From positions 266,131-308,229 of the forward strand of contig CALKEU010000001.1 in assembly GCA_938084565.1 (NCBI GenBank): a DNA stretch of 42,099 nucleotides, written 5' to 3'. A program made the position numbers and the translations under genes. Shown here piece by piece: positions 1 through 42,099 of the stretch. The number at the start of each line of letters is the position of its first letter. The first letter of the stretch is position 1. The notes below the pieces were generated by a model. The model made no database searches. It saw nothing but the letters and a program-made list of their open reading frames with translations, and was not told the origin of the DNA. The DNA comes from Candidatus Kapaibacterium sp. (GTDB taxonomy: Bacteria; Bacteroidota; Ignavibacteria; Kapaibacteriales; HRBIN21).

Positions 1-1375
1 CTAAAGCATAGCCATATCGCATTAACCGCCGATCTGCGTTGTCCTGGCGCAAGAGGAGACGGTACTCTGCTAAGGAAGTAAACATGCGATAGGGCTCGTC
101 AATGAGCTTGGTGATAAGATCATCGATCAATACGCCGATATACGCTTCCGAACGGCGCAATATGAAGGGACCTTCCCCACGCACAGCGAGTGCAGCGTTT
201 ATACCAGCAATTATGCCCTGCGCAGCCGCCTCTTCATATCCCGAGGTACCGTTGATTTGACCTGCAAAGAAGAGTCCGCGAACAGCTTTTGTCTCCAATG
301 TGTGGGAGAGCTGCCAGGGATAGAAATAGTCGTACTCTACTGCATACCCTGGCCGCAGCAGTACGGCCCGCTCCAACCCAGGAACACTGCGGATACCCTC
401 TTCCTGTATCTCCTCAGGCAAGCTCGTGGAAAAACCGTTGACATAGATAGAGTTGCTCCACAAGCTCTCCGGTTCAAGAATTAGACGGTGCGAGGTCTTA
501 TCGGGAAAGCGTACGATTTTGTCCTCAATAGAAGGGCAATAACGCGGCCCACGTCCCTTGATGAGCCCTGTGAACATAGGGGAACGATCAAAGCCACGAC
601 GAAGAATCTCGTGTGTCCGTGCCGTTGTATGGGTGACGTAACATACGATACGGTTCCGCACCGCGGATGTTCGGAAAGAAAAGGGTTGTGGCGGCTCATC
701 TCCGTAGCTTGGCTCCAATCGTGACCAGTCAATACTTTCGGCAGCTAAGCGCGGCGGGGTACCGGTCTTAAGACGTCCCCGCTGCAGCCCGTAGGCCTCC
801 AAGAGCTCAGAAATTTTCTCTGCAGGCGGTTCTCCCATCCGCCCGCCTTGTAGACAGCGGGTTCCTATCCACATGACAGCATTCAGAAAAGTTCCCGCAC
901 ACAGAATAGCTGCCCGGGTCAAGAGAGTCTCTCCCGTTGCTGTTCGCACCCCATAGACCCGATCGCGTCGTACAATTATTTCTACAACTGTTGCGGCGAT
1001 GATGTCCAGGTTTGGAGTCTCGAGCAGCAGTTCTAGAGCATACAAAGGGTAAAGGCGCTTGTCGTTCTGAGACCGCAGCGACCAGACTGCTGGTCCCTTG
1101 GAACGATTGAGAAGCTTGAACTGTAACCCACTCCGATCGGCCAAAATCCCCATAACCCCACCGAGAGCATCGATTTCTTTCACGAGATGCCCCTTTGCTG
1201 TGCCGCCTACAGCCGGATTGCAGGAGAGACGCCCAATAGCTCTAATGTCCATAGTTAGCAGAGCAGTACGACATCCCATGCGAGCAGCAGCAGCTACTGC
1301 TTCAATCCCCGCATGGCCTCCACCGATAACTACTACGTCATACCTTCCTTCCCCCCGTCGCACTATCCGTCCCAT
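1..1375 (-). CDS. mnmG: MnmG (GidA), tRNA uridine-34 carboxymethylaminomethyl synthase, 3' end cut by window edge
   Basis: FAD-dependent large subunit of the MnmE-MnmG complex, which installs the cmnm5/nm5 group on U34 of certain tRNAs in the cytoplasm. I translated the minus strand from the ATG at 1375; 458 codons are visible of the roughly 620 usual for the family. The dinucleotide-binding motif GGGHAG lies at residues 18-23, followed by the hallmark SCNPAVGG and [13 protein letters not shown]. Further along are [21 protein letters not shown], and, near the left edge, [20 protein letters not shown]. The frame is open to base 2, so the C-terminal MnmE-interacting domain lies outside the window. 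No Shine-Dalgarno sequence precedes the ATG. A parS site begins 9 nt upstream. mnmE is immediately upstream on the same strand, so the two partner subunits are probably co-transcribed. Identification is secure. Confidence 0.96.
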
Positions 1376-1383
1376 TTCGTTGG

Positions 1384-1399
1384 TGTTTCACGTGGAACA
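1384..1399. promoter_or_regulatory. parS: parS chromosome-partitioning site
   Basis: On the minus strand the 16 bases read TGTTCCACGTGAAACA, an exact match to the published degenerate parS consensus TGTTNCACGTGAAACA bound by ParB/Spo0J/Noc-type proteins. The core is the palindrome CACGTG. It lies in the 91-nt gap between mnmE and mnmG, close to the mnmG start. parS sites cluster near the replication origin in most bacteria, and mnmE/mnmG often sit beside rsmG-parA-parB. That the site is used here is inference. Confidence 0.8.
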
Positions 1400-1466
1400 T
1401 CTACCCCACGGTAGCACGCGGTTAACCATGTTAGCCATTCCACCGGACAAATACTCCGGCAACATC

Positions 1467-2837
1467 TCACTTACCAATGCAGAAACGGGCAAAGATCGTA
1501 TTGAGTACCTCTTCCTTCCACGTCTCACCCATGAGGTCACTCAGGCGTTGGATAGCCTCCCGAAGATCCGCTGCGATGAACTCCCCCGACAACCCCAGCC
1601 GCAGTCCTTCACATGCTCTCCCTAGAGCGGCAGCAGTCTCGCGGAGCAAGAGCGCCTGTCGAGCATTGACGAGTGCATCGACCCCCAGATCTGAGCTCAC
1701 CCGTGCTTGCTCGCCAAGCCATTGACGTAACCCCTCTATTCCATCCCCTCGGAGAGCAGAAACCCAGAAGACCGGCACACCTGGCTCTACAGCACCCGGC
1801 CTACCGTGACCGTCGAGCAAGTCGATTTTGTTCTGCACATATGCATAGGCAGCGTCGGGAAAGCGACGCCGGAGCTGATAGAGCAGCGTGTAGGAGTGCT
1901 CCACCCCTTGGGTGACGTCATTAACGACCAGCAGCACATTACACTGCTGCACAACCTGTTCGGCTAGGGCAATTCCCTCTAGTTCTACAATGTCTTCCGT
2001 TTCCCGGAACCCAGCGGTATCGATGAGGCGCACGGGGATACCATGTATCAGAAACCCTTCCTCCAAATAATCCCGGGTTGTACCGGGAATTGGACTCACA
2101 ATTGCTCGACGCCGCTGGAGCAGTGCATTGAATAGAGAGGATTTGCCAGCATTGGGATAACCCACACATCCGACGAAGAAACCGGAGCGCAGGATCTCTG
2201 CTGCCCGATAAGAGTCGGCCAATTGCTTACACCACTGGGTTGCCTCCTCCAGACGGGTTCGTACATCCTCAGGCGAAACAAAGCTCACCTCTTCTTCAGC
2301 AAAGTCGAGTTCCAATTCTACCAGTGCCGCTATCTCGATGAGCTGCTGGCGCAAATCTCGCAACTGTCGGGTGAGTCCACCGACGAGCTGACGTGCGGCA
2401 AGACGAGCCCCAGGCACTGAAGTCGCATAGATTAGATCTGCTATCGCCTCAACCTGCACAAGACTCAGTTTGCCATTCAAAAAGGCTCGCTTCGTAAACT
2501 CCCCTGGCTCGGCCAGACGCGCTCCCGCCTCTAAGAGAGCTTCAATGACGAGCTCGGCTACCACTACCCCACCATGGCAGCCAAATTCCACGGTATCTTC
2601 GCCCGTATACGAGTGCGGTGCTCGAAACACCGACGCCGTAACCATATCGACAAGGTGTTCCCCTCGGAGGAAACGTCCATAGTGAATCGTGTGGCTCGGA
2701 ACCTCTCGCAGGGGGCTCTTTCCACGAAAGCAGCGATCAGCAATCAGGAAAGCTTCCGGTCCAGAGAGACGTACAACGGACAGCCCCCCAACGCCAGGAG
2801 GGGTCACCAGTGCACAGATAGTATCTCCGCGATGCAT
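1467..2837 (-). CDS. mnmE: MnmE (TrmE), tRNA modification GTPase
   Basis: GTP- and tetrahydrofolate-dependent partner of MnmG in U34 tRNA modification. 456 residues, the normal family length. The N-terminal TrmE folate-binding domain starts with DTICALVTPPGVGGLSVVRLSG. The G domain is inserted in a helical domain: G1 GYPNAGKSS at 226-234, G2 GTTRD at 252-256, G3 DTAG at 273-276 and G4 NKID at 336-339. The protein ends in the conserved CIGK, whose Cys is needed for modification in characterised MnmE. The ATG at 2837 gives the canonical N-terminus; there is no obvious Shine-Dalgarno sequence. It is upstream of mnmG on the same strand and divergent from the biotin ligase gene. Confidence 0.97.
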   Translation of the reverse strand: MHRGDTICALVTPPGVGGLSVVRLSGPEAFLIADRCFRGKSPLREVPSHTIHYGRFLRGEHLVDMVTASVFRAPHSYTGEDTVEFGCHGGVVVAELVIEALLEAGARLAEPGEFTKRAFLNGKLSLVQVEAIADLIYATSVPGARLAARQLVGGLTRQLRDLRQQLIEIAALVELELDFAEEEVSFVSPEDVRTRLEEATQWCKQLADSYRAAEILRSGFFVGCVGYPNAGKSSLFNALLQRRRAIVSPIPGTTRDYLEEGFLIHGIPVRLIDTAGFRETEDIVELEGIALAEQVVQQCNVLLVVNDVTQGVEHSYTLLYQLRRRFPDAAYAYVQNKIDLLDGHGRPGAVEPGVPVFWVSALRGDGIEGLRQWLGEQARVSSDLGVDALVNARQALLLRETAAALGRACEGLRLGLSGEFIAADLREAIQRLSDLMGETWKEEVLNTIFARFCIGK

Positions 2838-2935
2838 TCCGGAAAGGGCAGAGCCGATACCGGTGGAGTGCTACTGGAGATACGAAAAAAAGCTCTCCAT
2901 TAGTGTGCCTTCATTCGTCTCTAAGCTCGGCACTC

Positions 2936-3664
2936 ATGTTGCTCCCACACTTCCACTACGGACAGGTGACCTCGACGAACACCGTTGCGCTCGAGCTACT
3001 GCGCAGGTATCCTGCCGTTTTTGTCTCTGCTCTCTACCAAACCCACGGACGTGGGCGCCACGGCCGCTCATGGTTTGGGGAGCATGGCAAAAACGTCTAC
3101 TGCACGATCGGCCTGCGACAACCACGCAGAACCTCTCCAGTTATCGCACACCTTGCGCTCGGCGCAGTCGCTGTATGGGATACGGTAACAGGTCTGACCG
3201 GGACGAGCTCAATCTTCCTCCTGAAATATCCCAACGACCTCTTGGGACGATGTCCTGACGGAGTCTGGCGCAAACTATCCGGAGTGCTGGTAGAACACAC
3301 CACGGTGGAGGGACACAGCGCTTTCCTCATTGGCATCGGCATCAACGTTCAGCAAAGGACATTCCCACAGTCCCTCGCGGCCGTGGCTACCTCTCTTGCC
3401 TTGCTCGGCTTTGAGCTCACCCCCGAACAAGTCCTCTCCCGTCTCAAGCAGCTGCTTGAGGGGCTCTGCGACCGCCCCCCGGAGGAACTGCTCAACCGCT
3501 GGCGAGGACTGTTGCAAGTGGAGGGACGTCTTATGTATATCCAGGGGAAGCCAGGTCTATGGAAAGCGATTGCACTCCACGACGACGGTCGGCTTGAAGT
3601 TGAACAAAAGGGCGTACGGCTTATGCTCACAGATGGGGACTCGATCCGCTACGTCCTGGCTTGA
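2936..3664 (+). CDS. birA: Biotin--[acetyl-CoA carboxylase] ligase, catalytic domain only
   Basis: Activates biotin to biotinyl-5'-AMP and attaches it to the biotin carboxyl carrier protein. 242 residues from the ATG at 2936. The family motifs are visible: STN near the start, the biotin/ATP loop GRGRHGRSW at 38-46, KYPND (KWPND in most members) at 97-101 and KLSGVLVE at 113-120, followed by a small C-terminal SH3-like domain. The N-terminal helix-turn-helix of E. coli BirA is absent, so this is a monofunctional ligase and not a repressor. A GTG at 2903 in the same frame would add 11 residues; ATG 2936 gives the usual start just before the STN motif. The 3' end overlaps the next gene by 32 nt. 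Confidence 0.92.
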   Translation: MLLPHFHYGQVTSTNTVALELLRRYPAVFVSALYQTHGRGRHGRSWFGEHGKNVYCTIGLRQPRRTSPVIAHLALGAVAVWDTVTGLTGTSSIFLLKYPNDLLGRCPDGVWRKLSGVLVEHTTVEGHSAFLIGIGINVQQRTFPQSLAAVATSLALLGFELTPEQVLSRLKQLLEGLCDRPPEELLNRWRGLLQVEGRLMYIQGKPGLWKAIALHDDGRLEVEQKGVRLMLTDGDSIRYVLA

Positions 3665-4475
3665 TACGTTTGCAGCTGCATTCTGTGAGTTTGGGAACTC
3701 ACGGCTCAAGCTCTATTGGCAGCAGCAGGTGTTTACCCTCAGCTATGCCCAGGATACACAATGGGCCGATCGAAGCGCTGCACTTCTGGCCGCCTCCCCG
3801 AGTCCCCTGCTCCTTTTTATTGCCACTGTAGCTCCACAACGCACGGCGGTACTGCTCTCCAAACTCCGACAGCAGAGCGCTGAATGCTTCGTCTGTTGGC
3901 TGCACAACCTCCTTCCGCCGAGCAATCCGTTGCTCCCGTATGAAGGTGTCCATGGTATTGGGATAGACCGCCTGTTGGGGCTTCTCGGAGCGCGTCGCTC
4001 CTTTGCCCCACCTCTGATGACGGTAGACTGCGGAACAGCTATCACAGTCAATGTTCTCTCAGCCGATGGGCGGTGTCTAGGCGGGGCAATCTTTGCCAAT
4101 ACAGCCCTGCAAATACAGGCTCTCGCAACAGCTACAGCCCTCGTACCAGCCGTGCCTGCGCCCTCCAACGTTACCCTGCGCATCGGGCAGACAACGCAAG
4201 AGGCCCTATGGAGTGGAACCTTTGCAAGCGTACTCGGTGGAGTTCAACACCTTATCGAGAGCTTCAGTGCACAGCTTTCGTATTCGACTCCCCCAGCTGT
4301 TATCATCACCGGGGGTGGAGGTACTCTGCTTACAGCCCCCCTGCAACAGTGGTGGAAGGGAATGGTATCCTACAGGCCCTACCTCGTGCTCGAGGGAATG
4401 CAAATGCTGGTAGAGCAGTGCGCTCCGGAGGAGCTTCAATTGCATGTACAACCGCTTGAGGCTGTAACGGAATGA
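3633..4475 (+). CDS. coaX: Type III pantothenate kinase (CoaX)
   Basis: Phosphorylates pantothenate in the first step of CoA synthesis. 280 residues from the ATG at 3633; the reading frame is open further upstream, but that part is a shadow of the ligase gene. Family motifs: EFGNSRLK at 19-26 (normally D-x-G-N-T/S), GIDR at 110-113, DCGTAITV at 132-139 and the late TGGGG. The first motif carries Glu where nearly all CoaX proteins have the metal/phosphate-binding Asp. About 18 residues precede this motif, more than the usual 3-6, and no closer start codon is available. It overlaps the ligase gene by 32 nt upstream and the next gene by ATGA, so the three are probably one transcript. The BirA-CoaX order is common in bacteria. 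Confidence 0.9.
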   Translation: MGTRSATSWLDTFAAAFCEFGNSRLKLYWQQQVFTLSYAQDTQWADRSAALLAASPSPLLLFIATVAPQRTAVLLSKLRQQSAECFVCWLHNLLPPSNPLLPYEGVHGIGIDRLLGLLGARRSFAPPLMTVDCGTAITVNVLSADGRCLGGAIFANTALQIQALATATALVPAVPAPSNVTLRIGQTTQEALWSGTFASVLGGVQHLIESFSAQLSYSTPPAVIITGGGGTLLTAPLQQWWKGMVSYRPYLVLEGMQMLVEQCAPEELQLHVQPLEAVTE

Positions 4476-5350
4476 AACGTTGGCTTGTTCTCGTACATGG
4501 CGGAGCTGGAGAAATCGGAGAACTCTCACCTGCACAGGAGCACTCTTACCGCCGCCAGTTACGCAGAGCAGTAGAACAAGCTGCCGCTATCCTGGATTCT
4601 GGGGGACGAAGCTTAGAGGCCGTCACTGCAGCTGTCCAGGCGTTGGAGGAATGTGCTCTCTTCAATGCCGGGCGGGGGTCTGTACGCAATCGGCAGGGGA
4701 TCGTCGAGATGGATGCAGCTGTTATGGATGGAGCATCCCGTCGTGCAGGGGCTGTTGCCGCAGTACGATCGTTGCGCAATCCTGTCCTAGCTGCCCGCCT
4801 TGTAGCCGAACGCAGCCCCCACGTTCTCCTCGTCGCTGATGGAGCTGAGGCATTTGCTGTCTCGCATGGAGCCGTGCGTGTGACCCCAGAGTACTTCACC
4901 TCCTCCTATTTTGGCTCAGCCGAGGATACTGTGGGGGCGGTGGCCTTAGATGTGGAAGGAAATCTTGCAGCCGCTACGTCGACAGGTGGCACGGCAGGGA
5001 AGCTCCCCGGACGCGTCGGAGATAGTCCACTGATTGGGGCAGGAACTTACGCTGACAATCGCTCCTGCGCTGTCTCTACAACGGGGACGGGAGAGCACTT
5101 CATCCGTACGGTAGCAGCCTACAGTATCCATGCCCGGCTTCTGTGGGGGCGCCTGAGCCTGGAAGAGGCTGCGCGCCAGGTACTCCAGGAAATTGATGCC
5201 CTGGGTGGGACCGGCGGCCTCATCGCTCTCGATGCTGCTGGCAACGCCGTAGCGCTTTGTACAAGTCCGGGCATGTACCGTGCGATGGCAAGCTCCGATG
5301 GTCGCATTCTGACAGCAATCTGGCGCGAGGAGCCCTGGCAAGAGAGTTAA
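4472..5350 (+). CDS. Isoaspartyl peptidase / plant-type L-asparaginase (Ntn hydrolase)
   Basis: Member of the asparaginase_2 family (EcAIII/IaaA or glycosylasparaginase), which self-cleaves before a Thr that becomes the nucleophile and then hydrolyses isoaspartyl dipeptides, asparagine or glycosylasparagine. 292 residues. N-terminal HGGAG, NAGRGSV and EMDAAVMDG are classic isoaspartyl-peptidase motifs. The nucleophile is Thr153 in DTVGAVALD, followed by STGG, RVGDSPLIGAGTYA and TGTGE. The residue before the Thr is Asp, as in glycosylasparaginases, rather than the Gly of EcAIII, so the exact substrate is uncertain. No signal peptide, so cytoplasmic. The start overlaps the coaX stop (ATGA). The stop shares the palindrome TTAA with the convergent gene. 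Confidence 0.88.
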   Translation: MKRWLVLVHGGAGEIGELSPAQEHSYRRQLRRAVEQAAAILDSGGRSLEAVTAAVQALEECALFNAGRGSVRNRQGIVEMDAAVMDGASRRAGAVAAVRSLRNPVLAARLVAERSPHVLLVADGAEAFAVSHGAVRVTPEYFTSSYFGSAEDTVGAVALDVEGNLAAATSTGGTAGKLPGRVGDSPLIGAGTYADNRSCAVSTTGTGEHFIRTVAAYSIHARLLWGRLSLEEAARQVLQEIDALGGTGGLIALDAAGNAVALCTSPGMYRAMASSDGRILTAIWREEPWQES

Positions 5351-6738
5351 AATCGCACCCACAGCCGGATCCCAAGAGCCGAACTCGATACCCTCTGGCG
5401 GAATATCCACCCCAGGAGGGATGTCGTCGTCAGCTCTACTGCGGTCTGAAAGCCCTCCAACGGCAGGATCCACCGCAGGCCCGCCGTCACACGAGGCTTA
5501 GTCTGCTGGCTCCATATACCCCCGAGTCCAACCCACGGGAGCCATGGGCGTGGAGAGGACCAAAGCAAGCCACTCCCCCAGGAAAACCCTTGAGAGCTCC
5601 AGGATCGCTTGGCTCGGTAGCTGAGCTCTCCCGAAAGCCAAATTGGCACCCCTTCGACGAAGGCAGAGAGCGCAACGGCTCCCCCAATGCGTAGGTGAAC
5701 AGGCATCCACTCCGTCACTACGATAGCCTGCCTTGCCGGAGTATAGCGGGAACTGAGCCGTACAGCCGCACTGCCGAGCAGCCCCGTGACTGTATCAGCC
5801 TCGATAGCCACATGGAGCTCTGTCACTTTCCAGCGCAGTACCCCCAACTGCTCCAACGATAGCCCTATGGCAGCTGCCTCCACACTGTCGTGCCTGTACC
5901 AGCTCCAGCGCATCCCAACACTGAGCCCAGCTCCCCAGCCAGTTGAGGGAGCAAAGCCAGTCAGAGTTGCCAGCCATGAGGCAGGAACACGCGACAGGTG
6001 CCAGTCCTGTAGACCCTGTAAGGCCCAGCTTACAGTGCTGTCCCACAAGGTCGGGACAAACGGCACAAGGTAGAACCAATTCTCGGAAGCCTGCTCCACA
6101 TACGCATGACCACGGTAGAGATGCACCGCAATTCCCCCAGTCAATACGCCCTCGTGCCAGGGAGAGGCCGTATCTGCCACGAGCACAGTGCGCCAAATCC
6201 TCCGAGCATATGCAGCAGTTGCTACCGAGTAGAGGCGGAGCGCAGAGAGTCCTCCGCGGAGCTCGATCGTATCGGCCCCGAGGATGTTCTGTTGAGCAAC
6301 TTCGGTACTGCCCCGCGGCAATTGCCAGCGGCACCACAGCTGGGTTCCCACAGCTAAGCCAAGAGCATGCTCTGGGGCTGGACGCCAGAGTATCCCTAAT
6401 ACCTCGCTTCGCCCATGAAATGAGACAGGCTGCTCTTCGAACGTGCTCACAAACTGCACCCACTCTTCCTTCCCCAAGCGCCGACGCTGCCGCCCAGAGG
6501 GCGTCTGAACGCCACCGAAGTAGAAAGAATATTGCCGGAGCGTCAGACCGCACATCTCTGCTCCAAAGGCTGGGAGTACCACCTCCCATCGGCCTACCCC
6601 CTGGAGTATTCCTGCCGGATTACTCCCCAAAGCCTCTGCTCCCCATGCACTGACACCGAGGGTACCGCCCTGCGCCTGCCCAAAGTACTGGGCCCAACTC
6701 GAGATACAACCTCCAAGAGCCACAATGACCCATACCAT
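5347..6738 (-). CDS. Outer-membrane beta-barrel protein of PorV/DUF5723 style, function unknown
   Basis: 463 residues with an N-terminal signal peptide (hydrophobic MVWVIVALGGCISSWAQ). Just after it comes GVSAWGAEALGSNPAG, the kind of 'small, alternating, SNPAG' segment seen at the start of PorV, TraF-like and DUF5723 barrels in the FCB group. The rest alternates polar and aromatic residues in short beta strands, and the last residue is Phe (LWVRF), the usual outer-membrane barrel ending. I cannot name a substrate. A clear Shine-Dalgarno AGGAGG lies 6 nt upstream of the ATG at 6738. The lipoprotein gene ends 15 nt upstream, so the two are probably co-transcribed and may work together in the envelope. 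The stop codon overlaps that of the convergent peptidase gene. Confidence 0.7.
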   Translation of the reverse strand: MVWVIVALGGCISSWAQYFGQAQGGTLGVSAWGAEALGSNPAGILQGVGRWEVVLPAFGAEMCGLTLRQYSFYFGGVQTPSGRQRRRLGKEEWVQFVSTFEEQPVSFHGRSEVLGILWRPAPEHALGLAVGTQLWCRWQLPRGSTEVAQQNILGADTIELRGGLSALRLYSVATAAYARRIWRTVLVADTASPWHEGVLTGGIAVHLYRGHAYVEQASENWFYLVPFVPTLWDSTVSWALQGLQDWHLSRVPASWLATLTGFAPSTGWGAGLSVGMRWSWYRHDSVEAAAIGLSLEQLGVLRWKVTELHVAIEADTVTGLLGSAAVRLSSRYTPARQAIVVTEWMPVHLRIGGAVALSAFVEGVPIWLSGELSYRAKRSWSSQGFSWGSGLLWSSPRPWLPWVGLGGIWSQQTKPRVTAGLRWILPLEGFQTAVELTTTSLLGWIFRQRVSSSALGIRLWVRF

Positions 6739-6743
6739 CGCAG

Positions 6744-6749
6744 CCTCCT
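6744..6749 (-). promoter_or_regulatory. Shine-Dalgarno sequence of the barrel protein gene
   Basis: AGGAGG on the minus strand, 6 nt before the ATG at 6738, in the 15-nt space after the lipoprotein stop codon. It fixes the start and shows that strong Shine-Dalgarno sites are used by some genes here although many others lack them. Confidence 0.75.
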
Positions 6750-6753
6750 GAGC

Positions 6754-8823
6754 TTACGGTGCTACCAACTCTACCCGTACCATTGCTCGCAGGTGAATGT
6801 AGTCCGATGTCCGAATACGCACGTACTGTTGCGCCGTCGTCCACGCCACGAGCTCGACCGCAACACTATTTGCCTGCAGTACTGCGGGAATGTGTTCGGG
6901 TCTGAGCTCAAAACGTTGGAGTGTATGCTGCTCGGACACCGCAATGCCGGTTGCACCAACTGGAGCGGCACCAAAGGCAAGGTGCCCCTCTAGCGGAACT
7001 CGCACAATGCCCAGAGAATCGAGGAAGAGGAGAGCAAGCTGCAGGGAAAGTGGGAAACGATTGCGAGCCTCCACGACAACTTCGGCTCGCTGCACTTTCT
7101 GCCCCTGCCGCCGTAGGGACTCCCCACCCACCCACTCCCACGTGCGCTCATATCGCAACTGCTCCACTCGCACGCGCACGGGAATAAGCAGCTGTACTGT
7201 CCCTCGGATCTGACTCGTATCGGCAAAGGCCCACGTACCACTCTCCTCTGGGACAACGGTCCACCGGAAACGAACTAAGCGTGGACGAGCCGTCAGACGC
7301 ACGTCCGTATAGCGCAGCTCCCAGCGGCTCAGCTGTCCTACGAAGCTTCCCCGCTCCCACCGCGCAGGCTGGATACGGTTCGGCGGCACCGGCAAGCGAG
7401 CCATCACAACACCATTGCGGTCGGCAATCTCTACTGTTCCCTCTACCTGCAGCCCTACAGCCGCGGTATTCTCTATCTCTACCCCCACGATGAGCTCGGC
7501 AAACTCCAGCTCTACCTGAGATAGAAGCCCCAGATTCCCCTGCAGCCATACCTCAGACTGGGCTTCCGCCTCAAAACTTACCACCGGAAGTCGACTCCCC
7601 CACGCAAACCCCAGCTGAAGTGTGTCCACCACAACCCGAACCGCTATCCCATGCTCTTCCCGCAGGAGGACTGGCTCTCCGGGCGATTCCACGGTCAAGA
7701 GCGCCCGGAGACGCAACACCCGTATGACTCCGGCATCGACAGCCTCTGGAACAAGGCGGATCGAACCCCGGAGGACAACCTCGTGCCGAACGGCACCCAA
7801 AGCCCCAATAGCCAATGCCCGCGCTACGGGCCTACCCTCCTGCTGAAGCTGCGGGAAGCTCCACTCCCCCCTGAAAGCGATGGGCAAGCCATTCTGAAGC
7901 TCCATATAGCCCACGAGCGTATGAAGCTCTCCCCCATTGAGCTCAGCCCCATGAGGGAGCGTCAGTTCTGCCACTACTTCTACTTGCCAGGCTGCAGGGA
8001 GAACGCGCATCCACTCCACCACAGCTCCTACCGGCTGCATGAACACCGAGAAGAGGCTCCCCGCTGTATAGGAAACCCGTTGTCCACCGCTCCCCGGCGA
8101 AGAGAAGGTGAAGAGCAGCTCTGTAGAGCGCGTTAGAACAACCCCTGCAAGGTCAATCTGGATTCGCCCTCCCGGATCCGCCACACCACCGCGCCGCTCC
8201 CCCGGAGGAACCACACTCTGGGTTGCGGTCAGAGGAAAGAACCACTCGCCATACCCAGGTGTGCGTACAACCATCCCCGTTTGACCGTACCCCGGCGCTG
8301 CCCCAATGGTTACCGGAACCGGATACCGATTCTCCAGTATCAACAGCAGGCTCCCCTCACGGTATGCCACCGCCAGCACGTCTTCCGGGAGTCTAATAGT
8401 GGAATCGACGGAGATCTCCCCCGTGGGTGGGACCACGGCCGTAGCTGGCGGCTCCGGCAAAGAGCTATTCACCGCGCGCAAGGGAAGCTGCAGCACAGCT
8501 TGCTCCCACCCTTCCACATGACGCCGTATGCCCTCGAGCTCGTTGAGGAGAAAGGTTTTCTCAAAATGCAATGTGCCGACTCTTCCCAGCTCTTCGGCAA
8601 GCCGTACTGGCGAGAGCGTCCCTTCGAGCGCCAACGCAATATTGCCCGTCCCCGCCTCTACCCGCACCTGGGTTGTGTCCTGGAGAAGATCCTGGAGCAC
8701 AACGAGCGAGTCGAGTATCGGAAGCTGCACCGTGAGAGGAACTTCGGGTGGGAGGAAATGAGTTGGCATCTCTGAACATGCCCATATCCCAAGAGCAGCC
8801 AGCAGTATCCAAAGGGCTCGCAT
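6754..8823 (-). CDS. Large predicted lipoprotein, unknown function
   Basis: 689 residues. The N-terminus MRALWILLAALGIWACSE is a lipoprotein signal with Cys16 as the probable lipidated residue (a Trp at -2 is unusual). The rest has no transmembrane segment and is rich in Val, Leu, Glu and Arg in short alternating stretches, which suggests stacked beta-sandwich domains; repeated phrases such as 'VELEFAELIVGVEIENT' and 'VVVEARNRFPLSL' recall LEA/WHy-like strands. I recognise no catalytic motif or family. A strong Shine-Dalgarno lies just upstream. It is between a recombinase-like gene (21 nt upstream) and an outer-membrane barrel gene (15 nt downstream), all minus strand, so it probably shares their transcript and may assemble with the barrel. 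Confidence 0.75.
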   Translation of the reverse strand: MRALWILLAALGIWACSEMPTHFLPPEVPLTVQLPILDSLVVLQDLLQDTTQVRVEAGTGNIALALEGTLSPVRLAEELGRVGTLHFEKTFLLNELEGIRRHVEGWEQAVLQLPLRAVNSSLPEPPATAVVPPTGEISVDSTIRLPEDVLAVAYREGSLLLILENRYPVPVTIGAAPGYGQTGMVVRTPGYGEWFFPLTATQSVVPPGERRGGVADPGGRIQIDLAGVVLTRSTELLFTFSSPGSGGQRVSYTAGSLFSVFMQPVGAVVEWMRVLPAAWQVEVVAELTLPHGAELNGGELHTLVGYMELQNGLPIAFRGEWSFPQLQQEGRPVARALAIGALGAVRHEVVLRGSIRLVPEAVDAGVIRVLRLRALLTVESPGEPVLLREEHGIAVRVVVDTLQLGFAWGSRLPVVSFEAEAQSEVWLQGNLGLLSQVELEFAELIVGVEIENTAAVGLQVEGTVEIADRNGVVMARLPVPPNRIQPARWERGSFVGQLSRWELRYTDVRLTARPRLVRFRWTVVPEESGTWAFADTSQIRGTVQLLIPVRVRVEQLRYERTWEWVGGESLRRQGQKVQRAEVVVEARNRFPLSLQLALLFLDSLGIVRVPLEGHLAFGAAPVGATGIAVSEQHTLQRFELRPEHIPAVLQANSVAVELVAWTTAQQYVRIRTSDYIHLRAMVRVELVAP

Positions 8824-8829
8824 GGGGCT

Positions 8830-8836
8830 ACCTCCT
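8830..8836 (-). promoter_or_regulatory. Shine-Dalgarno sequence of the lipoprotein gene
   Basis: AGGAGGT on the minus strand ends 6 nt before the ATG at 8823. It is a near-perfect complement to the 16S rRNA tail and fixes the lipoprotein start. Confidence 0.8.
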
Positions 8837-8844
8837 TCCTTCGC

Positions 8845-9807
8845 TCATAACTGTACCAGTTGTTGGAGTTCGGCGTCGCTCCCTACCCGGCCACGCTGGC
8901 GGAAATAGAGCATTGCTGTCGGACGCCAGCGAATGCGCATGCGCTGCATAATCTCCTCAACGGAAGCACCACTCTCTGCGAGCAGGATGCCAGCAGTGTG
9001 GCGCAAGGAAAAGGGGGTCAGGCGGAGGCGGCGCTCTCCCTTAATGTTGCTCTCCCGCAGACGCTGGTTGACGATTTCCCGAATTCCCCGAACGCTTATC
9101 CGCTGCCCGTACGCCCGCCGACTGTAACTCACAAAGAGAGGATCCTGCGGCGAGAGCTCCCCGCGAGCCTCGATATATGCGCGTACGGCCTCGTAAACCT
9201 TCGGTGGAATGGGTACTGCCTCATCTTTGGCTCTTCGGCCTTTGCCCTGAACGTAGATAATCCAGCGCTTTCCACGCCGATGGATATCCCCGACATCAGC
9301 CATCGCCAGCTCACGCTCGGAACAGGCACAACCGAGCATCATGAGCACAAGCGCTCGATCACGCAACCCGACGAGCGTGGTCGGCTCTATACTTTCCAGG
9401 AGCCGTCTGAGCTCAGCTGCTGTCAAAAAGATGCGGCTGTGGTGCTGAGCCCGCCGCGCCCCAGGGACCCGCCGTGCAGGATTCCGTTGCAGAAGGCCGC
9501 AATCGACCAAATACTGGCAAAAACGGCGGAGAGCCGTCATGTATGTGGCCACCGAAGCCAGCTCCAGCCTCTTGATGCGCACCAGATAGCGCCGATAGCG
9601 CTCGACATCTCGTGGGCGAAAGAAGAAATGCCGATCCCGCGTGAAGAAATAGGCAAACTCGCGCAGCGTACGCTTGTACGTCTGCTGTGTTGCCTCGCTC
9701 TTCTGCCGAGCCACCTCCTCTAGAAATCCCCCAATGTAGTCGAGCAATTGCGAGACTTTAAGCCGAACCGCCGGGAATTCCGCACTCGATGCGCCCGTCT
9801 GTGCCAT
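8845..9807 (-). CDS. XerC/XerD-like tyrosine recombinase with degenerate active site
   Basis: 320 residues from the ATG at 9807 (two in-frame GTG codons just upstream are alternatives; GGAG lies 9 nt before the ATG). An N-terminal SAM-like core-binding domain (about 17-105) is followed by a phage-integrase catalytic domain. The active-site Lys (K189 in VQGKGRR), the second Arg (R269 in FSLRHTAG) and the Tyr nucleophile (Y301) are present. The first catalytic Arg, normally in GLRxSEL, is replaced by ACSEREL; the HxLRH histidine is Phe266; and the LGH motif reads RIR. It may therefore be inactive, or R165 may substitute. It leads an apparent operon with the lipoprotein and barrel genes. It is not obviously part of a mobile element. 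Confidence 0.8.
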   Translation of the reverse strand: MAQTGASSAEFPAVRLKVSQLLDYIGGFLEEVARQKSEATQQTYKRTLREFAYFFTRDRHFFFRPRDVERYRRYLVRIKRLELASVATYMTALRRFCQYLVDCGLLQRNPARRVPGARRAQHHSRIFLTAAELRRLLESIEPTTLVGLRDRALVLMMLGCACSERELAMADVGDIHRRGKRWIIYVQGKGRRAKDEAVPIPPKVYEAVRAYIEARGELSPQDPLFVSYSRRAYGQRISVRGIREIVNQRLRESNIKGERRLRLTPFSLRHTAGILLAESGASVEEIMQRMRIRWRPTAMLYFRQRGRVGSDAELQQLVQL

Positions 9808-9915
9808 CACCACAGCTCCGCAGCGGACCGCACAACGGAGAGCAAAGTACGCACTGCACTACCTCAGCCACATTAAGTTCGCACAGCCTTGTACGGCATC
9901 CACTCCCACACGAGC

Positions 9916-9937
9916 AAAACTCCCACTTTTGGGAGAA
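9916..9937 (-). terminator. Putative intrinsic terminator after hpnE
   Basis: On the minus strand CTCCCA-AAAG-TGGGAG forms a perfect 6-bp hairpin followed by TTTT. It lies about 115 nt beyond the hpnE stop and upstream of the recombinase gene, so it could separate the two transcription units. The T run is short, hence only moderate confidence. The rest of the 244-nt gap (9808-10051), the longest in the window, shows no gene or other clear signal. Confidence 0.5.
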
Positions 9938-10051
9938 TCACGCACGGTTCCAGCCGACGAGCGGCTCTCTCAGCGAACGAAGGTCCTCTCTGATTTTGCA
10001 AACGGCTCCGAGGCTCTCGCAGAGCTCCGGCAAGAGAGCAGACAGCCTCTC

Positions 10052-11353
10052 TCAGGAGGTGAGTTTTTCGGCAGCCATGCGCCCACTCCGTGCAGCGCTC
10101 TCAAGCGTACAGGGCAAACCTGTCTGTATCCAGTCCCCTGCAACCATGAGATTGCCCCACGGTGTAGTACCATCGGGCCGGCGTGCATGGAGCGCCGGGG
10201 TAAGGAGTACTGTGGCTCGCCGCTCCACCATGAGACGAACGTGGAGCAGCATATCAGGCCGAAAGGTGGGGATCCCTTCGGCAAAGGCTGCCAGAAGACG
10301 CTCCAGAAGGCGCTGCCGCGATAACTGGCACAGATGGTCCGCCGCACTGGTTACCAGCGCAACTGACTCAGCAGCAAAGCGAGTCGGACGCCGAAAAGCC
10401 CAGTGTAAGTCAGGATGGACAAAAGCACAGACTGGTGCCGGCAGAACGGGTTCCTTTAGCCAGAGATACGCCGTGATGATAGGCGAGTACCGGGCGTGGG
10501 TGAGGAATTCTGCATATGCTGGTACGGCACAGAGAGCCGGAGCCAAACGCAGCAGGCCCCATGGCGGCACAGCAAGTATGACGGCATCAGCTTTGAGGAG
10601 CTGACCCGTAGCTGTGTGAACAGCGCAAGCTCCTGCTGAGTCAAGCACAACGCGCGTCACCGGCGTCCTCAGGCGTAATTCTCCCCCATGCCGAGCAAGC
10701 CAATCGCCGATAGGCTGGAGCAACTCCAGCAAGCTGACGGCGGGGACAAAAAACGCACTCCCTCCCCACGCTGCCAGAAAGCCTTCCCGAAGTACGACTC
10801 GGAGCAGAGCAACGGCCGCCTCTTCCGGTGATGCATTCAAGGCCGAAAGGGTCAGGGGGCGCCAGAACGTTGCGACAAGTTGCTCTGACTGTCGGAAGCG
10901 CTGCAGAAAAGCTGCCACCGTCGAGCTCGCATCTCGATTGCCCGAGGCGATCAGCCACAGGAGAGCTCGCAAGAGGCGCAACCGCTCCGGAAATCCCACA
11001 TCCGGCATACGACTAAGGGCAGCCACGAAACCGAGAGGGCCAGGGGCTCGCCCGGTATCGAAGAGAAAAGAGCCATCTCTGCGGCAGAAGAGGAAACGGA
11101 GTGCGTCACCAGGCCCAGCCAGGGAATAGGTATGAAGGTGCCGCAGTAGTGCGCCAAACTCCCGATAGGCCCCGATGAACACATGCTGCCCACAGTCGAT
11201 GAATTCCCCACTCTGAACATCCCACACCGACGTTGCTCGCCCTCCGACAGCCGAGCGAGCCTCTACGAGTACAACACGCCATCCCCGCACAGTCAGATGC
11301 ACAGCAGCACTAATACCGGCAACCCCGGCTCCCACCACAATAGCACAAGCCAT
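10052..11353 (-). CDS. hpnE: HpnE-type FAD-dependent hydroxysqualene dehydroxylase
   Basis: 433-residue flavin amine-oxidase/desaturase. The FAD-binding GAGVAG is at residues 8-13, followed by an acidic strand end and the GG motif (VEARSAVGGRA). The family-typical CGQHVFIGAYREFGALLRHL and FWRPLTLSALN match HpnE proteins, which reduce hydroxysqualene to squalene in the HpnCDE route of hopanoid synthesis. HpnC and HpnD are not in the window, so a role in squalene or carotenoid synthesis is inferred from the family alone; a carotenoid desaturase relative is the main alternative. GGAGG lies 9 nt before the ATG at 11353. It is divergent from tRNA-Leu. Confidence 0.82.
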   Translation of the reverse strand: MACAIVVGAGVAGISAAVHLTVRGWRVVLVEARSAVGGRATSVWDVQSGEFIDCGQHVFIGAYREFGALLRHLHTYSLAGPGDALRFLFCRRDGSFLFDTGRAPGPLGFVAALSRMPDVGFPERLRLLRALLWLIASGNRDASSTVAAFLQRFRQSEQLVATFWRPLTLSALNASPEEAAVALLRVVLREGFLAAWGGSAFFVPAVSLLELLQPIGDWLARHGGELRLRTPVTRVVLDSAGACAVHTATGQLLKADAVILAVPPWGLLRLAPALCAVPAYAEFLTHARYSPIITAYLWLKEPVLPAPVCAFVHPDLHWAFRRPTRFAAESVALVTSAADHLCQLSRQRLLERLLAAFAEGIPTFRPDMLLHVRLMVERRATVLLTPALHARRPDGTTPWGNLMVAGDWIQTGLPCTLESAARSGRMAAEKLTS

Positions 11354-11433
11354 CCTGCATTGCCTCCAACAGCGTCACGACTCCCCGTAGAGTGCACGAA
11401 GCCCTCTCTTTCGCCGTCTCCATACCTCCAAGC

Positions 11434-11516
11434 GCGGGCGTGGCGGAACTGGTAGACGCGCCAGACTTAGGATCTGGTGGGGACACCCCGTGGGAGTTCG
11501 AGTCTCCCCGCCCGCA
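11434..11516 (+). tRNA. tRNA-Leu (anticodon TAG)
   Basis: 83 nt, class II. The acceptor stem GCGGGCG pairs fully with CGCCCGC at 11509-11515, and the discriminator A is 11516. The anticodon stem CCAGA/TCTGG encloses the loop CTTAGGA, giving anticodon TAG. A long variable arm (GGGGACACCCC region) and a T loop with GTTCGAGTC follow. The 3' CCA is not encoded. The trigger factor gene starts 34 nt downstream on the same strand, so the tRNA may be cut out of a joint transcript. Confidence 0.97.
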
Positions 11517-11550
11517 CACGGATCCGTCACACTCCCGCAACAGGTGTATC

Positions 11551-12825
11551 GTGGAATACCAACGCACACAATTAGCCGATTGCGAGTACGAACTGCACAT
11601 CCGGATCAGCCCCACTGAAGCAGCCCCGGCAATCGAGGCCGCCTACGAGCGCGCCCGCAAAGATATTGCCATCGAAGGCTTTCGGAAAGGCCGAGCTCCT
11701 CTGGAGCTCATCAAACAGCGCCACGGGTCGCAGATCGAAGCCGAGGCCCTCGAACAGCTCGGACAACGCCTTGCTGAAGATCTCGTACGACAGTACCAGT
11801 GGGGCCTGCTCAGCGAACCCCAGCTGATCGACTTACAGCGTTCCTCCGACGAAATCGGCTTTACATTCCGCCTCTTCACGCTGCCAGAGCTGACTATCGA
11901 GCTCTCCGGGATCGTACTGCAGAAGCCTGTCCGCCAGATCAGCGATGACGAAGTAGAAGCCCAACTCGAACAGCTACGTCTCCAGCATGGCACTGCCGAG
12001 GAAGAGGTTGAAGAGATCACCGACTACTACCACGATGTCCACCTCCACTTCCAACCCGTCGACGCCGACACAGGTATGCCGCTTGTCGGGACAGAAGCTG
12101 AAGAGCTTACCGTAGCACTCTACGAACCAGACGTGCTTCCCGAACTACGGCAGCATCTCCTCCATGCTCGCCGCAATGACAGTTTTCTCCTGACGCTTCC
12201 GGGCAGTGCAGAACAGGGGCAGCCCGAACAGCCACCGCAGACATACCGCGTCACGGTCCGCTCTATCCGCCGTCTCCACCTTGCTGAGTTGAGCCCTGAG
12301 TTCGCCCAGCGAATCAGCCGGGGACGATTCCACACTGTCGATGAGCTCCGCCACTACATTCGGCAGGAACTCCAGCGCCAATGGGATAACCACGTCCACC
12401 GGCTCCTCCGCAACCAACTGGAAATTGAGCTTGCTCGGCGCTATCCCTTCACACCCCCGAAACCAATCGTGCAGCGCATTGCCCGTGACCTCGTCGAATC
12501 CCTCCAACGCGGTGAACTTCACGTTCCCAGCGAGTATGCCCGTCAAGGGGAGACAGGGATCTACCGTTTCATTGCCGAGCTCGCCGACCTCTACGCACGG
12601 CTCTCCATCCTTGAGCTCGTCCTCCTACGGCAGTATCAGATCCAGCTGACCACGGACGAACTCCAACAGCTGGCGCGCACGCTCAATATCTCACCCACAG
12701 AGCTCGAACGGCAGCTGCGTGAAGATCCCGAGCTTGCCTACGATATCCGGCGCCGCAAGCTCTGGCAAGTACTGCTCCAGCAAGTAGATGTGCAACCGGT
12801 ACCCTATACGGACGATGCCCACTGA
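11551..12825 (+). CDS. tig: Trigger factor with a degenerate PPIase domain
   Basis: Ribosome-associated chaperone for nascent chains. 424 residues from the GTG at 11551, where AGGTG lies 4 nt upstream; the open frame further upstream runs through the tRNA and is not coding. The N-terminal ribosome-binding domain contains GFRKGRAP (the ribosome-docking GFRxGxxP loop) at about residues 46-53. The middle domain (about 150-245) is in the FKBP position but lacks the conserved substrate-pocket motifs, as in other FCB-group trigger factors. The C-terminal helical arms follow. The gene overlaps clpP by 11 nt; tig-clpP-clpX is a common conserved operon. Confidence 0.94.
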
Positions 12826-13498
12826 GCTCTCGACCCCTCCCCGCTCTGGGGAGCTTCTGTGGATCCACCAGCATCTGGTGCAGGGACAGCTCGTCCCTAT
12901 TGTTGTCGAACAGACGAGCCGAGGTGAGCGAGCCTACGACATCTACTCCCGGCTGCTCAAAGAGCGCATCATCTTTCTAGGTTCCCCCATCGACGACTAC
13001 GTGGCTAGCCTCACCATCGCGCAGCTCCTCTTCCTCGAAAGCGAAGATCCGAACAAGGACATCTACCTCTACATCAACTCTCCCGGCGGCAGCGTCACAG
13101 CCGGCTTGGCCATTTACGATACGATGCAGTACGTGCGTCCCGATATCTGTACCATTTGCATTGGGCTTGCCGCCTCCATGGCACAAGTTCTTCTCTGCGC
13201 CGGGACTAAGGGGAAGCGCTTCGCACTGCCGCATTCTCGCATTATGATGCACCAGCCACTCGGGGGGACTCAAGGGCGTGCAACAGACATTGAAATCTAC
13301 ACCCGCGAGATGCTCCGTATCCGCGACATGCTCTATGAGATCATCTCCCAGCACACAGGCCAACCCATCGAGAAGATCCGCCAGGACGCTGACCGAGACT
13401 ACTACATGTCCCCCCAAGAGGCTCTCGAATACGGTATCATCGACCAAGTCCTGGAACGGCGTGCCAGAGACGGGCAACCTTCGGACGAGCGCTCATGA
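12815..13498 (+). CDS. clpP: ATP-dependent Clp protease proteolytic subunit
   Basis: Serine protease that forms the double-heptamer chamber fed by ClpX. 227 residues from the ATG at 12815; an in-frame ATG at 12788 would add nine residues, but the later start gives a more usual length. The catalytic triad is visible: Ser121 in GLAASMAQ, His146 in MMHQPLGG and Asp195 in [11 protein letters not shown]. The oxyanion-loop [12 protein letters not shown] is intact. About 20 N-terminal residues precede the conserved core and may be a propeptide. It overlaps tig upstream and clpX downstream (ATGA), so synthesis is likely coupled. Confidence 0.96.
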
Positions 13499-14781
13499 AC
13501 GCCCCGCCCCGCTATCCTAACTTCCGCCCGGAAGAGCTGCGCTGCTCCTTCTGCGGTCGCTCATCGAGCGAGGTAACCAGCCTCATTGCCGGTCCAGATG
13601 TCTACATCTGTGATATCTGCGTGCAGAACTCCGTCCGTATCCTCCAGCAGAGCGCAGCCCAACGCGCTCGACGCCGCCTCTCCGAACTACCCAAACCGTC
13701 GGAAATCAAGGCCAAGCTAGACGAATACGTCATTGGCCAAGAGTACGCTAAGACGGTGCTCGCCGTCGCCGTTTACAACCACTACAAACGCATCCAAGCG
13801 CGCGAACTCCTGGGTAGCTTGGAGGAAGTGGAGCTCGAAAAGAGCAACATCCTGCTTGTCGGTCCCACCGGCACGGGCAAGACACTCCTTGCGCAGACGC
13901 TCGCACGCATTCTCGATGTCCCCTTCGCTATTGCTGATGCCACAACCCTAACGGAGGCTGGTTACGTCGGAGACGATGTCGAAACGGTTATCCTCCACCT
14001 CCTGCAGAATGCCGATTACAACGTCGAGCAAGCCGAGCGTGGTATCGTCTACATCGATGAAATTGACAAGATTGCCCGGAAGAGCGACTCCCCGAGCATC
14101 ACGCGCGATGTCTCCGGCGAGGGGGTCCAACAGGCGTTGCTGAAGATCCTTGAAGGGACTGTGGCTGGCGTCCCGCCCAAAGGCGGGCGCAAGCACCCAG
14201 AACAACCTCTCATCTACGTCAACACGCGCAACATCCTCTTCATCTGCGGCGGAGCTTTCGAAGGAATCGAACGCATTATTGCCCGCCGCCTTCGCAGCGG
14301 AGGTATCGGCTTTACGGCCAAGCTGGCCGATCCGGTCGATACGGAGGACTTCTACGCCGTATTACGCCATATCGAACCCGATGACCTGCTCAAATTCGGT
14401 TTTATTCCGGAGTTCATCGGGCGCCTCCCCATCATCGTCCCACTCCACCCGCTCGATGATGCAGCACTGATGGATATTCTGACGCGCCCGCGCAACGCCC
14501 TGCTCAAGCAGTACCAGAAGCTCTTCCGCATGGAAGGCGTAGAGCTGGAGTTTACCTCTGAGGCACTGCAGGCCATCGTACAGCGGGCACGACAGCGAGG
14601 GACGGGAGCTCGCGGTCTTCGCGCCATCCTGGAAGAAGTTATGCTGCCTATCATGTTTCGGCTTCCAGATCTGCGAGACGTCCGACGATGCATTATCACG
14701 GTCGATACTGTGCAGAACGGCGCTGAACCCCTCTACATCCGTGCCTCCGAGCCAGAGGTAAGCTCAGGCTCACTGTTGTAA
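13495..14781 (+). CDS. clpX: ATP-dependent Clp protease ATP-binding subunit ClpX
   Basis: AAA+ unfoldase that recognises substrates and threads them into ClpP. 428 residues. The N-terminal C4 zinc-binding domain has Cys17, Cys20, Cys39 and Cys42 (CSFC and CDIC). Walker A GPTGTGKT is at 123-130 and Walker B IVYIDE at 184-189. The ClpP-docking IGF tripeptide is present in GGIGFTAKL, and the C-terminal small domain has [15 protein letters not shown] (sensor 2). The start overlaps the clpP stop (ATGA). The last 12 nt overlap the convergent amidohydrolase gene. Confidence 0.97.
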
Positions 14782-17700
14782 GCCTTCCTCGTAGCCCCGC
14801 ACTTCGTCCTCCCAGTCCTCGCAATGGTAAGGATGCTGCTGAGGCTGAGGAGGAGCAGCCTTCTGCCCCTCCTTCAACGCCTTCAGAGCACGCTGTTCGA
14901 GAGCAGCCCGCAGCTGGGCATCACGCTGGCGCAATTGGGCATCGTGCTCACGATCAAAGTAGAGACGTCCGTCCACATAGGTCTGCTCCACAATAGCCGA
15001 GGAGGACAAGGGCACCTCGGACCAGAGGACCAGATCAGCATCCTTGCCTACTTCAATGCTCCCTACCCGGTGGTCAATGCGCAACATGCGCGCTGGATTC
15101 AGCGTAATGAAGGCAAGCGCGTGCTCTTCTGATACCCCAGACCTGACAGACTTACCGGCTTCTTGATTGAGACGGCGCCCCATCTCGGCGTCGTCGCTGT
15201 TGAGAGCAACTAGCACACCCTGTTCATGCATGATGGCCGCATTGTCAGGGATGGCATCGTAGACTTCGAATTTGTAAGCCCACCAATCGGAAAAGCTGGA
15301 GGCCCCAGCCCCGTGCAGCGCAAGCTCGCGGGCAATTTTGTACCCCTCCAGCACATGCGTGAAGACATTAATCCGAAAGCCGAACTCTTCGGCCAGGCGC
15401 ATCAGCATGAGAATTTCGCTCTGTACGTAGGAGTGGCAATGCACAAGACGTCTGCCCCGGAGAACCTCCAGTAGCGCCTCGAGCTGGAAATCACGACGTG
15501 GAGGCACCGTGCGCTCGCGCTCTGCCGGTGATAGAGCCCGCCATCGCTTCCAGGCTGCCTCGTACTCAAGCGCTGCCTGAAAGGCGTCCCGCATAATTTC
15601 CTCCACCCCTAAGCGCGTCTGAGGATAGCGCCGCGTATAGCGATCGCCCCAGTTCGACTGCTTGACGTTCTCACCGAGAGCGAACTTAATGGTGGCTGGA
15701 GCATCTTCAACTTTCATCCCCTCAGCATCGGCTCCCCAACGGAGCTTGATGAGCTGGCACTGACCTCCGATGGGATTGGCAGACCCATGCAATATATGAG
15801 CGGCCGTAACTCCCCCGGCCAACTGGCGATAGATGTTGATGTCATCAGGGTTAATCACATCGCCGATCCGGACCTCGGCTGTTACGGCGTGGGTAGCTTC
15901 GTTGACTCCACCCTCGACGGCAATGTGAGAGTGCTCGTCGATAATACCGGGGGTGAGATGCTTACCCGTTGCGTCGATGATAGTATCGGCTACCAGAGGG
16001 AGACCGCGCCCGATAGCAGCGATCTTACCTTCCCGGATGAGGACATCGGTATTGCGCAGTATCCCTGCCGGTGAACATGTCCAAACCGTAGCATTGCGAA
16101 TGAGCACAGTCCGCTGGGGCGGAGGCGCCTCTCGACCGAACGGACCATCGGGAAAGGTGCGCGGACCGAGGGCATACTCTCGCTGAGCCTCCCACACAGG
16201 TGGTCGAGGAGTAAAGAAGGAGTCGCGCCGAGCCCACCACCGCAGAGAGCGGCCATCGGGCAGCAGAGCTACCCCAGAAGCCGTTACACTATCCACCGTC
16301 CCACTAAAGCGAACAACCCCCGGCAGACCGAAAGTATCGGCCGGCAATGAGAAACGAACCGCCCTCCGCTGCTGGCTCCACCATACTCGCAAGCGGAGTG
16401 TATCCGCCCATGCGGTTACCTCCGGCGCACTGCGCTTGCCATCGATCCGTAAACGAAAAGGCGGCAGAACTCCTTGCGCAACCGTTACGCTCCATACCCC
16501 GCGAAGGTCAACCTCCGGTTCTGCTGCTACGGGGAATTCCTCTCCCGCTACGAAGACACTCCGAATCACCGTTTCCTCAGCGAATATGTCGCCGTCGCAG
16601 AGGAGGAGATTCGCCAGCTTGCCTTTCTCAATCGTGCCGACAACGTCTGCCACACCGAGAAATTCGGCCGGCACGAGCGTCAGCGCAGCGAGCGCCTTCT
16701 CCGGCGACAACCCCCGGCGTAGAACACGCCGAAGGTTCTCGAAGAAGTGGCGCGCTTCACTAAGCCCATGGCTTGTGAAGGCAAAGCGTATGCCCACGGA
16801 GTCGAGCCAGAATGGATTCTGCGGAGCGGCATCCCAGCGCTTGAGCTCCTCTAGACTGACATCGACAGCCTTCTCCGGGGTCGAGACATCGGGAACCTCA
16901 GGGAAGGCCAATGGGAGAATCAACCGAGGCCGTAACGGACTTAAGGAAGGCAAACGCCGATATTCGCGTCCGCTCCCCACGAAGAGGGCGGGTAAGGAGA
17001 ACTCCTGCGCTAAGCGGATTGCCCGCAGCAGGGTGCGCTCATTTTCTGTCTCGATCACAAATGGTAGCCCGCGCTGCATGTCTTCAGCAAGCGCCTGCAG
17101 AGAGCGATTGATCTCGGACTGCTGCTGGTACGGGAAGCGCCGATATGCCTCCCACGCTTGCCGATACCACTGAGCATCACTGAGGGTCTGCCGGATGAGC
17201 GCAATGGCTCCCATCAGCGAACTCGGGTAGGGCGTGCGGGAATTGCCCTTCCGGAAGCCTATCCACTGCGCAACGGGAGCCCGAAAGACTATCTCGGCTC
17301 CCTTCCCTGCACGGGCTAAAATCAGCGCAGACCGTCCCCGGAAGATTCCCTCACGGCTACCAATGTGCACGAGTGCAAAGCCCATCTTCCGGAATTGCTC
17401 GAGCTGTTGGGGTTTTACTTCCAACCGCTCTTCTATCGACCGCTCCGGCCGTACGGCTTCATTCCAGTGAAGGGCTCCTTCCACGGGCGGAGTCTCCACC
17501 GGCGCTTCCCCTTCAGCCGCTGTTGGAGGCAGCGAGAGCTCCACGTATGGGTCTATGAAGGCCGGATACAGCCACAGCCCAGCACAGTCCCGTACCGTAG
17601 CCCCCGGCGGGATAGGAATATTCACCCCTATGGCCTCGATGCGTTCCCCACGCAGGAGCACTTGCGCCCGCTCAAGCTTCTGTCCCGGCCGAGGGATCAC

Positions 17701-17820
17701 CGTCAGGTTCGTCAGCGCAAGATAGCGCACAGGCTTCTCCCGAATACCCTCGGCAGGACGTGTCTGGAGCACTTGCCCGAAAGCACCGACGCTACAGCTT
17801 ACCACAAGCAGCCACCACAT
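14770..17820 (-). CDS. Secreted two-module amidohydrolase
   Basis: 1016 residues with an N-terminal signal peptide ([16 protein letters not shown]). Two amidohydrolase modules lie in tandem. The first (about 30-440) has the beta-sandwich and the C-terminal [13 protein letters not shown] signature but reads [12 protein letters not shown] where the metal-binding HxH should be. The second (about 590-990) has [11 protein letters not shown] (HxH), [14 protein letters not shown] and LNSDDAEM, the metal ligands of imidazolonepropionase/prolidase-like members, and ends with [15 protein letters not shown]. So one module is probably catalytic and the other inactive. The substrate is unknown; long secreted versions are frequent in Bacteroidota. 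AAGGA lies close before the ATG at 17820. Divergent from metK. Confidence 0.85.
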
Positions 17821-17847
17821 TCTGTCCTTGCCGATTGTGAGGACTCA

Positions 17848-17855
17848 CGAAATTA
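17848..17855 (-). promoter_or_regulatory. Candidate -7 promoter element of the amidohydrolase gene
   Basis: TAATTTCG on the minus strand, one base off the Bacteroidota -7 consensus TAnnTTTG, about 28 nt before the ATG at 17820. No -33 TTG element is seen at the expected distance. In the same 109-nt gap I looked for a SAM riboswitch before metK and saw none. Confidence 0.25.
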
Positions 17856-17929
17856 GCCTTCTTGCTCGTCCATGGCTCCATGAGCGCGGAGTATGGTGGG
17901 GTTGATGTTGGATCTAGCTCGTGTGGGAG

Positions 17930-19069
17930 ATGCGTACGTACCTCTTCACATCAGAATCGGTGGCCGAAGGGCATCCGGACAAGATCTGCGATCAAATCTC
18001 GGATGCCATCCTCGATGCCGTGCTTGAGCAAGATCCGAAAGGACGCGTGGCATGCGAGTGCTTTGCAACCACAGGGCTCGTCGTTGTGGGCGGGGAACTC
18101 AACACCAGCGCCGTCATAGACCTGCAGCCCTTGGTGCGGCAGGTCATCCGCGAGATCGGGTACACACGGGCAGAGTACCGTTTCGACAGCGAGTCATGCT
18201 GCATCATCAACGTTCTCAACCGCCAATCGCCTGACATCGCTATGGGAGTTGACCGGGGAGGAGCCGGTGACCAGGGGCTCATGTTCGGCTACGCATGCCG
18301 CGAGACCGCCGAGCTTATGCCTCTGCCTATCATGCTTGCCCATGCACTAGTGCGCCGCCTCGCCGACATCCGCAAGCGGGAGCCCCACCTCATGCCATAC
18401 CTGCGGCCTGATGCAAAGTCACAGGTGACCGTCGAGTACAGTGACAGTGGGGAGGTTCTCCGCGTAGACGCCGTCGTCGTCTCTACCCAACACGACCCAG
18501 ACGTCCATCCCGAAGAGCTCCAGCGGGATGTCATCGAACATGTCATTCGCGCTGTCATCCCAGAGCATTTGCTCGACGAACGGACCCGCATGTATATCAA
18601 TCCCACGGGGCGATTCGAGATTGGGGGACCTCATGGAGATACTGGCTTGACGGGTCGGAAGATCGTCGTGGATACCTACGGTGGCCGGGCACCCCACGGT
18701 GGAGGAGCCTTTTCGGGGAAAGATCCCACGAAGGTGGATCGTTCCGGCGCCTACATGGCCCGCTACTTGGCCAAAAACATCGTGGCTGCAGGATTGGCCC
18801 GCGAGTGCACGATTCAGCTCTCTTACGTCATCGGCCTTCCGGAGCCGGTGTCCATTCACGTCAACACACACTGCACCGGCATAGTCCCCAGCGAAGTGCT
18901 CGAGCGCTTCATCCGAGAGAACATTGACCTAACCCCCCAGGGCATTATCGAGCGTTTTCAGCTGCAGCGCCCTATCTACCGGAAGACAGCCGTGTACGGG
19001 CATTTCGGCCGTCCTGAGTTTCCGTGGGAAAAGCTCGATCTGGTACCCGAACTCCAACGCTTGGCATAG
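17930..19069 (+). CDS. metK: S-adenosylmethionine synthetase
   Basis: Makes SAM from methionine and ATP. 379 residues from the ATG at 17930, which begins [18 protein letters not shown]; a GTG at 17921 would add three residues. Family motifs: GHPDK at the methionine/ATP site, [12 protein letters not shown], and the phosphate-binding [16 protein letters not shown]. Length is normal. GGGAG lies directly before the ATG. It is followed 28 nt later by ahcY, so SAM formation and removal of its by-product S-adenosylhomocysteine are linked; methyltransferases such as CheR nearby would use this product. Confidence 0.97.
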
Positions 19070-19097
19070 AAGTCTCACAGCTCCGAGCTCCACTACC

Positions 19098-20408
19098 ATG
19101 CCTGCCCATCCCTTGCGCCGTTCGCCCGAGCCTCTGGATGAGAAAGCCGGCTTCTATTGCGTCCGCGACCTTTCCTTAGCCGAAGAGGGTCGGAAACTCA
19201 TCGAATGGGCAGAAGCACGCATGCCCGTGCTCATGGAGTTACGGCGCCGGTACAGCGTCAGCAAACCCTTAGCAGGCTACCGTATCGCTGGCTGCCTGCA
19301 TGTTACCAAGGAAACAGCCGTTCTCATCCGCACCTTGATCGCTGCTGGAGCTGAAGTTGCCTGGTCGGGCTGTAATCCCCTGTCGACCAACGATATGGTC
19401 GCTGCTGCTCTCGCTGCCGACGGCGTTCGTATCTTCGCCTGGCACGGTAACACGGAGGATTTCTACTGGTGCATCGAGCGTACGCTCGACATCGAGCCTC
19501 AGCTCGTTCTCGACGACGGCGCGGATTTGATCACCACCCTGCACGAGCATCGGCCAGAGTTGGCCGCACGGCTGATCGGAGGCACCGAGGAGACTACCAC
19601 TGGGGTCAATCGCCTCCGTGCCCGAGCCCGCCAAGGTAAGCTGGCCTTCCCCGTCATCGCTGTCAATGACGCCGAGACAAAGTGGGATTTCGATAACGTC
19701 TACGGCACCGGGCAATCGACCATCGACGGAATCCTGCGGGCCACTGCTATCATGCTGGCAGGCAAGACGTTCGTCGTAGCTGGCTACGGGCATTGCGGCT
19801 CCGGGGTTGCACGCCGTGCTCGCGGTATGGGGGCTCGAGTCATCGTCACAGAGGTCCGTCCTATTGCAGCGCTCAAAGCTGTCCTCGAAGGCTTCGAGGT
19901 CATGCCCATGGATGAAGCCGCCCGCCTCGGAGATATCTTCTGTACAGCCACCGGCATGCGCGATGTGATCCGAGGCCACCACTTCGAGCTCATGAAAGAT
20001 GGCGCTATCCTCTGCAATACCGGCCACTACGACGTGGAAATCAATATCCCTGAACTGGAAGCCCTCGCACTGAGCAAACGTAACGTACGCCCGAACTGTA
20101 CCGAGTACACCCTCCGCACAGGGAAACGCCTCTACCTCCTTGCCCAAGGCCGCCTCGTCAACCTCGCCGCCGCCGAAGGCCATCCCCCAGAGGTCATGGA
20201 CATGTCCTTTGCCAATCAATTTCTGGCGCACCTCTACCTGGTTGAAACTGCTCGACGCGGCGAACACCTCCCCCCTGACGTCCTACCTATCCCAGCATCG
20301 CAGGACGAATTCGTTGCCCGCATGAAGCTGGAAACTATGGGCATCCGCATCGATGAACTGACCCCTGAGCAGCTCCGCTACCGTGACGACTACTTGGCGG
20401 GCACCTAA
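19098..20408 (+). CDS. ahcY: S-adenosylhomocysteine hydrolase, short form
   Basis: NAD-dependent enzyme splitting S-adenosylhomocysteine into adenosine and homocysteine. 436 residues. Visible motifs: LHVTKETAVLI, SGCNPLSTND, the NAD-binding GYGHCGSGVARRARGMGA, GDIFCTATGMRDVI and the C-terminal RYRDDY. It resembles the Thermotoga/archaeal type, which is shorter than the roughly 470-residue enzymes of many mesophilic bacteria because it lacks their insertion. That is consistent with, but does not prove, a thermophilic host. The GYGHCGSG loop has Ser where many members have Lys. It forms an operon with metK. Its stop lies 2 nt from that of the convergent cheR gene. Confidence 0.96.
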   Translation: MPAHPLRRSPEPLDEKAGFYCVRDLSLAEEGRKLIEWAEARMPVLMELRRRYSVSKPLAGYRIAGCLHVTKETAVLIRTLIAAGAEVAWSGCNPLSTNDMVAAALAADGVRIFAWHGNTEDFYWCIERTLDIEPQLVLDDGADLITTLHEHRPELAARLIGGTEETTTGVNRLRARARQGKLAFPVIAVNDAETKWDFDNVYGTGQSTIDGILRATAIMLAGKTFVVAGYGHCGSGVARRARGMGARVIVTEVRPIAALKAVLEGFEVMPMDEAARLGDIFCTATGMRDVIRGHHFELMKDGAILCNTGHYDVEINIPELEALALSKRNVRPNCTEYTLRTGKRLYLLAQGRLVNLAAAEGHPPEVMDMSFANQFLAHLYLVETARRGEHLPPDVLPIPASQDEFVARMKLETMGIRIDELTPEQLRYRDDYLAGT

Positions 20409-20410
20409 TC

Positions 20411-21304
20411 TTACTCGGGCTTCCAGTACGCTAGTGCTCGCGGGAAGTGGACCAGTTGGAGCCGATCCGTCATGTGCGAGAGCGTCTCCGCAGCTCCCAC
20501 GAAGAGGTATCCACCGGGCAAGAGCTGTTCGCAGAGTGCCTCCACAACTCGGCGGCGTACTTCCGGGGCAAGGTACAAGAGTACATTGCGGCAGAAGAGC
20601 ACATCAACTGGCCCGACAGCACGCACGCTATCCTCATCGACGAGGTTCAGCAGCTGAAAGCGCACCACCGACCGGATCTCCGGCACCACTTCGTACTCCC
20701 CCCATACCTCCCGGAGATATCCCTTATACACCTCCGGCATTCCGTGGAGACTCGGAGCACGATAGCGCCCCCGTTGTGCCCGAGCAATGGCCTCTGAACT
20801 GAGATCCGTACCGAGAATCTCCACCGGTATGTGGGGAAAGACCGGGTGAAAGTCCCGGTGGACAACCATGGCCATCGAATAGGCCTCCTCTCCCGTAGCA
20901 CAGCCAGCACTCCAGAGGCGCAAACGTCCCCGCTTGGAAGCAAGCTCGGGTAAAATCTGACGCCCTAAGGCGGCAAAATGCTCCGGAGTGCGAAAGAAAT
21001 GGGTCTCAACGACCACAATGCTGTTGAGGAGCTCCTGATGTTCCTGCACCGTCTGCGGCGTGGCGCCGGTAATGTAGTCCAAGTACTCCTCAAAGCTCCT
21101 CAGACCGAGAAGCTGCATCCGGCGAAGCAGACGGACCTTGAGGAAGTAGCGGTGAGTGTCGGCAACGAAAAGACCGCTGAGCTGATAAATGAAGTCTCGC
21201 AAGCGGGCAAAGGTCTGCAGTCGTAGAGGTGGCTCCTGCGTTGCTGCTTCGGCAAAAGGGATAAATGCGTCCGGCGGCGTAAAGCGGAGCAACAGAACGG
21301 ACAT
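20411..21304 (-). CDS. cheR: CheR-type protein-glutamate methyltransferase (orphan)
   Basis: SAM-dependent methyltransferase of the chemoreceptor-methylating family. 297 residues from the ATG at 21304, which forms TGATG with the preceding stop; GTG 21307 would add one residue. The N-terminal helical CheR_N domain (about 25-85) is followed by THFFR, the SAM site SAGCATGEEAYSMAM, GTDLSSEAIARA with GRYR, and DVLFCRNVLLYL. No C-terminal receptor-binding pentapeptide or TPR region is seen. There is no CheB, receptor or CheA in the window, so the methylated target is unknown. It is the last gene of a tightly packed minus-strand set behind a DUF342 protein and a sigma-54 two-component pair. Confidence 0.93.
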   Translation of the reverse strand: MSVLLLRFTPPDAFIPFAEAATQEPPLRLQTFARLRDFIYQLSGLFVADTHRYFLKVRLLRRMQLLGLRSFEEYLDYITGATPQTVQEHQELLNSIVVVETHFFRTPEHFAALGRQILPELASKRGRLRLWSAGCATGEEAYSMAMVVHRDFHPVFPHIPVEILGTDLSSEAIARAQRGRYRAPSLHGMPEVYKGYLREVWGEYEVVPEIRSVVRFQLLNLVDEDSVRAVGPVDVLFCRNVLLYLAPEVRRRVVEALCEQLLPGGYLFVGAAETLSHMTDRLQLVHFPRALAYWKPE

Positions 21305-22218
21305 CACACGCGCTCTGCTTCTTCCGACTGAGACGGACCATCCTCAGCTACAGGCTCTAGGACAATCCGCATGCCATCGCTCGTGAAGCGCACCCCCAAG
21401 AGCTCCGAGGGCACCTGGTAGATCACCCCGTGGATCGATACAATGGTATCGGCTGGGACATTTTCACAGACCTCAATAATTGGCCGCTGCACTGCCACAC
21501 CATAGCTCCGGAGCTCAATTTCCTGGAGCTGTTCGTGCAATTGACCATATTCCCTCTGCAGGCGCTGGACGTGCTCGGATAGCCGTCGATGTCGGTCTGC
21601 CAGGAGGGTCTCGAGCTCCTGGTGTACGAGCCGAAGCCGTTCACGGAGCTCCCGCAACTGCTGACGCCAATACTGCTGCTCCATCTGCTGCAAGTAGGGG
21701 GTCCCGATGGAGAGCATGAGAGCATTCTCCCCAAAGGCTCCCCGCAATTGTCGTACCCGAATGGACTCTCGGGCAACGACTTGTCCACCGAAGAGTACCG
21801 CTTCCTCGGCCTCAATCCGTGCTGCCTGCAGATTACTGAAGCGCGCTTCCGTCCGCAGGATGAGACGTTCCCGAGCCAGGACCATCGAGTAGACAGCTGA
21901 GTGGAGCACTGCATCCTTCAGTGCTACAACGACAGCATGCGAACACCACCCGGCGATCGTTACATTCCCCAATGCCACCAGGTGAGCGTTGTAGAGATCG
22001 GACTCACAGACGACGTCTCCCGTCGCAATCACCGACGCATTCTCGAGACGCTCCGGGATAGACAAGTGTAGCGCTTCGACCACTCGTACTTCTCCCGGCA
22101 GCACCTTGTCGAGCTTTTCTTCGAGCGCGCCTTCAGGTGTGGGCTCTCCGCGGATGTGGCAGAGCAAGAAGCGCTGAATATGCCCGAGGAGGTGCTCCGG
22201 GAGCTCGCGAAGGCTCAT
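21304..22218 (-). CDS. Short DUF342 / FapA-like protein with coiled coil
   Basis: 304 residues. Residues about 45-155 form a run of short hydrophobic beta strands with turns (ASVIATGDVVCESDL, ALGNVTIAG, AVLFGGQVVARESIRVRQL), the parallel beta-helix typical of DUF342/FapA and polymer-forming cytoskeletal proteins. A coiled coil follows (about 170-240, rich in Gln, Glu, Arg and Leu), then a small beta-rich tail. FapA proteins are usually over 500 residues, so this is a short version lacking most of the N-terminal region. FapA-type proteins affect flagellar placement or membrane-related scaffolding in some bacteria; the role here is not known. It overlaps the upstream regulator (ATGA) and the downstream cheR. 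Confidence 0.7.
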   Translation of the reverse strand: MSLRELPEHLLGHIQRFLLCHIRGEPTPEGALEEKLDKVLPGEVRVVEALHLSIPERLENASVIATGDVVCESDLYNAHLVALGNVTIAGWCSHAVVVALKDAVLHSAVYSMVLARERLILRTEARFSNLQAARIEAEEAVLFGGQVVARESIRVRQLRGAFGENALMLSIGTPYLQQMEQQYWRQQLRELRERLRLVHQELETLLADRHRRLSEHVQRLQREYGQLHEQLQEIELRSYGVAVQRPIIEVCENVPADTIVSIHGVIYQVPSELLGVRFTSDGMRIVLEPVAEDGPSQSEEAERV

Positions 22219-23666
22219 TGGAACTGCTTCGGGTCTATGTCGTACACCTTCAGGCGGTACTCTAGCTTGTCGCGCGTGATACGCAGCAGCTTAGCCGCTT
22301 TCGACACATTGCCCTTCGCATACCGCAGAGCTTGCTGGATGAGGTCCTTGATGATCTCATCGTAAGAAGCCCCATAAGGCGAAATGGCCAGGAAGTGCTC
22401 CCCCGGCGGCAGCTCGAAGCGCTTGAGCATGTCGAAGCTCTCCGAGGTCGGGCCAAACGTGCGTGTCCGCAGAAAATGGAGGGTCTCACGGGTGATAACC
22501 TCAGATTGCTCTAGCAACACGGCACGTTCGATGGCATTGCGCAGCTCCCGCACGTTACCCCGCCATGGATACGCCAGGAGCAGGGAGACCGCCTCCGGTG
22601 CAAATCCGGTAATACGCTTGTTGAACCTTCGGTTGAACTCATCGACAAAGGCCGTCGCCAGTGGGAGAATGTCCTCCGGACGCTCCCGCAGCGGAGGGAC
22701 TGTAATGACAGCCACGTTGAGGCGATAGTAGAGATCCTCCCGGAATCTCCCTTCACGGACCATCTGCTCTAAGTCCCGATTGGTAGCCGCAATGACCCGG
22801 ACGTCGACTTGAATCTCCTCCCGACCCCCTAAGCGGTAAAAACTTCGATCTTGCAGCACTCGTAGGAGCTTGACTTGCAACTCCAACGGCAGCTCCGAGA
22901 TCTCGTCCAAAAAGATGGTGCCACGGTCTGCTAACTCGAACTTGCCGGGGTGGACCCGTTCAACGGCACCGGTGAAAGCTCCCCGCTCGTAGCCAAAGAG
23001 CTCGCTTTCGGCAAGCTCGCGCGGGATAGCCCCGCAATTGATGACCACAAACGGTCCCGAGGCCCGAGGAGAGTGCCGATGGATATAGCGGGCTAGAAGC
23101 TCTTTGCCCGTCCCCGTTTCTCCGACAATGAGCACGGTTGTATCGACCGCCGCCACGGTCTGTGCCAGTGCCAATGCCGAACGCAATCCCTCGGAGACAG
23201 CAATGATGTCATGGGGATGCTCCAGGCGCAACTGCTCCTCTAACAGCTGCACGCGACGGCGGAGATCATGATGGCGGAGAGCCCGCTCAATGGCTATCTC
23301 CAACTGCTCGATCTCGATGGGTTTGACGATGAAATCCTCCGCCCCAAGCTTCATCGCCCGTACGGCCATTTTGACGTCGCAAAAGGCCGTGATTACGATG
23401 ACCGGGGTTGTGAATCCCTCTTCGCGCAGCTTCTCCAACACATCGAGCCCATTGTACTGCCCCAGGAAGATGTCCAACAAGACCAAATCAGGCCGCAGAA
23501 TGGGAAACTGCTCGAAGACCGAGACCGGATCCTTTAACCAGTGGACCTTCCGATAGCGTCGAGCCAGATAGCTCTGCAGCGACGCCCCAAGCTGTGGATC
23601 GTCTTCGACGATGAGCAACGTGTAGTGCGCAACGTTCTGCTGCACGGGTGCTACACCCTTTACCAT
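22215..23666 (-). CDS. NtrC-family sigma-54-dependent response regulator
   Basis: 483 residues from the ATG at 23666; the open frame to 23702 lies inside the kinase gene. The receiver domain (about 14-130) starts LLIVEDDPQ and has the phosphoacceptor Asp in LVLLDIFLG and Lys in FIVKPIE. The AAA+ domain has Walker A GETGTGKE, the sigma-54-contacting loop GAFTGA, Walker B TIFLDEI and the arginine-finger region [14 protein letters not shown]-terminal Fis-type helix-turn-helix ([20 protein letters not shown]) binds DNA. It activates transcription by sigma-54 RNA polymerase when phosphorylated. It overlaps the kinase gene by 7 nt, its likely partner, and the DUF342 gene by 4 nt. Confidence 0.95.
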
Positions 23667-24724
23667 CCTGCTTCCCCTGCAGCTGGAAGACGAACAATGC
23701 ACTGCGTTCCATGCCCCGGACGGCTCTCAATGAGCAGCTCGCCTCGGTGCTGAAGTAAGATGCGCCGAGCGATCGCTAAACCGAGCCCTGTCCCATGGGG
23801 CTTGCGGGTAAAGAAAGGCTCAAAAATGTGCGCCAGATCCTCCGGCGGGATCCCGACACCATCATCTGCGATGGAGACAACAACGTAGCGGCCCGAATCA
23901 AGCTCCTCATGAGTCGTGCTGAGCGTAATGCTTCCCTGCTCCTCGATGGCATCGGCAGCATTCGTGAGCAGGTTGACGAACACTTGTTGTAACTGACGCG
24001 CATCGCCGTAGACTGGTAGGGGCTCTGTAGCGTAATACCGGCGCAGAGTAACGCTCTTGCGGTACAGGAGCATCTGGATCAACTTCAAGGCCGCTTCGAG
24101 AATCTCATGCACGTCGTGGCGTTGCACAACCTGCGGAGCTGGTCTGGCAAAGTTGAGCGTGGTCTCAATAAGCTCGGCAATACGCTGAGCTCCCTGTAAG
24201 GCCATCTCAACCGAAGAGCTCCATGCAGCATCCTCTGGGATTGCACTCTTGACCACATGCAAATTGAGCTGTATTGCCGCCAGTGGATTTCGGATCTCAT
24301 GAGCCACTCCGACCAACAGCTGCCCAAGGAGAGCGAGCTTATCGGTCAGCACCAACCGTTCTACCAGACCCTGCTCCTGCTCGGTGCCTAACAGGAGTAT
24401 CCACAAGTATCCAGTTCCTCGGAACGAGGCCAGCCGCGCCTGTGCCTGTACAACGTGGGTGCGGCCATCAGGCAAGGAGAGCACCGCCTCGGCTCGGATG
24501 TGGCTTTCCGACGTCTTCTGCTGCAACAGTTTGTATAGCCGTCGGAATCCCGGCAGTGGCAGAGAGCGCAGCTGCTCGAGCGGAAGCCCAAGCATACGGG
24601 CAGCGGCTTCAGAGGCTTCCACCACTCTCCAATCCTCTACCCGGAGGAGCAGCCATGCCTGCGCCGCCTGCTCAAGGAGGAATCGATACCATTCCAGCTG
24701 ATTTACACGACGACCACGCCCCAT
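23660..24724 (-). CDS. Soluble PAS-domain sensor histidine kinase (NtrB-like)
   Basis: 354 residues from the ATG at 24724, which is preceded by GGGAAG; an ATG at 24793 would add 23 residues and overlap the upstream gene. No signal peptide or membrane segment, so it senses something in the cytoplasm. One PAS domain (about 10-115) contains VVEASEAAARMLGLP. The HisKA domain has the phosphorylated His in VAHEIRNPLAAIQ. The ATPase domain has NLLTNAADAIEEQG (N box), ADDGVGIPPED (G1), FEPFFTRK (F box) and GTGLGLAIARRI (G2). The organisation matches NtrB/AtoS/FlgS-type kinases paired with sigma-54 regulators, and the regulator gene follows with a 7-nt overlap. Confidence 0.94.
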   Translation of the reverse strand: MGRGRRVNQLEWYRFLLEQAAQAWLLLRVEDWRVVEASEAAARMLGLPLEQLRSLPLPGFRRLYKLLQQKTSESHIRAEAVLSLPDGRTHVVQAQARLASFRGTGYLWILLLGTEQEQGLVERLVLTDKLALLGQLLVGVAHEIRNPLAAIQLNLHVVKSAIPEDAAWSSSVEMALQGAQRIAELIETTLNFARPAPQVVQRHDVHEILEAALKLIQMLLYRKSVTLRRYYATEPLPVYGDARQLQQVFVNLLTNAADAIEEQGSITLSTTHEELDSGRYVVVSIADDGVGIPPEDLAHIFEPFFTRKPHGTGLGLAIARRILLQHRGELLIESRPGHGTQCIVRLPAAGEAGW

Positions 24725-24746
24725 CACATCTTCCCGGTGCACCACT

Positions 24747-25658
24747 TCAGAGACGTCTTCGCTTGGCCAGGTACTGGCGCAAAACTCGATCAAAGGGCGT
24801 CGTGGTGTCCACGGGGAAAAAGTCTATCCCGTACTCAGCACATCCGGTCGAAAGGCGCCGTTGATGGAGCTCGAAGGCACGGCGATAGGCATCCCGCAGG
24901 AAGGAGGGATGAACCGCCATGCGGTCCCCTGTCTCCATGTCGCGAAACTCCGCCAGACGGCTCAGGTCGAAGGTACGCTCGACCGGTTCGAGCACCTGCA
25001 GGGCGATGACTTCATGCTTCTGTGCTCGCAGTCGCCGGAGAGCAGCGACACTCCGCTCAGCATCATCGAGGAAGTCGCTGATGACGACCACAAGACTGCG
25101 TCGTCGCAGACGTTCTGTAAGCTCGGCCAAAGCTACAGCAATGTCGGTCTGCCCAGCTGGTTCTGCCTGCTCGAGCAGTTCGAGTATATCCCGAAATTGG
25201 GATGCCCGGGCGCTCGGCGGGCGATAGGTGCGCAGAGTTGTGTCATAGAGCGCTATCCCGACCGCATCCTTCTGCCGAAGCAACAAGTAGCCTAAAGCTG
25301 CTGCGCACAGGGCTGCATACCCCCACTTCGGCATAGGGCTCTCGTAACGGAAGCCCATGGAGGCACTACAGTCGAGCGCAATCACCGTGCGTACGTTTGT
25401 CTCTTCCTCGAACTGCTTCACATAGAGCCGCTCTGTACGGGCGTACACTTTCCAGTCGATCAACCGCGGCTCATCTCCCGGCTGGTACTGGCGATATTCC
25501 GCAAACTCTACACTGAAGCCGTGGTAGGGCGACCGGTGGAGCCCCACCAGGAACCCCTCCACGACGTAGCGAGCACGCAATTCCAGAGAACTCAACCGCG
25601 TCAAGAGCTCCGGTTTGAGGCTCTCGCGCCAAGACGTCTCTTCACTATAGAGAGCCAT
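24747..25658 (-). CDS. DUF58 protein with von Willebrand factor A-like fold
   Basis: 303 residues from the ATG at 25658; the open frame upstream of it belongs to the preceding gene. The DUF58 core SVEFAEYRQYQPGDEPRLID is at about 50-70. A vWA-like domain follows with the MIDAS motif DCSASMGF at about 98-105, GQTDIAVAL and VVVISDFLDD. DUF58 proteins usually sit beside a MoxR-type AAA+ ATPase in MoxR/vWA chaperone-like systems; none is present here. No membrane segment. It is downstream of a carboxylate-amine ligase gene (22 nt) and upstream of the histidine kinase (22 nt), apparently in the same transcript. Confidence 0.9.
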   Translation of the reverse strand: MALYSEETSWRESLKPELLTRLSSLELRARYVVEGFLVGLHRSPYHGFSVEFAEYRQYQPGDEPRLIDWKVYARTERLYVKQFEEETNVRTVIALDCSASMGFRYESPMPKWGYAALCAAALGYLLLRQKDAVGIALYDTTLRTYRPPSARASQFRDILELLEQAEPAGQTDIAVALAELTERLRRRSLVVVISDFLDDAERSVAALRRLRAQKHEVIALQVLEPVERTFDLSRLAEFRDMETGDRMAVHPSFLRDAYRRAFELHQRRLSTGCAEYGIDFFPVDTTTPFDRVLRQYLAKRRRL

Positions 25659-25680
25659 ACCCCTGCCTGCCTTAAGGAGA

Positions 25681-26892
25681 CTATTCCGATGGGTTGGACA
25701 CGACCGGCTTGAGAAGCCCAAGGTAGGGAGTTGCGTCCTCGAGCAAATCGCGCATCGTCTCCGTATGGATGTATCGGACAACCTCGTACAGCGACCCTGT
25801 CTCACGCCAGACCCTGAGCTGCCGATCAGCTCCGGTGCCCATTTCTAGGATGTTGTAAATGTACTCCACCTCTCGGCGGGTCCCAAGCTCATCGAGGACA
25901 TCGTCGACAAACTGCAGGAGTTCACAGATGAGCTCTCGCGCCGGCAACTCCTGCTGCTTCCCAAAGTCGATGAGCTTGCCGTCCAACCCATATCGAACCG
26001 CGCGCCACTTGTTCTCCATGATGAGCGACCGGCGGTAGACGCGGAAGCTCATGTTCTTCTGGTACAGCGAGAATAACTTCGCTGCGATGGCCTGACAGAG
26101 GGCGGCCAAGGCAATTGTCTCATCAACCCGCATCGGCAGATCGCAGATACGGATCTCCAGCGTTGGGAAGAAAGGATGCGGGCGGATATCCCACCAGATC
26201 TTCTTGCCGTTGTCGATGCAGCCGGTGCGAATGAGGAGCTTGACGTAGTTTTCAAACTCAGCCCAGCTGGCGAAGAAATCGGGGAGGGCCGTTCGCGGAA
26301 AGCGTTCGAAAATCTTGGAGCGATAAGACTTCAGGCCCGTGTTCATCCCCATCCAGAAAGGCGAGTTGGTCGAGAGCGCCAGCACGTGGGGCAGGAAGTA
26401 GCGCATCACGTTCATGAGCTGGATTTGCGTCTCCCGATTCTCAATCCCGATGTGGATGTGTAAGCCGAAGATGAGCAGCGAACGCGCCAAGATCTGCATG
26501 TCCTCGACAATACCCAAGTAGCGCTCATCGGGATAGATCTCCTGCTCTTGCCACCGGGCAAAGGGATGCGTGCTGGCCGCACCGATGAGGAGCCCATTCT
26601 GGCGAGCTAAGTGGGCAACGATGGAGCGAATCTTGATGAGTTCCCAGCGGGCCTCCTGAATCGTCCGACACACGCCCGTGCCTACCTCCACGATAGAGCC
26701 ATGGAGCTCTGGTTTGATGTGCTCATGCAACACCATCCGTCCCTGGGAGAGGAGCTCCATGCCGATATGGGAGCGCAGATCGAGGGTTTGCGGGTCCAAA
26801 ATCATGTACTCCTCCTCAATCCCAATGGTGAAGCTCGGGCGCTCATAGGGATCGTACTCTTCTATCCGCGGGGTGACCTCCTCCGGCTTCAT
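25681..26892 (-). CDS. YbdK-like carboxylate-amine ligase (glutamate-cysteine ligase 2 family)
   Basis: 403 residues from the ATG at 26892; a longer frame exists but runs into the opposite gene. The N-terminal signature FTIGIEEEYMILDP is that of the GCS2/YbdK family, followed by HGSIVEVGTGVC, the His-rich FGLHIHIGIEN and NSPFWMGMNTGLKSYRSKIF. Family members join glutamate or another carboxylate to an amine with ATP; YbdK has weak glutamate-cysteine ligase activity, but the natural substrate is often unknown. So glutathione-like thiol synthesis is possible but not shown. No glutathione synthetase gene is adjacent. Divergent from the LpxH-like gene across a 76-nt gap with a strong inverted repeat. 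Confidence 0.88.
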   Translation of the reverse strand: MKPEEVTPRIEEYDPYERPSFTIGIEEEYMILDPQTLDLRSHIGMELLSQGRMVLHEHIKPELHGSIVEVGTGVCRTIQEARWELIKIRSIVAHLARQNGLLIGAASTHPFARWQEQEIYPDERYLGIVEDMQILARSLLIFGLHIHIGIENRETQIQLMNVMRYFLPHVLALSTNSPFWMGMNTGLKSYRSKIFERFPRTALPDFFASWAEFENYVKLLIRTGCIDNGKKIWWDIRPHPFFPTLEIRICDLPMRVDETIALAALCQAIAAKLFSLYQKNMSFRVYRRSLIMENKWRAVRYGLDGKLIDFGKQQELPARELICELLQFVDDVLDELGTRREVEYIYNILEMGTGADRQLRVWRETGSLYEVVRYIHTETMRDLLEDATPYLGLLKPVVSNPSE

Positions 26893-26942
26893 GGAAGGCA
26901 GAGCCGATGTGACACATCCTGCCCTTGAGACGTCTATTGGCA

Positions 26943-26960
26943 CGAAAGTACGCACTTTCG
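26943..26960. repeat. Inverted repeat between two divergent genes
   Basis: CGAAAGT-ACGC-ACTTTCG, a perfect 7-bp inverted repeat with a 4-nt spacer. It starts about 50 nt upstream of the ligase gene and ends 8 nt before the phosphatase ATG at 26969. It could be an operator or form a hairpin in the phosphatase leader that covers its start region. Its left arm also contains, on the minus strand, TACTTTCG, one base off the Bacteroidota -7 element, a possible promoter of the ligase gene. Confidence 0.5.
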
Positions 26961-26968
26961 GCAAGATT

Positions 26969-27736
26969 ATGGAGCGCATCTGCTTTGTGGGGGATGTTCA
27001 CCTAGGCTATGCAACCGATCCAGAGCGAGCAGGGCTTTTCTGCCGCTTCCTCAGAGCGGTGGCAGACTTCTGCGCTCATGTGGTCATCCTCGGCGATCTG
27101 TTCGACTTCTGGTTCGATTATCGCACCGTCATTCCGCGGGCATTTTGGCAAGCGGTTGCAGCTCTCGGGGAGCTACGCCAGCGCGGGATTACTGTCGACT
27201 ATCTCATGGGCAACCACGACTTTGGGCACTGGCGCTTCTTCCGTGACGAGCTTGGCATCGAACCGCACCGAGGGGATCTGGAGCGGCAATGGCATGGCAA
27301 GCGTTTCTACATCGCCCACGGGGACGGCAAAATGAAAGGGGAATGGGGCTATCTGGCTCTCCGCTGGCTCCTGCGCAATCGCGCTGCTCAAGGCCTCTAC
27401 CGCCTTCTCCATCCCGATGTCGGGATTGGGATTGCCCGCTGGGCCTCCCACCTGAGCCGCCGGCACGCCAGCGGCGGCTCGCAGCGACTCGTCGAGAGCC
27501 TAGAGAGCTTCGCACTACAGAAACTCCGCCAAGGGTTCGATGCCGTCGTGCTCGGCCATAGCCATGTCCCCGTGCTTAAAGCTCTCGATCGCGGATGGTA
27601 CCTCAATCCCGGAGGGTGGCTCGACCCTGAGCCCCGCTTTGCCTACTTCGATGGGCATCAGCTGCGCCTGATGCGTGTGCGAGAATTCATCGATGCAATC
27701 GGCCGAAATTCCTCTTCGTCTGCCATCTCGCTATAG
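26969..27736 (+). CDS. LpxH-like metallophosphatase (UDP-2,3-diacylglucosamine hydrolase family)
   Basis: 255 residues from the ATG at 26969; the upstream part of the frame is antisense to the divergent gene. Calcineurin-like phosphoesterase motifs in order: GDVHLG (8-13), [24 protein letters not shown] and the C-terminal GHSHVP. The GDLFDFW segment and a helical insert rich in Trp and Arg after HGD match LpxH-like enzymes of lipid A synthesis. Classic LpxH has GNRDF, whereas this has GNHDF, as in many Bacteroidota homologues, so a related phosphoesterase is possible. The dnaJ-like gene starts 14 nt downstream. Confidence 0.8.
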
Positions 27737-27750
27737 CTCCCAGCGCAGCC

Positions 27751-28707
27751 ATGGAGTTCAAGGACTACTATCGCATCCTCGGAATCGAACCGACAGCGAC
27801 AGCTGAAGAGATCAAGCGGGCCTATCGGAAACTGGCTCTGCAATATCACCCCGATCGCAATCCCGGCGATCGAGCCGCTGAGGAGCGCTTCAAGGAAATC
27901 GCCGAAGCCTACGAAGTGCTAGCCGACCCAGCCAAACGAGCCAAATACGACCAACTCTACGCCCAGTGGAAGGAATACCAGCGCCATGGCGGGCGCCCCG
28001 AATACTTCAACTGGACCCCGTGGACAGCAGAAGCCCCCGGTACAACCAGGGTGCGCTTCGTCACAGAGGAATTCCCCGATTTGGAGGACCTCTTCGCCGG
28101 CGGCTTCTCCGAATTCTTCGAGCGGCTCTTCGGGGGATTTACCCCGACCCGCCCTCACCGCACTCGCCACACTCAGACGGGTCTCCGCGGCGAAGACCAA
28201 ACAATGACCGTCGAGCTTACCCTCGAGGAAGCCTTCACAGGCACGCAGCGCCGTATCCGTACCGGGAACAAAGCCATAGAAGTTCGCTTCCATCCCGGCA
28301 TTCCCGACGGACATGTGCTCAAAATCCCCGGTGCTGGGGCCCCCGGCTACAAGGGCGGACCCCCTGGCGATCTTTACCTGACCGTGCGTATCCGACCGCA
28401 CGAACGGTTTGAGCGGAAGGGCAATGATCTCTACACCACTCTCACCGTGGACCTCTACACGGCCATCTTGGGAGGGACAGCAACGCTGCGGACGCTCGAC
28501 AACAAAACACTCCAAATCCGCATTCCCCCTGAATCACAGCCCGGGACACAACTCTTCCTCCGCGGACAGGGCATGCCGATCTACGGCACGCCGCACCAGC
28601 GCGGGGACCTCTATGTCCGGATAGCTGTTGAGCTTCCGCGAAATCTCACTCCCCAAGAGCGCGACCTCTTCCAACAGCTGGCGCGCTTGCGCAAAACGAT
28701 TGCTTGA
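27751..28707 (+). CDS. CbpA-type DnaJ co-chaperone (no zinc finger)
   Basis: 318 residues. The J domain (about 5-70) begins [22 protein letters not shown] and has the HPD motif that stimulates DnaK ATPase. A Gly/Phe-rich linker ([16 protein letters not shown]) follows. The C-terminal substrate-binding beta domains (about 150-310) contain [14 protein letters not shown] and [15 protein letters not shown]. The four CxxCxGxG repeats of DnaJ are missing, so it is the CbpA/class B form. No dnaK or grpE is in the window. It lies between the LpxH-like gene and an ABC ATPase gene with very short spacing. Confidence 0.92.
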
Positions 28708-28709
28708 GC

Positions 28710-29795
28710 ATGACTCGCCTGCGTCTGCACCAGTTAACCAAACGGTACGGACACGTCACTGCCCTTGCTAATCTCTCCCTAACCGTTGAACCCGGGGAAT
28801 TGCTCACCCTGGTTGGCCCTTCGGGAAGCGGGAAATCCACCATCCTACGGCTCATAGCCGGCCTGGAATCTCCTTCGGAGGGCGAGATTTTCTTCGACGA
28901 TACCCCTATCACCCACCTACCCCCACGCGACCGCGACGTAGGTATGGTCTTCCAGACCTATGCGCTCTATCCCCACCTGACCGTTTTCGACAATCTTGCC
29001 TTCCCGCTCCGCCTCCGTCGATGGAAGCGGGAGGCCGTGCGCGAACGCGTCCAGCAAATCGCTCAGCTCCTGGACTTGCAGGATCTCCTGGAGCGGTATC
29101 CTCGAGAGCTCTCCGGAGGGCAGCGCCAACGCGTTGCACTCGGACGCGCCCTGGTGCGCTCCCCACGCATCTTTCTCTTCGATGAACCCCTCTCTAATGT
29201 GGACGCACAATTGCGAGCCACCACGCGCGCCGAATTAGCCGCTCTCCAGCAGCAGCTCGGCATTACGACTGTCTACGTCACGCACGATCAAGCTGAAGCC
29301 CTCGCCCTCGGCCACCGCGTCGCTATGCTCTTTCGGGGACAGCTGCTCCAGCTTGCTCCTCCGACGGAGCTGTACACCCGCCCTGCTTCCGTCACCGTTG
29401 CCCGCTTCATTGGCACCCCACCAATGAATCTGCTGACGGTTGTTGCCTCGCAAGGAAGCTTGCACATTCACCAGACCGACTATAGCCTCCCGCTCCCTCT
29501 TCCACTTCCGGAAGACTCCAAATGGCTCCTCGGGGTTCGCGCCGAAGCCCTCACCATCTATGCCAGAGAGGGCTGGTACCCCATCGGGCCGGGACGGGTG
29601 CAGAGCAGTGAGTATAGCGGGCACGAATTCCTCGTGGCTCTTGAGCATCCAGCAGCCTCTCCCCCACCCATTATGGTCCGTCTCTGGCCTGGGCAGTCTC
29701 CCCCGTCGTGCGGGAGTACCGTTGCCCTCTTCCTCTCGCCAAATGCATGGTGCCTCTTCAACCCCTCTACCGGAGTACGCATCTTCCCGCCCTAG
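28710..29795 (+). CDS. MalK/UgpC-type ABC transporter ATPase (orphan)
   Basis: 361 residues from the ATG at 28710, two bases after the DnaJ stop; a TTG at 28704 is the alternative. Walker A GPSGSGKST at 36-44, Q loop FQTYALYPH, signature LSGGQRQRV from 134, Walker B IFLFDEP at 154-160, D loop and switch His in VTHDQAEA. A C-terminal TOBE-like domain (about 235-360) follows, as in importers of sugars, glycerol phosphate, iron or polyamines. No permease or binding protein gene is adjacent, so the substrate is unknown and it may serve permeases encoded elsewhere. The stop shares the palindrome CTAG with the convergent receptor gene. Confidence 0.93.
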   Translation: MTRLRLHQLTKRYGHVTALANLSLTVEPGELLTLVGPSGSGKSTILRLIAGLESPSEGEIFFDDTPITHLPPRDRDVGMVFQTYALYPHLTVFDNLAFPLRLRRWKREAVRERVQQIAQLLDLQDLLERYPRELSGGQRQRVALGRALVRSPRIFLFDEPLSNVDAQLRATTRAELAALQQQLGITTVYVTHDQAEALALGHRVAMLFRGQLLQLAPPTELYTRPASVTVARFIGTPPMNLLTVVASQGSLHIHQTDYSLPLPLPLPEDSKWLLGVRAEALTIYAREGWYPIGPGRVQSSEYSGHEFLVALEHPAASPPPIMVRLWPGQSPPSCGSTVALFLSPNAWCLFNPSTGVRIFPP

Positions 29796-32350
29796 AGGCG
29801 TACCGACATCCCCAGCGTGGGCAAAATCGGAAGCATACGCACCGGGCGCGGCTCAAGGGTGAGGGTTTCCGGGTTAACGAGGTAGGTAACGGCCAACACA
29901 TTCGGCCGGTTGTAGAGATTGGCAACGTCCAGATAGAAGCTCCATTCCTTGCCAAACCAGCGGGTATGGGTAGTCAGCCGTAGATCGAGCCGGTGATAGT
30001 CCGGCAGACGGCCCCGGTTGAAGTTGTGCAAATCGCCGCGGTCAACCACGAAGGCAATACCACGCCAGTCTGTGTCGATTCGTGGCTGTGGCGTCCCGGT
30101 AGAATCCCACTCAACCACAATCCGAGGCTTAATACCGACTGGGATTGTCCACGGGAATCCCGTTCCATAGGTCCACGTCACATTGAGCTCCAGCCACGGG
30201 CTTATCTGCCAGCCCATGACGAGATTGACGACGTGGCGTCGATCGAACTCAAACGGGTAGCGAACTCCTCGCTGCTGCCGATATGCCCACGAAAGGGCGT
30301 AGGAGAGCCAACCGTAGAGGGGACTCCGCCCGACATCGGCCACCTTCTGCAGCAGGAGTTCAATCCCGTAAGCATCCCCCGTTGCTCCATTGACAGGGAA
30401 AATCGTGACGGAATCTCCTACCGTTGCGACCGGCCGAGTCCAGCTCTCGGGCCGACGCGGATCAGCCCCTGGGAGTAAGGTCGTCTGCCACACCGTCCCG
30501 GGAAGCCGTTCCTGGACGACGAGGTCCCAGAAGCGCTTATAGTAGCCCTCCAAGCGCAGGCGCCAGAGTGCGTCAGGCGCATGCTCGAGACCCACTATCG
30601 CATGCATTGCCGCTTCCGGACGGAGCTGACGCGCACGGGGGGAGGTAAAATCCAGAAACGTCTGCTGATCCAGTAATTTCTCGTAGCCCGGCGCTTGATA
30701 GTAGAGCCCCCACGCCGCCCGTGCTGTGGTCACCTCCGAGAGAGCGTACGAGACCGACAGTCGGGGGGATACTACCCCGCGCCGCAAGAAGCCAAAGTAA
30801 TCCCAGCGCACACCCGGCAGGAGTGTCAGCGCCGGCCACGGACGGAAATGGTCTTGGAGATAGACGCTCACCCGCGGATAATGCACACCGGCACTGTACG
30901 AAGTGGGTACCTGCGGAAGGCGAGGATTGCTCTCCCGCAGCGCTTGCAGTCGTGGATCCAGCTCCAGCCGCAGCTCCACGTCATTGGCAATCAGATCTAC
31001 GCCAATTCCCCACTGGAGGCGATGCATCGAAGACGGCTCCCAACCCCCCTCCCACTGGAGCCCATAGCGCCGAAATGCAAACTGGCCACCCCCCTGCACG
31101 CGAAAGAGCCGTGGCACCTCCACCCCAAGCTGCCGAAGCGAATCCTGTAGACGCCGAAACTCCTCCAGCGTTGGATCTTTCTTGCCCAGGACGAACTCAC
31201 TACCCCCTTCACCTGCGAAAGAGTTGACCCCATGGTTACTATAGGCCGACATCCCCACCCGCCAGAAGAGTCCCGGTCTCGGCTGCCACAACCAACTCAG
31301 CCCCACCAGGCTATTGTACGATTCGTCGAATAGGCTGATGCTGTCCGGACGCGGCCGCCCAGAGCCCGAGGTGAGCTCTGTGTTATCCCGGTTCAGGAGC
31401 ACCAGGGCCGATAGCGTATGACGCTGCTCCGGCAACAGCGTTACCTTCAGTTGCACATCTCCAAAATTCGGAAGGGCTACATCGCCCTCGACCAATTTCA
31501 GTGAACGCACAACCGGACCCGCAATCACGTCATAGTAAGTCCGCCGAAAACTCAGCAACCACGTCCCCTGCCATACCGGCAAGATGCCTTCGAAGACCGA
31601 ATTGGCGCTGATAATGCTGGCTGATACGTGTGCCCCGAACACCCGATCTCGCTGGCCACTCCGGTTGGTGACATCCAAAACCGCCGAGAGCCGATCCCCA
31701 TACTGTGCCGGAAATCCGCCCGTGAGGAGCTGAATGTCCGCTATCGTCTCCGGGTTGTACATAGAAACGAGCCCATAGAGCCGGTACGGGTTGAAGACTT
31801 CGAATCCATCGATGAGGATGAGGTTCTGATCCGGCGTCGACCCTCGGATCACAAGCTGCGAGGAAAAGTCACTGATTGCAAGAACCCCGGGCAGACTCTG
31901 GAGCGTTCGGAGCAAATCTTCGACGGCTCCCGCTCTATACTTAACCTGTTGCGGCTCTACAGAGACCAAGCTCGGGCGCGCATCCTCTGGAGCCTGTCGC
32001 GCAGGATTCCCAACCACTCGTATCTCGCTCAAGGTAATCGGGCGCTGCCGGAGGCGTAGCACGAGCACTGCTCTCTGCCCTGCCTGTACACGGACCGGAA
32101 CCCGCACAGACTCATAGCCCAGCAGGCGCGCCTCCAGTGTGTACTCTCCAGGAGCAAGTTCGAGTTCAAATCGACCTTGTGCGCGTGTGACAACCCTCTT
32201 GCCAAGGGGCTCTACGCTTACAGTAACACCGGCAAGAGGAACCCCAGCCGTATCGTGCACCGTACCTACGATAACGCCCGATTGCTGCGCCTGCACAAGG
32301 GTGGCGAAGATCGCACCGACGAGAAAGCAGACCATTACTGACACGACCAC
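29792..32350 (-). CDS. TonB-dependent outer-membrane receptor with carboxypeptidase-like N-domain
   Basis: 852 residues. Signal peptide (VCFLVGAIFATLVQAQQ), then a carboxypeptidase D regulatory-like domain (about 25-105, GVIVGTVHDTAGVPLAGV and GEYTLEARLLGY), then a plug domain (about 125-235) with SLPGVLAISDFSSQLVIRG and ILIDGFEVFNPYRL, then a long beta barrel. This is the arrangement of FCB-group TonB-dependent receptors; the cargo is unknown. No SusD-like lipoprotein gene is adjacent. The start given is GTG 32350 with AGGGG upstream; GTG 32344 and ATG 32335 are alternatives. It is 39 nt downstream of cdsA on the same strand. The stop overlaps that of the convergent ABC gene. Confidence 0.92.
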   Translation of the reverse strand: MVVSVMVCFLVGAIFATLVQAQQSGVIVGTVHDTAGVPLAGVTVSVEPLGKRVVTRAQGRFELELAPGEYTLEARLLGYESVRVPVRVQAGQRAVLVLRLRQRPITLSEIRVVGNPARQAPEDARPSLVSVEPQQVKYRAGAVEDLLRTLQSLPGVLAISDFSSQLVIRGSTPDQNLILIDGFEVFNPYRLYGLVSMYNPETIADIQLLTGGFPAQYGDRLSAVLDVTNRSGQRDRVFGAHVSASIISANSVFEGILPVWQGTWLLSFRRTYYDVIAGPVVRSLKLVEGDVALPNFGDVQLKVTLLPEQRHTLSALVLLNRDNTELTSGSGRPRPDSISLFDESYNSLVGLSWLWQPRPGLFWRVGMSAYSNHGVNSFAGEGGSEFVLGKKDPTLEEFRRLQDSLRQLGVEVPRLFRVQGGGQFAFRRYGLQWEGGWEPSSMHRLQWGIGVDLIANDVELRLELDPRLQALRESNPRLPQVPTSYSAGVHYPRVSVYLQDHFRPWPALTLLPGVRWDYFGFLRRGVVSPRLSVSYALSEVTTARAAWGLYYQAPGYEKLLDQQTFLDFTSPRARQLRPEAAMHAIVGLEHAPDALWRLRLEGYYKRFWDLVVQERLPGTVWQTTLLPGADPRRPESWTRPVATVGDSVTIFPVNGATGDAYGIELLLQKVADVGRSPLYGWLSYALSWAYRQQRGVRYPFEFDRRHVVNLVMGWQISPWLELNVTWTYGTGFPWTIPVGIKPRIVVEWDSTGTPQPRIDTDWRGIAFVVDRGDLHNFNRGRLPDYHRLDLRLTTHTRWFGKEWSFYLDVANLYNRPNVLAVTYLVNPETLTLEPRPVRMLPILPTLGMSVRL

Positions 32351-32389
32351 AAGACCCCTACAGAGACGATAAGTCTACGGCCTCTCGTG

Positions 32390-33232
32390 TCACACAAGCC
32401 ACCCACGCACAAGCAACCACCCGTAGAGACACGGGGCAGCAAAGAGGAGACTGTCTATGCGGTCGAGCATCCCCCCATGGCCGGGCAGTAGAGAGGAGCT
32501 ATCCTTGACACCGGCATCACGCTTCAGTTGAGACTCGGCAAGATCTCCCAACTGCCCAACGATCCCGAGCAGGGCTCCGAGCATGCAGGCTTCCTCGCCT
32601 GGCATTGCTGGGATCCACCACCGTGCGAACCCCCAGAAGGCGAAGGCCGTTGCAACAAAGCAGGCTAGAGCTCCCTCCCATGTCTTGCGCGGGCTCACCA
32701 CCGGCGCTAACGGACGACGCCCCCAGCGCCGCCCAACGGCGTAGGCAGCCGTATCCCCCACCCAGAGCGCTCCAAGGAGCGCAAGGACCAGCGCCCCCGG
32801 CATCGCCCCGAGCAGCCCCGCCTGTCGAAGTGCTGGCAGCACACTCAACAGCCCCCCACAGTAGAGACTTCCCGCAACCACCGTGGCCGTATTCCAGAGT
32901 GCCGTTCCCGAACGCCGCCCCACTTCGACAATCCAGCTCACCAGTACCATCCCTGCACTAAGAGCCCCAAGGGACAGAAGTGGGGTGCCAGCCAGAAAGC
33001 CTCCCCACACGTGCAGAGCTGCTCCCCCTACCACCAATGCCACAGGTGGCCTACCCCCGCGCCGACGAACCAACATTGCGTACTCCCAGGCCGCTAGTGC
33101 CGCAACGATGGAAACCAAACTGGTAAACACCCACGATCCGGCCACCACTGCCCCAACAACGATAGGAATCCCAACAGCAGCGACGCCAATGCGGCGGGCT
33201 AAGGTTTTTCGCTCCCTGTCCGATGCTTCCAT
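32390..33232 (-). CDS. cdsA: Phosphatidate cytidylyltransferase
   Basis: Integral membrane enzyme forming CDP-diacylglycerol, the precursor of acidic phospholipids and phosphatidylethanolamine. 280 residues from the ATG at 33232; the longer open frame is antisense to the next gene. About eight hydrophobic segments are seen. The C-terminal family signature is complete: SQLKRDAGVKDSSSLLPGHG followed by GMLDRIDSLLF, with the Asp residues that bind metal. GRRPLAPVVSPRKTWEG is the conserved loop before it. Divergent from the dehydrogenase-like gene; a possible -7 element lies 30 nt upstream. Confidence 0.95.
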   Translation of the reverse strand: MEASDRERKTLARRIGVAAVGIPIVVGAVVAGSWVFTSLVSIVAALAAWEYAMLVRRRGGRPPVALVVGGAALHVWGGFLAGTPLLSLGALSAGMVLVSWIVEVGRRSGTALWNTATVVAGSLYCGGLLSVLPALRQAGLLGAMPGALVLALLGALWVGDTAAYAVGRRWGRRPLAPVVSPRKTWEGALACFVATAFAFWGFARWWIPAMPGEEACMLGALLGIVGQLGDLAESQLKRDAGVKDSSSLLPGHGGMLDRIDSLLFAAPCLYGWLLVRGWLV

Positions 33233-33261
33233 AGCGATACCCCGTGCATTGCCAGCAGTGT

Positions 33262-33269
33262 CAAAATTA
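33262..33269 (-). promoter_or_regulatory. Candidate -7 promoter element of cdsA
   Basis: TAATTTTG on the minus strand, an exact match to the Bacteroidota -7 consensus TAnnTTTG, 29 nt upstream of the cdsA ATG. No -33 TTG is seen at the right distance. A near-match, TAGTTTCG, on the plus strand at 33273-33280 could serve the divergent gene, so two promoters may lie back to back. Confidence 0.4.
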
Positions 33270-33310
33270 CCGTAGTTTCGCACCGGCAGTCGTGTAGCCT
33301 CTCGTACACC

Positions 33311-34114
33311 ATGGCAAGCGCAGAGACGGTTGTCCTCGTTGGCTCCTATGCAGAGCACCCGCGAGCACTCCGAGAGATCGCTAACCGATGCCAACACCAC
33401 TTCCGTATCCTCCTCTACCCCATCGGGCAGCCCGATACCACTCCGTGGTCCCAGCAGTGGGATGAGCTGCAGCAGGACTATCCTACTGCTGAGCCAGATT
33501 CTGCCGGCAGTGTGTACGCTATCATCGATGCTTGCCTGAGCCCTACCGCTCACCGTGTTCATGAACTCAGACAACTGCATGCGCACTACCCCACCGCCTG
33601 GTGGCTTCGATCGGGCCTGACGGAGACAGCTACCGCCTGTGCTTCTGCATTAGGCTACCCCGACGTCGTCGCTTTCAACGGGCTTCCGGGCATTTTCGCA
33701 CGGCTCCACACCGTGGAGATTGCCCCAGCCCTGACGGCATCAGCTCAAGCACGCGAGGCCGCTATTGCTTTCTTCTCACAGCTGGGCTTCCAGCCGGAGG
33801 TCGTGGAGGATCGGATCGGTCTGGTCATCCCCCGCATCCTGGCCATGCTGATCAACGAAGGGGCTTTCACGGTCATGGAACGTGCCGCCGAGCCTACTGA
33901 TATCGATACAGCGCTGCGCTTAGCCATGAATTACCCCCACGGCATCCTGGAGTGGGCCGACGACATTGGGTTGGATACCATCGTGGCTATCCTCGATGCC
34001 CTCTATGCTGAATACCACCAAGAGCGTTACCGAGCATGCGTGCTGCTTCGGCAGTACGTTCGCGCTCACCGCTTGGGACGTCACACCGGCCACAGCTTCT
34101 ATTCCTATGGTTGA
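33311..34114 (+). CDS. 3-hydroxyacyl-CoA dehydrogenase-like protein lacking the NAD-binding motif
   Basis: 267 residues. The second half (about 155-267) matches the 3HCDH C-terminal domain: GLVIPRILAMLINEGAFTVM, PTDIDTALRLAMNYPHGILE, WADDIGLDTIVAILDAL and a final GRHTGHSFYSYG. The first half begins VVLVGSYAEHP and has none of the GxGxMG Rossmann motif expected in HBD/FadB-type enzymes; it is also shorter than their roughly 185-residue NAD domain. It may be a regulatory or CoA-binding relative rather than a dehydrogenase. The stop overlaps the next gene's start, so they are translated together. Confidence 0.75.
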   Translation: MASAETVVLVGSYAEHPRALREIANRCQHHFRILLYPIGQPDTTPWSQQWDELQQDYPTAEPDSAGSVYAIIDACLSPTAHRVHELRQLHAHYPTAWWLRSGLTETATACASALGYPDVVAFNGLPGIFARLHTVEIAPALTASAQAREAAIAFFSQLGFQPEVVEDRIGLVIPRILAMLINEGAFTVMERAAEPTDIDTALRLAMNYPHGILEWADDIGLDTIVAILDALYAEYHQERYRACVLLRQYVRAHRLGRHTGHSFYSYG

Positions 34115-34868
34115 AGGTCCAGCCTCCTATCCGCTGAGCGCAGCTATCGTTCTCTTCTGCGACTTCGACGGAACACTGACCCCAGCCGATATTGGGACTG
34201 CACTGCTACGGCACTACAGCAGCGCTGCCCCTCTGCTGGAGGGGCAACTCCTCCGGAGAGAGATCTCCGTGCTGGAGTACTACCGCCGGGCCTGTGCAGC
34301 ACTATCACCGGAATGTACCCCGGAGCGCATCGCTACTTTTGCCCGTCGTATAGGGCTGCGCTCCGATGTGCACCAACTCGTCGACTTCTGTCACCGGGAG
34401 GGCATCGAGCTTGCTATCATCAGCGATGGACTCGACGCCTACATCATGCCTCTCCTTGAAGACGCCGGCCTTGCACACCTTCCGGTTGCTTGTAACCGTA
34501 TGCGGTGGCAGTGCGGTCAACCCCAAGTTGATTTTCCATGGGCCTTCGAGAGTTGCCAGCAGAACTGCCCAAGTCCTTATCCGTGCGCGGCGTGCAAACG
34601 TGCTGTGCTTTTGAGCTGGGCTCCTCCAGGAGCAACTCTCCTCTACGTCGGGGATGGCCTCTCGGACTTCTGTCCGGCTTTCTATGCTGATTTCGTCTTC
34701 GCTCGAGGAGAGCTGGCTGCTTGGTGCCGGCAGCAGGGGTTGGCTTTCTTCCCGTATGAGTCTCTCTCCGACGTCTGCCGCCAGCTCAAGCAGCTGCGTC
34801 AGCAGCGACGTCTCTCCCCGCGTTATCTTCCCCAGCAGCGGCGGCAGCGAGTATGGGTCGAGGAGTGA
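34107..34868 (+). CDS. HAD-superfamily phosphatase of the MtnX/PSPase type
   Basis: 253 residues from the ATG at 34107, which overlaps the preceding stop by 8 nt; the frame upstream of it is a shadow. HAD motif I is CDFDGTLT with nucleophile Asp19 and acid/base Asp21. Motif II lies in AIISDGLDAY, and motif III/IV in LYVGDGLSDFCPA. The Cys-rich PYPCAACKR segment before motif III is typical of MtnX-like enzymes, which dephosphorylate hydroxy-ketomethylthiopentenyl-phosphate in methionine salvage, but phosphoserine phosphatases look similar. No other methionine salvage gene is present, so the substrate is open. The next gene starts at the stop codon (TGATG). Confidence 0.82.
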   Translation: MVEGPASYPLSAAIVLFCDFDGTLTPADIGTALLRHYSSAAPLLEGQLLRREISVLEYYRRACAALSPECTPERIATFARRIGLRSDVHQLVDFCHREGIELAIISDGLDAYIMPLLEDAGLAHLPVACNRMRWQCGQPQVDFPWAFESCQQNCPSPYPCAACKRAVLLSWAPPGATLLYVGDGLSDFCPAFYADFVFARGELAAWCRQQGLAFFPYESLSDVCRQLKQLRQQRRLSPRYLPQQRRQRVWVEE

Positions 34869-36379
34869 TGTACACGGCTGTCCTCCTGTTCAGCGTTACC
34901 CTGCTTGCTCCAGCACAAGAGGCACAACGGCAGACCATCTTCCGTGCCATCGCCCTCAACGGAGTGAATCTGCACGAGGGTGAATGGGACAGCCTGGCCA
35001 TTACCCCAGCCGACACATTGAGCTTCGCCTATGCGTGTCGCTGTCCACCAAGCCCGACGCCCCTCCTCTTCCGTCTCATCCTCCGCCGGCACGAGGATGG
35101 CCGCGAACAGATTCGCTCGCTTGGCCTCGACAGCGTCCTCTACACCCAGCTCCCCGAAGGGACCTATAGCTTCTCCGTCCAAGCCTTTGCCCCAGCCGAA
35201 GGATGGTATGCCGAACCCGTCTCCTTCTCCTTCCGCGTCGACACGGCTGCAGCTCGCCAGTGGCAGGAACGCAGAGAACGCCTGCGCCGACAGACTCCCA
35301 TCTTCCCTGAACAGCCCCCACCCCCCTCTACACCTGCCCCAACCCGAGCTGGGGATGGCTGGCCGTGGCTGCTTGTGCTCGGTGCCATTGCGGGAATGCT
35401 CTTCGGAGCGATCGCCCTTACCGTATGGTACCGGAGAGCAAGGCGACGGAGGCTTCAGACAGGCCCACACTCCCCGCCAACCCTCCCCAATGCTGACTAC
35501 GACAACCTCCTGGCTGAAAATGCCCGCCTGAAGGCAGAACTCCAGAACCTGCGCGGGCAGATCAGCGCCCTGGAGGCACGAAGCCGACACCTTCAACAGG
35601 AGAACAAGGCGCTGCGGGAACAAGTCGAACGCCTCTCAGCGAAGCAGGAAGAGCTCCTCCAGCTGCAGGAACAGAAGGAAGCCCTCTTTGCCATGGTAGT
35701 GCACGACATCAAAAACCCAGCCCTCATTATCCGAAGCCTGGTGGAACTGCTCCGCTCATACGACCTGAGTGCCCAGGAGCAACAGGAGATCCTCAACGAT
35801 ATCGTGGAAACGAGCAGCCGCATTGTGGAGCTCTCCCAGGAAGTAGCCCGCATCCTCATCCTTGAGTCAAAAGCCCTCCAGCTTGATCTGCAACCTGTCG
35901 ACATTGGAGCACTCATCCATACCGTCTGCCACCACAACCAGTCGCTGGCCGAACGCAAATCCATCGCTCTACTTCAAGAAGTTGAGCCCGGCTTGCCACT
36001 CATTACTGCCGATCCCCAGCGCTTGGAGGAAGTGCTGGACAATCTGCTCAGCAATGCGATCAAGTACTCGCCGCATGGTGCTACCGTAACTGTCCGGGCA
36101 TATACTCGCGAAGGGCGCATGTGCCTGGAAGTCGAAGACACTGGGCTCGGGATGAGCGAAGAGGATGTCCGCAATGCCTTCCAGCCCGGATCCCGTTCCC
36201 GGGTGCAGCCCACCGCTGGGGAGCCCAGCTCAGGACTGGGGCTCTGGATTGTGAAACGCCTGGTAGAGGCCCATCACGGGAGCGTCCGCATCCGCAGCGC
36301 CGTGGGCAAGGGCACAACCGTCTACGTCGAGCTCCCGCTCGAACAGCCAACAGGGCTTATACCCGAGCCTGCTGCATAG
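34868..36379 (+). CDS. Membrane sensor histidine kinase with Y_Y_Y-like periplasmic domain (orphan)
   Basis: 503 residues from the ATG at 34868 (TGATG with the HAD stop, GAGGAG just upstream); ATG 34853 is the alternative. A signal peptide (TAVLLFSVTLLAPAQ) is followed by a beta-rich periplasmic domain (about 25-115) with YTQLPEGTYSFSVQA, resembling the Y_Y_Y domain that ends two-component propeller sensors, here without the propeller. Then come a Pro-rich linker, one membrane helix (about 160-185) and a coiled coil (about 205-265). HisKA carries MVVHDIKNPALII; the ATPase domain has NLLSNAIKYSPHG, EDTGLGMSEED and SSGLGLWIVKRL. No response regulator gene is next to it. Confidence 0.9.
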   Translation: MYTAVLLFSVTLLAPAQEAQRQTIFRAIALNGVNLHEGEWDSLAITPADTLSFAYACRCPPSPTPLLFRLILRRHEDGREQIRSLGLDSVLYTQLPEGTYSFSVQAFAPAEGWYAEPVSFSFRVDTAAARQWQERRERLRRQTPIFPEQPPPPSTPAPTRAGDGWPWLLVLGAIAGMLFGAIALTVWYRRARRRRLQTGPHSPPTLPNADYDNLLAENARLKAELQNLRGQISALEARSRHLQQENKALREQVERLSAKQEELLQLQEQKEALFAMVVHDIKNPALIIRSLVELLRSYDLSAQEQQEILNDIVETSSRIVELSQEVARILILESKALQLDLQPVDIGALIHTVCHHNQSLAERKSIALLQEVEPGLPLITADPQRLEEVLDNLLSNAIKYSPHGATVTVRAYTREGRMCLEVEDTGLGMSEEDVRNAFQPGSRSRVQPTAGEPSSGLGLWIVKRLVEAHHGSVRIRSAVGKGTTVYVELPLEQPTGLIPEPAA

Positions 36380-36398
36380 CGCCAGAGAGGGAACACCG

Positions 36399-36406
36399 TA
36401 CTTTTG
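36399..36406 (+). promoter_or_regulatory. Candidate -7 promoter element of the FemAB-like gene
   Basis: TACTTTTG, an exact match to the Bacteroidota -7 consensus TAnnTTTG, in the 62-nt gap between the kinase stop and the ATG at 36442. No -33 element is seen. If used, the FemAB-glycosyltransferase-EamA genes would have their own promoter. Confidence 0.4.
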
Positions 36407-36441
36407 TATTCTTTCGGCAACACTACCTCCGGCGCTTCTCC

Positions 36442-37422
36442 ATGGAGAGTGGGGTCGTCGTCGAAGAATACCGCCCTGAGTACCGACATGAGTGGGAACG
36501 CTTCGTCCTGCGCTCGAATAACGGCACGATGTTTCACCGCCTGCAGTTTCTGGACTACCATCCACCGGGCAAGTTCCGTTTCCACCACTTGATGTTCCGT
36601 CACAGGGGCACGTTGGTCGGGGTAATGCCAGGGGGGCTGACCGAAGACGGGAGCGTCCTCTGGTCCCCTGTAGGCGCAAGCTACGGCGGCATTGTCACCG
36701 AAGATATCCCCTTTGCCCTCGCACTCGACCTCGTCGATGCTCTCTTGGCTTATGGCCGTCGGATTGGCCTACGGGAGCTCTTCCTCATCCCGCCTCCCTT
36801 CATCTACAGCCGGACTTACACGCAAAACCTTGAATACGCCCTCCTCTACCGCCGCTTTGGCTTCGAGTACCACTACATTTCTCACGCCATCCACCTTCGA
36901 CATGGAGCAGACTTCCTGCACTTTTTCGACAAAACCGCCCGCAAGACCATCCGCAAAATTCTGCGGGAAGGAGCACTGCGGGTTGAGGAGAGCCAGGATT
37001 ATGAGACCTTCTATGCCATCCTGCTCCAGAACAAAGCCAAACACGGCGCAAAGCCGACCCACTCTCTGGAGGATCTCTACCGGCTCCGAGAGCTTGTGCC
37101 CGAACACCTCCGGCTCCTGATGGTCTACCACGGGCGGACAGCTATAGCCGGCTCCCTCCTCTTCCTCTGCAACCCCAAGGTGGTGCTCTGCTTCTACAAC
37201 ATGATGCTCTACCAGTACAGCCACCTCCGCCCCATCTATTTGCTCATGTACGAGATCGTGCGTTGGGCCATTGAGCAGGGATATGAATGGGTCGATATCG
37301 GCGTCTCTCAAGATACGAAGAGCCCTGATCCGATGACGCCGGCGCTGAGCCTCATTCGCTTCAAAGAGCGCTTCGACAGCCGAGGTATCCTGCGGAGCAC
37401 GTTTCACTACCGCTTTCTCTAG
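36442..37422 (+). CDS. FemAB/GNAT-like acyltransferase
   Basis: 326 residues from the ATG at 36442; the open frame upstream lies inside the kinase gene. Two GNAT-like halves are suggested, as in FemAB/FemX and 'lipid II glycyltransferase-like' proteins: an N-terminal part with WERFVLRSNNGTMFHRLQFL and VGVMPG, and a C-terminal part with TARKTIRKILREGALRVEES, AGSLLFL and YEIVRWAIEQGYEWVDIGVS. Relatives transfer aminoacyl or acyl groups to cell-wall or polysaccharide precursors; the substrate here is unknown. No membrane segment. The glycosyltransferase gene starts 4 nt downstream. Confidence 0.78.
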   Translation: MESGVVVEEYRPEYRHEWERFVLRSNNGTMFHRLQFLDYHPPGKFRFHHLMFRHRGTLVGVMPGGLTEDGSVLWSPVGASYGGIVTEDIPFALALDLVDALLAYGRRIGLRELFLIPPPFIYSRTYTQNLEYALLYRRFGFEYHYISHAIHLRHGADFLHFFDKTARKTIRKILREGALRVEESQDYETFYAILLQNKAKHGAKPTHSLEDLYRLRELVPEHLRLLMVYHGRTAIAGSLLFLCNPKVVLCFYNMMLYQYSHLRPIYLLMYEIVRWAIEQGYEWVDIGVSQDTKSPDPMTPALSLIRFKERFDSRGILRSTFHYRFL

Positions 37423-37426
37423 GCTG

Positions 37427-38602
37427 ATGAGGGCACCGTGGGATATCTGCATTGTGAGCATGTCGGATGTGGCCTACGATGCACGTACGCTCAACGTTGC
37501 GCGTAGCTTTGCCCGTGAGGGCTACCGCGTCTGCGTGCTCGGCTGGGGGGAGGCCGCCACCGGGCACCGCTTGCAACGCCAGGGGATTGCAACTTTCTTG
37601 CGTGTACGTCCGCCCGTACGCCGCACGCGATGGCAATGGCTGATGTTCATTGCCTGGACCCTGCAGCACTGGCGGCGCATCCGATCACGTGCTTACTGGG
37701 CTGCCGATCTCTACGCCCTCCCTCTGGCAACGCTCCTTGCTCGGTACTACAGAGCCTACTTGTTCTACGACTCGAGGGAGCTCTTCTTTGCTCTAGCTGC
37801 CTTGCGCCACCGGCCTCTCACGCAAGGCTTCCATCAATGGATCGAGGCTCGCTGTATCGGCTCTGTCGAGCGCTGTATCGTCTCGGGTCAGCGTGATGCC
37901 GACGCTCTACAGCAACGCTACCGTCTGCGAAAGCCTCCGCTCGTCTTGCTCAATGTTCCTCCCTACCGTGTCCCCGCCCGTACAGATTTGCTTCGGCATC
38001 GTCTTCGCTTGCCTGCCCATAGCATTGTTCTGCTCTACCAAGGCGCTGTCCACGAAGGACGCGGCCTGGAACACGCCATTGGCCTTCTCTGCCGCTTACC
38101 GGAAGCGGTCCTGTGTGTTCTCGGTGACGGGATATATCGCTCAACCCTAGAGCGTATGGCAACAGAGTTCCGGGTTTCCAACCGCGTCCACTGGCTCGGA
38201 TGGCATCCCTACGAAGAATTGCTCGACTGGACCGCCTCGGCCGATATTGGCCTTGCCCTCATCGAACCTATTAGCCGTAGTTACGAACTGGCCCTGCCCA
38301 ACAAGGTCTTCGAGTACTGCATGGCCGGCATTCCTACAATTGCTACTGCTTTACCCGCCCTACGTGAACTGCTTCACCAGCATCGGATCGGGGTTGTATT
38401 GCCGATAGATTTCACTTTGGACGAACTCTGCCGTGCCGTACGGACACTTCACATCCCTGAAGTCTGGCACCAGTACCACAAGCGCTGCCGTGAAGCTGCA
38501 ACGCAACTATGCTGGGAAGCTCAACACCCCAAACTCGTCGAACTGTTGGCCTCTATGCCCTCCTCACCCTGCAGCAGCTCATCGGCTCCAGCACGCACTT
38601 AG
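37427..38602 (+). CDS. Family 4 (GT-B) glycosyltransferase
   Basis: 391 residues. The N-terminal half has DICIVSMSDVAYDARTLNVA and a Rossmann-like domain, the C-terminal half VLLYQGAVHEGRGLEHAIGL, CVLGDG, VHWLGWHPYEELLDW and the EX7E motif in EPISRSYELALPNKVFEY. This is typical of retaining GT4 enzymes that use nucleotide sugars; the product is unknown but is probably a surface glycan given the neighbours. A hydrophobic stretch near residue 70 may touch the membrane. The final 94 nt overlap the EamA gene in another frame, an unusually long overlap. Confidence 0.88.
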   Translation: MRAPWDICIVSMSDVAYDARTLNVARSFAREGYRVCVLGWGEAATGHRLQRQGIATFLRVRPPVRRTRWQWLMFIAWTLQHWRRIRSRAYWAADLYALPLATLLARYYRAYLFYDSRELFFALAALRHRPLTQGFHQWIEARCIGSVERCIVSGQRDADALQQRYRLRKPPLVLLNVPPYRVPARTDLLRHRLRLPAHSIVLLYQGAVHEGRGLEHAIGLLCRLPEAVLCVLGDGIYRSTLERMATEFRVSNRVHWLGWHPYEELLDWTASADIGLALIEPISRSYELALPNKVFEYCMAGIPTIATALPALRELLHQHRIGVVLPIDFTLDELCRAVRTLHIPEVWHQYHKRCREAATQLCWEAQHPKLVELLASMPSSPCSSSSAPART

Positions 38603-39414
38603 TTGCCCAGCACGCTCTCCACCACCTTCTGCCACCGACAGCGCTGTTTTGGCGCTCCCTCGTCGCTGCGCTTACTGCCCTTCTCTGGCTGCTCTACCAT
38701 CGCCACTGGCAGCAGTTTCTACGCCCGAACTCCCCACGGCATTACCTCGGGCTGGTGCTGCTGGGAGCACTCGCTGTACCGCTCAACCAGGCCTGCTTCT
38801 TTACAGGAGTTCGGCTTACAGCCGCTGCCAACGCCTCTCTCCTCTATGCCCTGACTCCTGTATGGACAGCGCTGATGAGTCAGCTCCTCCGTCGCGAGAG
38901 GCTTTCCGGAACGAAAGCAGCCGGCATTCTCCTTGCCGTTGTGGGCGTAGTCTTTGTGCTCGCCGAGAAAGACTTCGCCTTTGGGCCCCAACACACCCTT
39001 GGCAATTTTCTGCTCCTGTGCGCAAGTCTCGCCTGGGCATTGTTTACCGTCTTTAGCCAATACTACGCTCTCCACTACGGTGCTCTCCCTCTCACAGCTT
39101 TCAGCATGGTCATTGGGTGGGTTCTCTACCTGCCCATTTGGTGGGCGCTAGGAGCCCCGCTCCAGTTACCACAGCTTACCCCTCTTGTCTGGGCGGAGGT
39201 CTTCTACATGGGCACCGTCACTTCCGTTATCGGCTATGCGCTCTGGCTCGTTCCATTGCGTTCCATGGAGCCAAGTCGTGTAGCAATCTTTGCAACCCTG
39301 CAACCCGTCATTACCACGGCGGTAGCAATTCCTCTTTTTGGCTTCACTCCAACGCTGCCGTTCGTGCTCGGCAGCTTCCTCATCCTCACAGGGGTGATCC
39401 TCTCACAACAATAG
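38509..39414 (+). CDS. EamA/DMT-family transporter
   Basis: 301 residues with about ten membrane helices in two EamA repeats (about 15-145 and 160-300). Typical features are GLYALLTLQQLIG, the end of repeat one LTPVWTALMSQLLRRERLSG, and the end of repeat two LQPVITTAVAIPLFG with GSFLILTGVILS. Family members export amino acids, nucleotide-sugar-like or other metabolites; the substrate is unknown. The start given is the ATG at 38509 inside the glycosyltransferase gene; no later start keeps the first helix intact. It is the last gene of this run, and 154 nt without a gene follow. Confidence 0.9.
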   Translation: MLGSSTPQTRRTVGLYALLTLQQLIGSSTHLVAQHALHHLLPPTALFWRSLVAALTALLWLLYHRHWQQFLRPNSPRHYLGLVLLGALAVPLNQACFFTGVRLTAAANASLLYALTPVWTALMSQLLRRERLSGTKAAGILLAVVGVVFVLAEKDFAFGPQHTLGNFLLLCASLAWALFTVFSQYYALHYGALPLTAFSMVIGWVLYLPIWWALGAPLQLPQLTPLVWAEVFYMGTVTSVIGYALWLVPLRSMEPSRVAIFATLQPVITTAVAIPLFGFTPTLPFVLGSFLILTGVILSQQ

Positions 39415-39475
39415 CTTGCTCCCCCGACATACGGTCTCAAGGCTACAGCCCGCCTCGTGGCTGATGTAAGTCATT

Positions 39476-39491
39476 AGGGATCATGATCCCT
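39476..39491. repeat. 16-bp perfect palindrome upstream of the oxidoreductase operon
   Basis: AGGGATCATGATCCCT, a perfect inverted repeat without spacer, about 78 nt before the operon's first ATG and 30 nt upstream of a candidate -7 element. The position suits an operator for a homodimeric regulator. The remaining intergenic sequence from 39415 shows no gene. Confidence 0.5.
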
Positions 39492-39520
39492 CTCCTCAGC
39501 AGGGGCCAATTTGTGCACGC

Positions 39521-39528
39521 TATCTTTG
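39521..39528 (+). promoter_or_regulatory. Candidate -7 promoter element of the oxidoreductase operon
   Basis: TATCTTTG followed by C, an exact match to the Bacteroidota -7 consensus TAnnTTTG, about 40 nt before the ATG at 39569. A TTTG exists only 7 nt upstream, too near to be the -33 element. The 16-bp palindrome lies 29 nt upstream. Confidence 0.45.
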
Positions 39529-39568
39529 CGCGGCCAAGTTATGGTGCAATGCGCGTGGAGAGAGCGTA

Positions 39569-40657
39569 ATGGAAACCTCAACGATGGGAGCGTCCCCGCC
39601 GATGGAGCTCACTGAGCTCCTGGAGAAGCACCTCCACGATATGTCACCAGGGGAGATGCGAGAAGTATTGTGCGACCTTCCCGATGCAGATGTACTGACC
39701 CAGCACTGGTGCGAGTTACACCACTTCAAACTCCTCAGTGCGGAGCGCCAGGGTGGGCAGTGGCGGTTGCGGATTCAACGTGTCAACGGCCAGGCAGCCT
39801 CCGCACAGCACCTCGGGCGGCGACAGGCGCTCCTCCGGATAGCGCAGGCAGTCTTCTCAGGGCTTGCATTGGCGCTGCTTTCGGATCGGCGCGCTCAAGC
39901 CCAAGAGCCCCAACTCGAAGAGCTCAAGCTGCCCGAACTGCCCCCGCCCCAGCCGAACGAGGATGTGCTGATACGCATGATGCGCGACTTGCAGCGCGCG
40001 CTCAAAAAGCCGATGGAGCAGCGCCGCTGGGTGATGGTGATCGACCTGCGCAAGTGCGTCGGTTGCCACGCCTGCACGATTGCTTGTATTGCCGAGAACA
40101 AGCTGCCGCCGGGCGTGGTCTACCGCCCCGTGATTGAGGAGGAGATCGGCGAGTACCCGTATGTCACGCGCCGATTCCTGCCCCGTCCCTGCCTGCAGTG
40201 CGAAAACCCGCCCTGTGTCCCCGTCTGCCCTGTACATGCAACCTGGACGCGCCCTGATGGCATTGTCGTAATTGATTACGACGCCTGCATTGGCTGCCGG
40301 TACTGCATCACGGCATGCCCATACGGCGCGCGTTCGTTCGATTTTGGCGAGCATTACAGCGACGGAACGCCGCAGCTTGCCGAGTACGATAGTGCGCCCA
40401 GCCCCGAATATGGACGCTTCTGGGAGCGCAAGGGCACGCGCTCGCCCGTGGGCAACGCCCGCAAGTGCCACTTCTGCCTGCACCGCATCGAGAAGGGCAT
40501 GCTGCCCCAGTGCGTCACCTCGTGCATCGGGCGGGCGACTTTCTTTGGCGATGCGAATGACCCTGATAGCCTCGTGGCAGAACTGATTGCGCAACCGAAT
40601 GTGATGCGGCTCAAAGAAGAGCTGGGCACCAAGCCGCGTGTCTACTACCTCGTTTAG
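39569..40657 (+). CDS. Four-cluster Fe-S electron-transfer subunit with N-terminal TusA-like domain and internal Tat signal
   Basis: 362 residues; GGAGAG lies 7 nt before the ATG. Residues about 150-360 are a PsrB/DmsB/TtrB/NrfC-type ferredoxin with four 4Fe-4S sites: [11 protein letters not shown] (from 163), [24 protein letters not shown] and [21 protein letters not shown] twin-arginine signal (GRRQALL at 83-89, hydrophobic core, AQAQ) lies not at the N-terminus but behind about 80 residues. These align with TusA/SirA sulfur carriers ([36 protein letters not shown]) but have SPPM in place of the active CPxP. The subunit would carry electrons between the NrfD-type membrane subunit and the catalytic subunit encoded next. 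Confidence 0.88.
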
Positions 40658-40659
40658 AT

Positions 40660-40667
40660 GGAGGTGA
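40660..40667 (+). promoter_or_regulatory. Shine-Dalgarno sequence deciding the start of the NrfD-like gene
   Basis: GGAGGTGA lies 5 nt before the ATG at 40673, which makes that codon the start rather than the in-frame ATG at 40658 that overlaps the site. Confidence 0.8.
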
Positions 40668-40672
40668 GCAAG

Positions 40673-41977
40673 ATGGCACACAGCATTACTTCAGGGATGC
40701 AGAACCGGACGCGCACGCTCTACTACGGAGTGCTGGCGATCCTATCGCTGATAGGGCTCGTTGCCCTTATTGTGCGATTTGTCAAGGGTATGAGCGTCAC
40801 TGCCCTCACAAGCCCGATCGCATGGGGCATGTGGGTTGCCTTCTACATCTACTTCATCGGGCTGTCCGCTGGGTCGTTTCTGCTCGCTGCGTCCATTTAT
40901 GTGTTTGGGATCCATCGGTACGAGAAGGTCGGGCGAATAGCGTTGCTTTCCGCTTTGTTCTCACTGATTGCTGGCTTTGTGTTTGTATGGATTGACCTCG
41001 GCCAGCCCTGGCGTGCTTGGAAGATGTTTACTCGTTGGAATTACACCTCGCTGTTGGCCTGGGAAGGTGTGGCCTACCTCTTCTATGCCCTGGTGCTGCC
41101 CATTATGCTATGGACATTGATGCGCTGTGACATAGCAGACCTCGTACGGCGCACCGTGGGTTGGCGCCAGCGGCTCTACCGATTGCTTACCTTCGGCTTC
41201 CGTTGTCCAGAGTCTGAGTCGGAGTATCAACGCTGCCACCGGGAAACCCTGCGCATTGTGAAAACACTGGGCATCATCGGTATTGTCACCGCCATCGTGA
41301 TCCGCGGAGGCACAGCTGCTCTCTTTGCAGTCGTGGTTGCAAAGCCGTACTGGAACACAGCGCTCCTGCCTGTCATCTTCCTCGTCTCAGCCTTGGCAAG
41401 CGCTGCAGCTTTACTGACGTTTCTATATGCCTTTTTCGGTCGCAAGGACGAAGACCATCTGGCAATTACGCGCGGCATGGCGCGCCTGATGGCAATATTG
41501 ATCGGCGTCGAGTTATTCCTATTTGCCAATGAGCTGCTGATAGGGCTGTACGGGAAGGTTCCCGAGCACCTTGAAATCTATCACGCCATCTTCTTCGGCC
41601 CGTTTCCCTATACGTTTTGGATTGGACACCTGCTGCTCGGCGCAATCATTCCAATGGCGCTTGTTCTGCTACCGCATACGCGCAACAGCGCTTTCTGGTT
41701 AGGGCTAGGCGGGTTAAGCGCGTTGATTGGGATTGTAGCCGTGCGCCTAAATTTTGTGATTCCGCCCTACGTTGTGCCCGTACTAGAAGGATTAGATCAC
41801 GCGATTCATCAGCCGCGTTGGGCCTACAGCTACTTTCCCAGCTTCTGGGAGTGGGCGAGCAGCATTGGCACGATTGCCCTTGTGGTGTTCCTCTTCAGCC
41901 TCGCCTTCCAGTTCCTGCCGATATTCCACGAGTTTCCTGAGCGATTGAAATCGCAAGGAGGAGGTGCTGTGCAATGA
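40673..41977 (+). CDS. NrfD/PsrC-type membrane quinone-interacting subunit
   Basis: 434 residues from the ATG at 40673. About nine to ten membrane helices. Conserved-looking features are SPIAWGMWVAFYIYFIGLSAG in the first helices, WIDLGQPWRAWKMF, and LLAWEGVAYLF; the later helices include FANELLIGLYG, WIGHLLLGAIIP and VRLNFVIPPYVVPV. The family exchanges electrons between quinol and the Fe-S subunit without haem. Its position between a four-cluster Fe-S subunit and a Tat-exported subunit matches PsrB-PsrC or TtrB-TtrC pairs. The stop overlaps the next start (ATGA). Confidence 0.92.
   Translation: MAHSITSGMQNRTRTLYYGVLAILSLIGLVALIVRFVKGMSVTALTSPIAWGMWVAFYIYFIGLSAGSFLLAASIYVFGIHRYEKVGRIALLSALFSLIAGFVFVWIDLGQPWRAWKMFTRWNYTSLLAWEGVAYLFYALVLPIMLWTLMRCDIADLVRRTVGWRQRLYRLLTFGFRCPESESEYQRCHRETLRIVKTLGIIGIVTAIVIRGGTAALFAVVVAKPYWNTALLPVIFLVSALASAAALLTFLYAFFGRKDEDHLAITRGMARLMAILIGVELFLFANELLIGLYGKVPEHLEIYHAIFFGPFPYTFWIGHLLLGAIIPMALVLLPHTRNSAFWLGLGGLSALIGIVAVRLNFVIPPYVVPVLEGLDHAIHQPRWAYSYFPSFWEWASSIGTIALVVFLFSLAFQFLPIFHEFPERLKSQGGGAVQ
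41955..41966 (+). promoter_or_regulatory. Shine-Dalgarno sequence of the right-edge gene
   Basis: AAGGAGGAGGTG region ending 7 nt before the ATG at 41974, inside the 3' end of the NrfD-like gene. Supports translation of the partial gene at the right edge. Confidence 0.75.
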
Positions 41978-42099
41978 TGAAGCGCATATTCGACGAATGG
42001 TTCAAAAAGCGGCATACCAAGCTCAACGCATGCCCTTCTGAGGGATCGGGAGCAGTGCAATCAGGCGCTCTCGACCGCCGCCATTTTCTAAAGACGGGG
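41974..42099 (+). CDS. Tat-exported oxidoreductase subunit, 5' end only (probable molybdopterin catalytic subunit)
   Basis: Only 42 codons lie in the window and the frame is open to the edge. Two adjacent ATG codons (41974 and 41977) are possible starts after a strong Shine-Dalgarno site. Residues 34-40, DRRHFLK, are a near-ideal twin-arginine motif; the hydrophobic core would follow outside the window. In the order Fe-S subunit, NrfD subunit, Tat protein (as in ttrBCA) the third gene encodes the molybdopterin-containing catalytic subunit of a polysulfide, thiosulfate, tetrathionate or related reductase. That is inferred from context only; another periplasmic redox protein is possible. Confidence 0.6.
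   Translation, partial: MMKRIFDEWFKKRHTKLNACPSEGSGAVQSGALDRRHFLKTG

Follow-up and report, generated by a model that had tools for sequence, protein, structure and literature searches.

TusA (the YhhP/SirA family, PF01206) has a beta-alpha-beta-alpha-beta-beta fold, is free in the cytoplasm, and carries its catalytic cysteine in a CPxP motif. Subunits of the PsrB/TtrB/NrfC type, such as Thermus PsrB (2vpw_B), have 16 cluster cysteines and a Tat signal and adjoin an nrfD/psrC gene; in ttrBCA, the gene order is B-C-A. When a Tat signal inserts, its N-terminus remains on the cytoplasmic face of the membrane, as do any residues ahead of the twin arginines (RR), which are freed with the signal peptide. 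It is an open question how cofactor-bearing Tat substrates are kept from export before loading, and the usual answer is separate chaperones of the TorD/NarJ type. The TusA-family protein PA1006 of Pseudomonas aeruginosa has contacts to both a molybdoenzyme chaperone and an Fe-S subunit: GFP complementation gives signals with the chaperone NarJ and with NarH, an Fe-S subunit of a related kind. Its cysteine is essential (PMC3568144). YeeD, another TusA-family protein, docks on its partner YeeE (PMC11073785), and in the YeeE-YeeD (TsuA-TsuB) fusion (8k1r) a TusA-fold domain is joined to a membrane-related partner.

The protein described here resembles TusA in fold, PGE turn, length, and a cysteine at the place of E. 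coli Cys56, but it lacks the CPxP cysteine, its beta1 is weak, and the domain stands ahead of a Tat signal instead of being free. It shares with PsrB, TtrB, and NrfC the 16 cluster cysteines, the adjoining nrfD/psrC gene, the Tat signal, and the B-C-A order; unlike them, it has 83 residues with a TusA fold ahead of the RR. In YeeE-YeeD, by contrast, the partner is a thiosulfate transporter and the TusA part is C-terminal and keeps its cysteine, whereas PA1006 is a free protein with an essential persulfide cysteine (Cys22). The fusion is genuine, and in keeping with the remark in the first-pass annotation that no described protein has this order, our literature search found no paper describing a TusA-like domain ahead of a Tat signal on an Fe-S subunit.

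The gene lies close to the end of the window, that is, the whole stretch of 42,099 nucleotides that was analysed (Candidatus Kapaibacterium sp., contig CALKEU010000001.1), and the end of the window is the end of the contig. The genome measures 1.87 Mb and is about 100% complete by markers. The features of the locus are:

39557..39562, + strand: Shine–Dalgarno-like GGAGAG, six bases before the ATG (sequence)
39569..40657, + strand: TusA-like domain, Tat signal, and four-cluster Fe-S subunit (PsrB/TtrB type), 362 aa (open frame, Pfam, NCBIfam)
39569..39784, + strand: predicted TusA-fold domain, residues 1-72, no CPxP cysteine (Pfam, shuffles, hhalign, AlphaFold with VIA-align)
39710..39712, + strand: Cys48, matching Cys56 of E. 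coli TusA in position (structural alignment of residues 11-72 to 19-80; WC shared with TusA L060 and L079)
39767..39769, + strand: TTG codon 67, the sole possible internal start between domain core and RR (codon scan)
39782..39901, + strand: linker and predicted Tat signal, with R84-R85, hydrophobic stretch 92-104, and an AQA cleavage site whose last residue is 111 (sequence; relatives that have a signal conserve the RR; TatC in the genome)
40019..40654, + strand: Fe-S core (residues 151-362) with its 16 cluster cysteines (sequence; top relative of solved structure: Thermus PsrB 2vpw_B, 6.5e-47)
40658..41977, + strand: psrC/nrfD membrane subunit (PF03916, 1e-49)
41974..42099, + strand: first part of the catalytic molybdopterin subunit, which bears a separate RR signal and is truncated where the contig ends (sequence; orthologues in the sister genome and L037 closest to TtrA)

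The frame, the coordinates, and the domain order agree with the first-pass annotation. An in-frame stop lies 33 codons 5' of the ATG at 39569, with no ATG, GTG, or TTG between the two. On the 5' side, the site that follows the EamA-family gene (39415-39568) is variable in the genus: this gene is followed by a restriction-type gene in genome G001, by another conserved large protein in four genomes, and by psrBC in the window.

From sequence and predicted structure taken together, the TusA-like domain is real, as had been proposed for residues about 9-72. When the whole protein is compared with PF01206, the match (1e-5, 25.7 bits) falls under the curated cut-off of 28.6 bits; the isolated N-terminus passes it, with 29.4-30.0 bits (7e-7 to 5e-7). 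Against a TusA HMM built without this domain, the N-terminus ranked best of 5001 when set among 5000 shuffles, and hhalign against eight TusA sequences gave a probability of 91.5 (E 8.8e-7). A search of viral contigs for TusA relatives with which to deepen the alignment returned none.

The structure prediction that the first-pass annotation had proposed as a check also yields the TusA fold. AlphaFold, run on residues 1-74 with no alignment, produced alpha1-beta2-alpha2-beta3-beta4 at a pLDDT of 83, with beta1 unformed and residues 1-4 below 50. The top seven structural matches to this model all belong to the TusA family (Z 8.8 to 6.1), YeeD (8k1r) being the best at 8.8 and TusA scoring 8.5, and the first unrelated chain follows at 5.7; VIA-align to 3lvj_C gave Z 8.5 with an rmsd of 1.8 over 62 residues. 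Foldseek's own E-values for the same model are weaker (0.01-0.02). When the Tat helix is included (residues 1-112), the prediction is poor, its five models disagree (79.6, then about 62), and neither the TusA fold nor any substantial TusA match emerges; interference by the Tat helix seems to be the cause. Membership in the Cys-less, TusA-like DUF2249 family was considered and rejected, with an hhalign probability of 0.1 against six DUF2249-type domains of the class and no match to PF10006.

Whichever alignment is used, there is no cysteine before C35. The first-pass annotation had read SPPM as the counterpart of CPxP; the loss of the cysteine stands, but the exact pairing came from a single gapped alignment, and the ungapped structural alignment of residues 11-72 to E. 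coli TusA 19-80 instead puts P11 at the place of Cys19. The same alignment sets Cys48 opposite Cys56, so that the earlier placement of Cys48 at a TusA cysteine is upheld. With the CPxP motif and its catalytic cysteine missing, persulfide transfer via that cysteine is, by the sequence of the domain, impossible. One might still picture an active sulfur carrier that takes up sulfur through Cys48 or Cys35 for cofactor sulfuration or Fe-S assembly, given that Cys48 pairs with Cys56 of the E. coli protein and also with the WC common to TusA L060 and L079. We regard this as most improbable: the CPxP cysteine, essential in PA1006 and YeeD (PMC3568144, PMC11073785), is absent, and the position of Cys48 is a tryptophan in L038, the one contig with a homologous N-terminus. 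In addition, at the cut-offs used, the window genome has no match to any other TusA or to DsrE, which makes a TusA/DsrE relay partner unlikely and weakens the earlier suggestion that the domain binds a sulfur carrier.

The remainder of the protein is a PsrB/TtrB/NrfC-type subunit, its cysteines falling into the four [4Fe-4S] sets of that type (Fer4_11, 2e-18), with the NrfD-type gene directly 3'. The NCBIfam matches to DsrO and TtrB are both under their cut-offs (188.3 bits against 416 for the TtrB equivalog). The catalytic-subunit orthologues in L036 and L037 are TtrA-like, and those of L037 and the same-genus genome G002 are closest to TtrA, so the window complex is best described as TtrBCA/PsrBCA-like. 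By inspection, R84-R85, an h-region at 92-104, and AQA at 109-111 make the product a predicted Tat substrate, and TatC is encoded in the genome (1.4e-62). The signal is thus internal, with the twin arginines behind the TusA-like part, just as first annotated.

The same order was looked for in other genomes, as suggested earlier. A homologous N-terminus is present in L038, a MAG contig labelled Thermoguttaceae, which from the matching ATG likewise has 83 residues before the RR; the two align without gaps at 22 of 83 identical residues (26%) and a score of 58, and none of 20000 shuffles did as well (maximum 7). The L038 start is uncertain, as the open frame extends beyond it in the 5' direction and there are other ATGs. 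Among 395 Bacteroidota genomes, no other PF01206 match lies in a PsrB-sized frame. The remaining long-frame matches fall into two size classes, about 820-844 aa and 180-295 aa, and DUF2249-like domains occur in those members of the second class that were read. Searched in 99 relatives, the N-terminus matched only itself, and no related locus has a separate tusA gene beside psrB. Because L038 carries a homologous N-terminus of equal length, the TusA-PsrB fusion is, as far as these alignments tell, older than one genome, but it is rare and fast-evolving.

Several other frames seen in these searches deserve mention in their own right. Proteins of 270-295 aa with two Cys-less DUF2249-like domains and a weak match to the TusA model (L063, L066, L067, L068, and L070) are common in the class. 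The TusA matches in frames of 821-844 aa (G403, G410, G501, G505, and G542) are perhaps multi-domain redox-rhodanese-TusA fusions. On haloarchaeal plasmids (L034 and L035), Fe-S subunits 57-60% identical to the window protein lie in operons with a TorD-type chaperone and Mrp/NBP35 genes; the N-termini of these relatives hold a different domain, Ferredoxin_N, which in L034 takes the place of the Tat/TusA part.

The divergence of L038 raises the possibility of a decaying relic, in which a tusA gene was fused by accident, lost its cysteine, and is now an oversized Tat n-region drifting away, L038 being a later stage and the sister having lost or never had the domain. The L038 N-terminus has no Pfam TusA score despite its equal length, and DNA identity between window and L038, about 79% in the core, is down to 47% in the N-terminus. 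L037 has an unrelated 57-residue extension (its reading as a degenerate TusA was rejected for want of any similarity to the window domain), and G002 has an n-region of only seven residues. Against decay, the window copy is still recognised as TusA by Pfam and, modelled from its sequence alone, has the TusA fold, and conservation between the window and L038 N-termini is 0.55, 0.49, and 0.37 at codon positions 1, 2, and 3 (composition expectation 0.25-0.29); since positions 1 and 2 are conserved above position 3, the N-terminus has evolved as a protein under some constraint, which is far looser than that on the core. A relic is a strong contender, to which we return below.

Start codons merit the same scrutiny. 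After codon 34, the sole ATG, GTG, or TTG before the RR is TTG codon 67, which lies inside the last TusA strand and has a weak upstream ribosome site. TusA homology continues in the same frame through residue 71, which indicates one gene. The first-pass annotation had tied relatives that begin directly at the Tat signal to an internal real start. Such relatives exist: the G002 orthologue (83% identical) has no TusA part and begins MSATALNRR, seven residues before the RR, and in most others the protein starts at the signal, starts close to it, or carries an unrelated extension. This does not in itself make the real start internal: only TTG codon 67 is available, and the L038 N-terminus is homologous, of equal length, and gap-free. 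It is conceivable that the main product is an ordinary Tat-signal subunit made from this TTG (39767), in frame and with an n-region of 17 residues before the RR, like the relatives, with the TusA-like part going unused or appearing only in a minor, longer product. This is improbable, given the weak ribosome site compared with the GGAGAG before the ATG, homology that runs on through residues 68-71, a frame without a stop from the ATG (so that the long form would be made), and an N-terminus common to L038 from Met1.

The contig end also calls for caution. Only the first 42 codons of the catalytic subunit are present, and the rest of the pathway is absent: neither a catalytic subunit of a PsrBCA-like complex elsewhere nor the C-terminal domain of MoaA (PF06463), which is present in G002, was found in the window genome. 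The assembly may lack the remainder of the island; if it does not, the complex is non-functional here. Furthermore, at about 40811 the identity of psrC to L038 jumps from 66-75% to 98.6% (window 40811-42099 against L038:7250-8538, 18 mismatches in 1289 bases), and the two contigs, of which L038 is binned in another phylum, end in the same 141 bases, a length equal to the largest k that MEGAHIT usually employs. This pattern suggests that psrCA was recently transferred or recombined between organisms living together, or that the assembly is mixed. The break inside psrA, the missing genes, and the abrupt identity at the contig end would also suit an artefact in which an indel or contig chimerism brought a separate tusA-like gene and psrB together. 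We consider this very unlikely, because the odd junction sits in psrC, 150 bases past the end of psrB, tusA lies beside psrB in no relative, and L038, at 47% DNA identity, makes two different contigs agree on the N-terminus.

Our preferred reading, held tentatively, is that the N-terminus is a non-catalytic, lineage-restricted TusA-fold n-region serving as a docking or assembly module, akin to the docking or proofreading role that the first-pass annotation had put forward as a possibility. In a small lineage, a TusA domain would have joined the 5' end of a psrB/ttrB-type gene as an in-frame fusion and lost its catalytic cysteine, and the internal Tat signal would target the fusion protein. Given the orientation in which Tat signals insert, the TusA-fold part would be left in the cytoplasm, freed with the signal peptide on cleavage at AQA or, if AQA is uncut, acting as a tether. 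Most likely, it would offer a surface on which other proteins dock while assembly proceeds in the cytoplasm, keeping the Fe-S subunit close to the machinery that loads cofactors or delaying its export until loading is complete. In favour of this reading stand the retention of the fold though the cysteine is gone, the continuous frame with no convincing internal start, the homologous L038 N-terminus with its protein-like codon conservation, the presence of TatC, and the lack of any other TusA or DsrE match, which leaves no TusA/DsrE relay for the domain to serve. The analysis establishes the fusion, the predicted fold, the missing cysteine, the domain order, and the rarity, whereas we infer the cytoplasmic fate and the docking role. 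With CPxP sulfur transfer lost and a binding surface left, PA1006 and YeeD serve as precedents that favour docking, though the cysteine of PA1006 is essential. Against it, the same-genus orthologue and most relatives work without the domain, the L038 domain no longer scores as TusA, as one would expect of a relic, and the missing MoaA and catalytic subunit make assembly of the complex here doubtful. The docking module is therefore favoured, with the decaying relic close behind.

The restricted distribution and fast divergence make a passing fusion nearly as likely as a lasting innovation. More speculatively, and rather less probably, the dead TusA fold might be a built-in, disposable cytoplasmic checkpoint that docks on the maturation machinery via the former TusA interface and stays behind at Tat export. 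A folded domain ahead of the twin arginines would be a natural test case for such a checkpoint acting in cis and, if the docking reading is true, the window domain would be a rare case of the TusA fold used without sulfur chemistry.
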